A stretch of DNA of 64,000 nucleotides. It comes from Roseococcus sp. (GTDB taxonomy: Bacteria > Pseudomonadota > Alphaproteobacteria > Acetobacterales > Acetobacteraceae). This document shows, piece after piece, positions 1 to 64,000 of this stretch. A program made the translations under genes and the position numbers. The DNA lies in assembly GCA_026414745.1 (NCBI GenBank), contig JAOAIK010000029.1, positions 1 to 64,000 on the forward strand. Reading direction: 5' to 3'. The stretch's first letter is position 1; each line of letters begins with the position of its first letter. The notes below the pieces were generated by a model. The model made no database searches, was not told the origin of the DNA, and saw nothing but the letters and a program-made list of their open reading frames with translations.

Positions 1-152
1 GGGCAGCATCGCGCCGCCGCGGTTTTGGCTCGATCCCGTATCCCGCATGTCGCGCTGCTTCGAGGTGCGCGGCGCGGGGACGCTGGCGGGCTGGCGGGGG
101 AGACGCGGGCATGCTATCCTCGCGCCCGTCAATAGTCTCGGAATGCCTTCCC

Positions 153-182
153 CCGCCCGGCCGCGCCCCCCGCGCCGGGCGG
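153..182 (-). terminator. Terminator-like hairpin at the end of the island mini-operon
   Basis: Perfect 9-bp arms (153-161 and 174-182) enclose a 12-nt GC-rich loop, a few bases beyond the stop of the small ORF at 188. No T-run follows on the minus strand, so intrinsic termination is uncertain. Confidence 0.3.
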
Positions 183-187
183 TTTCG

Positions 188-280
188 TCAAGGGCTGGAA
201 AGCGCCGCCACGCGCAGCACCGCCGCCAGCAGCAGCAACGCAACGCTCTCGCCCAGCGGCACGAGCGGCACAACGCGCAT
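188..280 (-). CDS. Possible 30-residue hydrophobic peptide
   Basis: An ATG-started ORF overlaps the stop codon of the upstream AlpA-like gene by one base (TGATG), the classic arrangement for translational coupling. The product is 30 residues, starting MRVVPLVPLGES and continuing as an Ala/Leu/Val-rich helix long enough for one membrane segment. A GAGG-type ribosome site lies about 9 bases upstream. I recognise no family. It could be a small membrane peptide of the island or a chance ORF in GC-rich DNA. The tight overlap and the hairpin just downstream favour a real gene, but only weakly. Confidence 0.35.
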   Translation of the reverse strand: MRVVPLVPLGESVALLLLAAVLRVAALSSP

Positions 281-516
281 CACGGGGTGCCTCGCCGCGC
301 GTCGGCCTCGGCCGCGCCGCCGCTCCGGATCGTGGCGCGGGGCAACCCCTCAATGAACGCCAGCACAGAAGCGGTGTCGACCAGCGCCGATCGGCCGAGC
401 TTCCTCACGGCAATCTCGCCGCGGGCCGCGGCGCGATAAAGCGCGGATCGCGACAGGCCGAGCACCTTCGGCGCCTCCGCCATTGGGACCAAGAGCGGCA
501 ACGAATCCCGAATCAT
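280..516 (-). CDS. AlpA/excisionase-like helix-turn-helix protein
   Basis: A 78-residue DNA-binding protein. Residues 11-60 carry the MerR-like winged HTH typical of AlpA/Xis proteins: a helix around EAPKVLGLSRSALYR, then the wing (EIAVRKLGRSALVDTASV) and a closing helix (FIEGLP). In integrative elements such proteins bend DNA for excision or activate the integrase gene. The start was set at the ATG at 516, where the similarity begins and a GGGAG site sits upstream. The frame stays open far upstream, but that part is Arg/Ala-rich and looks like non-coding GC bias. It follows the integrase and the 277-residue ORF on the same strand, with a 40-bp inverted repeat just upstream that could be its operator. 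Confidence 0.75.
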   Translation of the reverse strand: MIRDSLPLLVPMAEAPKVLGLSRSALYRAAARGEIAVRKLGRSALVDTASVLAFIEGLPRATIRSGGAAEADARRGTP

Positions 517-593
517 GCGCGAAATCTCCCGCCGCCTTGCGGCATGCGCGGCGGCGCGGCGGCACTTTGGGGCACGTCGCGCGCCGCTCGCAC

Positions 594-633
594 ATAGCGA
601 AATGCGCCCCGCGCGCGGGCGCCGTTTCGCTAT
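594..633. repeat. 40-bp inverted repeat between two island genes
   Basis: Outer 9-bp arms (594-602 ATAGCGAAA, 625-633 TTTCGCTAT) are perfect complements. Inside them a second 6-bp pair (604-609, 617-622) closes a 7-nt loop. The repeat contains the TAG stop of the leftward ORF ending at 630 and lies about 80 bp upstream of the AlpA-like start. The AT-richer outer arms stand out from their surroundings. It could be a terminator or an operator/Xis site. Confidence 0.6.
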
Positions 634-1463
634 ACGCCCGCGCGCGCCGCCCGAACGCGATGCGCGAGCGCGTGCCGCCCGCCGTCGCTCGCCAGCACCC
701 TCAGTCGCGCCCGCCACGCGCGATCGCGCGCGCTCGGCCGCAGCGCCTTCTCGGCGCGCGCGAGGAACAGGCCCAACACCGCTTGCAACCACTCGATCGC
801 CGGCCCGCCCGGGCGCGCTTGCGGCACGTCGCGCGGCACAACCAGGCGCGCCGCTCGGCCGAAGGCCGCGCGGTAGGCAGCGCAGAGACGGGCGATCAGC
901 AGGCGCTCGGCCGAGTCGGCTTGTCGCGCGCTCCGCGCCACGCGCCGCGCGCGCCATCGATCGGCCGCCAGCGCCGCCGCGCGCTCGATCACCGGCACGC
1001 CCGCCGCCGCCGTCGCCAGCGCCTCCGCGTCGGACGGGGGGCGCGCCTCGCCGCCGCCGCCAGCGCGGGCAACCGCGACCAGCGCGCCGACGCGCAGCAT
1101 CAACTCGGCGTCATGCTCGGGCAGCTCGCGCGCGAGAAGCCACACCCCGCCCCCGCCCGCGAGGTCGGGCACGTCGCCGGGATCGCCAAGCCCGAGAAGG
1201 CGTGCGAGCGCGCTCGCCGCGCGCGCCACCTCGCGCGCCCACGTTTCGTGTTCGCTCGCGCGGGCGGCCTGCCCCATGCGCGCGTGCAGCGCAAACTCGC
1301 GGAAGGCGCCGTCCAGCATGCGCGCGATCGCGCCTGGGTCGGCCCGCAGTCGCAGCCCGGTGCGCGCCGCGGTTTCGGTCACGTCCTCGGCGCAGAAGAG
1401 CGGCCCGCGCGCGACCACCTCGGCCAGCGTGCCGAGCGGCGCCGCACGCGGCCGGCGCGGCAC
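630..1463 (-). CDS. Island-associated hypothetical protein
   Basis: Predicted 277 residues, Ala/Arg-rich and apparently all helical, with no signal peptide or membrane segment and no motif that gives a function. It starts 6 bases after the integrase stop codon and reads the same way, so the two are probably co-transcribed. A C-terminal GGPAIEWLQAVL segment resembles the 'GPF-x-RF-x-xAV' type ending of uncharacterised ORFs that often sit beside integrases in alphaproteobacterial islands; this is recollection, not a search result. The stop codon lies inside a 40-bp inverted repeat. I do not recognise a function. Confidence 0.6.
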   Translation of the reverse strand: MPRRPRAAPLGTLAEVVARGPLFCAEDVTETAARTGLRLRADPGAIARMLDGAFREFALHARMGQAARASEHETWAREVARAASALARLLGLGDPGDVPDLAGGGGVWLLARELPEHDAELMLRVGALVAVARAGGGGEARPPSDAEALATAAAGVPVIERAAALAADRWRARRVARSARQADSAERLLIARLCAAYRAAFGRAARLVVPRDVPQARPGGPAIEWLQAVLGLFLARAEKALRPSARDRAWRARLRVLASDGGRHALAHRVRAARAGV

Positions 1464-1468
1464 GGGGG

Positions 1469-2722
1469 CTAGCGCCGACGCGCGAGCGGCACCACCGCCG
1501 CCCCGCCCGCCGCGATCCCGTCGAGACGGTCGGCGAGCATTTGCAGCGCGCGCCCCACCTCGGCCCCGTAGCGCGCGCGGTTGTAAACCGCCGCGAGGGG
1601 GGAATGCACGCTCGCATGATTCAGCGCGGCCTCGATCACATGCGGCTCAACGCCCATCTCGCCGAGCAGCGTCGCGCCGGTGCGCCGCAGATCGTGGCGC
1701 GTCCAGCCCGCCGTGCCCGTTTCCCGCATCAGCCGCTTGGTGGCGCGATCCCAGTTTGCGAGCTTGCCGCCGCCGGACGTGGCGAACACCCGCGCGTCCG
1801 GCGCGCCCGGCCCGATGGCGCGCAGCAGCGCCACGGCTTGCCGCGAGAGGGGCACGCGATGCGGGCGGCCGTTCTTCGTCTCGGCGATGCGCCACTCCGC
1901 GGCGTCAAGGTCCACGTCGCGCCAGCGCGCTTCGGCCGCCTCGTCGCGGCGGCACAGGGTCAGCAGCATGAACATCAATGCGCGCCGGAAGGGGTCGCCA
2001 CCGGCGAGCGCGGGCAGCAGCGCCGCCAGTTCCTCGCGCGTCAGCACCCTCTCGCGGCGCCTCACCGGCGCGGGCGGGTCGATCAGCGCCGCCTCGCGCG
2101 CCACGTATCCGCGCCGCGCCGCCCATTTCAGAATGGGCCGCACGTAGCGCACCGCCGCCGACGCGCTGGCCTTTGACGGGTAGGCGTCCGCTGCCATCTG
2201 GAAATCGCCCGCCGTCAGCGTGACCAGCGGCCGGCGCAGCAGCTCAGCGAAGACGGTCTCCACCTTGCGGCGCATTTCGGGCCACGTCTTGCGGTCGCGC
2301 CCCGGCCCGATGGCGCGCGGCTTGGGGGCATCGGCGGGCGCGTCGCCGGGCTTGGCCACTGGCCCGCCGTAGAGGTCGAGCAGCGCGCCGAGCGTACCTA
2401 TTCCCGCCCTCGCATCGCGGCCGATGGCGCGCATCTTCCGCGCCTCCGCGATCGGGTCGGCGCCGTCGCGCACACTGACGCGCAGCGCGCGCGCCTTTTC
2501 GCGCGCATCTGCCAGGCCGAGCGCGGGCCAGCCGCCGAGCGGGAAGCGGCGCATGCGCCCATGCCTGTCGCGGCAGGCCAGCACCCACGATGCGGCCCCG
2601 CCGGGCGTCACGCGCAACCGCAATCCGTCCTGCCCCGCGTCGGCCAAGTCGCGCCGCTGGCCCGTGCTGGCAGCCTTCATCAGCGCCGCCCGGATTGCCG
2701 TTTCTGTGAGCCGCACCGGCAT
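1469..2722 (-). CDS. Tyrosine recombinase (P4-type island integrase)
   Basis: Site-specific recombinase that inserts and excises the island. Residues 1-100 match the N-terminal arm-binding domain (DUF4102 type: DGLRLRVTPGGAASWVL, FPLGGWPALGLADAREKA). Residues about 105-215 are the core-binding SAM-like domain and 225-390 the catalytic domain. The catalytic residues are all visible: Arg258 (LTLCRRDEAAE), Lys283 (ETKNGRPHR), His343 and Arg346 (RHDLRRTGAT), His369 (ALNHAS) and the nucleophile Tyr380 (AVYNR). At 417 residues it is normal length and looks intact. It lies about 220 bp from the tRNA-Lys fragment and is preceded by four 11-bp repeats that may be its arm sites. Confidence 0.93.
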   Translation of the reverse strand: MPVRLTETAIRAALMKAASTGQRRDLADAGQDGLRLRVTPGGAASWVLACRDRHGRMRRFPLGGWPALGLADAREKARALRVSVRDGADPIAEARKMRAIGRDARAGIGTLGALLDLYGGPVAKPGDAPADAPKPRAIGPGRDRKTWPEMRRKVETVFAELLRRPLVTLTAGDFQMAADAYPSKASASAAVRYVRPILKWAARRGYVAREAALIDPPAPVRRRERVLTREELAALLPALAGGDPFRRALMFMLLTLCRRDEAAEARWRDVDLDAAEWRIAETKNGRPHRVPLSRQAVALLRAIGPGAPDARVFATSGGGKLANWDRATKRLMRETGTAGWTRHDLRRTGATLLGEMGVEPHVIEAALNHASVHSPLAAVYNRARYGAEVGRALQMLADRLDGIAAGGAAVVPLARRR

Positions 2723-2759
2723 CGCCTGACCCTCTCCAACCCCCCCCGTGGATGCCCCC

Positions 2760-2803
2760 GGGGCTTCGCCGGGGCTTCACTGGGGCTTCACCGGGGCTTC
2801 AAC
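2760..2803. repeat. Four tandem 11-bp direct repeats upstream of the integrase
   Basis: Four contiguous units of GGGGCTTCRCC type at 2760, 2771, 2782 and 2793 share GGGGCTTC in every copy and vary only in the last three bases. They begin 38 bp upstream of the integrase start and lie between it and the tRNA fragment, where arm-type integrase or Xis binding sites are expected. The binding role is inferred from position. Confidence 0.7.
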
Positions 2804-2943
2804 AGCCCGGCATCACGGGGAACGTCCCGCGACAAGAGTCATGGGGTCAATCGGGCGGAAACGCAAGTTAATCCTCGATTTTTTGAAGCGCCCCGATACG
2901 TCAGAAAACGGCGCGAGATTCTCGCCGCGCCCGCCGCGAGGTA

Positions 2944-2986
2944 ACTTTTAATCATGTGGTCGCGGGTTCGAATCCCGCCCGGCTCA
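2944..2986 (+). other. Attachment site: displaced 3' half of tRNA-Lys(UUU)
   Basis: The segment reads as the 3' half of a tRNA: anticodon loop CTTTTAA (2945-2951, anticodon TTT), anticodon-stem 3' strand TCATG, variable loop TGGTC, a perfect 5-bp T-stem around TTCGAAT (2967-2973), acceptor 3' strand CCGGCTC and discriminator A. No D-arm or 5' acceptor strand lies upstream. This is the footprint left when an element integrates into a tRNA 3' end and restores the tRNA at the other end. No CCA is encoded. The last three bases double as the stop codon of the convergent DUF3141 gene. Confidence 0.85.
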
Positions 2987-5257
2987 TTCCCCGCCCTCGA
3001 TCCCGAGCACCGCGCGCTGCCGCGCCAGCATGTCGCGCGCGTGCTCGCCGAGCTCCTCCTCCGGGCCGGCGACGGCCGCCACCGCCGCGAGGGCCCGCCG
3101 GCGGTCCTCCGGCTCGGGCAGCAGGAGCGGCAGGGTCTCAAGCGCCAAGGCCGGCTGCAGGGCGACGATCAGCGTCTGTTCGCGGATCAACTCCTGCCGC
3201 TGTTCGGCGGTCAGGGAGCGGAAGGGCTCCTCGCTCGTCAGCAGCAGGTTGGAGCGCTCGAGGCGGGAGCGCCGCACGGCCCCCCGTGCCTCGGCCAGCA
3301 GCACGAGCATCCGCACGACCGCCTCCGCATAGCCGCCCCGCGGCGCGAGCTGCTCGGCCCGACGGGCGGCCTCCTCGAGCAGCGCCGCCGCGTGCTCGCC
3401 TTGCGCCGGCCGGGCGGGGCCGCGCGCGCCGATGCCGAGCGCGGCAAGCCCGCCATAGACGGCATGGAAGGCCAGCTCGGCTCCCGCATCGAGCGCTTCC
3501 CGCCAGCGATGGATCCCCTCCTCCACAGCGTCGGCCCAGAGGCGCTCCCAGGCGAGGAAGGGGTTGTCGGCCGAGGCCGGCGCGCGGTGCCGCCGCGCGA
3601 GTTCCGCCGCCGGCGCCACCCAGGCGAGGAGGGGATTGCGGTCGGAGACCAGGGTGCGGCGCAGCCGCAGCGGGTGCAGCCGGCGGCCCAGCTCCGCCCC
3701 TGCCTCGGTGGCCAGCGCGCGCACCACGGGGCTCGCGACCGTGTCGTAGAGGGTCTGGGTCAGTTCCGAGATCTGCGCCACGGCCGGAAAGGCTTGGTTG
3801 TCCGCCTCGCCGGCCAGGGCGCGGATGTCGCTCATCTTCCGCTCGACGAGCTCGACGGCGTAGGCCGTGTTGGCCCCGCCCTCCTCGGTGATCACCATCT
3901 CGTAAAGCCCGGGCGCCACGGCCTCGATCATCTCGAGGGTGGTCGCGATCTCGCTGTGCTCCTTCCGCGCCACCTTGCCTGAGACGAAGATGCCGAGGTG
4001 CCCGATCTCCTCGTGCAGCAGATAGACGATGGTCTGCCCGCGCGCGCGGATCTCGCGCTCGTCGCGGTACACGTCCGCGATCCAGCGCAGCGCCTGGCCG
4101 GGGGGGGTGATGTTGTCGCCCGCCGAGGCGAAGACGATGACGGGCGAGCGCACCGCGCGCATGTCGAAGCGGCCCTGCTCGGGCCCGGCCAGCGCGCCCT
4201 GGGCGAAGCGGTCGCCGATGAAGAGGTTGTCCACGATCCAGCCGATCTCGTCGCGGTTCATCAGGAAGAAGCCGCCCCACCAGCGCTCGAACTCCAGGAA
4301 GCGCGGCCCCTCGTGGTCGGCCTTCTCGTAGAGGTCCCAGTATTTGCGGAACCAGGTGTTGGCGGGCGAGAGGGCCTCGAAGTTCAGGACGAGGTTCGCG
4401 CCGTCGAAGCGCCCGTTGCCGAGATCGGCGAGCAGCGCGGCGGGCCAGCCGCCCCCCGCGAGCCCGCCGAGGTAGCGCATCGGGTTGCGCCCCTTCTCGC
4501 CCGCCCAGTAGGAGAGGGGGGCGCCGTTCAGCACCAGCGGGCCGACGAGCTCGGGCTCGGCGCTGCCCAGCATCATCACCGCCCAGCCGCCCTGGCAGTT
4601 GCCGATCACCACCGGCTTGGGCGCATCCGGGTGGCGTTCGCGCACCAGGCGCAGGAAGGCGCCCTTGGCCGCGGTGATGTCGAGGATGGTCTGCCCCGGC
4701 TCCGGGTCGCGGAAGAAGATCACGAAATAGACCGGGTGGCCGCGCCGCAGCGCCACGCCCACCTGGCTGTCGGACTTGAAGCCGCCGATGCCCGCGCCGT
4801 GTCCTGCCCGCGGGTCCACGATCACGAAGGGGCGCAGCGCCGGGTCGGTCGCCGGCATGCCCCGCGGCGGAAGGATGCGCACCAGCGCGTAGTTCACCGG
4901 GCGCGCCAGGTGGCGGCCGTCGAGCAGCGTCTCGTAGTCGAAGACGAGCACGGGCGGGCAGCCCGCCTCCTCATGCGCGATGAAGGTGTTGCCCGCCTCG
5001 CGCATGATGTCGAGGAAGAGCGTGGCGCGCTGCGCCGCGTCCACCGCGTATTCCGCCGCCGCGGCGACCAGTGCCGGAGGCGGGACGGGCGGGGGCAGCG
5101 CCTCCGGCAGGCGGGGCCTGCTGGCGGCGAGGCCGATGGCGCGGGCCGCGGCGAGCTCCATCATCTCCTGCGCCTGCGCGGCGATGCGGCGCCAGGCCTG
5201 CTGGCCGCGCTCCGCGAGTTCGAGGAAGGCCGAGGCGGGATGGGGGGCGACGTTCAT
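2984..5257 (-). CDS. DUF3141 protein, PHA-synthase-like alpha/beta hydrolase
   Basis: A 757-residue cytoplasmic protein of the DUF3141 family. Residues about 100-440 form an alpha/beta-hydrolase core resembling polyhydroxyalkanoate synthase: a Cys nucleophile in a PhaC-type lipase box (GNCQGG, Cys221), Asp381 in SAGDNITPP and His420 in EEIGHLG, the same Cys-Asp-His order as PhaC. The C-terminal 300 residues are a helical extension not found in PhaC. The gene overlaps ackA by 4 bases (ATGA), so it is translationally coupled to acetate metabolism. Its substrate is unknown: acyl-CoA, polyhydroxyalkanoate or an acyl transfer are all possible. Its stop codon lies within the tRNA-Lys 3' end at the island junction. 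Confidence 0.85.
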   Translation of the reverse strand: MNVAPHPASAFLELAERGQQAWRRIAAQAQEMMELAAARAIGLAASRPRLPEALPPPVPPPALVAAAAEYAVDAAQRATLFLDIMREAGNTFIAHEEAGCPPVLVFDYETLLDGRHLARPVNYALVRILPPRGMPATDPALRPFVIVDPRAGHGAGIGGFKSDSQVGVALRRGHPVYFVIFFRDPEPGQTILDITAAKGAFLRLVRERHPDAPKPVVIGNCQGGWAVMMLGSAEPELVGPLVLNGAPLSYWAGEKGRNPMRYLGGLAGGGWPAALLADLGNGRFDGANLVLNFEALSPANTWFRKYWDLYEKADHEGPRFLEFERWWGGFFLMNRDEIGWIVDNLFIGDRFAQGALAGPEQGRFDMRAVRSPVIVFASAGDNITPPGQALRWIADVYRDEREIRARGQTIVYLLHEEIGHLGIFVSGKVARKEHSEIATTLEMIEAVAPGLYEMVITEEGGANTAYAVELVERKMSDIRALAGEADNQAFPAVAQISELTQTLYDTVASPVVRALATEAGAELGRRLHPLRLRRTLVSDRNPLLAWVAPAAELARRHRAPASADNPFLAWERLWADAVEEGIHRWREALDAGAELAFHAVYGGLAALGIGARGPARPAQGEHAAALLEEAARRAEQLAPRGGYAEAVVRMLVLLAEARGAVRRSRLERSNLLLTSEEPFRSLTAEQRQELIREQTLIVALQPALALETLPLLLPEPEDRRRALAAVAAVAGPEEELGEHARDMLARQRAVLGIEGGE

Positions 5258-6447
5258 GTCAGCATCTCCGGCGTCGGGTCGATCAGGGCGAGGCAGTGGG
5301 CGGCGATCATGCCTTCCTCGTCGGTGGGGCGCACCAGCACGCGCACGGGGCCGGCGCCGATCTCCGGCGCGTTGCCCGCATTGGCGGCGGCATCGAGCGC
5401 GATCCCAAGGAAGCCGAGCCCCTCGCAGATGCGCGCGCGCACGCCCGGTGCGTTCTCGCCGATCCCGGCGGTGAACACCAGCGCGTCGAGCCCGCCCATG
5501 GTGGTGGCGAGCGCCGCGATCTCGCGCCGCACGCGATAGGCGAAATGGCCGAGCGCGCGCTCGGCCGCCTCGCCGCCGGCCGCCTCGATCTCGCGCACGT
5601 CCTGCGAGATGCCTGACAGGCCCTTGAGGCCGCTCTCGTGGTAGAGGAGCCGCGTCACCTCCGCGGTCGTCATGCCGAGGGCGTCGAGCAGGTGCAGCAC
5701 CACGCCGGGGTCGAGCTGGCCGCAGCGCGTGCCCATCGGCACGCCGTCGAGCGCGGTGAAGCCCATGCTCGTCGCGACGCTCCGCCCGCCGGCGATGGCG
5801 CAGAGCGAGGCGCCATTCCCGAGATGCGCGACGACGAGGCGCGCGGCCCCGAGCGCCGCATCCTCGGCCGCGAGCCGGTGCGCGATGGATTCGTAGGAGA
5901 GCCCGTGGAAGCCGTAGCGCCGGATGCCCTGGCGGAAAAAGCGGTCGGGCAGGGCGAAGCGTTCGGCGACCTCTGGCTGGGTGCGGTGGAAGGCGGTGTC
6001 GAAGCAGGCGATCTGCGGCACGCCCGGGAAATGCCGCGCCGCCGCCTCGATGCCCGCGAGGTTGTGCGGCTGGTGCAGCGGTGCGAGCGGGATCAGGGCG
6101 CGCAACCGCTCCATCACCGCGGGCGAAAGGCGCACGGGGGCGGCGAACTCCGTCCCGCCATGCACGACGCGGTGGCCGATGGCCAGCGGCGGGCGCGCCC
6201 CCAGCACCTCAGGCAGCCAGGCGATGACGGTGGCGAGCGCCTGCTCATGCGTGGCGGGCGCGCCGCCGGCCTCCCAGCGCCGCTCGACCAGCGCTTCGCC
6301 GCCGGGCCCGCGCGCGCGGAAGCGCGGCGCGGCGCCGAGCCCCTCCACCTGCCCCGCGCAGAGCAGCGCGGGCGCGCCCGTGGCGGCATAGGCGGCGAAC
6401 TTGAGAGAGGAGGAGCCGGCGTTGAGCACGAGAAGGGAGGGCGGCAT
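5254..6447 (-). CDS. ackA: Acetate kinase
   Basis: Catalyses acetate + ATP to acetyl phosphate + ADP, usually paired with phosphotransacetylase, which is not in this window. The 397-residue length is normal. Family motifs are intact: the N-terminal LNAGSSSLK phosphate-binding segment, HRVVHGG, the HLGNGASL segment and the C-terminal FTAGIGENAPGVR loop. The ATG start gives the standard N-terminus. It is the first gene of a pair with the DUF3141 gene, whose start overlaps the ackA stop. The 178 bp upstream hold any promoter, but I could not pick out clear -35/-10 boxes. Confidence 0.96.
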   Translation of the reverse strand: MPPSLLVLNAGSSSLKFAAYAATGAPALLCAGQVEGLGAAPRFRARGPGGEALVERRWEAGGAPATHEQALATVIAWLPEVLGARPPLAIGHRVVHGGTEFAAPVRLSPAVMERLRALIPLAPLHQPHNLAGIEAAARHFPGVPQIACFDTAFHRTQPEVAERFALPDRFFRQGIRRYGFHGLSYESIAHRLAAEDAALGAARLVVAHLGNGASLCAIAGGRSVATSMGFTALDGVPMGTRCGQLDPGVVLHLLDALGMTTAEVTRLLYHESGLKGLSGISQDVREIEAAGGEAAERALGHFAYRVRREIAALATTMGGLDALVFTAGIGENAPGVRARICEGLGFLGIALDAAANAGNAPEIGAGPVRVLVRPTDEEGMIAAHCLALIDPTPEMLT

Positions 6448-6625
6448 GCTCAGCTTCCCCCTCTCCGCCGTCCCTCTCCCCGCCTGTCGGCGAAGCGGCG
6501 CCGGGACGGGTGGTCGCTCGGCAGAGTCCTCATCGGCGGCTCCGTGCAGTCCGGCGTGGCTCCTGCACCATAGGCGGCACGGCCGCCAAGGGACGATGAC
6601 CGTTGCGGGACGCGGAGGGACCGGA

Positions 6626-7774
6626 TCAGGCCGTGGCGAGAAGCAGGCTGGTCAGCATCGGCGTGCGGGTCGGGAGGGGCCGGCTCCGGCGGAAGCCCGC
6701 CTCGCGCAGCATCGCCTGCAACTCCGTCATCCGGCGCGGGCGGCCGCGGCCCATGGCGAGCAGGTAGAAGCCGAAATAGGCCTCCCCCACCGGCTCGGCG
6801 CCCGGCGTGCCGGACATGGGCTCGGCCAGCAGCAGCACGCCGCCGCGCGGCAGGGCGGCATGAACCTTGCGCAGCAGGGCCAGCGCCTCTGCGTCGTCAT
6901 GGTCATGCACCACGCGCACGAGGGAGATCGCATCCGCCCCCGACGGCAGGGGGTCGCGATGGAAGTCGCCGCCATGCGTCTCGGCGCGCGCGGCCATCCC
7001 TTCCTGCGCGAAACGCGCCCGCGCCCGCTCGGTCACTGCCGGAAGGTCGAAGAGCATGAGGCCGAGGTCCGGGTGCCTCCGGCCGGCCGCGATGAGGAAG
7101 GCGCCCTCGCCGCCGCCCACATCCATCAGCCGGCGGTGGCGCGAGAGGTCGTAGGCGGCGAGGATCTCTGCCGCGATCATCGGCTGGGAGGCAGCCATCA
7201 GGGCGCTGTATTCCCCGACCGCGCCCGGCCCGAGCCTCGCCGCCTCCTGATGGCCGGCATAGGCCCAGTAGCGCGCGAGCCGCGTCCCGCCGCGCGGGTT
7301 GCGCAGCAGCGCCACGGGGTCGGCGAGGTCGGCGTAGAAGAGCGCGTGGTGCTCCACCATGGCGGCCACGCCCGGGTTGTCCACCAGCGCCGCGCCCAGC
7401 GCGCCCAGCCCGTAGCGCCCGCCCGCGCGCGGCGCGACGAGCTTCAGCGCCGCCGCCGCCTCCATCAGCCGGATCGTGGCGTCGGTGGAGAGGGAGAGGC
7501 GTTGCGCCAGCCATGGCACGGGGCGCGGTCCCTCGCGCAGCGCCTCGAAGACGCCGAGCCGCACCGTCGCGGCAAGGATCTGCGAGTAGACGAAGCCCGC
7601 GTTGAGGTCGAACAGCGCCCGCGCCCGGCGCCGGGCGAGCGGCCGGGTGAGCGGGAAGCGCGCCGCCCAGTCGCGGAAGCGCGGATCGGCCACCAGCCGG
7701 TCGCGGAAGGCCAGGAAACGCTCCTTCAGCGAGAGGGTGGGGGGCGGCGGGGCGTCGGCCACGCGGTCGCTCAT
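6626..7774 (-). CDS. crtF: Demethylspheroidene O-methyltransferase (CrtF)
   Basis: SAM-dependent methylation of a carotenoid 1-hydroxyl group in the spheroidene/spirilloxanthin branch of purple bacteria. The 382-residue protein matches the CrtF pattern from end to end: the N-terminal dimerisation part with FPLTRP-x-ARRRARALFDL and NAGFVYSQ, then the methyltransferase fold with SAM motif LMDVGGGEGAFL, LFDLPAV, the conserved VRVVHDHDD segment and the YFGFYLLAMGRGRPR ending. The start is the ATG at 7774; the frame is open further upstream but that stretch lacks family similarity. CrtF normally sits in a photosynthesis gene cluster; here it stands alone, downstream of tRNA-Val. It implies a phototrophic or formerly phototrophic organism. 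Confidence 0.87.
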   Translation of the reverse strand: MSDRVADAPPPPTLSLKERFLAFRDRLVADPRFRDWAARFPLTRPLARRRARALFDLNAGFVYSQILAATVRLGVFEALREGPRPVPWLAQRLSLSTDATIRLMEAAAALKLVAPRAGGRYGLGALGAALVDNPGVAAMVEHHALFYADLADPVALLRNPRGGTRLARYWAYAGHQEAARLGPGAVGEYSALMAASQPMIAAEILAAYDLSRHRRLMDVGGGEGAFLIAAGRRHPDLGLMLFDLPAVTERARARFAQEGMAARAETHGGDFHRDPLPSGADAISLVRVVHDHDDAEALALLRKVHAALPRGGVLLLAEPMSGTPGAEPVGEAYFGFYLLAMGRGRPRRMTELQAMLREAGFRRSRPLPTRTPMLTSLLLATA

Positions 7775-8267
7775 GCGGCTCTCCACAACGGAGCCGAGGC
7801 TAGCATCCCGCGTGTCGCCTGTCTGCGTGGCCGTCCGGCTGGTCAGGCCCCGAGAAGCCGAGGGCTTGCGCGGGTCTGGGCCGCGCGTGCGCTGCCGGCT
7901 CCGCCGCGGCGCGGGCCGCGGTCCGGCGCGCCTGGCCCCGCGCGCCGCCCCTGCGGTTGGGTGGTCTCGGTCGGTCCGGCAGCGCCCTTCCCGCGGCCAA
8001 GGCGGCGCAAGGCCCCCCGGCGTGCCCAGGGGTGGGACGGATGGGCGGATGACATGCCCGGCGAAGCTCTTGAGCCACCGGTGAGGAGGGATCGCGCCGG
8101 GCGGTTCTCCGGGCCGCGGCCCTCTCGTGGCCGCACCGAGCCGCGCGGGTGGAGTGGCCGGGCGAGAGGTGATGGCGGCTGCATGTGGCCCCGCGGCCGA
8201 CACGCTCGACGCACCCCGCCGGGTGGTCCGATGCGGCCCTCGCCATGCGGACACGGCCTGCGCAGGA
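7775..8267. other. Intergenic region, about 490 bp
   Basis: Lies between tRNA-Val and crtF, both on the minus strand. All frames are open only through GC bias. I found no credible coding sequence, no TGT-N12-ACA (PpsR-type) operator and no clear promoter. Confidence 0.5.
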
Positions 8268-8342
8268 TGGTGGGCACGACAGGGATTGAACCTGTGACCC
8301 CCACCGTGTCAAGGTGGTGCTCTCCCGCTGAGCTACGTGCCC
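8268..8342 (-). tRNA. tRNA-Val(GAC)
   Basis: The 75-nt gene folds fully: acceptor GGGCACG/CGTGCCC, D-stem GCTC/GAGC, anticodon stem CCACC/GGTGG with loop TTGACAC (anticodon GAC), T-stem ACAGG/CCTGT with TTCAATC, discriminator A and an encoded CCA. Confidence 0.97.
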
Positions 8343-8352
8343 ATCTGCGGCG

Positions 8353-8381
8353 CTGTTAGCGTGGCGGGGCCGTGCCCGCAA
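8353..8381 (-). promoter_or_regulatory. Candidate sigma-70 promoter for tRNA-Val(GAC)
   Basis: On the minus strand, TTGCGG and TAACAG are separated by exactly 17 bases, and the -10 box ends about 10 bases before the tRNA 5' end. Spacing and place fit; the boxes are moderate matches. Confidence 0.5.
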
Positions 8382-8399
8382 CCCTCCTGCGCCGGCGCG

Positions 8400-9350
8400 T
8401 CATCCCAGTGCCAGCCCGGCGCGTCGCATCAGCGCCGTGAGCTTCTCCCGCTCGCGCTGCCACAGCGCCTCCGCCTCCTCCGGTCCGCGGCTCACCGGGT
8501 CGTTGCCGCTCGCCTCCACCCGGCGCGCGATCTCGGGGTCGGCCAGGGCGGCGGCGAAGGCGGCGGCGAGGCGGCGGCGCAGCGGCATGGCCGTGCCCGG
8601 CGGAGCGAAGATCATCATCCAGGTGGAGAGTTCGTAGCCGGGCACCACCTCGCCGATGGCGGGCACGCCGGGCAGGTTGGGCCGGCGCTCCGCCCCCGTG
8701 ACGCCGAAGATCCTGCCGCGCTCGCTGCGCAGCACGGGCATGAAGCTGCTCTCGCTGATGAAGCAGGAATCGACGCGCCCGCCCTGGACTTCCCTGGCCG
8801 CATCCGCCCCGCCACGGAAGGGCACATGCTCGAGTCGAACGCCCGCGAGGGATTGCAGCAACTCGCCCATCAGATGCCCGACATGCGCGACGCCGGGCGT
8901 GCCGAAGGTCACCTCGCCCGGCCGACGCCGCGCCTCGGCGAGGAAGCCGCGCAGATCCTCGGCCGGGAAGCCCGCGCGCACGCCGAGCACATAGGGGGCG
9001 GCGGTGATCTGCGCCACCCGCGGCATGGCCGCGTAGTCGAAGGGCAGGCCGCGGTTGGCCAGCGGGCCGGTGATGGAGGTCGCGCCCTCCAGCAGCAGCG
9101 TGTGCCCGTCCGGCGCCGCCTGGGCCACGAAGCCCGCGCCGATGGCGCCCGAGGCGCCGGTGCGGTTCTCCACGATCAGGGGCTGGCCGAGGTGCTCGGC
9201 GAGCTTCGGCTGGAGGATGCGCGCGACCGTGTCCGCCACCCCGCCCGCCGAATAGGGCACGATGAGGCGCACCGGCCGTTCAGGGAAACCCTGAGCCCGG
9301 GCGAGGGCCGGGGCGGCGAGCAGCCCCGCGACGACTATCCGGCGGTGCAT
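8400..9350 (-). CDS. Tripartite tricarboxylate transporter substrate-binding protein (Bug family)
   Basis: A periplasmic solute-binding protein of the Bug/TctC family (316 residues). The ATG at 9350 gives a clean Sec signal peptide ending ALARAQG. It is followed by the family hallmarks FPERPVRLIVPYSAGG, the IVENRTGASG loop that contacts the carboxylate, and VPFRGGADAARE. Such proteins bind citrate, other carboxylates or aromatic acids for a TctAB membrane pair. No tctA or tctB lies in the window, so this is an orphan binding protein, which is common for the family in Acetobacteraceae and Burkholderiales. It is read away from the two small ORFs at 9432-9790. Confidence 0.92.
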   Translation of the reverse strand: MHRRIVVAGLLAAPALARAQGFPERPVRLIVPYSAGGVADTVARILQPKLAEHLGQPLIVENRTGASGAIGAGFVAQAAPDGHTLLLEGATSITGPLANRGLPFDYAAMPRVAQITAAPYVLGVRAGFPAEDLRGFLAEARRRPGEVTFGTPGVAHVGHLMGELLQSLAGVRLEHVPFRGGADAAREVQGGRVDSCFISESSFMPVLRSERGRIFGVTGAERRPNLPGVPAIGEVVPGYELSTWMMIFAPPGTAMPLRRRLAAAFAAALADPEIARRVEASGNDPVSRGPEEAEALWQREREKLTALMRRAGLALG

Positions 9351-9431
9351 GGCGTTCCTCCCGTGTGTCCGGGAAGCTGACCGGGAAGCCCTCCGCCTTG
9401 CAAGCGCCGCGTGCGGGGACATCTGCGCGCC

Positions 9432-9617
9432 ATGCCCGCCTCCGTGCCCGTCCTCCTCTCCCGCCTGCTCGACCGCGCGACCTACGAGGGCTATCGCCTC
9501 GGCTTCGAGGCCGCGCGCGCCGAGGCGGCGCTGCTGGCCGAGCGCGCAGGGCAGGGGGCGCTTGCCGCGGCCATTCGGGCCATGGCGCCGCTGCCAGAGC
9601 GCGGCGCCGCGCAATGA
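9432..9617 (+). CDS. Small protein of unknown function (61 residues)
   Basis: A short ORF starting MPASVPVLLSRLLDRATYEGYRLG, followed by an Ala/Glu-rich amphipathic helix. Its stop codon overlaps the start of the next ORF (ATGA), so the two look translationally coupled. An in-frame ATG at 9411 would add seven residues; 9432 was preferred because the upstream part is not protein-like. Balanced composition (Tyr, Phe, Glu) and the coupled neighbour suggest a real gene. I recognise no family. Confidence 0.5.
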   Translation: MPASVPVLLSRLLDRATYEGYRLGFEAARAEAALLAERAGQGALAAAIRAMAPLPERGAAQ

Positions 9618-9790
9618 CGCCGCCGCCCGAGGCCGCCCCGACGCGCGAGGGGCTGCGCGACTGCCCCCATTGCGGCGAGCCCAGCATGGCCAACCGCCTG
9701 CCCGATGGCGCGCTGGTCTGTTCCTGCCCCGCCATGCGGCCGCTGCCGTCCGGTCCGCGCCCGTTTCCCGTCGCGCCCGCCCGGGACTAG
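9614..9790 (+). CDS. Small Cys-rich, zinc-ribbon-like protein (58 residues)
   Basis: Begins at an ATG overlapping the previous stop (ATGA). The 58-residue product has two Cys pairs, CPHCGEP and CSCP, about 20 residues apart, a spacing compatible with one small zinc-binding ribbon. The C-terminal 20 residues are Pro/Arg-rich. No signal peptide or membrane segment is evident. The family is not recognised. Together with the preceding ORF it may form a small two-gene unit; the Cys arrangement is the main argument against chance. Confidence 0.5.
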   Translation: MTPPPEAAPTREGLRDCPHCGEPSMANRLPDGALVCSCPAMRPLPSGPRPFPVAPARD

Positions 9791-9993
9791 CTTTCCCGCC
9801 CGAAGGGCCGGTCGCCGCGGGCTCGGCGTCCCTCCGGCCCGGGCAGCACGCGGCCGCGGGGCGCGCCCTCCGCGCCGGGCTGCCGCCGCAGGCGCCGGCG
9901 CGCGCGCATCGATGTCGGATGGCCGCGGCATGCGGCGCGCGAGTGACCAAAAGGGAGCAGGAGGTTTCCCCCCCTCTCCCTGCCGGAAGGCTT

Positions 9994-10016
9994 GGCAGGA
10001 ACCTCTCGTTCCTGCC
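9994..10016 (+). terminator. Strong hairpin in the dctP leader
   Basis: Perfect 9-bp arms GGCAGGAAC (9994-10002) and GTTCCTGCC (10008-10016) enclose a 5-nt loop, about 40 bp before the dctP start. No T-run follows. It could end transcription of the small ORFs, stabilise the dct mRNA or act as a leader attenuator. Confidence 0.45.
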
Positions 10017-10057
10017 ACCTTCCTGCGACGCAGCCGAACCGCGCACGGAGAGAGCCC

Positions 10058-11143
10058 ATGAAGCGCCGCCACCTCGCCCAGGCCGCCGCCATCGGCGGCG
10101 TCGCCAGCCTCGCCACGCCCGCGCTCAGCCAGGGGCGGATCGAGTGGCGCATGGTGACGCTCTGGCCGCGCAACCTGCCCGGCCCCGGCGTGGCGGCGCA
10201 GCGTTGCGCCGACCGCATCGGCGCGCTCTCGGGCGGGCGGCTGACGGTGCGCCTCTTCGCCGCCGGCGAGGTGGTGCCCGCCGCCGGCGCCTTCGACGCG
10301 GTGGCCGCCGGGACGGCCGATCTCTACCACGGCGTGCCGGCCTTCTGGATCTCCAAGTCGCCGGGCATCGGCTTCTTCGGCAGCTTCCCCTTCGGCCTCA
10401 CCGCGCAGGAGCGTCAGGGCTGGATGATGCATGGCGGCGGCCAGGCGCTGTACGACGAGATCTACGGCCGCTTCGGCATCAAGCCCTTCATCACCGGCGA
10501 CAGCGGGCCGCAGTGGCTCGGCTGGTTCCGGCGCGAAATCCGCTCCATCGACGACTTCCGCGGCCTGCGTTTCCGCACCACGGGGCTGGGCGCCGAGATG
10601 TTCCGCCGCGCCGGCGCCTCGGTGGTGAACCTGCCCGCGGGCGAGATCTTCGCGGCGCTGCAGTCCGGCACCATCGACGCGGCCGAGTTCCTGGGGCCCT
10701 TCTCGGACGCGCCGCTCGGCCTGCACCAGGTGGCGAAGAACTACTACTACCCCGGGGTGCAGGAGCCTTCCTCCGCCGAGGAGATCGGCATCAACCTCGC
10801 GCGCTGGAACGCGCTGCCCGACGATCTCAAGAACGCCGTGCGCTTCGCCTGCATGTCGCTGGCCGAGGAGATCGTGACGGAATACGACGTGCGCCATCCC
10901 GTCGCCCTGCAGGAGCTGGTGACGCGCCACCAGGTGGTGGTGCGCGAGGCCCCGCGCGACCTGCTGATCGCCTTCGGCAACACGGCGGGCCAGATGCTGG
11001 AGGAGCTGCGCAACCACCAGGACCCGCTGGTGAAGCGTATCGCCGACAGCTATGCCGCCTTCCGCAACCGCTCCGCGGCCTACATGGCGCAGAGCTACGG
11101 CGCGAACTTCAACGCCCGCGCCCTGCCCATCCGCTGGGGCTGA
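10058..11143 (+). CDS. dctP: TRAP transporter substrate-binding protein (DctP family)
   Basis: Periplasmic binding protein of a TRAP transporter (361 residues). The start at 10058 gives an N-terminal signal (MKRRHLAQAAAIGG, then ATPALSQG) and follows a GGAGAGAG ribosome site. Family features include EWRMVTLWPRNLPGPG at the mature N-terminus, the PAFWISKSPGIGFFGS segment, and the ligand-contact Arg region (DFRGLRFRTTGLGAEM). Wording of the motifs is close to the branch that binds mannitol/chloroaromatic or 2-oxo acids with divalent metal, but the substrate cannot be assigned. It heads the dctP-dctQ-dctM operon. Confidence 0.93.
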   Translation: MKRRHLAQAAAIGGVASLATPALSQGRIEWRMVTLWPRNLPGPGVAAQRCADRIGALSGGRLTVRLFAAGEVVPAAGAFDAVAAGTADLYHGVPAFWISKSPGIGFFGSFPFGLTAQERQGWMMHGGGQALYDEIYGRFGIKPFITGDSGPQWLGWFRREIRSIDDFRGLRFRTTGLGAEMFRRAGASVVNLPAGEIFAALQSGTIDAAEFLGPFSDAPLGLHQVAKNYYYPGVQEPSSAEEIGINLARWNALPDDLKNAVRFACMSLAEEIVTEYDVRHPVALQELVTRHQVVVREAPRDLLIAFGNTAGQMLEELRNHQDPLVKRIADSYAAFRNRSAAYMAQSYGANFNARALPIRWG

Positions 11144-11149
11144 GGGCGC

Positions 11150-11695
11150 TTGGGCGCGGCGCTGCGGCTCGCCGACGGGCTCGATCTCGTCTCGCGTGCC
11201 ATCGGGCTCGGCGTGCGCTGGCTCGCCGTGCTCCTCGTGCTCGTGCAGTTCCTGGTGGTGGTGCTGCGCTATGTCTGGGGCTCCTCCTTCGTCTGGATGC
11301 AGGAGAGCGTGGTGTACGTGCACGCCGCGCTCTTCATGCTCGCCATCGGCTACGCCTACCTGATAGACGCCCATGTGCGCGTGGACTTCTTCTACGGCCG
11401 CTGGAGCGAGCGGAAGAAGGCGTGGTGCGACCTGATCGGCATCCTCCTCGCCGTCCTTCCGTTCTGCTGGCTGCTGTGGTGGGCCTCCTGGGGTTATGTG
11501 GAGCGCAGCTTCCGCCTGGGTGAGGGGCCGATGGCGCGCGGCGGCCTGCCGCTGCAGCCCTACCTCAAGGCGCTGATCCTGGTGATGGCCAGCCTGCTCG
11601 CGCTGCAGGCCCTCTCCATCGCCATCCGCGCGGTGGCGGTGATCACGGGCCGGGCGGAGACGCTGTTTCCCCGAAGGCAGGGCTTCTCGGCATGA
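11150..11695 (+). CDS. dctQ: TRAP transporter small membrane subunit (DctQ family)
   Basis: A 181-residue inner-membrane protein with four predicted helices (roughly residues 25-45, 55-75, 95-115 and 140-160), including the conserved VVVLRYVWGSSFVWMQE and DAHVRVDFFYGRWSERKK stretches of DctQ proteins. The likely start is a TTG at 11150, 6 bases after dctP; no ATG or GTG gives the full first helix. It pairs with DctM, whose start overlaps its stop by 4 bases (ATGA). Confidence 0.88.
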   Translation: MGAALRLADGLDLVSRAIGLGVRWLAVLLVLVQFLVVVLRYVWGSSFVWMQESVVYVHAALFMLAIGYAYLIDAHVRVDFFYGRWSERKKAWCDLIGILLAVLPFCWLLWWASWGYVERSFRLGEGPMARGGLPLQPYLKALILVMASLLALQALSIAIRAVAVITGRAETLFPRRQGFSA

Positions 11696-13266
11696 GCCCC
11701 TCGGCCATCGGGCAATGGCTCGACCTCTTCATGATGATCGCGCTGTGCACGCTGATCATGACGGGGATTCCCGTCGTGTTCGTGCTCACCGGCACGGCGG
11801 TGGTCTTCGCGGGCCTGGGCATCCTGTTCGGCGCCTTCGACGCCTTCCTGCTGGGCGCGCTGGCGCAGCGCGTGTTCGGGACGATGACGAGCGAGGTGCT
11901 GATCGCCATCCCGCTCTTCATCTTCATGGGCGTGATGCTCGAGAAGTCGAGGATCGCGCCCGAGCTGCTCGAGGCGATGGGCCGCCTCTTCGGCCCGCTG
12001 CGCGGCGGGCTCGCCGTCTCGGTCACCCTGGTGGGCGCGCTGCTCGCGGCCTCCACGGGCATCGTGGGCGCCACCGTGGTGACCATGGGCCTGATCGCGC
12101 TGCCGGCGATGATGCGCAACCGCTACCAGCCCGAGTTCTCCTGCGGGACGATCTGCGCGGCCGGCACGCTCGGGCAGATCATCCCGCCCTCCACCGTCAT
12201 GGTGATCCTGGGCGAGGTGCTGGCCGCGGCCTACCAGCAGGCGCAGCTCGCGCAGGGGAAGTTCTCGGTCGAGACGATCTCGGTGGGGCAGCTCTTCGCG
12301 GGGGCGATGATCCCGGGGCTGATGCTCGCGGGGCTCTACATCCTCTATCAGGTGGCGCTGTGCTGGTGGAAGCCCGCGATCGGGCCCGCCATGCGGCGCG
12401 AGGAGGCCGAGCGCCTGCCCGCCGGAGCGCTGGTGCGCGCGCTGCTGCCGCCGATCGCGCTGATCGTCTGCGTGCTGGGCTCGATCCTGGGCGGCATCGC
12501 CACGCCGACGGAGGCGGCGGCGGTGGGCGCGGTGGGGGCCACGCTGCTGGCGGGGCTGAGGCTCGGCGGCGGGCCGTCCTGGCCGATCCATGGCGCGGCG
12601 CTCTCGGCGCTCGGGCTGGCGGCGCTGGGCTCCGTCTTCGACATGCGCATCGGGCGCGAGGCGCCGCCGCTGCCCGACCTCGTCGCCATGTGGGCGGCGC
12701 TGCCGCTCGCGCTGATGCTGGCCGGGGGCATCGCGGTGTCGCTGCGCCGGGCCTTCGGCGGGGGCGTGCTGGGCGGCGTGTCGCACGCCACCATGAGCGT
12801 GACGGCGATGATCTTCGCTACGCTGATCGGCGCCACCCTGTTCAGCCTGGTGTTCCGCGGCCTGGGCGGGGACGAGATGATCCGCGCCTTCCTGGAGATG
12901 ATCCCGGGCGGGAAGTACGGCGCGCTGTTCGTGGTGATGCTGATCGTCTTCATCCTCGGCTTCCCGCTGGATTTCGTGGAGATCGTCATCATCGTGGTGC
13001 CCATCGTGGGCCCCGTGCTGCTGCAGATGGGCATAGACCCCATCTGGTTCGGCGTGCTGCTGGCGCTGAACCTGCAGACGAGCTTCCTCACCCCCCCGCT
13101 CGGGCCGACGCTGTTCTACCTCCAGGGCGTGCTGCCGAAGGGCGTGACGGCGCGCCACGTCTATCGCGGGGTGACGCCCTTCGTGCTCATCCAGCTCCTC
13201 GGGCTGTTGCTCGTGGTGCTGTTCCCGGGCCTCGCCACCTGGCTGCCGGAGGCGATCTTCAAGTAG
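11692..13266 (+). CDS. dctM: TRAP transporter large permease (DctM family)
   Basis: The Na+-coupled permease subunit (524 residues, about a dozen or more membrane segments). Diagnostic stretches are GTAVVFAGLG near the N-terminus, LIAIPLFIFMGVMLEKS, STGIVGATVVTMGLIALPAMM, the ICAAGTLGQIIPPSTVMVIL loop and the C-terminal LNLQTSFLTPPLGPTLFYL. It is longer than the usual ~430 residues because of a middle insert around residues 280-370 with extra hydrophobic segments, as in the larger DctM group. It ends 8 bases inside the convergent MFS gene. Confidence 0.93.
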   Translation: MSPSAIGQWLDLFMMIALCTLIMTGIPVVFVLTGTAVVFAGLGILFGAFDAFLLGALAQRVFGTMTSEVLIAIPLFIFMGVMLEKSRIAPELLEAMGRLFGPLRGGLAVSVTLVGALLAASTGIVGATVVTMGLIALPAMMRNRYQPEFSCGTICAAGTLGQIIPPSTVMVILGEVLAAAYQQAQLAQGKFSVETISVGQLFAGAMIPGLMLAGLYILYQVALCWWKPAIGPAMRREEAERLPAGALVRALLPPIALIVCVLGSILGGIATPTEAAAVGAVGATLLAGLRLGGGPSWPIHGAALSALGLAALGSVFDMRIGREAPPLPDLVAMWAALPLALMLAGGIAVSLRRAFGGGVLGGVSHATMSVTAMIFATLIGATLFSLVFRGLGGDEMIRAFLEMIPGGKYGALFVVMLIVFILGFPLDFVEIVIIVVPIVGPVLLQMGIDPIWFGVLLALNLQTSFLTPPLGPTLFYLQGVLPKGVTARHVYRGVTPFVLIQLLGLLLVVLFPGLATWLPEAIFK

Positions 13267-14434
13267 GCGCGCCGCGCGCGAGGCCCGCCCAGGCGGCGAG
13301 CGCCAGCACCCCCGCCGCGCCGATCAGCGCCGCCATGGGCAGCGCCGTGCCGTCATGCAGCAGCGAGAGCGCCGCCCCCAGCACGGCGCCCAGCCCGAAC
13401 TGCAGCGTGCCCAGCAGCGCCGAGGCCGTGCCCGCCATCTGCCCGTGCGGCTGGATGGCGAGCACCGTGCCGATGGGCAGCACGAGGCCGAGCGCGGCAG
13501 TGTAGCCCAGGATGGGCAGGTAGATGCCCCAGAACCCCGCCGCGACGGCCCCCGCCAGCGCCACGGCGCCCCCGGCGAGCGCGAGCGCCAGCAGCGCGAG
13601 GCCGAACAGCCGCGGCCGCCCGATGCGCTCCGCCAGCGGCCCGGCGAGCTGCCCGCAGCCGATCACCCCCGCCGCGGCCGCGCCGAAATACCAGCCATAC
13701 TGCTCGGTCGGGATGCCGTGCAGGCGGATGAACACGAAGGGCGAGCCCGCGATGTAGGCGAACATCCCGGCCAGCGCGAAGCCGCTGGCCAGCGCCGTGC
13801 CGAGGAAGCGGCGCTCGCGCAGCAGCCCGGCATAGGCGCCCAGCACCTGGGCGGGCGCGGCGCGGCGGCGGCGCTCGGGCGGCAGGGTCTCGGGCAGGCC
13901 GCGCCAGCAGGCGAGCATGGCCGCAAGCCCGACGAGGGCGAGGAACCAGAAGATGCCCCGCCAGCCCGCGATCCAGGCCACCCAGCCGCCCAGCAGCGGC
14001 GCCAGGATGGGGGCCGCGCCCATGACCAGCATCAGCCGCGCCATCATTCGCACGGCGTCGAAGCGGTCGGCGAGGTCGCGCACCACGGCGCGGGCGATCA
14101 CCATGCCCGCGCAAGCGCCCAGCGCCTGCAGCAGGCGCAGCGCCACCAGCGCCTCCATGGCGGTGGCCAGCGCGCAGAGCGCCGAGGCCGCGGTGTAGAG
14201 CAGCAGCGCGGCGAAGAGCGGCCGCCGCCGCCCGTAGCGGTCCGAGAGCGGGCCGTGGAGGAGCTGCCCCGCCGCCATGCCGAGGAAGAAGGACGCGAGG
14301 GTGGCCTGCGCGCCCTCCATCCCGCCGCCCAGCGCCTCGCCGATGGCGGGCAGGGCGGGCAGATACATGTCTATGGAGAGCGGCCCGAAGGCCGCGAGCA
14401 GCCCGAGCAGGGCGGCGATGCGCGCCCGGCTCAC
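13259..14434 (-). CDS. Bcr/CflA-family MFS drug-resistance transporter
   Basis: A 12-helix major-facilitator exporter of the Bcr/CflA group (proton-driven efflux of drugs such as bicyclomycin and chloramphenicol, or of natural metabolites). The first helix carries the family signature FGPLSIDMYLPALPAI. The loop 2-3 motif A is GPLSDRYGRRRP, and motif C-like RAVVRDLADR follows helix 4. A GTG at 14434 overlaps the cupin stop (GTGA) and was chosen; an ATG at 14464 would add 10 residues inside the upstream gene. The 3' end overlaps dctM convergently by 8 bp. Confidence 0.9.
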   Translation of the reverse strand: MSRARIAALLGLLAAFGPLSIDMYLPALPAIGEALGGGMEGAQATLASFFLGMAAGQLLHGPLSDRYGRRRPLFAALLLYTAASALCALATAMEALVALRLLQALGACAGMVIARAVVRDLADRFDAVRMMARLMLVMGAAPILAPLLGGWVAWIAGWRGIFWFLALVGLAAMLACWRGLPETLPPERRRRAAPAQVLGAYAGLLRERRFLGTALASGFALAGMFAYIAGSPFVFIRLHGIPTEQYGWYFGAAAAGVIGCGQLAGPLAERIGRPRLFGLALLALALAGGAVALAGAVAAGFWGIYLPILGYTAALGLVLPIGTVLAIQPHGQMAGTASALLGTLQFGLGAVLGAALSLLHDGTALPMAALIGAAGVLALAAWAGLARGAPT

Positions 14435-14871
14435 GCCGGCGGCGGCAGGAAATCCACCTCGCACTCGGCCGAGATCCTCACCACCGTCTCGGGGTCGGTG
14501 ACGTTGTGGATGCGGCTGAACAGCTCGTAGAGCCGGCGCGAGGGCGCGACCCAGAACAGCGCGCGCACCGGCGTGTCGGACTTGTTGAAGATCCCATGCG
14601 GCAGGCCCATCGGCATGCGGATCAGGTCGCCCGCCCGGGCCTGCAGGGTCTGGCCGTCGAGCAGCAGCTCGAAGCGGCCCTCGAAGATGTGGATGTACTC
14701 GTCCTGCGTCGGGTGGATGTGCGGGGGCACGAAGGCGCCGGGCGGGAAGAGCGTGTCGAAGGCGAAGCTCGTCGCCGAATGCTGCCGCGGCTTGTAGGTC
14801 TGGCCCAGGATGTTCCAGACGATGCCGCCGAGGCCCTCGCCCGCGGGGGTGATGCCGGCCGTCTCCTTCAT
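14431..14871 (-). CDS. Single-domain cupin protein
   Basis: A 146-residue cupin with both conserved motifs: motif 1 around residues 50-70 (PPHIHPTQDEYIHIFEG, two His and Glu as metal ligands) and motif 2 (GDLIRMPMGLPHGIFN, third His). This metal set is complete, so it may be a small dioxygenase, isomerase or sugar/quercetinase-like enzyme, or a sensory cupin. The length fits a monocupin. The MFS gene overlaps its stop by 4 bases, so the cupin may act on something the exporter handles; that link is inference. Substrate unknown. Confidence 0.85.
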   Translation of the reverse strand: MKETAGITPAGEGLGGIVWNILGQTYKPRQHSATSFAFDTLFPPGAFVPPHIHPTQDEYIHIFEGRFELLLDGQTLQARAGDLIRMPMGLPHGIFNKSDTPVRALFWVAPSRRLYELFSRIHNVTDPETVVRISAECEVDFLPPPA

Positions 14872-14944
14872 GCGCTGCGCTCCCTTCGACTCGCTGCCGG
14901 GCCGAGGCTGCGCGCCCCTCGCGCGCTTGGCAAGCGCCGCAGGC

Positions 14945-17338
14945 TCAGCCCGCGCCGAGCAGCAGCTCCGCGCAGGCGTCGAGGATCGCGTTCTCGTCCA
15001 GGCCGTATTCGGCGTAGAGGGAGGGGATGTCCCCCGCCTGGCCGAAGCGGTCCACGCCCAGCGCCGCCACCCGCTGCCCGCGCACCGCGCCCATCCAGTC
15101 CAGCGCGGCGGGGTGGCCGTCGAGCACGGTGACGAGGCCCGCCCCGGGCGCGAGGGGCGCGAGCAGCCGCTCGATGTGCGAGGGAGGCGCGCCCGGCCCG
15201 CGCCGCGCCGCGCGCCGCGCCTCCAGCCAGCCCTGGTGCAGCCGGTCGGGCGAGGTGACGGCGAGCAGCCCCGCGCGGGGTTCCTCGGCGCGCAGCGTCT
15301 CGAAGGCGGCCATGGCCTCGGGCGCCACCGGCCCCTGGTAGGCGATGGCGATGGGTGCGCCTTCGCCGGGCGGCACCATCCAGTAGCCGCCGGCGATCAC
15401 GGCCGCCTCGTCGAGCGCGCGCTCGGGCTGGGCGAGGGGCCGGGTGGAGAGGCGCAGCCACACGCTCGAGCCGTCCTCCGCCTGCATGTGCGCGAAGGCG
15501 TGGCGCATGAGCACCGCGAGCTCGTCGGCGAAGGCGGGCTCGTAGGAGGCGAGCCGGTCCTGCGCCATGCCGATCAGGGGCGTGTTCACGCTCTGGTGCT
15601 GCCCGCCCTCGGGCGCGAGGGTGAGGCCGGAGGGCGTGCTGACCAGCAGGAAGCGCGCGTCCATGTAGCAGCCGTAGATCAGCGCATCGAGGCCGCGATT
15701 GACGAAGGGATCATAGACCGTGCCGATGGGCAGCAGCCGCGCGCCGTAGAGCCGGTCCGCGAGGCCGAGGGCGGCGAGCACCAGGAACAGGTTCTGCTCG
15801 GCGATGCCGAGCTCGATGTGCTGCCCCTCGGGGCTCATGCCCCAGCGCTGGGCGGAGGCGAGCTTGGCGTCGCGGAACACGTCGTTCTTCAGGTGCCGGT
15901 CGAAGATGCCGCGGCGGTTCACCCAGGGGCCGAGGCTGGTGCTCACCGTCACGTCCGGGCTGGTCGTCACGATGCGCGCCGCGAGGTCGCGGAACTCCCC
16001 CTCGCCGCGGCCGATGGCGGCGAGGATGTCGCCGAAGGCGGCCTGGGTGGAGAGCTTCCTCCCCGCCGGCACGCGCGGCACGGGCAGGCGCGGGGGCACC
16101 GGCACCGCGGGCGCCGAGAGCCGGCGGCCCTGCGGCGTCAGCGGCCGGGCGAAGGGCACGGAGGCGATGAAGGCCGCCATCTCCTCCGCCGGCACGTCGA
16201 GCCCCTCGAAGGCGTCCCACTCGTGGCCCGGGCGGATGTTCATCGCCGCGCGGAAGCCCTCCATCTGCTCCTTCGTCATCAGCCCGGCGTGGTTGTCCTT
16301 GTGGCCGGCGAAGGGCAGGCCCATGCCCTTGATGGTGTAGGCGATGAAGCAGGTCGGCTGGTCGCCCGCCGCGTCCTGCGCATGGAAGGCCTCCATCAGC
16401 GTCTCGATGTCGTGCCCGCCGAGATTGGTCATCAGGGCGGCAAGCTCCGCATCGGTCAGCGGGTCGATGATCGCGCGCACCCCCTCCTCGCGGCCGAGAT
16501 CGGCCAGCAGCGCGGCGCGCCAGGCCGCGCCGCCCTGGAAGGTGAGGGCGGCGTAGAGGGAGTTCGGGCAGTCGTCGATCCAGCAGCGCAGCGCCTCGCC
16601 GCCGGGGCGGGCGAAGGCGGCCTGCAGGCGGCGGCCGTATTTGAGGGTGACGACGTTCCAGCCCATGTCGCGGAACAGCCCCTCGATGCGGCCGAAGAGG
16701 CGGTCCTGCACCACGCTGTCCAGGCTCTGGCGGTTGTAGTCCACCACCCACCAGACATTGCGGATGTCGTGCTTCCAGCCCTCGAGCAGCGCCTCGTAGA
16801 TGTTGCCCTCGTCGAGCTCGGCGTCGCCGACGATGGCGACATGCCGGCCCGCCGGCAGATCCCTGGGCGCGAGGCCCTTGAGCCGCACATAGTCCTGCAC
16901 CAGCGCGCCGAAGGAGGTGAGGGCGACGCCCAGCCCCACGCTGCCGGTGGAGACATCCACCTCCGCCCCGTCCTTCACGCGCGAGGGGTAGGGCTGGATG
17001 CCGCCGAAGGCGCGCAGCGTGGCCAGGCGCTCGGCCGTCTGCCGGCCGAAGAGCAGGTTCATCGCGTGGAACACCGGCCCGGCATGCGGCTTCACCGCCA
17101 CGCGGTCGGCCGGCCGCAGGATGTCGAAGTAGAGCGCGGTCATGATGGAGATGACCGAGGCGCAGGAGGCCTGGTGGCCGCCCACCTTCAGCCCGTCGCG
17201 GTTCGGGCGGATGTGGTTCGCGTGGTGGATCATCCAGGCCGAGAGCCAGAGCAGCTTGCGCTCGATGGCGTGCAGCAGCGCGAGGCGGCGCGCCTCGTCC
17301 TGCGGCGCGGCGCGCGGCGCTATGGCCTGGATCGTCAT
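14945..17338 (-). CDS. Single-chain ThDP enzyme, transketolase/AceE-like 2-oxoacid dehydrogenase E1
   Basis: A 797-residue thiamine-diphosphate enzyme in which the PP and Pyr domains are joined in one chain, as in transketolase and homodimeric pyruvate dehydrogenase E1 (AceE/MdeB). The N-terminal domain has GGHQASCASVISIMTALYF, the ThDP/Mg motif GDAELDEGN followed about 25 residues later by DYNRQSLD, and substrate-channel His residues (HHANHIRPN, GHKDNHAG). The middle domain has the cofactor-activating Glu in HIELGIAEQNL. AceE-like features favour a 2-oxoacid E1, but no E2 or E3 gene is nearby. The ATG at 17338 was chosen because similarity begins there. It is divergent from the LiuC-like gene. 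Confidence 0.8.
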   Translation of the reverse strand: MTIQAIAPRAAPQDEARRLALLHAIERKLLWLSAWMIHHANHIRPNRDGLKVGGHQASCASVISIMTALYFDILRPADRVAVKPHAGPVFHAMNLLFGRQTAERLATLRAFGGIQPYPSRVKDGAEVDVSTGSVGLGVALTSFGALVQDYVRLKGLAPRDLPAGRHVAIVGDAELDEGNIYEALLEGWKHDIRNVWWVVDYNRQSLDSVVQDRLFGRIEGLFRDMGWNVVTLKYGRRLQAAFARPGGEALRCWIDDCPNSLYAALTFQGGAAWRAALLADLGREEGVRAIIDPLTDAELAALMTNLGGHDIETLMEAFHAQDAAGDQPTCFIAYTIKGMGLPFAGHKDNHAGLMTKEQMEGFRAAMNIRPGHEWDAFEGLDVPAEEMAAFIASVPFARPLTPQGRRLSAPAVPVPPRLPVPRVPAGRKLSTQAAFGDILAAIGRGEGEFRDLAARIVTTSPDVTVSTSLGPWVNRRGIFDRHLKNDVFRDAKLASAQRWGMSPEGQHIELGIAEQNLFLVLAALGLADRLYGARLLPIGTVYDPFVNRGLDALIYGCYMDARFLLVSTPSGLTLAPEGGQHQSVNTPLIGMAQDRLASYEPAFADELAVLMRHAFAHMQAEDGSSVWLRLSTRPLAQPERALDEAAVIAGGYWMVPPGEGAPIAIAYQGPVAPEAMAAFETLRAEEPRAGLLAVTSPDRLHQGWLEARRAARRGPGAPPSHIERLLAPLAPGAGLVTVLDGHPAALDWMGAVRGQRVAALGVDRFGQAGDIPSLYAEYGLDENAILDACAELLLGAG

Positions 17339-17435
17339 GCCTCGGCCCTCCTTTCCTGGAGGGAAGGTAGGGCGCGGGCGCGCGGCCTCCAAGCGGGCTG
17401 GACGAGGGGCGCGGGCCGGCGGAAGCTCGCGCCCC

Positions 17436-18224
17436 ATGGAAGCCCCACCCCTGCTGGTCGCGCGCGACGCGCGCGGCGTCGTCACCGTCACCCTGAACCG
17501 CCCCGCGCTCGGCAACGCCTACAACGGCGCGATGCTGGAGGCGCTGATCGCGGGGCTCGAGACCCTGGCCCGGGACGCGACGGTGCGCGCCCTGGTGATC
17601 CGCGGCGCGGGGCGGCACTTCCAGGCCGGGGCCGACATCGCCTGGCTGAGCGCGGCGGCCGCCGCCCCGCCGGCCGAGGCGCATGCGGCCTCGCTGCTCA
17701 CCACCCGCGCCATGGCGGCGCTGAACGAGTTCCCGCGCCCGAGCTTCGCCGTGATCCACGGCGCCTGCTTCGGCGGGGGCGTGGGCATCGCCTGCTGCGT
17801 GGACGTGGCGCTGGCCACCACCGACGCGAGCTTCGGCATCACCGAGGTGCGCGTGGGGGTCGCGCCCTCGCCCATCTCCACGCACATGGTCCATGCGATG
17901 GGGCTGCGCCAGGCGCGGCGCTACGCCATCACCGGCGAGCGCTTCGGCGCGGAGGAGGCGCGGCGCATCGGCCTCGTTCACGAGGTGCATCCGCCCGAGG
18001 CCATCGAGGCGCGGCTCGAGGCGATCATCGCCGAGACGCTGCTCTCCTCGCCCACCGCCGTGGCCGTGACGAAGGCGAGCCTGCTCGGCGCCAACGGCCT
18101 GACGCTGGACGCGCGCGCGATGGACGAACTCGCCCGCGAGAGCTGGATGCAGCGCGCCTCGGAGGAGGGGCGGGAAGGGCTCGCGGCCTTCCGCGAGAAG
18201 CGTCGGCCCCGCTGGGCGCCCTGA
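17436..18224 (+). CDS. Enoyl-CoA hydratase/isomerase family, methylglutaconyl-CoA hydratase-like
   Basis: A 262-residue crotonase-fold enzyme. The oxyanion-hole stretches are present: HFQAGADIAWL and GACFGGGVGIACCVDVALA. Of the two catalytic glutamates of crotonase, the second is kept (SFGITEVRVGVAP, near residue 137) while the first is replaced by Gly (GGGVG). That exchange, together with VRVGVAPSPIS and ARRYAITGERF, matches LiuC-type 3-methylglutaconyl/carboxygeranyl-CoA hydratases of leucine and isoprenoid degradation. An isovaleryl-CoA dehydrogenase gene lies 45 kb away, so the pathway may be encoded in scattered pieces. Substrate assignment is by motif resemblance only. Confidence 0.83.
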   Translation: MEAPPLLVARDARGVVTVTLNRPALGNAYNGAMLEALIAGLETLARDATVRALVIRGAGRHFQAGADIAWLSAAAAAPPAEAHAASLLTTRAMAALNEFPRPSFAVIHGACFGGGVGIACCVDVALATTDASFGITEVRVGVAPSPISTHMVHAMGLRQARRYAITGERFGAEEARRIGLVHEVHPPEAIEARLEAIIAETLLSSPTAVAVTKASLLGANGLTLDARAMDELARESWMQRASEEGREGLAAFREKRRPRWAP

Positions 18225-18237
18225 CGGCGCGGCGCGC

Positions 18238-18786
18238 CTATTCCGCCGCCTGCCGCCCGCCCGCTGCGATGGCGCGGATGCAGGCCTCGAAGAGCGTGAG
18301 GTCCGTCCAGGGCAGGGGCGCCTCGGCGCGCCGCAGCACGCCCCCCGAGGCGGCGATGGCGCCCTCGATCATCAGGTTCTCGGCGAGGCCGAACTCCTCC
18401 ACCTCCAGCCCCTCGGCATCGCGCCAGACGGTCCCGTCGAAGCGCGCCCCGCACACCCGGGCGCGGTAGGGGCGGGGATCATGGGTGTAGCCGTGCACCG
18501 GCCGCCCGAGGCCCCGCATGTAGCCGAGCTCATAGACCGTTCCCGGATCCGCGCCGGCGCCGCGGAAGGGCGTGAGGTTGGCGAGCAGCGCATCGCAGCC
18601 GGCGAGATGCATCTGGTTGGCGGCGAAGATGCGCCGCCAGTCGGGCGGTCCCGAGGGCATGGGGGCGGGCGGATCGAGAGGGAAGACGCCGGTCAGGCCG
18701 TGGCGCGAGCAGATCGCCTTCTTCGCGGCGCCGATCGCCGCCGCATCGGGGAGGAACACCTCCGGCCCGGCCAGGTAGATTCGCAT
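18238..18786 (-). CDS. Nucleoside 2-deoxyribosyltransferase-like protein
   Basis: A 182-residue Rossmann-like protein of the nucleoside 2-deoxyribosyltransferase family, which moves deoxyribose between bases or hydrolyses modified nucleotides. It shows the opening YLAGPEVFLPDA, the acidic segment CDALLANLTPFRGAGADPGT and the catalytic-type Glu in GTVYELGYMRGLGRPVHGY. The ATG at 18786 places the family N-terminus at residue 1. It is divergent from the hydrolase gene (37 bp between starts) and ends 13 bp from the convergent hydratase gene. Members range from true transferases to house-cleaning hydrolases; which applies here is open. Confidence 0.85.
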   Translation of the reverse strand: MRIYLAGPEVFLPDAAAIGAAKKAICSRHGLTGVFPLDPPAPMPSGPPDWRRIFAANQMHLAGCDALLANLTPFRGAGADPGTVYELGYMRGLGRPVHGYTHDPRPYRARVCGARFDGTVWRDAEGLEVEEFGLAENLMIEGAIAASGGVLRRAEAPLPWTDLTLFEACIRAIAAGGRQAAE

Positions 18787-18823
18787 GCGCCCATCCTGCC
18801 CCTTCGCCGCGAAAGCGCCTAAC

Positions 18824-19630
18824 ATGAACCCCATGGACGCCGAAGCGGAATACAACAATCGCGCCCGGGTGCCCGAGCACCCCGCCATCCTCGCGCGCTG
18901 GGCACGCGCCGCGGAGGCTTTCCGCGCCGCTTTCCCGCCGGAGACTCTCGCCTATGGCCCCGGCCCCCGCGAGGCCATGGACCTCTTCCTCCCGCGCGGG
19001 GTGGAGCGGCCTCCCGTGGCCATGTTCTTCCACGGCGGCTACTGGCAGGCGCTGGACCGCGCGGCGGTGAGCCATGTGGCGGCGGGGCTCGTGGCCCTCG
19101 GGGTGGCGGTGGCGCTGCCCTCCACCGACCTCTGCCCGGCCGTGCCGCTCGCGCGCATCTGCGCGCAGGCCGAGGCGGCGGCGCGCGCGCTGCACGCGCG
19201 CATGGGCGTGCCCATGCTGGTCGCGGGGCACTCCGCGGGGGGCCATCTCGCCGCCTGGCTGCTCGCCCGCCTGCCCGAGGAGGTGGCGGCCGTGGCGCTG
19301 CCCGTCTCCGGCGTATTCTGGCTCGAGCCGCTTCTGCCCACCTCGATCAACGCCGCGCTGGGGCTGGATGCGGAGGCGGCGCGCGCGCTCTCGCCCGCGC
19401 TGCTGCCCGCGCCCGGGCGCCCCCTGGTGGCGGCGGTGGGCGGCGAGGAGAGCGGCGAGTTCATCCGCCAGAGCCGCGAGTTCGCCGCGCTCTGGGGCGG
19501 GCGCTGCGAGGTGCTCGAGGGCCTCAATCACTTCACCGTGCTCGGCCCGCTCTGCGAGCCGCACCATCCCCTCACCCTGCGCGCGGCGGCGCTTGCGCGG
19601 GCCGCGCGGGGCGGGTTATCGCCCGAATGA
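18824..19630 (+). CDS. Alpha/beta hydrolase, arylformamidase (kynurenine formamidase)-like
   Basis: A 268-residue serine hydrolase. Residues near 66-70 carry HGGYW, the oxyanion-hole motif typical of arylformamidases. The nucleophile elbow is GHSAGGHL, and a late His lies in EGLNHFTVL; an acidic partner is plausible in AVGGEESGEF. The family cleaves N-formylkynurenine or related aryl formamides and esters. No other kynurenine pathway gene is in the window. It directly precedes the ABC-transporter substrate-binding gene and may be co-transcribed with it, so the transported compound could be its substrate or product. Confidence 0.82.
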   Translation: MNPMDAEAEYNNRARVPEHPAILARWARAAEAFRAAFPPETLAYGPGPREAMDLFLPRGVERPPVAMFFHGGYWQALDRAAVSHVAAGLVALGVAVALPSTDLCPAVPLARICAQAEAAARALHARMGVPMLVAGHSAGGHLAAWLLARLPEEVAAVALPVSGVFWLEPLLPTSINAALGLDAEAARALSPALLPAPGRPLVAAVGGEESGEFIRQSREFAALWGGRCEVLEGLNHFTVLGPLCEPHHPLTLRAAALARAARGGLSPE

Positions 19631-19692
19631 TGGAGGTCGTGCCGCGGCGCCCGAAGGGCCTCCGGCCGGGAGAGGGGGAGGAGGAAGCAGGG

Positions 19693-20892
19693 ATGGGGAT
19701 CGAGACCACGCCGGCGCTCGCGCGCCGCGCCATGCTGGCCGCCGGCGCGGCGCTGCTGGCCGCCCCGACCGTGCGCGCGCAGGGCGCGCCCATCAAGGTC
19801 GGGCTGGTGGCGGTGCTGACCGGGCCGCAGGCGGCGCTGGGCACGCAGCTGCGCGACGGCTGGACGCTCGGCCTGCGCCACCTCGAGAACCGGCTCGGCG
19901 GCCGCCCGGTCGAGACCATCGTGATCGACGACGAGCTGCGCCCCGACGTGGCCGTGACCAAGGTGCGCGCCGCGCTGGAGCGCGACCGCGTGGACTTCGT
20001 GGTGGGCGTGGTGTTCTCCAACATCCTGCAGGCGATCATGCGCCCGGTGACGGAGGCGAACACCTTCCTCATCTCCACCAACGCCGGCCCCTCCACCTTC
20101 GCCGGCCGCGGCTGCAACCCCTTCTTCTTCACCACCAGCTACAACAACGACCAGGTGCACAGCGTGATGGGCCAGGCGGCGCAGGATGCGGGCTACCGCC
20201 GCGTCTTCCTGCTCACGCCCAACTACCAGGCGGGGCGCGACGCCATGGCGGGCTTCAAGTCCCGCTTCCAGGGCCAGGTGGTGGACGAGGTCTATGTGCC
20301 GCTGACGCACGTGGACTTCTCGGCCGAGCTCGCGCGCATCGCCGCGCTGCGGCCGGATGCGATCTTCACCTTCATGCCCGGCGGGCTCGGGGTGAACCTG
20401 GTGCGGCAGTATCGCCAGGCGGGGCTGCAGAACATCCCCTTCCTCTCCACCTTCACGGTGGACGAGGCGACGCTGCCCGCCCAGGGCGAGGCGGCGCTCG
20501 GCTTCTTCAGCGGCGCCAACTGGGCGCCGGACATGGAGAACGAGCAGAACCGCCGCTTCGTGCGCGACATGGAGGCGCAGTTCAACTACATCCCCGCCAC
20601 CTATGCGGCGCAGAGCTACGACGCGGCGATGCTCCTCGATTCCGCCGTGCGGCGGGTGGGCGGCAATCTCGCCGACAGGAACGCGCTGCGCCAAGCCATC
20701 GCGGCGGCGGATTTCCGGTCGGTGCGCGGGGCCTTCCGCTTCGGGGTGAACCAGTATCCGGTGCAGGATTTCTGGCTCTGCCAGGTGGTGCGCCGGCCCG
20801 ACGGCCGCTTCCAGACCCAGACGGTGCGCCGGGTGCTGGAGGCGAATGTGGACCCCTGGGCCGGCGAGTGCCGGATGCCGGGGCGCGTCTAG
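19693..20892 (+). CDS. Branched-chain-amino-acid-type ABC transporter substrate-binding protein
   Basis: A periplasmic binding protein of the Leu/Ile/Val family (about 399 residues). The ATG at 19693, after a GGAGGAAGCAGGG site, gives a TAT/Sec-like leader (LARRAMLAAGAALLAAPTVRAQG). The mature part starts PIKVGLVAVLTGPQAALG and keeps the periplasmic-binding type I fold (VDFVVGVVFSNI, FFFTTSYNNDQ, AAQSYDAAMLLDSAV). An ATG at 19627 overlapping the upstream stop is possible but adds a non-signal segment. The livHMGF genes follow, separated by a hairpin. Ligands of this family include amino acids, amides, urea and aromatic acids; not decidable here. Confidence 0.92.
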   Translation: MGIETTPALARRAMLAAGAALLAAPTVRAQGAPIKVGLVAVLTGPQAALGTQLRDGWTLGLRHLENRLGGRPVETIVIDDELRPDVAVTKVRAALERDRVDFVVGVVFSNILQAIMRPVTEANTFLISTNAGPSTFAGRGCNPFFFTTSYNNDQVHSVMGQAAQDAGYRRVFLLTPNYQAGRDAMAGFKSRFQGQVVDEVYVPLTHVDFSAELARIAALRPDAIFTFMPGGLGVNLVRQYRQAGLQNIPFLSTFTVDEATLPAQGEAALGFFSGANWAPDMENEQNRRFVRDMEAQFNYIPATYAAQSYDAAMLLDSAVRRVGGNLADRNALRQAIAAADFRSVRGAFRFGVNQYPVQDFWLCQVVRRPDGRFQTQTVRRVLEANVDPWAGECRMPGRV

Positions 20893-20895
20893 CCT

Positions 20896-20933
20896 CCCCC
20901 ACGACGTTGTGCCGCGCGAAACCTCGTTGGGGG
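20896..20933 (+). terminator. Hairpin between the binding-protein gene and livH
   Basis: CCCCCACGA (20896-20904) pairs with TCGTTGGGGG (20924-20933) with one bulged T, loop 19 nt. It lies 4 bp after the binding-protein stop. It probably gives partial termination or 3' protection, so the binding protein is made in excess over the permease, a common pattern; this role is inferred. Confidence 0.35.
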
Positions 20934-21029
20934 GGCCGTGATGGCGCTGCTTCCTGACAGATCGGCTCCTCCCTCGCCGGCAGAGGCCGCGAGGGGCGCG
21001 CCGGTCGGCGCGCCGGGGAAGGGCGGGCC

Positions 21030-21950
21030 TTGAACACCACCTTGCTGCTGGTGCAGGTGCTGAACGGGCTGCAGTTCGGCATCCTGCTCTTTCTCGTCGC
21101 GGCGGGGCTGACGCTGGTGTTCGGGGTGATGGATTTCATCAACCTTGCGCACGGGGTGCAGTACATGATCGGCGCCTATCTCGGCGCGACGCTCGCGGCG
21201 CTTACCGGCTCCTTCTGGCTCGGCCTGCTGCTGGCGCTGCCGGCGGCGCTGCTGTTCGGGCTGCTGCTGGAACTGCTCGTCTTCCGCCACCTCTACGAGC
21301 GCGACCACCTCTCCCAGGTCCTCGCCACCTTCGGCGTGATCCTGTTCCTCAACCAGGGCGTGAAGGCGGTGTTCGGGGCGGCGCCGCTGCAGATGCCGGT
21401 GCCCGAGGCGCTCTCCGGCGGGGTGCGGATCATGGAGGGGCTGCTCTATCCGGCCTATCGCCTCGCCATCCTGGCCGCCGGCCTCGCCACCGCGGCCCTG
21501 CTCTGGGTCCTCGTCGAGCGCACCAGGGTGGGAATGCTGGTGCGCGCGGGCGCCTCCAACGCGCCCATGCTCTCCGCCCTCGGCGTGGATGTGCGGCGGC
21601 TGTTCATGGCGGTGTTCGGCTTCGGCGCCATGCTGGCGGGCTTCGCGGGGGTGATGGCCGCGCCCATCCTCTCGGTCGAGCCGGGGATGGGCGACAACCT
21701 GCTCATCCTCGCCTTCGTGGTGATCGTGATCGGCGGCATCGGCTCCATCCGCGGCGCCTTCATCGCCGCGCTGATCGTGGGCCTCGTCGAGACCATCGGG
21801 CGCAGCATGATGCCGGACCTGATGCGCCTCTTCCTCGATGCCTCCGCGGCGCGGCAGACGGGGGCGGCGCTCGCCTCCATGCTGGTCTACATCGTGATGG
21901 CGGCGATCCTCGCCTTCCGCCCCGCCGGCCTCTTCCCGGTGCGGACGTGA
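21030..21950 (+). CDS. livH: BCAA-type ABC transporter permease (LivH family)
   Basis: Inner-membrane permease (306 residues, about eight helices). The family signature is visible early: LQFGILLFLVAAGLTLVFG then MDFINLAHG, and the cytoplasmic coupling stretch VRAGASNAPMLSALGVDVRRLF contacts the ATPases. The C-terminus has the VIVIGGIGSIRGAFIAALIVG motif. It uses a TTG start at 21030, giving MNTTLLLVQVLNG; no better start preserves the first helix. The livM start overlaps its stop by 4 bases (GTGA). Confidence 0.93.
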   Translation: MNTTLLLVQVLNGLQFGILLFLVAAGLTLVFGVMDFINLAHGVQYMIGAYLGATLAALTGSFWLGLLLALPAALLFGLLLELLVFRHLYERDHLSQVLATFGVILFLNQGVKAVFGAAPLQMPVPEALSGGVRIMEGLLYPAYRLAILAAGLATAALLWVLVERTRVGMLVRAGASNAPMLSALGVDVRRLFMAVFGFGAMLAGFAGVMAAPILSVEPGMGDNLLILAFVVIVIGGIGSIRGAFIAALIVGLVETIGRSMMPDLMRLFLDASAARQTGAALASMLVYIVMAAILAFRPAGLFPVRT

Positions 21951-22862
21951 CCTGGCGCGACGCGGCGCTGCCGGCGGGCGTCTTCGTGGCGCTGGCGCTG
22001 GCACCCTTCCTCGGCTTCGGGCAGAGCCACAGCCTCACCCTGCTCGCGCGCGCCATGATCTTCGCCATGGCCGCCATCTCGCTGATGCTGCTGGTGGGCG
22101 GGGCGGGGCTCGTCTCGCTCGGGCATGCGGCGATGCTGGGCATCGGCGCCTATGCGGTGGTGGTGCTGGACCATGCGCGCATCACCGAAGCCTGGATGGT
22201 GCTGCCCGCGGGGGTGGGCGCGGCCGCGCTGTTCGCGCTGGCGACGGGGGCCATCGCCATCCGCACCTCGGGCGTGCACTTCATCATGATCACGCTGGCC
22301 TTCGGGCAGATGGCCTTCTTCACCGCCTCCTCGCTCGCGCTCTACGGGGGGGATGACGGCTACACCCTCTACGGCCGCACCGAGATCTTCGGCGCGCGGC
22401 TGCTGGAGGATCGCCTCGCCTTCCACTTCGCCTGCCTGTTCTGCCTCGTCGCCGCCTGGGCGCTGGTGCGCGTCCTGCTCGCCAGCCGCTTCGGGCGGGT
22501 GCTGCGCGCGGCGCGCGAGAACGAGACGCGCGTGCGCGCGCTGGGGCTCGAGCCCTATCCCTATCGCCTCGCGGCCTATGTGATCGCCGGGGCGATCGGC
22601 GGCCTCGCGGGGGTGCTGCTCGCCAACGCCACCGAGTTCGTGGCCCCCGCCTACCTCGCCTGGCAGCGCAGCGGCGATCTCCTGTTCATGGTGATCCTGG
22701 GCGGGCTCGCCGGGCCGCACGGGGCCCTGCTCGGCGCGCTCGCCTTCGTGCTGGTCGAGGAATGGCTCGCCACGCTGACCGAGCATTGGCGGCTGATCTT
22801 CGGGCCGCTGCTCATCCTCTGCGTGCTCTTCCTGCGCGGCGGCATCGCGGGGCTGCTCGGCC

Positions 22863-22870
<8 letters not shown>
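21947..22870 (+). CDS. livM: BCAA-type ABC transporter permease (LivM family)
   Basis: Second permease (307 residues, GTG start overlapping livH). Shows LVGGAGLVSLGHAAMLGIGAY, the LivM counterpart of the LivH signature, the TFGQ-like ITLAFGQMAFF helix, the coupling loop RAARENETRVRALGLEPYPYR and the end motif VILGGLAGPHGALLGA. It forms a heterodimer with LivH. The ATP-binding gene that follows starts 8 bases before this gene's stop. Confidence 0.93.
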
Positions 22871-23620
<750 letters not shown>

Positions 23621-23621
<1 letters not shown>

Positions 23622-24322
23622 TGCTCCTCGTCGAGGGCCTCGCCGCGCAGTATGGCGCCTCCCAGGCGCTGTTCGACGTGAGCTTCGCGGTGGGCGCGGG
23701 CGAGGTGGTGACGCTGCTCGGCCGCAACGGCATGGGCAAGACCAGCACGGTGCGCGCCATCATGGGGCTGCTGCCCAGCCAGGGCGGGCGGATCACCGGC
23801 GGGGCGCTGCGCTTCGAGGGCGCCTCGCTGCTGGGCGCGCCGCCCTTCGCCATCGCCCGGCGGGGGCTCGGCCTGGTGCCGGAGGGGCGGCAGGTCTTCC
23901 CCACCCTCAGCGTGGAGGAGAACCTGATCGCCACCGCCCGGCCCGGGCGCTGGACGCTGCGCGGCGTCTATGCGCTGTTCCCGCGCCTGGCGGAGCGGCG
24001 GCGCAGCCCGGGCCGCACCCTGTCGGGCGGCGAGCAGCAGATGCTCGCCATCGGCCGGGCGCTGATGACGAACCCGCGCCTCTTGATCCTGGACGAGGCG
24101 ACGGAGGGGCTGGCGCCGCTGATCCGCGCCGAGATCTGGGAGGTGCTGGCCCGGCTCAAGGCCGAGGGGCAGGCGATCCTGCTGATCGACAAGAACCTCG
24201 CGGCGGTGATGCGGCTCGCGGACCGGCATGTGGTGATCGAGCGCGGGCGCACGGTCTGGACGGGGGATTCGGCGGCGCTGGCGGCCGCGCCCGAGGTGCG
24301 GGAGCGGTATCTGCACGTGTGA
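23621..24322 (+). CDS. livF: BCAA-type ABC transporter ATP-binding protein (LivF family)
   Basis: Second ATPase, 233 residues. Walker A GRNGMGKTS, Q-loop near GLGLVPEGRQVFPTLSVEENL (the GLVPEGR-x-FPxLTV stretch is diagnostic of LivF), signature LSGGEQQMLAIGRAL, Walker B LLILDEATEGL. The His switch position reads LIDKNL: a Lys-Asn occurs where most ATPases have His, as often seen in LivF. It ends the transporter operon 25 bp before the convergent DUF1643 gene. Confidence 0.94.
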
Positions 24323-24347
24323 GGCGGGGGGCGTGCCCCGGCGCCGC

Positions 24348-24899
24348 TCAACCCGGCGCGAAGGGCAGCAGCGGCGCGTCCCTGCGCTGGTAGAGCGGGT
24401 GTTTCGGGCTGCCATCGGCGTTGCGGCCGAAGCAGCGCATGGGCACGCCCTCGCCCGCCAGCATGGCCGCCACCGCGGGCCCCCGCCCCGCCAGCGGGCG
24501 CGGCGGCTGCCCCCAGGCCGCCACCACCAGCGGCGCGCCGCGGCAGAAGCGCCGCAGGGCAGCGTCGGTCTCGGCCCCGACGGGGTCCTCCACCTCCAGC
24601 AGCCGCGCCTTGTCGGTGGCGCGATAGGCGAAGATGTTGAGCATGATCAGCCCCGGCAGCCCCCAGAGGTGGCGGGCGCGCCACATCACCCCCGCCACGG
24701 TCGGGTCATCGGCCGTCTCGTCGGCGGTGGAGGGGTTCATGCCGATCACCACGCCGCAGCCCGGAGTCTCCATGGGCGCCCCGTCCCAGCGGCGGATCAG
24801 CCACCAGCGCCAGCGCCGGCAGGGCGAGAAGGCGGCGGCGGAGGCGACATCGGGTGCCAGCGCCCGGCGCACCCGCCCGCCGGGATCATGCGTCTCCAT
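24348..24899 (-). CDS. DUF1643 domain protein
   Basis: A 183-residue soluble protein. The DUF1643 hallmarks are clear: the GMNPSTADETADDPTV segment and MLNIFAYRATD, then VAAWGQ and a Cys-containing FGRNADGSPKHPLY ending. The N-terminal 30 residues are family-specific (FSPCRRWRWWLIRRWDG). The function is unknown; the fold has been likened to uracil-DNA-glycosylase-like nucleotide enzymes, which I recall rather than can show. Stand-alone gene, divergent from tRNA-Leu. Confidence 0.87.
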   Translation of the reverse strand: METHDPGGRVRRALAPDVASAAAFSPCRRWRWWLIRRWDGAPMETPGCGVVIGMNPSTADETADDPTVAGVMWRARHLWGLPGLIMLNIFAYRATDKARLLEVEDPVGAETDAALRRFCRGAPLVVAAWGQPPRPLAGRGPAVAAMLAGEGVPMRCFGRNADGSPKHPLYQRRDAPLLPFAPG

Positions 24900-24909
24900 G
24901 GCCCGAGTA

Positions 24910-24938
24910 TTGGCGCGCGCGGGGGTTTCGGCTACAGG
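24910..24938 (+). promoter_or_regulatory. Candidate sigma-70 promoter for tRNA-Leu(TAG)
   Basis: TTGGCG and TACAGG with a 17-bp spacer, the -10 ending 24 bp before the tRNA. Likely drives tRNA-Leu and perhaps trigger factor. Confidence 0.5.
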
Positions 24939-24962
24939 CGGCGCTTCCAGCCGGCCCCGGCC

Positions 24963-25047
24963 GCGGGCGTGGTGGAATTGGCAGACACGCTGGATTTAGG
25001 TTCCAGTGGCGCAAGCCGTGGGGGTTCAAGTCCCTCCGCCCGCACCA
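24963..25047 (+). tRNA. tRNA-Leu(TAG)
   Basis: An 85-nt class II tRNA: acceptor GCGGGCG/CGCCCGC, anticodon loop with TAG, a long variable arm (GGCGCAAGCC region), T-loop TTCAAGT, discriminator A and encoded CCA. Trigger factor begins 50 bp downstream. Confidence 0.97.
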
Positions 25048-25097
25048 CCGTGAACCCGTGAACCGGCTCTCAACCCAGTGGGATTGGATTGCGCGCG

Positions 25098-26420
25098 ATG
25101 CAGGTGACCGAGGTTGCGAACGAGGGTCTGAAGCGGGCCTACACGGTGGTGGTGCCCGCGGCCGAGATCGCCGCGAAGAAGGAAAAGCGCCTCGCCGAGC
25201 TCGCCCGGACCCTCTCCCTCCCCGGCTTCCGCCCCGGCAAGGTGCCGCAGAAGATCGTGCAGGCGCGCTACGGCCAGGCGGTGATCGGCGAGGTGCTGGA
25301 GGCCTCGGTGCAGGACGCCACCGGCAAGGTGGTGGAGGAACGCGGCCTGCGCCCCGCCCTTCAGCCGAAGATCGAGGTCGTGAACTTCGCCGACGGCGCG
25401 GACCTCGAGTTCCGCGTGGACGTGGAGCTTCTGCCCGAGATCCCCATGCCTGACTTCGCCGGCATCGCGCTGACCCGCTACACCGCCAAGCCTGGGGAGA
25501 AGGAGGTGGCCGAGGCGCTCGAGAACATCCGGCGCCGCCAGGCGCGCCTCGAGGAGGTGGCGCCCCGCCCGGCCGCCAGGGGCGAGGTGCTCATCTGCGA
25601 CTTCGAGGGGCGGATCGGCGGGGAGCCCTTCCCGGGCGGCAGCGCCACCGAGATGCCCATCGAGGTGGCCGGCGCCGGCTTCGTTCCGGGCTTTTCCGAG
25701 CAGCTCGAAGGGCTTGCCCCGGGAGAGGAGCGGCTGGTGACCGTCACCTTCCCCGCCGACTACGGCATGGCCGCGCTCGCCGGAAAGGAGGCCCAGTTCA
25801 CCGTCAAGGCACGGGCGCTCAAGGTCTATGCCCTGCCCGCGCTGGACGAGGAGCTGGCGAAGACCCTGGGTTTCGAGACGCTCGAGAAGCTGCGCGAGGC
25901 GGTCACCGAGGCGCTGCAGCGCGAGTATGACGGGCTCTCGCGCCTCGGCGTGAAGCGCAAGCTGCTGGACGCGCTGGCCGAACGCGCCGTCTTCCCGGTG
26001 CCCGAGGGGATGGTGGAGGCGGAGTTCGCCCAGATCTGGCAGCGCGTGGAGGCCGACCTCAAGGCCGGCCGGCTCGACGGCGAGGATGCCGGCAAGGACG
26101 AGGCGACGCTCAAGGCCGACTATCGCGCCATCGCCGAACGGCGGGTCCGGCTCGGGCTGCTGCTCGCGGAGATCGGGCGGACCAACAACATCCAGGTCAG
26201 CCGCGAGGAGCTGCAGCGCGCCCTGGCGGCGGAGGTGCAGCGCTATCCTGGCCAGGAGAAGCAGGTGATCGAGTTCTTCACCAAGAACCCGCGGGCCATG
26301 GAGAACCTCCGCAGCCCGATCTTCGAGGAGAAGGTGGTGGACTTCCTGCTCGAACTGGCCAAAGTGACCGAGGAGCAGGTGGACGCCGAGGCGCTGGCCA
26401 AGGCCGCGCAGGCGGCCTGA
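25098..26420 (+). CDS. tig: Trigger factor (ribosome-bound chaperone)
   Basis: A 440-residue ATP-independent chaperone that binds nascent chains at the ribosome exit. The N-terminal ribosome-binding domain contains the signature loop LPGFRPGKVP (near residues 43-52). The central FKBP-type PPIase domain spans about 150-245 (CDFEGRIGGEPFPGG, FVPGFSEQLEGL, VTFPADYG). The helical C-terminal arms follow to the end. The start at 25098 gives MQVTEVANEGLKR; an ATG three codons upstream is possible. First gene of the conserved tig-clpP-clpX-lon-hupB block. Confidence 0.96.
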   Translation: MQVTEVANEGLKRAYTVVVPAAEIAAKKEKRLAELARTLSLPGFRPGKVPQKIVQARYGQAVIGEVLEASVQDATGKVVEERGLRPALQPKIEVVNFADGADLEFRVDVELLPEIPMPDFAGIALTRYTAKPGEKEVAEALENIRRRQARLEEVAPRPAARGEVLICDFEGRIGGEPFPGGSATEMPIEVAGAGFVPGFSEQLEGLAPGEERLVTVTFPADYGMAALAGKEAQFTVKARALKVYALPALDEELAKTLGFETLEKLREAVTEALQREYDGLSRLGVKRKLLDALAERAVFPVPEGMVEAEFAQIWQRVEADLKAGRLDGEDAGKDEATLKADYRAIAERRVRLGLLLAEIGRTNNIQVSREELQRALAAEVQRYPGQEKQVIEFFTKNPRAMENLRSPIFEEKVVDFLLELAKVTEEQVDAEALAKAAQAA

Positions 26421-26562
26421 CCGCTCCGGGCGGGGAGGGGGCTTCCCCCGATGGCGGCTCCCCCCACATGCTGCGCATCTCGAGGGGGCCGGGCCACCGA
26501 GTCGCCGCCCCCTCGCCCCCGTGCCCATCCCGGGGCGGGGCGTTGTGAGGGATTCCTGAGCC

Positions 26563-27204
26563 ATGCGGGACCGCGACCCGGTCGAGATCTGGAACAACAC
26601 CCTCGTCCCCATGGTGGTCGAGCAGTCGAGCCGCGGGGAGCGGGCCTACGATATCTATTCGCGACTTCTGAAGGAGCGGATCATCTTCCTCACCGGGGCG
26701 GTGTATGATCAAGTCTCGAGCCTGATCTGCGCCCAGCTTCTGTTCCTCGAGAGCGAGAACCCGAACAAGGACATCTCCTTCTACATCAACTCCCCGGGCG
26801 GGGTCGTGAGCGCCGGCCTCGCGATCTACGACACGATGCAGTACATCCGCAGCCCTGTGAGCACGGTCTGCATCGGCATGGCGGCCTCGATGGGCTCGCT
26901 GCTGCTGACGGCGGGAGCGAAGGGCAAGCGCTTCGCCCTGCCGAATGCGCGCATCATGGTGCACCAGCCCTCGGGCGGCGCCCAGGGCCAGGCGACGGAC
27001 ATCGAGATCCAGGCGCGCGAGATCCTGACCTTGCGCAAGCGGCTCAACGAGATCTACGTGAAGCATACCGGCCAGCCCGTCGAGGCGATCGAGGCCAAGC
27101 TGGAGCGCGACAGCTACATGTCGGCCGAGGAGGCGCGGGACTGGGGGCTGATCGACGAGGTGGTGACCGAGCGCGCCGCCCCGGCCGAGCCGGCCAAGTC
27201 CTGA
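26563..27204 (+). CDS. clpP: ATP-dependent Clp protease proteolytic subunit
   Basis: The serine-protease subunit that forms the 14-mer chamber docked to ClpX or ClpA (213 residues). Catalytic residues are present: Ser109 in GMAASMGS, His134 in IMVHQPSGG and Asp in the [12 protein letters not shown] segment. The N-terminal propeptide region ([20 protein letters not shown]) and the hydrophobic-pocket residues for IGF/LGF loops ([10 protein letters not shown]) are normal. 149 bp separate it from clpX. Confidence 0.97.
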
Positions 27205-27353
27205 GCCCGGGATTGACCGGTCGTTAGGGGGTCCGGGCCCAGGCTTTCCGGGATGAGGAAGGCTGTTCTTCCCCCCGGGGCGGGGGGGGTCTATGTTCCG
27301 CCGACGCGCCCGTGGCCGGCCACACTTGGCCCGGCGGGGAGCGAGGAGTGCGC

Positions 27354-28610
<1,257 letters not shown>

Positions 28611-28652
28611 TGGCGGCGCGGGCCTGCCCCGCCCCCTGGTCGGGGGTCGCGG

Positions 28653-28680
28653 CTTGTCCCGGGGCGGCGCGTGACCATCT
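28653..28680 (+). promoter_or_regulatory. Possible heat-shock (sigma-32-type) promoter upstream of lon
   Basis: CTTGTC followed about 14 bases later by a GACCATCT-type -10 resembles the heat-shock consensus. It sits about 80 bp before the lon start in the clpX-lon gap. Match is partial. Confidence 0.3.
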
Positions 28681-28757
28681 GTCAAGAGAAACCGTGGTGA
28701 CATCCCGCGTGCCGAAGCCGGGCGCGGCGATCACCGACTGTCCGAAGTGAGGTCCAG

Positions 28758-31154
<2,397 letters not shown>

Positions 31155-31177
31155 CGATTCGGCGGGGAGAGACGCGA

Positions 31178-31200
31178 GGGGGCGTGCATCGCACGCCCCC
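31178..31200 (+). terminator. Hairpin terminator-like element after lon
   Basis: Perfect 10-bp arms GGGGGCGTGC and GCACGCCCCC close a 3-nt loop, 23 bp past the lon stop. No T-run follows, only TGTCGC. Placed between lon and the hupB promoter, so a transcription boundary is likely. Confidence 0.6.
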
Positions 31201-31287
31201 TGTCGCGGATGCGGCCCCAAGCCGGGCATCGTGCGGGGTATCCCCAGGAAAGCTTGGGAAACCGCCGCGAATCGGGCCATGCCTCGA

Positions 31288-31317
31288 TTGACGCGGCGAA
31301 AATCCGCCTCGTAGTCT
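31288..31317 (+). promoter_or_regulatory. Candidate sigma-70 promoter for hupB
   Basis: TTGACG and TAGTCT separated by 18 bp, about 65 bp before the hupB start, just after the lon terminator-like hairpin. Confidence 0.5.
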
Positions 31318-31381
31318 CGCCTCCGGTTCGCGCGCGGGGAATCGGCTTCCGCGCCGCCGTCTCACGGAAGGGGGTCATCCC

Positions 31382-31654
31382 ATGAACAAGCAGGATCTGG
31401 TCGCGGTCGTCGCCGAGGCGGGCGAGCTCTCGAAGGCGAAGGCCGGGGACGTGCTCGACGCGGTGTTCGATGCCATCACCAAGGCGCTGAAGAAGAAGCA
31501 GGAGGTGCGCCTCGTCGGCTTCGGCACCTTCAGCACCAGCAAGCGCAAGGCCGGCAAGGGCCGCAACCCGCGCACGGGCGAGGAGATCAAGATTCCCGCC
31601 TCCACCACGGTGCGTTTCAAGGCCGGCAAGAGCCTCAAGGACGCGGTGAACTGA
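31382..31654 (+). CDS. hupB: DNA-binding protein HU-beta
   Basis: A 90-residue nucleoid protein. The N-terminal helices (MNKQDLVAVVAEAGELSKAK) and the signature RLVGFGTFST followed by KRKAGKGRNPRTGEEIKIPA form the DNA-embracing beta arms. The Pro in IPAST is the intercalating residue. HU bends DNA without strong sequence choice. It has its own promoter and a strong terminator and closes the protease block. Confidence 0.96.
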   Translation: MNKQDLVAVVAEAGELSKAKAGDVLDAVFDAITKALKKKQEVRLVGFGTFSTSKRKAGKGRNPRTGEEIKIPASTTVRFKAGKSLKDAVN

Positions 31655-31688
31655 ACCGGCGCCTCCACGCCAGAAGGCGGTGGGCGGG

Positions 31689-31717
31689 GGCCGGCGCCGC
31701 GAGGCAGCCGGCCTTTT
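31689..31717 (+). terminator. Rho-independent terminator of hupB
   Basis: GGCCGGC (31689-31695) pairs with GCCGGCC (31707-31713) across an 11-nt loop and is followed directly by TTTT (31714-31717). The best intrinsic terminator in the window. Confidence 0.78.
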
Positions 31718-31751
31718 CCATGGGCGCGGAGCGTTCCATAAGGACCGCGCG

Positions 31752-31823
31752 GGGCGCTTAGCTCAGCGGTAGAGCGCCTGTCTTACACACAGGATGTCGG
31801 CGGTTCGAACCCGTCAGCGCCCA
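31752..31823 (+). tRNA. tRNA-Val(TAC)
   Basis: 72-nt gene: acceptor GGGCGCT/AGCGCCC, D-arm GCTC/GAGC, anticodon stem CCTGT/ACAGG with loop CTTACAC (anticodon TAC), T-stem with TTCGAAC and discriminator A. No CCA is encoded, unlike the other three tRNAs here. Confidence 0.96.
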
Positions 31824-31825
31824 TT

Positions 31826-31852
31826 TTTCCCTGGCGCGCAAAGCCAGGGAAA
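31826..31852. terminator. Hairpin directly after tRNA-Val(TAC)
   Basis: Perfect 10-bp arms TTTCCCTGGC (31826-31835) and GCCAGGGAAA (31843-31852), loop of 7. It begins 2 bases past the tRNA 3' end, suggesting a terminator or 3' processing signal, though no T-run follows. Confidence 0.5.
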
Positions 31853-31879
31853 CATCCCCCGGAGGGAGAGAGAAGCGAC

Positions 31880-31901
31880 CCGCGACGCGCCAGCGTCGCG
31901 G
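31880..31901. repeat. Second inverted repeat between tRNA-Val and tRNA-Asp
   Basis: CCGCGACGC (31880-31888) and GCGTCGCGG (31893-31901) are perfect 9-bp arms around a GCCA loop. It lies 30 bp upstream of the tRNA-Asp promoter and may act as a second terminator stem or insulator. Confidence 0.45.
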
Positions 31902-31929
31902 CGCGGCGGAAGGGATGCGGCCCATGCGC

Positions 31930-31958
31930 TTGACACCCCGGCGCGTGCCTCGTATTGC
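31930..31958 (+). promoter_or_regulatory. Sigma-70 promoter for tRNA-Asp
   Basis: Consensus TTGACA, a 17-bp spacer, then TATTGC, ending 15 bp before the tRNA. The strongest promoter match seen. Confidence 0.75.
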
Positions 31959-31973
31959 CCCGGCTCACGCTGC

Positions 31974-32050
31974 GCGGGTGTAGCTCAGTCGGTTAGAGCG
32001 CCGGCCTGTCACGCCGGAGGTCGCGGGTTCGAGCCCCGTCACTCGCGCCA
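31974..32050 (+). tRNA. tRNA-Asp(GTC)
   Basis: 77-nt gene: acceptor GCGGGTG/CACTCGC, anticodon stem GCCGG/CCGG-type with loop CTGTCAC (anticodon GTC), T-loop TTCGAGC, discriminator G and encoded CCA. Confidence 0.96.
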
Positions 32051-32242
32051 TTCTTCCTCGCCCAACCCTTATCCGTTTCGTCCTGAAAACCGGCGCGTTT
32101 CCGCCCTCGGCCCCTATGGCGGAGAGGGGGGCGGTCGGGTATGGTGCGCCGCGTCAGGAGGTGCGAGGCGCGCCGTCCTGGCCAAGCGCGGCTCTCGAGG
32201 CGCGCGTCGAAGACGAGGCAAAGTGGAAGGCCAGGCCGGACG

Positions 32243-32611
32243 ATGACCCAGCCGATGCTCGCCGCCTATTTCCCGATCCTGGTGTTCCTCGGGATCGCGG
32301 GCGTGATCGCCCTTGCCATGGTCGGGGGCAGCCTCTTGCTCGCGCGCCAGAAGCCGGATCCCGAGAAGCTCTCGGCCTACGAGTGCGGCTTCGCCCCCTT
32401 CGACGACACCCGGCGGCGTTTCGACGTGCGGTTCTATCTCGTCGCCATCCTCTTCATCATCTTCGATCTGGAGGTCGCGTTCCTCTTCCCCTGGGCGGTG
32501 ACTCTGGGCGAGATCGGCTGGCTCGGCTTCGGTTCGATGATGGCGTTTCTCTTCGTGCTGACGGTCGGCTTCCTCTACGAATGGCGCAAGGGCGCACTGG
32601 ACTGGGAGTGA
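32243..32611 (+). CDS. nuoA: NADH-quinone oxidoreductase subunit A
   Basis: Membrane subunit of complex I (122 residues, three helices). Conserved [14 protein letters not shown] loop and the second-helix [16 protein letters not shown]-type stretch identify it; the acidic residues in that helix belong to the quinone/E-channel region. Start at the ATG at 32243, preceded by GGACG; the long open frame upstream is not family-like. First gene of the nuo operon, 192 bp after tRNA-Asp, where I could not identify a firm promoter. Confidence 0.95.
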
Positions 32612-32616
32612 GCGCG

Positions 32617-33162
32617 ATGGGCGAGATCGCCTGGAACAGGCAGGCGCTGGGCCCAGGCGCCCAGCAGGACGCGGTGATCAAGGCCGTGACGGGCGAGATG
32701 GAGGAGAAGGGCTTCGTCGTCGCGCAGCTCGACAAGCTGGTGAACTGGGCGCGCACCGGCTCGCTCTGGCCGATGACCTTCGGCCTCGCCTGCTGCGCGG
32801 TGCCGATGATCCACGCCTACATGGCGCGATACGACCTCGACCGCTTCGGCATCATCCCGCGCGGCAGCCCGCGGCAGAGCGACGTGATGATCGTGGCCGG
32901 CACGCTCACCAACAAGATGGCCCCCGCGCTGCGCAAGGTCTATGATCAGATGAGCGAGCCGCGCTGGGTGATCTCGATGGGCTCCTGCGCCAATGGCGGG
33001 GGCTATTACCACTACAGCTATTCCGTCGTGCGCGGCTGCGACCGTATCGTGCCTGTCGATGTCTATGTGCCGGGCTGCCCTCCGACCGCGGAGGCGCTGG
33101 TCTACGGCATCCTGCAGCTGCAGAAGAAGATCCGCCGGACAGGGACCATCCTCCGTGGTTGA
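32617..33162 (+). CDS. nuoB: NADH-quinone oxidoreductase subunit B
   Basis: Carries the terminal [4Fe-4S] cluster N2 next to the quinone site (181 residues). The four ligands are the adjacent pair Cys59-Cys60 in GLACCAVPM, the Cys in [10 protein letters not shown] and the one in [10 protein letters not shown]. Starts 5 bp after nuoA; nuoC starts 8 bases before its stop. Confidence 0.96.
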
Positions 33163-33793
33163 CGCGCTCGAGGCCGCCATCCGCGCTGCGGTGGCCGACC
33201 GCCTTCCGATCACCTATTCCCGCGCGCGCTTCGGGCAGGAACTGGTGCTGCGCACCCCGCGCGAATCGCTCCTGCCGCTGATGCTGCTGCTGCGCGACAC
33301 GCCCGAGCTCGACTTCGCGCAGTGCATGGACATCTGCGGCGTGGACTGGCCCGACCGGGTGGAGCGCTTCGATGTCGTGTACAATCTGCTCAGCCTCACC
33401 CGGAACGCGCGCGTGACGGTGATTACCGCCACCGACGAATCCCAGCCGGTGCCGAGCGTCTGTGCCCTCTGGCCCTCGGCCACCTGGTTCGAGCGGGAGT
33501 GCTGGGACATGTTCGGGGTGGTCTTCGCAGGGCAGCCCGACCTGCGACGGCTTCTCACCGACTACGGCTTCGACGGGCATCCGCTGCGCAAGGACTTCCC
33601 CCTCTCGGGCTTCGTGGAGTTGCGCTACGACGCCGAAAAGGGCCGCGTGGTGCAGGAACCGGTGAGCCTCACCCAGGACTACCGCAGCTTCGACTTCCTG
33701 AGCCCATGGGAGGCGATGACCACGCTGCCAGGGGACGAGAAGGTGCACCTGAACCGCATCGCCGGCGAGGAGAGGAAGGATCTGGCGCCGTGA
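33155..33793 (+). CDS. nuoC: NADH-quinone oxidoreductase subunit C
   Basis: Peripheral-arm 30-kDa subunit (212 residues) binding NuoD. The signature [12 protein letters not shown] and [18 protein letters not shown] are intact. A GTG at 33155 overlapping nuoB was chosen because it gives the full N-terminal domain ([12 protein letters not shown]). NuoC and NuoD are separate genes here, unlike the fused form of enterics. Confidence 0.95.
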
Positions 33794-34998
33794 GCGCGAC
33801 GACGAACCCGGACGTGCGGACGGTGGAGGTGGACAGCCACACCGTCAATTTCGGACCCCAGCATCCGGCGGCGCATGGCGTGCTCCGCCTCATCCTCGAG
33901 ATGAAGGGCGAGGTGGTGGAGCGCGCCGACCCGCACATCGGCCTGTTGCACCGCGGCACCGAGAAGCTGATCGAGCACAAGACCTATCTGCAGGCGCTGC
34001 CCTATTTCGACCGGCTCGACTACGTGAGCCCCATGTGCATGGAGCACGCCTTCGCGCTGGCTACCGAGCGGCTGCTCGGCATCGAGGCCGAGGTGCCCGA
34101 GCGGGCGCGCTACATCCGGGTGCTGTTCAGCGAGATCACGCGCATCCTGAACCATCTGCTCAACGTCACCACCTACGCGCTGGACTGCGGCGCCATCACG
34201 CCGGCGCTGTGGGGCTTCGAGCAGCGCGAGCACCTGCTCGAGATGTACGAGATGACCTCGGGCAGCCACTACCACGCGAACTACTTCCGCCCCGGCGGCG
34301 TGGCGAAGGACATCCCGGCGGCGCTGCCCGAGAAGATCCACGACTGGGCGCGCGCCTTCCCCGCCTTCCTCGACGATCTGGAAGGGCTGCTGACGGAAAA
34401 CCGCATCTTCAAGCAGCGCACGGTGGACATCGGCGTGATGAGCGCCGAGCAGGCGATGGCCTGGGGCTTCTCCGGGCCCTGTCTGCGCGCCTCCGGCATT
34501 CCCTGGGATCTGCGGAAATCCCAGCCCTATGACGTGTACGACCGCATGGACTTCGAGGTGCCGGTGGGGCGGCACGGCGACTGCTACGACCGCTACCTCG
34601 TGCGCATGCAGGAGATGCGCCAGAGCCTGCGGATCATCCACCAGTGCCTGGAGCAGATGAAGCCCGGCCCCATCAAGATCCAGGACCACAAGATCACGCC
34701 GCCCACGCGCGGCGAGATGAAGCGCTCGATGGAGGCGCTCATCCACCACTTCAAGCTCTACACCGAGGGCTATCACGTGCCCGCCGGCGCGACCTACACG
34801 GTGGTGGAGGCGCCGAAGGGGGAGTTCGGCGTCTATCTCGTGGCGGACGGCACCAACAAGCCCTACCGCTGCAAGATCCGCGCGCCGGGCTATGCGCATC
34901 TGCAGGCCATGGAGGTGCTCTCCAAGGGCCACATGCTGGCCGATGCGGTGGCGATCATCGGCAGCCTCGACATCGTCTTCGGGGAGATCGACCGGTGA
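33790..34998 (+). CDS. nuoD: NADH-quinone oxidoreductase subunit D
   Basis: 49-kDa subunit forming the quinone pocket (402 residues, GTG start overlapping nuoC by GTGA). Key stretches: [16 protein letters not shown] with the quinone-binding His, HRGTEKLIE, the [10 protein letters not shown] loop with the conserved Tyr-region, and the C-terminal [10 protein letters not shown] ending universal to the family. Related to the [NiFe]-hydrogenase large subunit but without its nickel ligands. Confidence 0.96.
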
Positions 34999-35609
34999 GC
35001 GTCGTCCAGCAGGAACCGGCCTCCTTCGCCTTCGATGCGGAGAGCGAGGCCGAGATTCCCCGCATTCTCGCGCGCTATCCGCAGGGCAGGCAGGCGAGCG
35101 CGGTGATCCCTCTCCTCTACCTCGCGCAGCGCCAGATGAAGCGGAGCACCGGCAGTGCCTGGGTGCCGCGTGTGGCGATGGACGCGATCGCGGAGCGACT
35201 GTCGATGCCGCCGATGCGCGTCTACGAGGTGGCCTCCTTCTACTTCATGTTCAACACGAGGCCGATCGGACGCTATCACCTGCAGGTGTGCGGCACCACG
35301 CCCTGCTGGCTGCGCGGCTCGGACGAGGTGAAGCGCGCCTGCCAGGACGCGACGGGCATCGCGGACTACGGGCAGACCAGCGCGGATGGGCTGTTCACCC
35401 TGACGGAGGTGGAGTGCCTCGGCGGCTGCGTGAATGCCCCTGTGCTCCAGGTGGACGACGACTACTACGAGGACCTGGACTACGAGAGCACGCTGCGGCT
35501 GATCGAGGCGCTGAAGCGCGGCGAGCGGCCGAAGCCGGGCAGCGCCCTCGGCCGGCAGGGCAGCGCGCCGCTGGGCGGGCCCACGGTGCTGACGGGCGCG
35601 GAGGACTGA
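34995..35609 (+). CDS. nuoE: NADH-quinone oxidoreductase subunit E
   Basis: Carries [2Fe-2S] cluster N1a (204 residues, GTG start overlapping nuoD). The four Cys ligands are in [11 protein letters not shown] and [10 protein letters not shown]. The N-terminal helical domain has [16 protein letters not shown]. The C-terminal 30 residues are a Gly/Pro-rich tail typical of alphaproteobacterial NuoE. Confidence 0.95.
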
Positions 35610-35612
35610 GCC

Positions 35613-36914
35613 ATGGCGCTGCGCGACCGAGATCGCATCTTCACCAACCTCTACGGGACCCAGCCCTGGAATCTGCCCGACGCGCGCCGGCGCGGCGACT
35701 GGGACGGAACGAAGGAGATCCTGGCGCGCGGGCGCGATGCGATCATCGAGGAGGTGAAGAACTCCGGCCTGCGCGGCCGCGGCGGGGCGGGCTTCCCCAC
35801 CGGCATGAAGTGGTCCTTCATGCCCAAATCCTCGCCGGACGGGCGGCCCTCCTACCTCGTCGTCAACGCGGACGAGAGCGAGCCCGGCACCTGCAAGGAC
35901 CGCGACATCATCCGCCACGATCCGCACAAGCTGATCGAGGGCTGCCTGATCGCGGGCTTCGCCATGGGGGCGAGCGCCGGCTACATCTACATCCGCGGCG
36001 AATACTACAACGAGAGCCTGGTGCTGGAGGCCGCGATCGCCGAGGCCTATGCGGCCGGGCTGCTCGGCAAGAACGCCTGCGGCTCGGGCTATGATTTCGA
36101 GCTCTACGTGCACCGCGGCGCGGGCGCCTACATCTGCGGCGAGGAGACGGCGCTGATCGAAAGCCTGGAGGGCAAGAAGGGCATGCCGCGCCTGAAGCCG
36201 CCCTTCCCGGCGGCGGTCGGCCTCTATGGCTGCCCGACCACGGTGAACAATGTCGAGACCATCGCCGTGGTGCCCGCCATCATGCGGCGCGGGGCCGCGT
36301 GGTTCGCCTCCTTCGGGCGGCCCAAGAACTCCGGCACCAAGATCTTCTGCATCCAGGGGCACGTGAACAAGCCGTGCAACGTGGAGGAGGAGATGAGCAT
36401 CCCGCTGCGCGAGCTCATCGAGCGCCACGCGGGCGGGGTGCGCGGCGGCTGGGACAATCTGCTGGCGGTGATCCCGGGCGGCAGCTCAACGCCGATGATC
36501 CCGAAGAGCGTCTGCGACGACGTGCTGATGGATTTCGACGCGCTGCGCGAGCACAAGACGGGCCTCGGCACCGCCGGCGTGATCGTCATGGACAAGTCCA
36601 CCGACCTGATCAAGGCGATCCAGCGGCTCAGCGCCTTCTACAAGCACGAGAGCTGCGGCCAGTGCACGCCCTGCCGCGAGGGCATGGGCTGGGTGAACCG
36701 CGTGATGCTGCGCATGGTGGAAGGCCGCGCCGAGGTCGAGGAGATCGACGTACTGGAGCAGGTGACGCGGCAGATCGAGGGCCACACCATCTGCGCGCTG
36801 GCCGATGGCGGCGTCTGGCCGGTCCAGGGCCTGATCCGGCACTTCCGGCCGATGATGGAGGAGCGCATCGCGGCCTACAAGGCGCGGCAGATGCAGCGCA
36901 TGGCGGCGGAGTGA
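35613..36914 (+). CDS. nuoF: NADH-quinone oxidoreductase subunit F
   Basis: NADH-oxidising subunit with FMN and [4Fe-4S] cluster N3 (433 residues). The glycine-rich NADH/FMN sites read [10 protein letters not shown] and [19 protein letters not shown]. The cluster ligands are [12 protein letters not shown] plus the Cys in HTICALADG. The ATG at 35613 comes 3 bp after nuoE. Confidence 0.96.
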
Positions 36915-36919
36915 CGCGC

Positions 36920-38935
36920 ATGGCCAAGGTCACGGTGGACGGCATCGAGGTCGAGGTTCCGAACGGCGCCTCCGTGCTCCAGGCCTGCGAGGCCGCGGGC
37001 AAGGAGATCCCGCGCTTCTGCTACCATGAGCGCCTCTCGGTCGCGGGCAACTGCCGCATGTGCCTCGTCGAGGTCGAGAAGGCGCCCAAGCCCGTCGCCT
37101 CCTGCGCCTATCCGGTGATGGACGGGATGAAGGTGTTTACGGACACGCCGATGGTGCGCAACGCGCGGCGCGGCGTGATGGAGTTCCTGCTGATCAACCA
37201 TCCGCTCGACTGCCCGATCTGCGACCAGGGCGGCGAGTGCGACCTGCAGGACCAGGCGATGGCCTATGGCCGCGACCTCTCGCGCTATGCCGAGGGCAAG
37301 CGCGCGGTGAAGGACAAGTACGTCGGCCCGCTCATCAAGACGGTGATGAACCGCTGCATCCACTGCACCCGCTGCGTGCGCTTCGCCGCCGAGGTGGCCG
37401 GCGTGCCGGAGATGGGGGCGACGGGCCGCGGCGAGGCGATGGAGATCGGCACCTATGTCGAGAAGGCGCTGACGTCGGAACTCTCGGGCAACCTCATCGA
37501 CATCTGCCCGGTCGGCGCGCTGACCTCTCGACCCTACGCCTTCGTCACCCGCCCCTGGGAGCTCGCCAAGACCGACAGCGTGGACGTGCTGGACGCGGTG
37601 GGGGCCAATATCCGCGTGGACACGCGCGGGGGCGAGGTGCTGCGCATCCTCCCGCGCCTCCACGAGGAGGTGAACGAGGAGTGGCTGGCCGATCGCGGGC
37701 GGTTCTCCTTCGACGGGCTGAAGCGCCGGCGTCTCGACCGGCCCTGGGTGCGGCAGGACGGCGCGCTGCGGCCTGCGAGCTGGGCGGAGGCCTTCCAGGC
37801 CATCGCGCGCGCGCTGCCCGGCCGGCGCCTCGGCGCGATCGTCGGCGACACGATGGACGCGGAAGCGGTCTTCGCGCTGAAGGGGCTGATGACGGGGCTG
37901 GGCGCGGTCGGGCTCGACTGCCGGCAGGACGGCGCGAAGCTCGACATCTCGCGCCCCGATTTCTACCTGTTCAACACCGGCATCGCACGCATCGAGGAGG
38001 CGGATGCGCTGGTGATCATCGGCGCCGATCCGCGGCGCGAGGCGCCGGTGCTCAACGCGCGCATCCGCAAGCGCTGGAGCCAGGGGGGCTTCCGCGCGGG
38101 GGTGATCGGCACGGCGCGCGATCTCACCTATCCGGCCACGGTGCTGGGCGCGGCACCCACCGACATCGCCGGCGCGGCCGCCTTCCTCGCGGGGGCGCAG
38201 CGGCCGATGGTGGTGCTGGGGCGCGCGGCGCTGGCGCGCGCGGACGGCGCGGGCGTGCTCGCCGCCGCATGGGAGCTGGCGCGCGCGGCAGGCGGGCTGC
38301 GCGAGGACTGGCACGGCTTCAACCTGCTGCACCGCTTCGGCGGTCAGGTCGCGCCGCTCGATCTCGGCTTCGTGCAGGGGCTCGACATGGCGGCGATGCT
38401 GGCCGGCGGGGCGGAGGCGCTGTGGCTGCTCGGTGCCGACGGCTTCGACGCGGCGCGCATCCCGGCCGGGGCCTTCGTGATCTACCAGGGCCATCACGGC
38501 GAGGCGGCCGCCGCGCGCGCCGACGTGATCCTGCCCGGCGCGGCCTATACCGAGAAGGAAGGCAGCTACGTCAACACCGAGGGGCGCGTGCAGCGCGGAC
38601 GCATGGCCGTGCCTCCGCCCGGCGAGGCGCGCGAGGACTGGAAGATCATCCGCGCCGCGTCCGAGGTGCTGGGCGTGCCGCTGCCCTTCGACAGCCTGGA
38701 GGAGCTGCGCGCGGAGATGGCCGCCGCCCACCCCGTCTTCGCGCGGCTCGACCAGGGGCCGCTGCCCGGCTGCACCGACGACAGCGGCCCCGCGCCCGCG
38801 CCCGTCACCGACGCACCCTTCGCCGTGCCGGTGGAGAACTACTGGCAGGTGGACCCGATCACGCGCGCGAGCGAGACGATGGCGGCCTGCGCCGCCGCCT
38901 ATCTGAATCCGCGCCCCCTGCTGGCGGCGGAGTGA
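36920..38935 (+). CDS. nuoG: NADH-quinone oxidoreductase subunit G
   Basis: Largest peripheral subunit (671 residues) with several Fe-S clusters: the N-terminal [2Fe-2S] ferredoxin domain ([15 protein letters not shown], later Cys in VASCAYPV), the His-ligated N5 region ([18 protein letters not shown]) and N4 ligands ([18 protein letters not shown]). The remainder is a molybdopterin-oxidoreductase-like domain that no longer binds Mo. ATG at 36920 chosen; a GTG at 36911 overlapping nuoF is an alternative adding three residues. Confidence 0.95.
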
Positions 38936-38939
38936 GGCC

Positions 38940-39950
38940 ATGAACGAGTTCCTCGCCTCGCCCATCGGCGTGCTGGCGCTGACGGTGGCGCAGGCGCTGG
39001 CCCTGCTGGTGCCGGTGCTGGTGGCGGTGGCCTACCTCACCTGGGCCGAGCGCAAGGTGCTGGCGGCCATGCAGCTCCGCAAGGGGCCCAACGTGGTGGG
39101 GCCCTTCGGGCTGCTGCAGCCCTTCGCCGACGCGATCAAGATGCTGATGAAGGAGACGATCATCCCCTCCGGGGCGTCGCGCCTTCTCTTCCTCGCCGCG
39201 CCTATGCTGACCTTCGTGCTGGCGATGCTGGCCTGGGCGGTGATCCCGGTGAATGACGGCTGGGCCATCGCCGACATCAACGTGGGCATCCTCTACCTGT
39301 TCGCCATCTCCTCGCTCGGCGTCTATGGCATCATCATCGCGGGCTGGGCGTCGAACTCGAAATACGCCTTCCTGGGCGCGCTGCGCTCGGCGGCGCAGAT
39401 GGTGAGCTACGAGGTCTCCATCGGCTTCGTGATCGTCACCGTGCTGCTCTGCGTCGGCTCGCTGAACCTCACCGAGATCGTGCGCGCGCAGCAGACGGTG
39501 TGGTTCGCCATCCCGCTGCTGCCGATGTTCGTGATCTTCTTCATCAGCGCGCTCGCCGAGACGAACCGCGCGCCCTTCGACCTGCCCGAGGGGGAGAGCG
39601 AGCTGGTGGCCGGCTTCTTCGTCGAGTACAGTTCGATGAGCTTCGCGCTGTTCTTCCTCGGCGAATACGCGAACATGATCCTCATGAGCGCGCTGACCAC
39701 CATCCTCTTCCTGGGTGGCTGGCTGCCGCCGCTGCCCGTCGCGCCCTTCACCTGGATCCCCGGGCCGGTGTGGTTCGCGCTGAAGGTGGCGGCCTGCCTG
39801 TTCGTCTTCCTCTGGGTGCGCGCGACATTCCCGCGCTACCGCTACGACCAGCTCATGCGGCTGGGCTGGAAGGTGTTCCTGCCCTTCAGCCTGCTCTGGC
39901 TGGTGCTGACGGCGGCGGTGCTCAAGCTCACGGGGTGGCTGCCGGCATGA
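38940..39950 (+). CDS. nuoH: NADH-quinone oxidoreductase subunit H
   Basis: Membrane subunit linking the arms and lining the quinone channel (336 residues, eight helices). Signatures [20 protein letters not shown] and the acidic loop [25 protein letters not shown] are unmistakable. Starts 4 bp after nuoG and overlaps nuoI by ATGA. Confidence 0.96.
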
Positions 39951-40450
39951 GTGCGTCTCAACCCTTCCGGCTCGACCGCTTCGCGCGGTCCTTCCTGCTG
40001 GCCGAGCTGGTCGGCGGCATGGCGCTGACGCTGAAGTACTTCTTCAGGCGCAAGGCCACCATCAACTACCCCTACGAGAAGACGCCGCTTTCCGCGCGCT
40101 TCAAGGGCGAGCACGCGCTGCGCCGCTATCCGAACGGCGAGGAACGCTGCATCGCCTGCAAGCTGTGCGAGGCGGTCTGCCCCGCGCAGGCCATCACCAT
40201 CGAGGCCGAGCCGCGCGCCGACGGCAGCCGCCGCACGACGCGCTACGACATCGACATGACGAAATGCATCTACTGCGGCCTCTGCGAGGAGGCCTGCCCG
40301 GTGGACGCGATCGTCGAGGGGCCGAACTTCGAGTTCGCGACCGAGACGCGCGAGGAGCTGATGTACGACAAGGAGCGCCTGCTCGCGAACGGCGACCGCT
40401 GGGAAAGCGAGATCGCCAAGCGTCTCGAGCTGGACGCGCCCTATCGCTGA
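39947..40450 (+). CDS. nuoI: NADH-quinone oxidoreductase subunit I
   Basis: 23-kDa subunit (167 residues) with two [4Fe-4S] clusters (N6a, N6b): [13 protein letters not shown] and [13 protein letters not shown]. An amphipathic N-terminal helix anchors it to NuoH. The stretch [10 protein letters not shown] precedes the first cluster as usual. A 79-bp gap with a strong hairpin separates it from nuoJ, the only sizeable gap in the operon. Confidence 0.96.
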
Positions 40451-40460
40451 GGATCACGCC

Positions 40461-40481
40461 GGCCGCGGCGGTTCCGCGGCC
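40461..40481 (+). terminator. Hairpin inside the nuo operon (nuoI-nuoJ gap)
   Basis: Perfect 8-bp arms GGCCGCGG (40461-40468) and CCGCGGCC (40474-40481) with a 5-nt loop, 10 bp after the nuoI stop. Not followed by T. It may set segmental mRNA stability between soluble-arm and membrane-arm genes or cause partial termination. Confidence 0.4.
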
Positions 40482-40529
40482 CAACGCAAGGTGGGTTGAG
40501 ATGGCCCGGTTCGAGGAAGGAGGCAGCCG

Positions 40530-41210
40530 ATGATCGCGGCACTCGCCTTCTACGTGTTCGCCTTCATCCTGATCGCCTCGGCCGTGATGGTCGTCACCGC
40601 GCGCAATCCGGTGCATTCGGTGCTGTGGCTGATCCTCGCCTTCTTCAACGCGGCCGCGCTGTTCCTCATCGCGGGGGCGGAGTTCCTGGCGATGATCCTC
40701 GTCATCGTCTATGTCGGCGCGGTCGCGGTGCTGTTCCTGTTCGTGGTGATGATGCTGGACGTGGACTTCGCGCAGCTGCGCGAGGGGTTCCAGCGCTATG
40801 CGCCGCTCGGCGCGGTGGTCGGCGGCATCCTGTTCCTCGAGCTGGTGCTGGTGCTGGGCGCCTGGCGCTTCGCCTCCGACGCGCCGGACCTGCGCCTCGC
40901 CCCGATCCCGGAGGGTGTGACGAACACCGAGGCGCTCGGCCGCATCCTCTACACGGACCACATCTACCTCTTCCAGCTCTCGGGGCTGATCCTGCTGGTG
41001 GCGATGATCGGGGCCATCGTGCTCACGCTGCGCGAGCGGCCGGGCACGAAGCGGCAGAACGTCGCGGAGCAGATCGCGCGCAGCAGCGCGGTGACGATGA
41101 CGCGCCCCGCGATCGGGGCCGGCATCCGGCGCGAGGAGATCCTGCGCTCGCTGCCGCCCCCCGAGCCGCCCGCCCCGCAGCGTCTCGAGCAGCACGGGGG
41201 GCACCACTGA
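40530..41210 (+). CDS. nuoJ: NADH-quinone oxidoreductase subunit J
   Basis: Membrane subunit (226 residues, five helices) with the deformable third helix ([21 protein letters not shown]) that relays conformational change to the antiporter subunits. A strong AAGGAGG ribosome site precedes the ATG. The hydrophilic C-terminal tail (from about residue 175) is alphaproteobacterial in style. Overlaps nuoK by one base. Confidence 0.95.
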
Positions 41211-41521
41211 TGCTGAGCATCGGCCTCGCGCACTATCTCATCGTGGGCGCGATCCTCTTCGTTCTGGGCGTGTTCGGGATCTTCATGAACCGCAAGAACG
41301 TCATCGTGATCCTGATGAGCGTGGAGCTGATCCTGCTCTCGGTGAACCTCAACCTCGTCGCCTTCTCGGCCCGCCTCGGCGATCTCACGGGGCAGGTCTT
41401 CGCCATGTTCATCCTGACGGTCGCGGCGGCGGAGGCGGCCATCGGGCTCGCCATCGTCGTCATCTACTTCCGCAACCGGGGCAGCATCGAGGTCGAGGAT
41501 GTCTCGGCCCTGAAGGGTTAG
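41210..41521 (+). CDS. nuoK: NADH-quinone oxidoreductase subunit K
   Basis: Small antiporter-like subunit (103 residues, three helices). The conserved membrane glutamates lie in [16 protein letters not shown] and in the last-helix [16 protein letters not shown] overlaps the nuoJ stop (TGATG). Confidence 0.95.
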
Positions 41522-41525
41522 CGCG

Positions 41526-43436
<1,911 letters not shown>

Positions 43437-43439
43437 GCG

Positions 43440-44954
43440 ATGAACGCCGCGGGCTTCCCGATCCTCTCGCTCATCACCTTCCTGCCGCTGGTGGGCGTGC
43501 TGGTTATCCTGTCCGTGCGCGGAGAGGAGGCGGTTGTGGCCTCCAATGCGCGCTGGACCGCGCTGTGGACCAGCCTCGTCACCTTCGCGCTCTCGCTCGT
43601 GCTCTGGGCGCGCTTCGACAAGGCCAGCCCGGAGTTCCAGTTCATCGAGCAGGCCTCCTGGCTGCCGGAGTTCGGCATCGGCTACATCATGGGCGTGGAC
43701 GGCGTATCGGTGCTGTTCGTCCTGCTCTCCACCGCGCTGACGCCGCTGTGCATCATCGCCTCCTGGGAGGCGGTGCAGTCGCGCGTGCGCGAGTACATGA
43801 TCGCCTTCCTCGTGCTCGAGACGATGATGGTGGGCATGTTCTGCGCGCTCGACGTCGTGCTGTTCTACATCTTTTTCGAGGCCGTGCTGATCCCGATGTT
43901 CCTGATCATCGGCGTCTGGGGCGGCGCGCGGCGCGTCTATGCGGCCTACAAGTTCTTCCTCTACACGCTGCTCGGCTCGGTGCTGATGCTGCTCGCCATC
44001 ATCGCGCTGTGGTACCAGGCCGGCACGACGAGCATCCCTGAGCTCTACGAGTTCGACATTCCCTTCGCGATGCAGGTCTGGCTGTTCCTCGCCTTCTTCG
44101 CCTCCTTCGCGGTGAAGGTGCCGATGTGGCCGGTGCACACCTGGCTGCCGGACGCGCATGTGGAGGCGCCGACCGCGGGCTCCGTCATCCTCGCGGGGGT
44201 GCTGCTGAAGATGGGCGCCTATGGCTTCCTGCGCTTCAGCCTGCCCATGCTGCCCGATGCCTCGCAGTACTTCGCGCCGATGATCTACGCGCTCTCCATC
44301 GTGGCGGTGGTGTACACCAGCCTCGTGGCCCTGGCGCAGGAGGACATGAAGAAGCTGATCGCCTATTCCTCGGTGGCGCACATGGGGATGGTGACGCTCG
44401 GCATCTTCACCTTCAACCAGCAGGGCATCGAGGGCGCGCTGTTCACCATGCTCTCGCACGGGGTGGTCTCGGGCGCACTCTTCCTCTGCGTGGGCGTTCT
44501 CTACGACCGCGAGCACACGCGCGAGATCGCGCGCTACGGCGGGGTGGCGAAGATCATGCCCGCCTACGCCATGGTGTTCATGCTCTTCACCATGGCCTCG
44601 GTGGCGCTGCCCGGCACGGCGGGCTTCCCGGGCGAGTTCCTGGTCATCCTCGGCGCCTGGGCGGTGAACCCCTGGGTGGCCTTCGGCGCGGCGCTGGGCA
44701 TGATCCTCGGCGCGGCCTACATGCTGCTGCTCTACCGGCGCGTGGCCTTCGGGCGCATCACGCGGGAGTCGCTGAAGGGGCTGCTCGACCTCAGCCCGCG
44801 GGAGCATGCGGTCTTCGCCCCGCTGATCGTCCTCACCCTGTGGATGGGCGTGCACCCGCAATCCTTCCTCTCCTTCTTCTCGGCGACGGTGGCGGAGCTG
44901 GTGCAGCAGCATCAGGCCGCCATCTCGGCCGGATCGCGCTTCGCGGGGCTGTGA
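43440..44954 (+). CDS. nuoM: NADH-quinone oxidoreductase subunit M
   Basis: Antiporter-like proton-pumping subunit (504 residues, 14 helices). The essential Glu is in [16 protein letters not shown], the Lys in [22 protein letters not shown], and the later Lys-helix [15 protein letters not shown] is intact. Begins 3 bp after nuoL. Confidence 0.96.
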
Positions 44955-44958
44955 GACG

Positions 44959-46380
44959 ATGAGCTGGACCCTCGCCCTCCCGGAGATCGTGCTGGCGCTC
45001 TCGGGCCTCGGCATCCTCGTCGCCGGCGTTCTGCCGCGGCGCGACATGACCTTCCCCTGCACCATGCTGGTGCTGGGCGCCTTCGTGCTGGCGGGCGTGC
45101 TCGTGCTGATGCAGGGCGAGGGCACCGCCTTCGGCGGGCAGTATGTGGCGGACGGCTTCTCCGCCTTCATGAAGCTGCTCGCGCTCGCGGGGGCGGCGCT
45201 GGGCCTCGTGCTCGCGCTCGATTGGAACCGGGCCGAGGGGCTCTCGCGCTTCGAGTTCCCGGTGCTGGTGCTCTTCGCCACGCTCGGCATGCTGGTGATG
45301 ATCTCGGCGAACGACCTGATGAGCCTCTACCTGGGGCTCGAGCTGCTGTCGCTGCCGCTCTACGTCATCGCCGCCTTCGCGCGCGACAACGCGCGCAGCG
45401 CCGAGGCGGGGCTCAAGTATTTCGTGCTGGGGGCGCTCGCCTCGGGGCTGCTGCTCTATGGCGCCTCGCTCGTCTATGGCTTCGCCGGCACCACGAACTT
45501 CGACCGGCTGGCCGATGCGCTTTCCTCCCCGCAGGAGGTCTCGGCGGGCGTGGTGGTGGGCATCGTCTTCGTCATCGCGGCGCTGGCCTTCAAGGTGGCC
45601 GCGGTGCCCTTCCACATGTGGACGCCCGACGTGTACGAGGGCGCGCCCACCCCCGTCACCGCCTTCTTCGCCAGCGCGCCGAAGGTGGCGGCGGTCGCGC
45701 TCATGGTGCGGGTGCTGGCCGGCCCCTTCGGCGAGATCCAGGGCCAGTGGCAGCAGGTGGTCGTGCTCGCCTCGCTCGGCTCCATGGTGCTGGGGGCGCT
45801 GGCCGCGATCGGGCAGGCCAACATCAAGCGGCTGATGGCCTATTCCTCCATCGGCCACATCGGCTTCGTGCTGATGGGCCTCGCGGTGGGCGGCGAGAGC
45901 GGGCTGCGCGGCGTGCTGGTGTACATGGCCATCTACCTGTTCATGAACCTCGGCGCCTTCGCCGTGCTGGTGGCGATGCGGCGCGAGGGCCGCGCGGTGG
46001 AGGGGGTCGCCGACCTCGCGGGGCTCGGCCGCACCGATCCGGCGATGGCGCTGGCCATGGCCGTCTTCATGTTCTCGATGGCCGGCATCCCGCCGCTCGC
46101 GGGCTTCTTCGCCAAGCTCTACGTGCTGCTGCCGGCGGTGGAGCAGGGGTTCTGGATCCTGGCGGTGGTGGCGGTGCTCTCCTCCGTCGTCTCGGCCTAC
46201 TACTATCTGCGCATCGTGAAGGTGATGTATGTCGACGCGCCGCTGCCCGGCTTCGCGCCGCGGCCCATGGGCGTCTCGCTGGTGCTGGCGGGCACGGGCG
46301 CCTTCACCCTGTTCTTCTTCCTGCTGCCCGCGCCGCTGCTCGCGGCCGCGCGCAAGGCGGTGGCGGCGCTGATCGGGTGA
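44959..46380 (+). CDS. nuoN: NADH-quinone oxidoreductase subunit N
   Basis: Third antiporter-like subunit (473 residues). Identified by SLYLGLELLSLPLYV (Glu), FKVAAVPFHMWTPDVYEGAP (Lys) and NIKRLMAYSSIGHIGF. Last complex I gene; the biotin-ligase start overlaps its stop by GTGA, so the transcript continues. Confidence 0.96.
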   Translation: MSWTLALPEIVLALSGLGILVAGVLPRRDMTFPCTMLVLGAFVLAGVLVLMQGEGTAFGGQYVADGFSAFMKLLALAGAALGLVLALDWNRAEGLSRFEFPVLVLFATLGMLVMISANDLMSLYLGLELLSLPLYVIAAFARDNARSAEAGLKYFVLGALASGLLLYGASLVYGFAGTTNFDRLADALSSPQEVSAGVVVGIVFVIAALAFKVAAVPFHMWTPDVYEGAPTPVTAFFASAPKVAAVALMVRVLAGPFGEIQGQWQQVVVLASLGSMVLGALAAIGQANIKRLMAYSSIGHIGFVLMGLAVGGESGLRGVLVYMAIYLFMNLGAFAVLVAMRREGRAVEGVADLAGLGRTDPAMALAMAVFMFSMAGIPPLAGFFAKLYVLLPAVEQGFWILAVVAVLSSVVSAYYYLRIVKVMYVDAPLPGFAPRPMGVSLVLAGTGAFTLFFFLLPAPLLAAARKAVAALIG

Positions 46381-47087
46381 GCGCGCCGCGCTGGCGGATC
46401 GAGATCGCCGAGGAGGTTCCGAGCACCCAGACCCTGGTCGCCGCGCGCGCCGAGGCGGGCGAGGCGGCGGGTCTCGCCCTGCTCGCGCGGCGGCAGAGCG
46501 CGGGGCGCGGGCGCGAGGGCCGCGCCTGGCGCTCGCCCGAGGGCAACCTGCACCTCTCGGTGCTGCTGCGGCCCGCCGCTTCCGCCCGCGCCCTGCCGCA
46601 GTTCGCCCTGCTGGCCGCCGTGGCGCTGCACGAGGCCGCCCGCCCGCGCGCGCCGGTGCGCCTCAAATGGCCCAATGACCTGATGCTGGGCGAGGCGAAG
46701 GCGGCGGGCATCCTGGCCGAGGCCGCGCTGGACGCGGCGGGGGCGGTGCGGCATCTCGTGCTCGGCATCGGCGCCAACCTCGCCACCGCGCCGCCGCTGC
46801 CCGACCGCGCGACCGCGGCCCTGGGGCCCGAGATGCCCGAGGATTTCGCGCGCCGCCTCCTCGCCTGCCTTGGCGCCTGGCTCGACCGCCACGCCGCCGA
46901 GGGCTTCGCGCCCGTGCGCGCGGCCTGGATGGCGGCCGGTCCCCCGCCCGGCGCGCCGCTCGCGCTGCGCCGGGGCGACAGGCGCATCGAGGGGCGCTAC
47001 CAAGGCCTGGCCGAGGACGGGGCGCTGCGCCTCGAGGTCGGCGGGCGCGTCCTCGACCTGCACGCGGGCGAGCTGGAGGGGAATTGA
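46377..47087 (+). CDS. birA: Biotin--[acetyl-CoA-carboxylase] ligase
   Basis: Activates biotin to biotinyl-AMP and attaches it to BCCP (236 residues, GTG start overlapping nuoN). The biotin-binding motif RQSAGRGREGRAW is a normal variant of GRGRxGR, followed by KWPNDLML and the LGIGAN strand. There is no N-terminal HTH, so it is a ligase only and not a repressor. Its place after nuoN and before coaX is the usual alphaproteobacterial order. Confidence 0.93.
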   Translation: MSAPRWRIEIAEEVPSTQTLVAARAEAGEAAGLALLARRQSAGRGREGRAWRSPEGNLHLSVLLRPAASARALPQFALLAAVALHEAARPRAPVRLKWPNDLMLGEAKAAGILAEAALDAAGAVRHLVLGIGANLATAPPLPDRATAALGPEMPEDFARRLLACLGAWLDRHAAEGFAPVRAAWMAAGPPPGAPLALRRGDRRIEGRYQGLAEDGALRLEVGGRVLDLHAGELEGN

Positions 47088-47882
47088 ATGCTTCTCGCGG
47101 TGGATGCGGGCAACACCAATGTGGTCTTCGCCGTGCATGACGGGCGGGAATGGCGCGGGCGCTGGCGCATCGCGACCGAGGCGCAGCGCACCAGCGACGA
47201 ATACGCGGTGTGGCTGCTCGCGCTCATGCAGCATGCGGGGCTGCGCCCGGCCGAGGTGTCGCGCGCCGTGATCGGCACGGTGGTGCCGGCTGCGCTCTAC
47301 AACCTGCGCCGCCTCTGCCGCGACTGGTTCGGCGTCGAGCCGCTGGTGGCGCGCTCCAGCCTCGACTGGGGCTTCGCGATCCTGGTCGAGCGCCCGCAGG
47401 AGGTGGGGGCGGACCGGCTGCTGAACGCGCTCGCCGCGCACCATCACTACCGCGGGCCGCTCGTCGTCATCGACTTCGGCACCGCCACCACCTTCGACGT
47501 GGTGGACGGGGAGGGCAACTACCAGGGCGGGGTGATCGCGCCGGGCATCAACCTCTCCATCGAGGCGCTGCACAAGGCGGCGGCGCGGCTGCCGCGCATC
47601 GGCATCGGCCGGCCGCAGGCGGCGATCGGGCGCGACACGGTCTCGGCCATGCAGTCGGGCATCTTCTGGGGCTATGTCGGGCTGATCGAGGGCATCGTCG
47701 CCCGCATCCGCGCCGAGGCCGAGATGCCGGGGATGAAGGTGGTGGCCACGGGGGGCCTTGCTCCCCTCCTGGCCGAGGGCACGCAGGTGATCGAGCGCGT
47801 GGACCCCGACATCACGCTCGAGGGGCTGCGCCTGTTGGCGGCGCGCAATCCCGCCCCCATCTCGGGCAGAGACTCACCGTGA
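47088..47882 (+). CDS. coaX: Type III pantothenate kinase
   Basis: First step of coenzyme A synthesis (pantothenate to 4'-phosphopantothenate), CoaX type (264 residues), which is not feedback-inhibited by CoA. ASKHA-fold motifs: N-terminal [12 protein letters not shown] phosphate loop, [13 protein letters not shown] and [22 protein letters not shown]. The ATG directly abuts the birA stop codon. Confidence 0.95.
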
Positions 47883-49531
47883 CATCACCCCCCGACATGA
47901 ACGACCTCGCTTTCATCCCCCTCGGCGGTGCCGGGGAGATCGGGATGAACCTCAACGTCTATCGCTGCGACGGCCGGTTGCTGGCGGTGGATTGCGGCCT
48001 CGGCTTCGGCGGGCCCGAGAACCCCGCGGTCGAGATCATGGTGCCCGACCCCGCCTGGCTCGCGGAGCGGCGCGACCGCCTGGAAGCGCTCGTCATCACC
48101 CACGCGCACGAGGACCATCTGGGCGCGGTCGCGCATCTCTGGCCTTCGCTGCGCTGCCCGGTGATCGCGGGGCCCTTCGCCTCGGCCGTGTTGCGGCGCA
48201 AGCTGGCGGAGGCCGGCCTCTCCCAGGAGGTGGAGCTGCACACCCTGCCGCGCAGCACGCGCCGCGCGCTCGGGCCCTTCGAGATCGAGTTCCTGCATGT
48301 CACCCATTCCGTGCCGGAGGCGAGCGCCCTGGTGCTGCGCACCCGCCACGGCACCGTGCTGCACACCGGCGACTGGAAGCTCGATCCGCACCCGCTGATC
48401 GGCCCGCCGACGGACGAGGCGGCCTTCGCCCGGCTCGGCGCCGAGGGGGTGCTCGCCATGGTCTGCGACAGCACCAACGCGCTGGTCGAGGGCCATTCGG
48501 GCAGCGAGGGCGAGGTGCGGCGCAACCTCGCCGCGCTGATCCGCGGCCTCAGGGGGCGGGTGGCGGTGACCTGCTTCGCCACCAACCTCGCGCGCGTGGA
48601 GAGCATCGCGCTGGCCGGCATGGCCGCGGGGCGGGAGGTGGCGCTGTTCGGACGCAGCCTGCGCAACGCGGTGCAGGCGGCGCGCGAGTGCGGCTACCTC
48701 GAGGCCGTGCCCGATTTCGTCAGCGAGGAGGAGGCGGGCTTCATCCCCGACGACAACCTGCTGCTCATCTGCACCGGCAGCCAGGGCGAGGAGCGCAGCG
48801 CGCTGGCGAAGATCGCCGCCGACACCCACCCGAACATCTCGCTCGGCCACGGCGATACCGTGATCTTCTCCTCGCGCATGATCCCGGGCAACGAGCGCGC
48901 CATCCTGCGCCTGCAGGACGAGCTCGCGCGCCGCGGCTGCCGCGTGATGACGGCCGAGGACCATGCCGTGCACGTCTCCGGCCACCCGGCGCGGGACGAG
49001 CTGAAGCGCCTCTACGCTCTGGTGCGCCCGCGCCTCGCCATCCCGGTCCATGGCGAGTGGCGCCATCTCTCCGAGCATGCGGCGCTCGCGCGGGAGTGCG
49101 GCGCGCGGCCCGTCCTGGTGGAGGACGGCGATGTCGTCCGCCTGAGCGGGCAGGACCCGGGCGTGGTGGACAGCGTGCCGACCGGGCGCCTCGCCGTCGA
49201 TGGCAACCGACTTCTGCCGCTGCAGGGCGGGTTGATCGGGGCGCGCAGGCGCATGCTGTTCAACGGCATCGTCGTGGCGTCCCTGGCGGTGGACGGGGAG
49301 GGGAGGGTGCTCGGCCGCCCCCGAGTCTCCGCGCCCGGCCTGTTCGAGGCGGAGGGACCGGAGCCGGAACAGCTGGCGGACGAACTGGCACGCGGGGTGA
49401 GCGAGTTGCCGAAAGGGTTGCGCCGCGAGGACGAGGCTCTGGCCGAGGCCGCCCGCGGGGTGCTGCGCAAGGCTGTGGGGCGCCGCCTGCGCAAGCGCCC
49501 CACGGTCGAGGTGCATCTGCTGCGCGTGTGA
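47879..49531 (+). CDS. rnj: Ribonuclease J-type metallo-beta-lactamase nuclease
   Basis: A 550-residue RNase of the metallo-beta-lactamase/beta-CASP group (5'-to-3' exo and endonuclease in rRNA and mRNA processing). Zinc motif HAHEDHLGA, further ligands in HTGDWKLD, beta-CASP stretch [14 protein letters not shown], and PVHGEWRHL near the C-terminus. A GTG at 47879 overlapping coaX (GTGA) was chosen; an ATG 18 bases later ([11 protein letters not shown]) is equally plausible. Confidence 0.93.
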
Positions 49532-49537
49532 GGTCGT

Positions 49538-49801
49538 GTGAACTGGTTCCTTTCCCTGGTGGTCTTCGCCCTGGTCTGGTGGACCGTCCTCTTCTGCGTG
49601 TTGCCGATCGGGGTGAAGCCCGATCCGAAGGGCGACATCGAGGCCGGCGGCTGGCGCGGAACTCCCCTCCGGCCCATGCTCGGGCGGAAGGTGCTGTGGA
49701 CCACCGCCATCTCGGTCGTGATCTGGGCCGGCATCTACGCCTTTGTGGAGAGCGGCGTGGTCAGCTTCCGCGACGAGTGGCTGGCCATCCCGGACCGCTG
49801 A
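49538..49801 (+). CDS. DUF1467 small membrane protein
   Basis: An 87-residue inner-membrane protein with two helices (residues 4-22 and 56-75) and the family motif WWTVLFCVLPIGVKP followed by a GWRGTPLRPMLGRKVLWTT linker. GTG start at 49538, 6 bp after rnj. DUF1467 members are conserved next to RNase J and often proS in alphaproteobacteria; function unknown. proS is absent at this position. Confidence 0.9.
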   Translation: MNWFLSLVVFALVWWTVLFCVLPIGVKPDPKGDIEAGGWRGTPLRPMLGRKVLWTTAISVVIWAGIYAFVESGVVSFRDEWLAIPDR

Positions 49802-49865
49802 CTTCGGCAGAGGGTGGACGATGCGGCGGTTTCCCACGGCGCGAAATCGGGGTAGCTTTGCCGTC

Positions 49866-51302
49866 ATGCGCGGTTGGATCGAGGGAAGGGGGCGGGTCGC
49901 CGCCTCTGCAACATGGGTGGTCGGCGTCATTCTGGCCCTGGCGCAGCCGGGCGCGGCCTCGGGGCAAACGCTGCAGGAGGCGCTGGCCCGTGCCTACAGC
50001 AACAACCCGACCCTTCTCGCCGCGCGGGCGCAGCTCCGCGCCACGGATGAGGGGGTGCCGCAGGCCCTGGCCGGCTGGCGGCCAACGGTCACGATCACCG
50101 GCTCCTACGGCGTGGTGGACGCGCGCAACACGCGCACGCACACCGGCTTCGACACGGTGACCAACATCCAGCGCTCCCCCGCCAATGCGGCCGCGACCAT
50201 CACCCAGCCGATCTTCCGTGGAGGGCGCACCGCCGCCCAGACCCGCCAGGCGGAGAATGCGGTGCTCGCGCAGCGCGCGCGGCTTCTGGCGACCGAGCAG
50301 CAGGTGCTGGCCGATGCCGTGTCCGCCTATGTCGGCGTGATCCAGAACGCCGAGCTGGTCCGGCTCAACACCAACAACGAGCAGGTGCTGCGCCGCCAGC
50401 TCCAGGCCACCAACGAGCGCTTCCGGGTGGGCGAGATCACCCGCACCGACGTTGCCCAGGCCGAAAGCCGGCTTGCCGGCGCGGGCACCGCGCGCGTGCA
50501 GGCGGAGGGCAATCTCCAGGTGGCGCGTGCCGTGTATCAGCGCGTGATCGGCGAGCCCCCGGGCCGTCTGACGACGCCGCAGCCGCTGCGCACGCCGGTG
50601 CGCAGCGCCGCGGAGGCGCAGCAGATGGCCTCCACGAACAACCCGACCGTGGTGGCGGCGCTTTTTGCCGCAGCCGCCGCCCGCGACAACATCGACGTGC
50701 AGATGGCCGCGTTGATGCCGCAGCTCACCGCTTCCGCCCAGGCCTTCCGGCAGGACAATCAGCTCGGGCGCAACACGCGCCAGACCGGCGGGCAGGCGAC
50801 AGTGAACCTCTCGATGCCCATCTATCAGGGCGGGGCGGAACATGCGGCGGTGCGCCAGGCAAGACAGGTGGCGCAGCAGCAGCTCGCCGCGGTGGACGAG
50901 GCGCGCCGCACGGTCGCCCAGCAGGCCGCGGCGGCCTGGGAAAACCTGCGCAGCGCTCGCGCCGCGGTGGAGAGCGTGCGCGCCCAGATCCGCGCCGCGG
51001 AGATCGCGCTGGACGGCGTGCAGCGCGAAGCCATCGTGGGCAGCCGCACCACGCTCGACGTGCTGAATGCCGAGCAGGAGCTGCTGAATGCGCGCACCAG
51101 CCTCGTCAACGCAATCGCCACCGTGGTCACCGCCTCCTATGCGCTGGCGGGGACGGTGGGGCGGCTCACCGCGCAGGATCTCGGCCTGCCCGTGGAGATC
51201 TACGACATGACTGCCTACTACAACGCGGTGCGCAACCGCTGGGCCGGGCTCGGAGACCTCTCCGGCGTGGCGCTGCGCTCCGCTTCCGCGGAAGGGCGCT
51301 GA
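49866..51302 (+). CDS. tolC: TolC-family outer-membrane efflux channel
   Basis: Trimeric outer-membrane/periplasmic exit duct for type I secretion and drug efflux (478 residues). The ATG at 49866 gives a signal peptide with hydrophobic core VVGVILALAQPGAASG. The mature protein begins with QTLQEALARAYSNNPTLLA, the typical TolC opening, and has the two repeated outer-membrane-factor halves (RGGRTAAQTRQAEN; YQGGAEHAAVRQARQ), and VGSRTTLDVLNAEQELLNAR at the end. An ATG at 49821 is an alternative but adds a charged stretch. No inner-membrane partner is adjacent. Confidence 0.93.
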   Translation: MRGWIEGRGRVAASATWVVGVILALAQPGAASGQTLQEALARAYSNNPTLLAARAQLRATDEGVPQALAGWRPTVTITGSYGVVDARNTRTHTGFDTVTNIQRSPANAAATITQPIFRGGRTAAQTRQAENAVLAQRARLLATEQQVLADAVSAYVGVIQNAELVRLNTNNEQVLRRQLQATNERFRVGEITRTDVAQAESRLAGAGTARVQAEGNLQVARAVYQRVIGEPPGRLTTPQPLRTPVRSAAEAQQMASTNNPTVVAALFAAAAARDNIDVQMAALMPQLTASAQAFRQDNQLGRNTRQTGGQATVNLSMPIYQGGAEHAAVRQARQVAQQQLAAVDEARRTVAQQAAAAWENLRSARAAVESVRAQIRAAEIALDGVQREAIVGSRTTLDVLNAEQELLNARTSLVNAIATVVTASYALAGTVGRLTAQDLGLPVEIYDMTAYYNAVRNRWAGLGDLSGVALRSASAEGR

Positions 51303-51304
51303 CG

Positions 51305-51811
51305 ATGAGCGGCACGCCCCCGGCCACCGATCCCTCGATGGACGACATCCTCGCCTCCATCCGCAAGATCCTCAAGGAGGACGAGCCGCCCGCGGCGGCG
51401 CCGGCTTCGCCGTCCGCCGCGCCGGAGACGGAGGAGCCCCTTGTTCTCACCTCCGACATGATGATCGCTCCCCCCCCTCCGGCGGCCGTTCCGGCGACGC
51501 CTGCCGAACCGGTCGCCGCTTCCGTGCCGGTGGCGTCGGTGACGCCTCTCTCCCCGCCGCCATCGCCCGCGCCGGGCCTGGTGGCCCCGGCCGCTGCGGC
51601 CGCCGCCGCCGCCGCACTTGGCGAACTGTCTCGTGCCATCGGCCATGAGCGGTCCACCCCGATCGCTCGCACCCCCGGCATCACCCTCGAGGAGATGGTG
51701 CGCGAGGAGCTTCGCCCGCTGCTCAAACAGTGGCTCGACGAGAATCTGGCGCCGATGGTGGAGCGTCTCGTGCGCGCCGAGATCGAGCGTGTGATGGCGC
51801 AGGCGCGCTGA
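51305..51811 (+). CDS. popZ: PopZ-family polar organising protein (DUF2497)
   Basis: A 168-residue protein with the three-part PopZ plan: an N-terminal helix (SMDDILASIRKILKEDE, residues 10-27), a Pro/Ala-rich disordered middle (about 28-110, with an uninterrupted Ala run) and C-terminal helices (ITLEEMVREELRPLLKQWLD, then ERLVRAEIERVM) that drive multimerisation. In Caulobacter PopZ condenses at poles and anchors the ParB-parS centromere. The place between tolC and valS is the usual one for popZ. Starts 2 bp after tolC. Confidence 0.88.
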   Translation: MSGTPPATDPSMDDILASIRKILKEDEPPAAAPASPSAAPETEEPLVLTSDMMIAPPPPAAVPATPAEPVAASVPVASVTPLSPPPSPAPGLVAPAAAAAAAAALGELSRAIGHERSTPIARTPGITLEEMVREELRPLLKQWLDENLAPMVERLVRAEIERVMAQAR

Positions 51812-51867
51812 ACCGTCCTGCCGCGTGCCCCCTTGACGGGGCGCGGCGTGCAGTGGACCTCTGCCCC

Positions 51868-54564
51868 ATGCTCGACAAGGCCTTCGATCCCGCAGCGATG
51901 GAGGCGCGGCTCTACGCCGCCTCCGAGGCCGCTGGCGTGTTCTCCGCCGATCCCGCGCGCCCTGCCGCGCCTTTCGCCATCGTCATCCCGCCGCCCAACG
52001 TCACGGGCAGCCTGCACATCGGCCATGCGCTGAACAACACCCTGCAGGACGTGCTGGTGCGCTGGCGCCGGATGCAGGGGCGGGATGCGCTGTGGATGCC
52101 CGGCACCGACCATGCGGGCATCGCGACCCAGATGGTGGTGGAGCGGCTGCTGGCCTCCGAGGGGCAGGAGCGCCGCGCCATGGGGCGCGAGGCCTTCCTG
52201 CGTCGCGTCTGGGCATGGAAGGCCGAAAGCGGGGGGACCATCACCCGCCAGCTCCGCCGTCTCGGCGCCTCGCTCGACTGGCCGCGCGAGCGCTTCACCA
52301 TGGACGAGGGCCTCTCGCGCGCCGTGGTCGAGGTGTTCGTCACCCTGCACAAGCAGGGGCTCATCTACCGCGACCGGCGGCTGGTGAACTGGGATCCCAA
52401 GCTGCTCACCGCCATCTCCGACCTTGAGGTGGAGAGCCGCGAGGTGAAGGGCACGCTCTGGACGCTGCGCTATCCCATCGAGGGCGAACCGGGGCGTTTC
52501 ATCCGCGTCGCCACCACGCGGCCCGAGACGATGCTGGGCGACACGGCGGTGGCCGTGCACCCCGAGGACGCGCGCTTCGCCGACCTGATCGGCCGGCACG
52601 CCCTCCTGCCGCTCGTGGGGCGGCGCATCCCCATCATCGCCGACGCCTACTCCGACCCCGAGAAGGGCACGGGCGCGGTGAAGATCACGCCCGCGCACGA
52701 CTTCAACGATTTCGAGGTGGGCCGCCGGCATGGCCTCCCGATGCCGACGGTGCTCGATCCCGAGGCGCGCATCCGGCTCGACGAGATCGAGGGCGAGCTC
52801 GCCGACATCCCGGGTGTGGCGGAGGCGGGCTTCGTGCGCTCCCTGGCCGGGCAGGAGCGCTTCGCCGCGCGCAAGGCCATCCTCGAGAAGCTCGAGGCGC
52901 TGGATCTGCTCGAGAAGGCCGAGCCGCACACCCACCAGGTGCCCCATGGCGACCGCGGCGGCGTGCCTCTCGAGCCGCGCCTCACCTGGCAATGGTATTG
53001 CGACGCGGCCACCCTGGCGAAACCCGCGATCGAGGCGGTGGAGACGGGGCGGACCGTCTTCGTCCCGAAGCAGTGGGAGAATACCTTCTTCGCCTGGATG
53101 CGCGACATCCAGCCCTGGTGCATCTCGCGCCAGCTCTGGTGGGGGCATCAGATCCCGGCCTGGTACGGACCGGACGGCCACATCTTCGTCGAGCGCACCG
53201 AGGAGGAGGCGAAGGCCGCCGCCCGCGCCCGCTACGGGCATGACGTGGCCTTGCGTCGCGACGAGGACGTGCTGGACACCTGGTTCAGCTCCGCGCTGTG
53301 GCCCTTCTCCACCCTGGGCTGGCCGGAGCGCACGCCCGAGCTCGCCAAGTACTATCCCACGGACGTGCTCGTCACGGGCTTCGACATCATCTTCTTCTGG
53401 GTCGCCCGGATGATGATGATGGGCCTGCACTTCATGGGCGAGGTGCCCTTCCGTCATGTCGTGATCCACGGCCTCGTGCGCGACGAGAAGGGCGCCAAGA
53501 TGTCGAAATCCAAGGGGAACGTGATGGATCCCCTGGAGCTGATCGACGCCTACGGGGCCGATGCGGTGCGCTTCACCCTCTGCGCGCTGGCCTCGCCGGG
53601 GCGCGACATCAAGCTCTCGCGGCAGCGGATGGAGGGGTATCGCGCCTTCGCCACCAAGCTGTGGAACGCGGCGCGCTTCTGCGAGATGAACGGCATCCGC
53701 CCGCAACCGGGCTGGGATCCGGCCTCTGCGCGCTCGGCCCTGGCGCGCTGGATCCTGGACGCGTCCAACGCCGCCATCGCCGAGGCGGAGACGGCGCTCG
53801 AGGCCTTCCGCTTCGACGACTGCGCCTCCGCCCTGTACCGCTTCGTGTGGAACGGCTTCTGCGACTGGTTCCTCGAGTTCGCCAAGCCCGTGCTGCAGGG
53901 GCCCGACGGTCCCGAGAAGGTCGAGGTCCAGGGCGCGGCGCAGCATGTGCTGGGCGTGATCCTGCGGCTGCTGCACCCGATCATGCCCTTCGTGACGGAG
54001 GAGCTCTGGGTGCGGCTCGGCTACGGCGAGGAGGCGGGCTTGCCGCGCGCCCCCTGGCCCGCGCCCGCCCCTGTGCAGGAAGCCGAGGTCGCGCGCGCCG
54101 AACTCGAGGCGGTGATCCGTCTGATCTCCGAGGTGCGCGCGGTGCGTGCGGAGATGAACGTCCCGCCCTCGCTCGTCACGCCGCTGCTCGTGCAGGGCGC
54201 AGCGCCGGAGGTGCTGGCCTGCTGGGCGCGCTGGATGGAGGCGATCCGCCGCCTCGCGCGCGCCAGCGAGCTGCGCGTGCTGGAGGGGGCCCCGCCCGCC
54301 GGCGTCGCACAGGCGGTGCTGGGCGAGGCGACGGTGATGCTGCCGCTGGCGGGCCTCGTTGACCTCGCGGCCGAGCGCGCGCGCCTCTCGCGGGAGCGCG
54401 ACAAGGCGGCCGACGAGGCCCGCAAGATCGAACGCAAGCTCGGCAATGCCGAGTTCCTCGCCAAGGCGCGCGAGGAGGTGGTGGAGGAGACCCGGGAGCG
54501 GCTCGCTGCCATCAGCGCCGAGATCGCCCGCCTCGAGGCCGCCCTCGCGCGCATCGCCGACTGA
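51868..54564 (+). CDS. valS: Valyl-tRNA synthetase
   Basis: Class I aminoacyl-tRNA synthetase (898 residues). HIGH motif GSLHIGHALNN near residue 45, KMSKS motif KGAKMSKSKGNVMDP, the CP1 editing domain in between (ATTRPETMLGDTAVAVHP) and the ValS C-terminal coiled coil (residues about 830-898). The ATG at 51868 follows a weak ribosome site; the frame is open upstream into popZ but without family similarity. Confidence 0.96.
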   Translation: MLDKAFDPAAMEARLYAASEAAGVFSADPARPAAPFAIVIPPPNVTGSLHIGHALNNTLQDVLVRWRRMQGRDALWMPGTDHAGIATQMVVERLLASEGQERRAMGREAFLRRVWAWKAESGGTITRQLRRLGASLDWPRERFTMDEGLSRAVVEVFVTLHKQGLIYRDRRLVNWDPKLLTAISDLEVESREVKGTLWTLRYPIEGEPGRFIRVATTRPETMLGDTAVAVHPEDARFADLIGRHALLPLVGRRIPIIADAYSDPEKGTGAVKITPAHDFNDFEVGRRHGLPMPTVLDPEARIRLDEIEGELADIPGVAEAGFVRSLAGQERFAARKAILEKLEALDLLEKAEPHTHQVPHGDRGGVPLEPRLTWQWYCDAATLAKPAIEAVETGRTVFVPKQWENTFFAWMRDIQPWCISRQLWWGHQIPAWYGPDGHIFVERTEEEAKAAARARYGHDVALRRDEDVLDTWFSSALWPFSTLGWPERTPELAKYYPTDVLVTGFDIIFFWVARMMMMGLHFMGEVPFRHVVIHGLVRDEKGAKMSKSKGNVMDPLELIDAYGADAVRFTLCALASPGRDIKLSRQRMEGYRAFATKLWNAARFCEMNGIRPQPGWDPASARSALARWILDASNAAIAEAETALEAFRFDDCASALYRFVWNGFCDWFLEFAKPVLQGPDGPEKVEVQGAAQHVLGVILRLLHPIMPFVTEELWVRLGYGEEAGLPRAPWPAPAPVQEAEVARAELEAVIRLISEVRAVRAEMNVPPSLVTPLLVQGAAPEVLACWARWMEAIRRLARASELRVLEGAPPAGVAQAVLGEATVMLPLAGLVDLAAERARLSRERDKAADEARKIERKLGNAEFLAKAREEVVEETRERLAAISAEIARLEAALARIAD

Positions 54565-54585
54565 TCACGCCTCGGAGGGAACGCG

Positions 54586-56304
54586 ATGACCCAGTGGGAC
54601 AAGTCCAGGCTGCCGAGCCGCCATGTCAGCGTGGGGCCGGAGCGCGCGCCGCACCGCAGCTACTACTACGCCATGGGCATGACGAAGGAGGAGATCGCCG
54701 CGCCGCTGGTCGGCGTCGCCTCCTGCTGGAACGAGGCCGCCCCCTGCAACATCGCGCTGAGCCGGCAGGCCCAGGCCGCCAAGCGCGGCGTGAAGGACGC
54801 CGGCGCCGCGCCGCGCGAGTTCACCACCATCACCGTGACCGACGGCATCGCCATGGGCCACCAGGGGATGAAGTCCTCGCTGGTCTCGCGCGAGGTGATC
54901 GCGGATTCCATCGAGCTGACCATGCGCGGCCACTGCTACGACGCGCTGGTGGGGCTCGCGGGCTGCGACAAGTCGCTGCCGGGCGTGATGATGGTGATGC
55001 TGCGCCTCAACGTGCCCTCGGTGTTCATGTATGGCGGCTCGATCATGCCGGGGAAGTTCCGCGGCAAGGACGTGACCGTGCTCGACGTGTTCGAGGCGGT
55101 GGGCGCGCATGCCGCGGGCAACATGAGCGATGCGGAGCTGGAGGAGCTGGAACGCCACGCCTGCCCCGGGGCGGGCGCCTGCGGCGGGCAGTTCACCGCC
55201 AACACCATGGCCTGCATCAGCGAGGTGATCGGCCTTGCCCTGCCCTATTCGGCCGGCGCGCCCGCGCCGGACGAGGAGCGCGACCGCTGGGCCTACGAAT
55301 CGGGCCGGGCCGTGGTCGAGCTGATCCGCCAGGGCATCCGTCCGCGCGACATCGTGACGCGCAAGGCGCTCGAGAACGCCGCGCGCATCGTCGGCGCCAC
55401 CGGCGGTTCCACCAATGCCGCTCTTCACCTGCCCGCCATCGCGCACGAAGCGGGGATCGACTTTCCTCTCGAGGAGGTGGCGCGGCTGATGCGCGACACG
55501 CCCCACATCGCCGACCTCAAGCCTGGCGGCCGCTACGTGGCGCTCGACGTCCATCGCATCGGCGGCGTGCCCGTCATCATCAAGGCGCTGCTGGAGGGCG
55601 GGCTGCTGCACGGCGACTGCCTGACGGTGACCGGGAAGACCCTCGCCGAGAACCACAGGGAGGTGGTGTTCCCGCGAAATCAGGATGTGGTCCGGCCGGT
55701 CTCCGATCCGATCTCGAGGATCGGCGGGGTGGTCAGCCTCTTCGGCAATCTCGCGCCTGACGGCGCGATCGTGAAGATCGCCGGCATGAAGACGCTGCGC
55801 TTCGAGGGAACGGCGCTGTGCTTCGACTGCGAGGAGGATGCCTTCGCTGCGGTGGAGGCGCGTGCCTACAAGCCCGGAGACGTGATCGTGATCCGCTACG
55901 AGGGGCCGAAGGGCGGACCCGGCATGCGCGAGATGCTGAGCACGACCAGCGCGATCTACGGCCAGGGCATGGGCGAGAAGGTGGCGCTCATCACCGACGG
56001 CCGCTTTTCGGGTGCCACGCGCGGCTTCTGCATCGGGCATGTCGGGCCCGAGGCCGCGGTGGGCGGGCCGATTGCGCTGCTGCGCAATGGCGACAAGATC
56101 GTGATCGATGCGGAGCAGGGACGCATCGACGTGCTTCTCTCGGACGAGGAGCTGGCGAGGCGCCGGGCGGAGTGGCAGCCCCGCGGGCATGATTTCAACT
56201 CCGGCACGCTCTGGAAATATGCGCAGCTCGTCGGGCCCGCTCGCTATGGGGCGGTGACCCACCCCGGGGCGAAAGGCGAGACCCACGTCTATGCCGACAT
56301 CTGA
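54586..56304 (+). CDS. ilvD: Dihydroxy-acid dehydratase
   Basis: Dehydrates 2,3-dihydroxy-isovalerate and -methylvalerate in valine/isoleucine (and CoA precursor) synthesis (572 residues). Fe-S ligands: Cys in ASCWNEAAPC, GLAGCDKSLPG and ACPGAGACGG. ALITDGRFSG carries the catalytic Ser and GKFRGKDVTV is normal. The family also contains sugar-acid dehydratases, but the close ilvD motifs (HQGMKSSLVSREVIADS) favour the amino-acid enzyme. A GGAGGGAA site precedes the ATG. Confidence 0.93.
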   Translation: MTQWDKSRLPSRHVSVGPERAPHRSYYYAMGMTKEEIAAPLVGVASCWNEAAPCNIALSRQAQAAKRGVKDAGAAPREFTTITVTDGIAMGHQGMKSSLVSREVIADSIELTMRGHCYDALVGLAGCDKSLPGVMMVMLRLNVPSVFMYGGSIMPGKFRGKDVTVLDVFEAVGAHAAGNMSDAELEELERHACPGAGACGGQFTANTMACISEVIGLALPYSAGAPAPDEERDRWAYESGRAVVELIRQGIRPRDIVTRKALENAARIVGATGGSTNAALHLPAIAHEAGIDFPLEEVARLMRDTPHIADLKPGGRYVALDVHRIGGVPVIIKALLEGGLLHGDCLTVTGKTLAENHREVVFPRNQDVVRPVSDPISRIGGVVSLFGNLAPDGAIVKIAGMKTLRFEGTALCFDCEEDAFAAVEARAYKPGDVIVIRYEGPKGGPGMREMLSTTSAIYGQGMGEKVALITDGRFSGATRGFCIGHVGPEAAVGGPIALLRNGDKIVIDAEQGRIDVLLSDEELARRRAEWQPRGHDFNSGTLWKYAQLVGPARYGAVTHPGAKGETHVYADI

Positions 56305-56316
56305 CGCGGCGTTGAC

Positions 56317-56334
56317 CGGCCGTTAACCCGGCCG
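56317..56334 (+). terminator. Hairpin after ilvD
   Basis: CGGCCG (56317-56322) and CGGCCG (56329-56334) pair across a TTAACC loop, 13 bp past the ilvD stop. Short and without T-run; it overlaps a possible CtrA half-site (TTAACC), so a regulatory role is an alternative. Confidence 0.3.
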
Positions 56335-56375
56335 CGGCATCCTCGGCGCGACCACGCCCGACAGGATGCCGGACG

Positions 56376-56963
56376 ATGACAGAACCCGCCTTGGCGGAGA
56401 CGCTCGCGCCCGCCATGACTCCCGCCGAAATCCGACTGCTGAGGGAGGCCGCGTCGCGCGCGGCCTCGGCGGTCGAGTTCGGGGCTGGGGGCAGTACCCT
56501 GCTGCTTCTGGAAGCCGTCGAAGGGCCGGTCGTCTCCGTCGAGAGCGATCCCGCTTGGCTTGCGCGGCTGCGCGCGCATCCCTCCTGCCGCGCCGCGCTG
56601 GACGCCGGGCGCTGGCTGCCGGTGCACGCGGACCTCGGCCCGGTGGGTGCGTGGGGATATCCGGCCGATCCGCGCCGGAACGCGGATGGGCATCTCTACT
56701 GGAATGCGCCCTGGGCGCTCTGCGGCGAGCCGGGCCTCGTGCTGGTGGACGGGCGCTTCCGCGTCGCCTGCGCGCTGGCCGCGCTGGCGCGGGTCGCTCC
56801 GGGCGGCTTTGTCGCCGTGCATGACTTCTGGGGACGCGGCGCCTATCGCGTGCTGCTCGACCACGCCGAGCTGGCGGCGACGGCAGCGAGCCTTGTCCTG
56901 CTGCAGCGCCGTCCTGGCGCGCCGCCGCCGTGCCCCGAGGGGTTCGGGCGGGATCCGCGATGA
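56376..56963 (+). CDS. SAM-fold (methyltransferase-like) protein next to flagellin
   Basis: A 195-residue soluble protein with a Rossmann-like core: VEFGAGGSTLLLLEAV (a glycine-rich SAM-loop pattern), an acidic strand end VVSVESDPAWLARLR, then LVLVDGRFRVACAL and GGFVAVHDFWGRGAYR. The order fits class I methyltransferases, where ESD would bind the ribose, although no substrate motif stands out. Similar small proteins are called hypothetical. It lies between ilvD and the flagellin gene and reads the same way, so a place in the flagellin unit is possible. Function not assigned. Confidence 0.7.
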   Translation: MTEPALAETLAPAMTPAEIRLLREAASRAASAVEFGAGGSTLLLLEAVEGPVVSVESDPAWLARLRAHPSCRAALDAGRWLPVHADLGPVGAWGYPADPRRNADGHLYWNAPWALCGEPGLVLVDGRFRVACALAALARVAPGGFVAVHDFWGRGAYRVLLDHAELAATAASLVLLQRRPGAPPPCPEGFGRDPR

Positions 56964-57015
56964 GGCGTTCCGGAGCGAAACGCTTTCTTAACCCGCCGGC
57001 GGCCATGCTGCCGCT

Positions 57016-57059
57016 GGCCCGCAATCCGCGGGCCTGATCGGCAAAGGAAAAACACCGAT
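57016..57059 (+). promoter_or_regulatory. Structured 5' leader of the flagellin mRNA
   Basis: Two successive hairpins: GGCCCGC (57016-57022) with GCGGGCC (57028-57034), then ATCGG (57037-57041) with CCGAT (57055-57059). The second places the AAAGGA ribosome site in its loop and part of the start codon in its stem, an arrangement suited to translational control. Flagellin translation is controlled by FlaF/FlbT in related bacteria, and flaF follows this gene. Confidence 0.45.
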
Positions 57060-57963
57060 GTCTCTCAACTCGGTCAACACCAACATCGGCGCCATGGTGG
57101 CGCTGCAGTCGCTGAACCGCACCAATGAGGAGATGGCGGCGACGCAGAAGCGCATCTCCACCGGCTTCCGCGTGGCGGATGCGCGCGACGACGGCGCTGC
57201 CTTCGCGGTGGCGGAGCGCGTGCGCGGCGACCTCGCGGCCACGGCCTCGGCCAACCAGCAGCTCGGCGGCGTGAAGGGCCTGCTCGACACGACCCGCGTT
57301 GGCCTCGAGAACATCTCGAAGGCGCTGCAGGACGTGAAGTCCGTTGTCGTCAAGCTGTCCGACTCGAACATCACGGCCGGCCAGCGCCAGCAGTACATGG
57401 CCGCGCTGAAGGAGCAGTTCGCGCAGATCGCGAACTTCATCTCGGACACGCGCTACAATGGCCAGTCCATGCTCAACACGACCGCGACGGCGGGCGATAC
57501 GGGCACGACTCTCGGCCAGGTCACCACGGTCCGCAACGGCGAGGGCGGCACCTACTCCTTCAGAAAGATCGCGACGGCGGGGATCAACGGCGACGCCGGT
57601 TTCACCGCCCTGTCGAATCTCGGCATCACGACGGGCGGCGTGGCGACGGGCACGACCCTCAACGCGGCGATCGCGAGCTTCGCGGCGGCGCTGACCACGG
57701 GCGGGGCCGTGAACCGCGCGATCAACTTCACCCTGACCGCGCTGAACAACCTCGGCAGCTACAGCCGCTACGTGGACAGCCAGATCAACTTCAACAAGGC
57801 GAAGATGGATGCGCAGGAGGCTGGCGTGGGCGCGCTCATCGATGCCGATCTGGCCAAGGAGTCCGCGCGGCTGCAGTCGCTGCAGATCCGCCAGCAGCTC
57901 GGCAGCCAGGCGCTCGGCATCGCGAACCAGGCGCCGCAGGTCCTGCTCTCGCTGTTCCGCTGA
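57058..57963 (+). CDS. Flagellin
   Basis: Filament protein (301 residues) secreted through the flagellar export gate. N-terminal D0/D1 region (SVNTNIGAMVALQSLNRTN, then KRISTGFRVADARDDGAAFAVAER) and C-terminal D1/D0 region (residues about 215-301, ending SLQIRQQLGSQALGIANQAP and LLSLFR) are canonical. The middle (about 145-215) is short, Gly/Ser/Thr-rich and without aromatic residues apart from a Tyr-Phe pair, a plausible target for O-glycans. Only one flagellin gene is in the window. A hairpin-rich leader precedes it and flaF plus two modification-type genes follow. Confidence 0.95.
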   Translation: MSLNSVNTNIGAMVALQSLNRTNEEMAATQKRISTGFRVADARDDGAAFAVAERVRGDLAATASANQQLGGVKGLLDTTRVGLENISKALQDVKSVVVKLSDSNITAGQRQQYMAALKEQFAQIANFISDTRYNGQSMLNTTATAGDTGTTLGQVTTVRNGEGGTYSFRKIATAGINGDAGFTALSNLGITTGGVATGTTLNAAIASFAAALTTGGAVNRAINFTLTALNNLGSYSRYVDSQINFNKAKMDAQEAGVGALIDADLAKESARLQSLQIRQQLGSQALGIANQAPQVLLSLFR

Positions 57964-57995
57964 CCGCGTTCAAACCGAAAAGGAGGGCTGGCAGG

Positions 57996-58136
57996 ATGCC
58001 GCCTTTCTTCTCCTTCTTCCTCTCTCTCGTCGCGCCCGGCTCCCCTGTCTGGCCGGAGCGCGCCCTCATCCCGCCCACCGCGACACCACCGCGCGGATGG
58101 CGCGGCGCGCTGGGCTCTCTCACGGAGGCCCCCTGA
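57996..58136 (+). CDS. Possible 46-residue peptide between flagellin and flaF
   Basis: An ATG ORF with a strong AAGGAGG ribosome site 9 bp upstream, ending 3 bp before the flaF start. The product starts MPPFFSFFLSLVAP, a short aromatic hydrophobic stretch, followed by a Pro/Arg-rich tail. No family is recognised. It could be a real coupled leader peptide for flaF, or the ribosome site could be incidental. Confidence 0.3.
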   Translation: MPPFFSFFLSLVAPGSPVWPERALIPPTATPPRGWRGALGSLTEAP

Positions 58137-58139
58137 CCC

Positions 58140-58478
58140 ATGTCGCTTGCCACGAGCGCCGGCGCCAGCCGCTATCGTCGTCACCTCACGCCCAAGCAGA
58201 TGGAGGCGGAGGTCTTCAGCCGCGTGGTGCGCGGCCTTCGCGAGACCATGGGGCAGCCCGGCACCATCGCGCAGGCGCGCGCCGTCGCCGACACGCGGCG
58301 CCTCTGGGATGCGGTGCTCACCAGCGTGCTCGACCCGGCCAACCAGCTTCCGGTTCCCCTGCGCGCGCAGATCGCCGGTCTCGCCCGCGCCGTGCTGCGC
58401 GAATGCGACGCCGAGGCGCCGGACGCGGCCTTCCTGGTGGAGGTCAACGAACAGATGGCCGCGGCCCTCTGGAGCTGA
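58140..58478 (+). CDS. flaF: Flagellar biosynthesis regulator FlaF
   Basis: A 112-residue helical protein of the FlaF family. Typical elements are the early AxxY-type start (GASRYRRHLTPKQMEAEVF), the ARAVADTRRLWDAVL helix, NQLPVPLRAQIAGLA and the closing helix with FLVEVNEQM. In Caulobacter, Brucella and Bradyrhizobium FlaF promotes flagellin production and secretion and opposes FlbT. No flbT gene is next to it here, which is unusual. Confidence 0.86.
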   Translation: MSLATSAGASRYRRHLTPKQMEAEVFSRVVRGLRETMGQPGTIAQARAVADTRRLWDAVLTSVLDPANQLPVPLRAQIAGLARAVLRECDAEAPDAAFLVEVNEQMAAALWS

Positions 58479-58491
58479 GGAGAACCACCCG

Positions 58492-59934
58492 ATGCTGGCA
58501 TCCGTCGCCGAGTCCACCCCGCCCGCGGCGCTCATGCGCCTCATGGAGCGCGGCGCCGCGCTGCTTGCCGAGGGCCGCGCGGCGGAGTCGCTCGAACTCC
58601 TTCAACGCGCCGCCTCGGTGCCCGACGCGCCCGCCCTTGCCCACGGCCTCCTGGCCGAGGCGCTGGAGGCCGAGGGCCGGCTCGACGAGGCGCTGCTTGC
58701 GGCCGACAGGGCCGTTCGCTCCGGCGAGGGCGCCCCCCCATGGCTGCGAGCGCGCGCGCGCATCCGCCGCGCCCTGGGCCAGAGCCTTGCGGGGCTGGAC
58801 GACGCCGCGGCGGCGGTGATGGCCGATCCTTCGGACATCGAGTCGAAATCCCTGCTCGGCATCTGCCTCTCGGAGGCGGGGCGTCACGATGAGGCGCTGC
58901 TGCTTCTCCACCAGGCCTTCTCGGCGGAGCCTGGGTCGGCGCAGCGCGCGGCGATGCTGGGCTTCGGCTTCCTGCGCGCCGGCCGGCACGCGGCGGCGGA
59001 GGAAGTCCTCGGCCTCGCCGAGGCGATGGCGCCGCAGGCGCCGGGCATCGCGGCGCTGCGCGCCCAGAACGCGCTTGCGGCTGGCGAGCCCGAGCGCGCC
59101 ATCGCGATCGCCGAGGCGGCCGTGCATCGGTGCGCGGCGGATGTGCGTCTCTTTTCCGTCCTCGGCCAGGCGCGGCAGCGGCTCGGGCAGGATGCCGCGG
59201 CACTCGACGCCTATGCCGCGGCGCTGCGGCTCGATCCCGGCAGCGGTTACCTGCGCCACCTCGTGGCGGCACTCGGCGGCGATGCGGCGCCGGCGCGGGC
59301 CGATGGCCGGTACGTGGCAGAGGTGTTCGACGGCTATGCGAGCCGCTTCGAGGCCTCGCTCTTCGCGCTCGGCTACAGGGTTCCGGGGATGATGCTCCGC
59401 ATGATCGAGCGTGCGCGGCCGGAGGTCGCCGCCGGCCGTGCGAAGCTCGGTCCGGTGCTCGATCTCGGCTGCGGCACCGGGCTCATGGGCGCGACGCTGC
59501 ATGACCTGCTCGGCGATGCCCTGGTCGGCGTGGACATGTCGTCCCGGATGATCGAGGAGGCGCGCGCGAAGGGGGTCTATACCCGGCTCGATTGCCTGGA
59601 CATCGAGGCCGCCTTGCGCGCGGAGGAGGGGCTCTACGACGTCATCCTGCTCGCGGATGTGCTCTGCTACTTCGGTGAACTCGCTCCGCTGCTGCGTCAG
59701 CTGCGCGCGCGCCTCGCGCCCGGCGGGCTGCTGCTGCTGAGCGTGGAGGCGGCGGCCCCGGAGGCTCGCTGGACGCTCGCGCGCAGCGGCCGCTACGCCC
59801 ATGGCGAGGCCTATCTGCGCGCTGCCCTGGCGGAGGCTGGGCTCGTCGCGCGCGAGTTCCGCTCCGAGCCGATCCGCTGGGAGGGTGAGGACCCGGTGCA
59901 GGGCCATGTGGTCTGCGCGATGGCAGGGGGCTGA
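58492..59934 (+). CDS. TPR-methyltransferase fusion protein
   Basis: A 480-residue cytoplasmic protein. Residues about 15-275 are six or so tetratricopeptide-type helical repeats (for example LLAEALEAEGRLDEALLAADRA and LLGICLSEAGRHDEALLLL, LLxxGRxxxA pattern). Residues about 285-480 are a class I SAM methyltransferase: VFDGYASRFEASL linker, SAM loop LDLGCGTGLMGA (from about residue 323), VGVDMSSRMIEEAR, and LLADVLCYFGEL, the DREB/UbiE-like order of tellurite- or TPR-linked methylases. The TPRs likely bind a protein, by position flagellin or the glycosyltransferase that follows 1 bp later. Whether it methylates a protein side chain or a glycan is unknown. Confidence 0.85.
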   Translation: MLASVAESTPPAALMRLMERGAALLAEGRAAESLELLQRAASVPDAPALAHGLLAEALEAEGRLDEALLAADRAVRSGEGAPPWLRARARIRRALGQSLAGLDDAAAAVMADPSDIESKSLLGICLSEAGRHDEALLLLHQAFSAEPGSAQRAAMLGFGFLRAGRHAAAEEVLGLAEAMAPQAPGIAALRAQNALAAGEPERAIAIAEAAVHRCAADVRLFSVLGQARQRLGQDAAALDAYAAALRLDPGSGYLRHLVAALGGDAAPARADGRYVAEVFDGYASRFEASLFALGYRVPGMMLRMIERARPEVAAGRAKLGPVLDLGCGTGLMGATLHDLLGDALVGVDMSSRMIEEARAKGVYTRLDCLDIEAALRAEEGLYDVILLADVLCYFGELAPLLRQLRARLAPGGLLLLSVEAAAPEARWTLARSGRYAHGEAYLRAALAEAGLVAREFRSEPIRWEGEDPVQGHVVCAMAGG

Positions 59935-59935
59935 G

Positions 59936-62203
59936 ATGGACGGGCTTCCTGGCCGCGAGGCGCTGGCGGCGGCGCTCGCTGACATGGCCGCGGGTCAGCC
60001 GGCCCGTGCCCTGCCGACCCTGCGGGCCCTGGTCGAGGCCGCGCCCGAGGATGCGGTGCTGCAGCTCAACCTGGGCATGGCGCTGATGGATGCGGGCCAC
60101 CTCTCGGAGGCCGAGGCGCCGCTGCTGGCCGCCGCCCAGGCTGCGCCACGGCATCCCGAACCCTGCTTCCGGCTTGCGCGGCTGCGGCACCTGCGTGGCG
60201 ATACGCCGACCGCGGAAACGCTCTACCGGGCCGCGCTGGCCCGGGCCCCGGGCCATGTCGCCGCCCTTGCCGGGCTGGCCGAGGTGGCGCGCAGCCTGGG
60301 CCGGCCGGAGGAGGCCGCCTCTCTGCTGCGCGAGGCGCTGCTGCACGCGCCGCAGGATGCGGGCCTGCGCTTGGCGCTGGCGCGCGCCCTGGTCCATTCG
60401 GGCGAGGCGGCGGCAGCCCTCGAGGAGCTCGCCGAACCGTTGCGCCGTGGCGGCCCGGCCGGCCGGCTCGGTGCGGTCTGGGCCGAGGCCCTGCGTGCGC
60501 GGCACGGCAGCGAGCGGGCCTGCGCGCTGGCGAGGGAGCAGGCGCAGGCCCATCCGCTGTGCGCCGCGCGCGCGGCCGGCCTCGCGGTGCTGTGCGAGGC
60601 CGAGGGACGCGGCGCAGCCGCCCTTTCCGCCTGGCGCGCCGCCGAGGCGCTGGCCCCGGAAGATCCGGACATTCTCGCCGGTCTCGCCCAGTCCCTGGCG
60701 CGCCATCGCGATCATGCCGCGGCTCTCGACGCCTTCGACCGCGCCATCGCCCTCGCGCCCGATGAGCCGGCGCTGCGCCTGGGGCGCGGCGAGCAACTCT
60801 GGCGGCTGCACCGGCTCTCCGAGGCGGCGGACGCGCTGCGCGCTGCTCTCAGGGATTTCGGGCCCGACGAGCGCACCCGCGCCACCCTCGCCCTTGTGCT
60901 GGTCTCGCAGGGCCTGCAGGACGAGGCGATGGCGGAGGCGGAGGCCGCGGGGGGCGAGAATGCGCTGCTCCTCGGCCTGACCAGCGTCGGCCCCTACCAC
61001 CCGGAAGCCGGTCGCGCCGAGGTGCTCGCCGCACGCGCGCGCGCCCTTCACCAGCGCCTCTCGGAAGGGCTGCTTCCCTACACGGCGCCGCCGCCGCGCG
61101 CGGAGGGGCGGCTGCGCCTTGGCCTTATCTCGGCCCATTTCGGCAAGCACCCCGTCGGGTGGCTCACGGTGGCGGGCATCGAGCACTTGCCGAGGGAGCA
61201 GTTCGAGGTTCATGTCTTCAGCCTGGGCGACCGCCCGGGCGAGATCGCTGCCCGCTTTCGTGCCCGCGCCGATGCCTGGCACCTCGTCGAACCCGGCACG
61301 CCCGACGCCATGCTGCTCGAGCGGCTGCGCGGGGCGGAGCTCGATATCCTGATCGAGCTCGGGGGGCATGGGCAGGGCGGGCGCGCGCGGCTGCTGCGTC
61401 ATCGGGCGGCCCCTGTGCAGATCAAGTGGGTGGGCTCCCAGGCTGCCAGCACCGGCACGCCGAACATCGATTGGATGCTGACCGACCGCTGGGAGACGCC
61501 CGAGGGATTCGAGCCCTACTACACCGAGCGGCTCCTGCGCATGCCGGACGGCTACGTGTGCTACTCGCCGCCACCGGCCGCGCCGCCGGTCGCGCCCAGC
61601 CCGGCCGGCTTCTCGGGCGCCGTCACCTTCGGCTGCTACAACAATCTCGCCAAGGTCACGCCGCGCGTGCTGGCGGCCTGGGCGCGCATCCTGGACGCGC
61701 TGCCCGAGGCGCGGCTCGTGCTGCGCACCCACGCGCTGGGCGATGGGCCGACGCGCGAGGGCTTCACGGCCCGGGCGCGCGCCGCGGGGCTCGACCTCGC
61801 GCGGGTGGAGATGCACGGGGCGGTGCCGCACGACCAGCTCCTCGCCGCCTATGGCGAGATCGACATCTCGCTCGATCCCTTCCCCTACACGGGCGGCCTG
61901 ACCGTCTGCGAATCCCTGTGGATGGGCGTGCCCGTGCTCACCCTCGTCGGCAGCTCCTTCGCTGGGCGGCACGCCTTTTCCCATCTGTCGAATGTCGGTC
62001 TGGCGGACTGGGCGGTGTTCTCGGAGGAAGCCTATGTGAGCGAGGCCATCCGCCGGGCCCGCGACATCCCGGCGCTGGCGGCGCTGCGCGCGGGGATGCG
62101 CGCGCGCGTCGCGGCTTCGCCGCTCTGCGACGGGCCACGCTTCGGCGCGCATCTCGCCGCGGTGCTGCGCGAGGCCTGGGAGCGGCGCGACCGGCCGGCT
62201 TGA
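59936..62203 (+). CDS. TPR-GT41 protein O-glycosyltransferase (SPINDLY/OGT type)
   Basis: A 755-residue protein: N-terminal TPR array (residues about 10-370), then the two-part GT41 catalytic domain. Conserved features: LRLGLISAHFGKHPVGW with the active-site His, DILIELGGHGQGGRARLL, RAAPVQIKWVGSQASTG-type stretch, the nucleotide-sugar Lys in FGCYNNLAKVTP (about residue 570), and LDPFPYTGGLTVCESLWMGVPVLT. The last has Glu where human OGT has Asp, as in plant SPINDLY. Only 1 bp separates it from the TPR-methyltransferase gene. By position it is a candidate flagellin O-glycosyltransferase, like FlmG of Caulobacter in plan. Donor sugar unknown. Confidence 0.87.
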   Translation: MDGLPGREALAAALADMAAGQPARALPTLRALVEAAPEDAVLQLNLGMALMDAGHLSEAEAPLLAAAQAAPRHPEPCFRLARLRHLRGDTPTAETLYRAALARAPGHVAALAGLAEVARSLGRPEEAASLLREALLHAPQDAGLRLALARALVHSGEAAAALEELAEPLRRGGPAGRLGAVWAEALRARHGSERACALAREQAQAHPLCAARAAGLAVLCEAEGRGAAALSAWRAAEALAPEDPDILAGLAQSLARHRDHAAALDAFDRAIALAPDEPALRLGRGEQLWRLHRLSEAADALRAALRDFGPDERTRATLALVLVSQGLQDEAMAEAEAAGGENALLLGLTSVGPYHPEAGRAEVLAARARALHQRLSEGLLPYTAPPPRAEGRLRLGLISAHFGKHPVGWLTVAGIEHLPREQFEVHVFSLGDRPGEIAARFRARADAWHLVEPGTPDAMLLERLRGAELDILIELGGHGQGGRARLLRHRAAPVQIKWVGSQAASTGTPNIDWMLTDRWETPEGFEPYYTERLLRMPDGYVCYSPPPAAPPVAPSPAGFSGAVTFGCYNNLAKVTPRVLAAWARILDALPEARLVLRTHALGDGPTREGFTARARAAGLDLARVEMHGAVPHDQLLAAYGEIDISLDPFPYTGGLTVCESLWMGVPVLTLVGSSFAGRHAFSHLSNVGLADWAVFSEEAYVSEAIRRARDIPALAALRAGMRARVAASPLCDGPRFGAHLAAVLREAWERRDRPA

Positions 62204-62234
62204 CCGAGGGTCGCGCCGCGCGCACCAAGCGGGC

Positions 62235-62984
62235 ATGAGCCATCGCACCGCCATCGCCAGCCATCGCGGCGGCGCCTTCCTCTGGCCCGAGAACAGCCTT
62301 TCCGCCATTCGCGCCGCCTGCGCCCTGGCGGCCGAGCAGGTCGAGATCGACATCCACGCCAGTGCCGACGGCGAACCGGTCGTGATGCACGACGCGACGC
62401 TCGACCGCATGACCGATGGCCAGGGGCCGGTGCGCGCCCTGTCCTGGGAGGCGATCGCGCGCCTTAGGGTGCGCGGCACGGGGGGCGAGCCGGTGCCGCA
62501 TCTGAGCGAGGCGCTTGGGCTGGTCGCTGCCGCCGGCCGGGTGCTGCGCCTCGAAATCAAGGCCGACGGCTCGGGCACGCCCTATCCGGGTCTCGTCCGG
62601 CGCAGCCTCGCCGTCCTGGATGCCGCAGGCTGGCGCGCCCGCACCGTGCTGATGAGCTTCGAGCCCGCCACGGTGGCCGAGGCGGCCGAGGCGGGCGGCT
62701 TCGACCAGGTCGTCTGGCTCGCCGATGGCCGGCGGCTGCGGGGCATGCGCCCGCGCGACCTGATCGCCCAGTGCCGTGCCTGCGGCGCGAGCGAGCTCGG
62801 CGTGCACGAGGCCCTGGCGAGCGAGGCGCTGCGCGATGCCCTGCGCGCGGAGGGGCTGCGCCTGTCGGTCTGGGCGGCGAATCACGTCCCGAGCATCGTC
62901 CGCGCCCTGCGCCTCGGCGTGGACGCCCTGGCGACGGATGATCCGCCGCTCGCGCTCCGCCTGCGGGAAACCGGGCCCGGCTGA
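62235..62984 (+). CDS. ugpQ: Glycerophosphodiester phosphodiesterase
   Basis: Hydrolyses glycerophosphodiesters to glycerol-3-phosphate and an alcohol (249 residues, cytoplasmic). Catalytic and metal residues are present: SHRGGAFLWPENS (His, Glu), VEIDIHAS (metal Glu/Asp), MHDATLDRMTDG (second His) and LRLEIKAD (third metal Glu), ending in WAAN and ATDDP. TIM-barrel family length is normal. Not evidently linked to the flagellin genes; 31 bp separate them. Confidence 0.92.
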   Translation: MSHRTAIASHRGGAFLWPENSLSAIRAACALAAEQVEIDIHASADGEPVVMHDATLDRMTDGQGPVRALSWEAIARLRVRGTGGEPVPHLSEALGLVAAAGRVLRLEIKADGSGTPYPGLVRRSLAVLDAAGWRARTVLMSFEPATVAEAAEAGGFDQVVWLADGRRLRGMRPRDLIAQCRACGASELGVHEALASEALRDALRAEGLRLSVWAANHVPSIVRALRLGVDALATDDPPLALRLRETGPG

Positions 62985-63036
62985 GGGCGTTCCGGGGCTG
63001 GAGGCTTTCCGCTAGCCTTGCCGCGGGAGGAACCAG

Positions 63037-64000
63037 ATGCCTGGCAACAACCCGCTACCCCTGCTCGATTTCGGCCTGGGTCCCGAGATCGACGCGCTGC
63101 GCGACACGGTGCGCGCCTTCGCTGCCGAGCGGATCGCGCCGCTGGCCGCCGAGATCGACCGGACCGACGAGTTCCCCCGCCATCTCTGGCCCGAGCTCGG
63201 CGCGCTCGGCCTGCACGGCATCACCGTGGCGGAGGAGCGTGGCGGCGCAGGGCTCGGCTATCTGGCGCATTGCGTGGCCATGGAGGAGGTGAGCCGCGCC
63301 TCGGCGAGCGTCGGTCTCAGCTACGGCGCGCATTCCAACCTCTGCGTCAACCAGATCGAGCGCCACGGCACCCCGGCGCAGAAGGCCCGCTACCTGCCGA
63401 GGCTCATCAGCGGGGAGCATCTCGGCGCGCTGGCGATGAGCGAGCCCGGCGCGGGCAGCGACGTCGTCTCCATGAAGCTGCGCGCCGAGAAGCGCGGCGA
63501 CCGCTACCTGCTCAATGGCACGAAGCTCTGGATCACCAACGCCCAATACGCCGAGGTGATCGTCGTCTACGCCAAGACGGCGCCGGAGGCCGGACCCAGG
63601 GGCATCACCGCCTTCATCGTCGAGCGCGGATTCAAGGGGTTCCGCCCCGCGCAGAAGCTCGACAAGCTCGGCATGCGCGGCTCCCCCACCTCGGAGCTCG
63701 TCTTCGAGGACTGCGAGGTGCCGGAGGAGAACGTGCTCGGCGAGGTGAACGGCGGCGTGCGCGTGCTGATGTCGGGCCTCGACTACGAGCGCGCGGTGCT
63801 CGCCGCGGGGCCGCTTGGGATCATGCAGGCCTGCCTCGACGTGGTGGTGCCCTATATCCACGAGCGCAAGCAGTTCGGCCAGCCGATCGGCGAGTTCCAG
63901 TTCATCCAGGGCAAGGTCGCGGACATGTACACGCGCCTCAACGCCGCGCGCGCCTACGTTTATGCCGTCGCCCGTGCCTGCGACGCCGGGAAGACGACGC
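63037..64000 (+). CDS. ivd: Isovaleryl-CoA dehydrogenase, partial at right edge
   Basis: FAD-dependent acyl-CoA dehydrogenase cut by the window end after 321 codons. The start (GGGAGG site, ATG at 63037) yields [24 protein letters not shown]. The FAD/substrate stretches [15 protein letters not shown] and [12 protein letters not shown] are intact, followed by [23 protein letters not shown], which is the isovaleryl-CoA type. [17 protein letters not shown] also fits that subfamily, and the catalytic Glu region ([13 protein letters not shown]) agrees with it. This gene usually opens a leucine-degradation operon, which would continue to the right. Confidence 0.92.

Follow-up and report, generated by a model that had tools for sequence, protein, structure and literature searches.

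A displaced tRNA-Lys(UUU) 3′ half beside a tyrosine integrase gene marks the border of a genomic island in Roseococcus sp.

Introduction

What does half a tRNA gene signify when it stands beside an intact integrase gene? The question is raised by a 64,000-nucleotide stretch of DNA from Roseococcus sp. (hereafter the window, meaning the whole stretch analysed), in which an earlier note had recognized the 3′ half of a tRNA-Lys(UUU) gene and had taken it for an island boundary. The evidence given below supports that reading: we consider it nearly certain that tyrosine recombination inserted a genomic island here, within the anticodon-loop part of tRNA-Lys(UUU), and that the tRNA was restored.

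Results

A tRNA 3′ half lies next to a tyrosine integrase gene

The features at this end of the window are as follows.

2944..2986, plus strand: displaced original 3′ part of tRNA-Lys(UUU), positions 31-73, and attR core (int-side junction); 43/43 to G000:C4:28636-28708 in the window's own genome (G000), with an empty site in a relative (G010)
1469..2722, minus strand: tyrosine integrase, 417 aa, Arm-DNA-bind_3 and Phage_integrase (Pfam 2e-17 and 5.9e-19; phrog_1 integrase 1e-48)
630..1463, minus strand: 277-aa ORF of no known family, an island gene; profile and family searches blank
280..516, minus strand: AlpA/excisionase-like helix-turn-helix protein (HTH_17 8.8e-7; phrog_66 7.5e-5)

All 43 bases of the fragment match tRNA-Lys(UUU) (tRNA numbering by hand), beginning with the final base of the anticodon stem's 5′ strand and ending at the discriminator, so that the earlier description, a 3′ half running from anticodon loop to discriminator, was correct within one base. 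The 5′ half that the note had reported missing was indeed not found beside the fragment, and ARAGORN predicts no tRNA at that spot. The note had also allowed an att core of up to 43 bp; the duplication is exact over 43 bases, and one mismatch to the intact tRNA-Lys appears when it is lengthened to 46 (2941-2986). This exact 43-mer would be expected by chance about 10^-20 times (both strands, 3.2-Mb genome, window base composition). The integrase ORF, said to be intact and about 220 bp away, is open over 417 aa and starts at 2722, on the island side and 221 bp from the fragment. This confirmed the observation of a tRNA 3′ fragment beside an integrase.

Both integrase domains score above their cut-offs (Arm-DNA-bind_3 63.5 bits against 27; Phage_integrase 68.9 against 27.1). 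Residues R258 or R259, K283, H343, R346, H369 and Y380 are conserved in a two-sequence alignment, and we take them to be the candidate catalytic R-K-H-R-H-Y set. No relative of the integrase turned up when viral contigs were scanned. Searches of Pfam, NCBIfam, PHROG and PADLOC at E 0.001 left the 277-aa ORF unmatched, and among 397 genomes of the family it matched at E 1e-5 in its own genome only. The AlpA-like ORF likely starts at 516, within a longer ORF that extends to 957; it matches the excise profile at 5.4e-5, below the curated cut-off, and the protein is a candidate recombination directionality factor.

Stand-alone tRNA fragments do occur in genomes (PMC9897764 treats the distinction), and the fragment could in principle be a decayed tRNA pseudogene or the product of a local duplication, unrelated to the integrase. 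Both the 43/43 identity and the sharp start at position 31 speak against such an origin, as do the integrase start and the repeats that lie at near-fixed distances from the fragment in many relatives, the empty site in G010, and those relatives in which island, intact tRNA and fragment share one contig. We regard this explanation as very improbable.

An intact tRNA-Lys(UUU) lies at the end of another contig

The assembled genome comprises 63 contigs, and the window is the start of contig C47. Searching for a tRNA-Lys that ends in the same 43 bases, as the note had proposed for the upstream side, gave one intact match, at G000:C4:28636-28708 on the plus strand, 213 bp before the end of contig C4. 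It is called complete by ARAGORN and is the sole intact tRNA-Lys(UUU) found in the assembly, although at a completeness of 91.5% a second one could be missing. A gene for a cyclophilin-type peptidyl-prolyl isomerase (Pfam 1.1e-38) precedes it on C4. The note's prediction of an intact tRNA-Lys at the far left end of the island thus agrees with a gene that is present and correctly oriented, the link between C4 and C47 being the inferred part. The fragment is of the 3′ type, and its orientation and order fit the Islander rule if C4 precedes C47, as synteny in G010 implies.

Some temperate elements break a tRNA gene without restoring it and supply a separate tRNA gene instead, as in the tRNA-dependent lysogeny of mycobacteriophages, and such phages include users of tRNA-Lys(UUU) (PMC10865867). 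The complete tRNA-Lys on C4, directly beside the left arm of the island, makes a mechanism of this kind exceedingly unlikely here. Because the common core reaches the discriminator, integration would have rebuilt the tRNA gene.

Since the tRNA-Lys lies near the end of C4 and the window at the start of C47, both island borders are assembled and the interior falls in the assembly gap. The visible portion amounts to at least 213 + 2943 bp (~3.1 kb).

1..2943, no strand: visible right end of the island; the contig begins at 1 and the empty-site alignment puts the border at the core

Base composition gave no boundary signal and no sign of foreign DNA at the island. G000 was searched for the interior with a 648-aa protein from the island in G113, a protein that itself matches no Pfam family; this search, which had no positive control, gave nothing. 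In sampled relatives, proteins with DUF927, DUF3987 or AAA_25 are taken for replication proteins, and an AAA_25 search of G000 picked up, where contig C27 begins, a truncated AAA_25 protein that has its own helix-turn-helix gene upstream. AAA_25 matches occurred in 14/14 control genomes, so that the C27 match alone says little; the protein cannot be linked to this island. The stretch concerned (G000:C27:1-1811, L166) is another possible mobile element.

A relative carries the empty site

C4 sequence up to the tRNA end was joined to the window sequence that follows the fragment, and 60 genomes were searched with this query. In G010, from the same genus, all 600 query bases matched in one piece with 83% identity, and an intact tRNA-Lys(UUU) lies at the joined junction (G010:C3:90367-90994). 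The order there is contiguous: cyclophilin gene (96% identity), intact tRNA-Lys, DUF3141 gene, the DUF3141 protein sharing 91% identity over 600 aa with that of the window. No match to the integrase was present in G010 at E 1e-30. This locus is the empty site (attB). The earlier note had held that a complete tRNA-Lys at this spot in island-free relatives would count against an island; that reasoning runs backwards, as such a gene, found in G010, is the empty attB and supports the island.

2984..5257, minus strand: chromosomal flank, DUF3141 gene (Pfam DUF3141 5.7e-238), adjoining the intact tRNA-Lys in G010

The DUF3141 reading frame ends in a stop codon that overlaps the fragment's three terminal bases; the insertion left this codon intact. 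Among 29 relative loci tested, 26 have the cyclophilin gene, and the DUF3141 gene was seen at G010's locus only (in stretches of ~1.5 kb or less on each side of the match); the empty site itself was seen in this one relative. We rejected both the pseudogene and the unrestored-tRNA readings.

A further genome of the genus has a different integrase-like stretch (41% over 147 aa) near tRNA-Lys (G011:C3, L007), and the tRNA-Lys locus may on this account be an integration hot spot.

Arm-like repeats occur at both island ends

Between the integrase gene and the fragment lies a set of short direct repeats.

2760..2803, plus strand: 11-bp repeat GGGGCTTCRnn in four tandem copies, candidate arm sites for the integrase; pattern match, in near-fixed register to the core

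Two more GGGGCTTCRnn copies are present in the tail of C4, starting 40 and 51 bp past tRNA position 73. Throughout G000 the tandem two-repeat pattern was found at the two predicted island ends only, and the reversed-pattern control gave 0.

The register of the repeats was then measured at related ends. At the 23 int-side ends covered, the pattern sees repeats in 21, and 20 of the 21 have a repeat that starts 161-165 bp from tRNA position 32, with neighbours usually in 11-bp steps (the loop position of L044 was corrected by 7 bp by eye). Repeats at L116 and L123 are too diverged for the pattern, L106 has none at the common register position, and isolated extra copies lie off register at L110, L117, L119, L120 and L130. 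On the far side, repeats begin 40 bp from position 73 in G329, in G119 and in the island described here; in nine plus five other relative ends the spacing is 60-63 bp (computed from tRNA ends), longer by about two helical turns. Such regular spacing speaks for sites of protein binding that keep phase with the core, and the pattern suggests that the integrase would bind the 11-bp repeats as arm sites.

As C4 and C47 are not joined, their two ends might derive from different elements: the gap could hide several islands in tandem, or there could have been two insertions or a subsequent rearrangement, and a tandem-like arrangement does exist in G034:C274 and perhaps in G095. We judge this unlikely: G000 shows the repeat pattern at two places only and has one integrase of this kind at E 1e-5, and the flanks join colinearly in G010. 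On the evidence of these colinear flanks, C4 and C47 would border a single insertion on its two sides. Islands in tandem within the gap would be compatible with this reading of the scar.

Related integrase loci have the same layout

With the integrase pair as query, nine loci were obtained from named genomes, the closest of them in Falsiroseomonas selenitidurans (72% identity), and at E 1e-60 the integrase is present in 30 of 397 family genomes, its own included. The comparison covered 32 unique relative loci, leaving out duplicates (L104, L107, L108, L124, L035), a remnant (L049), distant integrases (L036-L039) and G118:C16 and G422:C283 (two of the 31 relative integrase places).

A tRNA 3′ half lies just outside the integrase start (up to 420 bp) in 24 of the 32, three of them called from weak matches to a small tRNA set (L120, L122, L131; E about 5e-5 to 1e-7). 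The same scan on the opposite side of the integrase, which was short for L047/L124 (2 bp), L119 (51) and L050 (96), gave one weak 22-base match. One locus has a 5′ half instead (L047), and at four the tRNA is complete or almost so and oppositely oriented (L125-L128, the L128 match being cut by the 420-bp limit). In the remaining three no tRNA match was found within 420 bp: L046, at a RadC gene; L111, at a WbsX gene; and L129.

The far ends were examined in turn. Far repeats follow an intact tRNA of the fragment's isoacceptor in G060, G061, G062 and G034, and also in G065, with one mismatch in the pattern. Of 18 genomes scanned for the repeat pattern, 15 contained it (G156, G431 and G372 did not), G127 and G379 at the int side only. 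At 11 of 14 further far places the repeats again come after a matching intact tRNA; nine of the 11, all except G119 and G132, lie on the contig of their integrase, and in G118 fragment and intact tRNA have only a 20-base exact stretch in common. The other three places comprise another 3′ half (G095), WbsX-gene sequence (G298) and one match, at G298:C1:3484751, that was judged to be due to chance. Thus, far repeats with an intact tRNA of the matching isoacceptor are found in 17 genomes in total, own included; an intact partner was not found for G067 and G064. Where far repeats and integrase side share a contig, the shortest distance between them is 6.2 kb (G198) and the longest about 60 kb (G298).

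Several loci depart from this scheme. In G066 a decayed remnant of ~1.5 kb on one contig retains an intact tRNA-Lys, one repeat, an integrase remnant and a degraded fragment. In G034 (G034:C274:19403-24048; L063/L074/L075) a tRNA-Lys 3′ half followed by left-arm repeats lies ~4.5 kb downstream of an intact tRNA-Lys, which looks like a tandem island array. In G064 (G064:C237; L047/L098/L102) two tRNA-Arg(CCU) 5′ halves stand ~1.1 kb apart beside a related integrase, perhaps in tandem; this 5′-fragment configuration is the rarer kind.

Cargo could be read in some relatives. A ~10.7-kb island at tRNA-Lys(CUU) (G329:C34:4000-15000, L162) encodes a 1662-aa Type ISP restriction-modification enzyme; a QatC-like gene is present in G034, and MobA together with an arsenic-permease-like gene in G095.

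Related integrases use different targets

Fragments in relatives derive from tRNA-Lys(CUU), Lys(UUU), Thr(CGU), Arg(CCU), Thr(GGU) and a CAU tRNA, and a further type is probably Arg(UCU). For Thr(GGU), the ARAGORN call for the intact partner gave confirmation; the CAU and Arg(UCU) types were read by eye. At L046 the int-side flank (CALAEG010000240.1, upstream of 10001) holds a fragment of a RadC-domain gene (Pfam 2.6e-33), with the same repeats beside a related integrase and no tRNA; the far end was not found, and a switch to a protein-gene target is possible. The int-side flank of L111 encodes a WbsX glycosyltransferase (Pfam 4.3e-79). In that genome a related island of ~60 kb (G298:C1 ~4254899 to 4314709; L111, L154) has nearly the same WbsX sequence at both ends and no tRNA.

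On a quick tree of 32 integrases, with 28 labelled rows and seven target types, at least 12 target changes are needed; in 200 label shuffles the mean was 15.7, and none gave 12 or fewer. The number of changes is rough, as only seven of the 29 inner branches are strongly supported and L131 sits on a long branch. Thus, in rough terms, targets appear to be partly inherited and often switched.

Discussion

The proposed course of events at this locus is as follows. The attP of the island would have carried tRNA positions 31-73. Strand exchange would then have joined the chromosomal 5′ half to the island-borne 3′ half, so that a complete tRNA-Lys stands at the left end (C4), while the 3′ half that was there before would have been displaced to the right end (2944-2986). 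The integrase is predicted to contact the core, at the anticodon stem-loop, as well as the 11-bp repeats of the two arms, of which the int side has four and the far side two; excision may be directed by the AlpA-like protein. The exact crossover point, the role of the AlpA-like protein and the present mobility of the island are likewise inferred.

Integration into the anticodon loop with restoration of the tRNA is a well-known, ordinary route of island entry. Integrase subfamilies reportedly differ in the sublocation they prefer within tRNA genes, and the anticodon-loop sublocation is said (Williams, in 2002) to be flanked by symmetric stem sequence. For ICEs of Acidithiobacillus, recombination specificity is reportedly set by a segment of the tRNA anticodon stem/loop, to go by the title of work by Castillo et al. 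in 2018; the type of element may differ from ours. Among the matches listed for open-licence literature on Roseomonas, Acetobacteraceae, Gluconacetobacter and arm-type sites, no title or abstract opening described this island family.

In the Islander study, 2083 of 3919 islands have an anticodon-centred site and 3760 of 3919 a 3′ fragment, within an interval filter of 2-200 kb on one replicon (PMC4383910). The present island has in common with those described there an intact tDNA with a displaced 3′ fragment, a tyrosine integrase and an anticodon-centred site, but here the interior lies in an assembly gap, the integrase is at the fragment end and the arms carry GGGGCTTCR arm-like repeats. A parallel in target is attB-4 of mycobacteriophages (for example Boilgate), which also involves tRNA-Lys(UUU), a 43-bp attP/attB core over the 3′ half and a tRNA restored at attL (PMC10865867). 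These are, however, actinobacterial phages, the Boilgate core has five mismatches to attB, and the likeness comes from descriptions of the sites.

Taken together, the relatives make it reasonably probable that this integrase clade, mostly of Acetobacteraceae, combines a fixed attP architecture with switching cores, so that core specificity would evolve apart from arm recognition. The architecture would consist of 11-bp GGGGCWTCR arm repeats in set register, with the integrase usually at the fragment end, and the cores would move repeatedly between anticodon loops, those of six or more tRNA types, and also to protein genes (RadC, WbsX). The principle of switching is not new, as it is already reported that Fionnbharth-related integrases in mycobacteriophages and their relatives use Lys(UUU), Lys(CUU) and Ile2(CAU) genes (PMC10865867).

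With these results a tool-free guess becomes a tested island boundary, with attL, attR and an empty site, and the assembly gap is placed inside the island. The layout also provides a rule for finding such ends in draft genomes: at the intact tRNA, a repeat pair 40 or 60-63 bp past position 73, and at the fragment end, repeats whose start lies 140-185 bp ahead of the fragment's anticodon loop. Since relatives carry restriction-modification, QatC-like and arsenic-permease-like genes, ends of this kind can delimit defence and resistance cargo.
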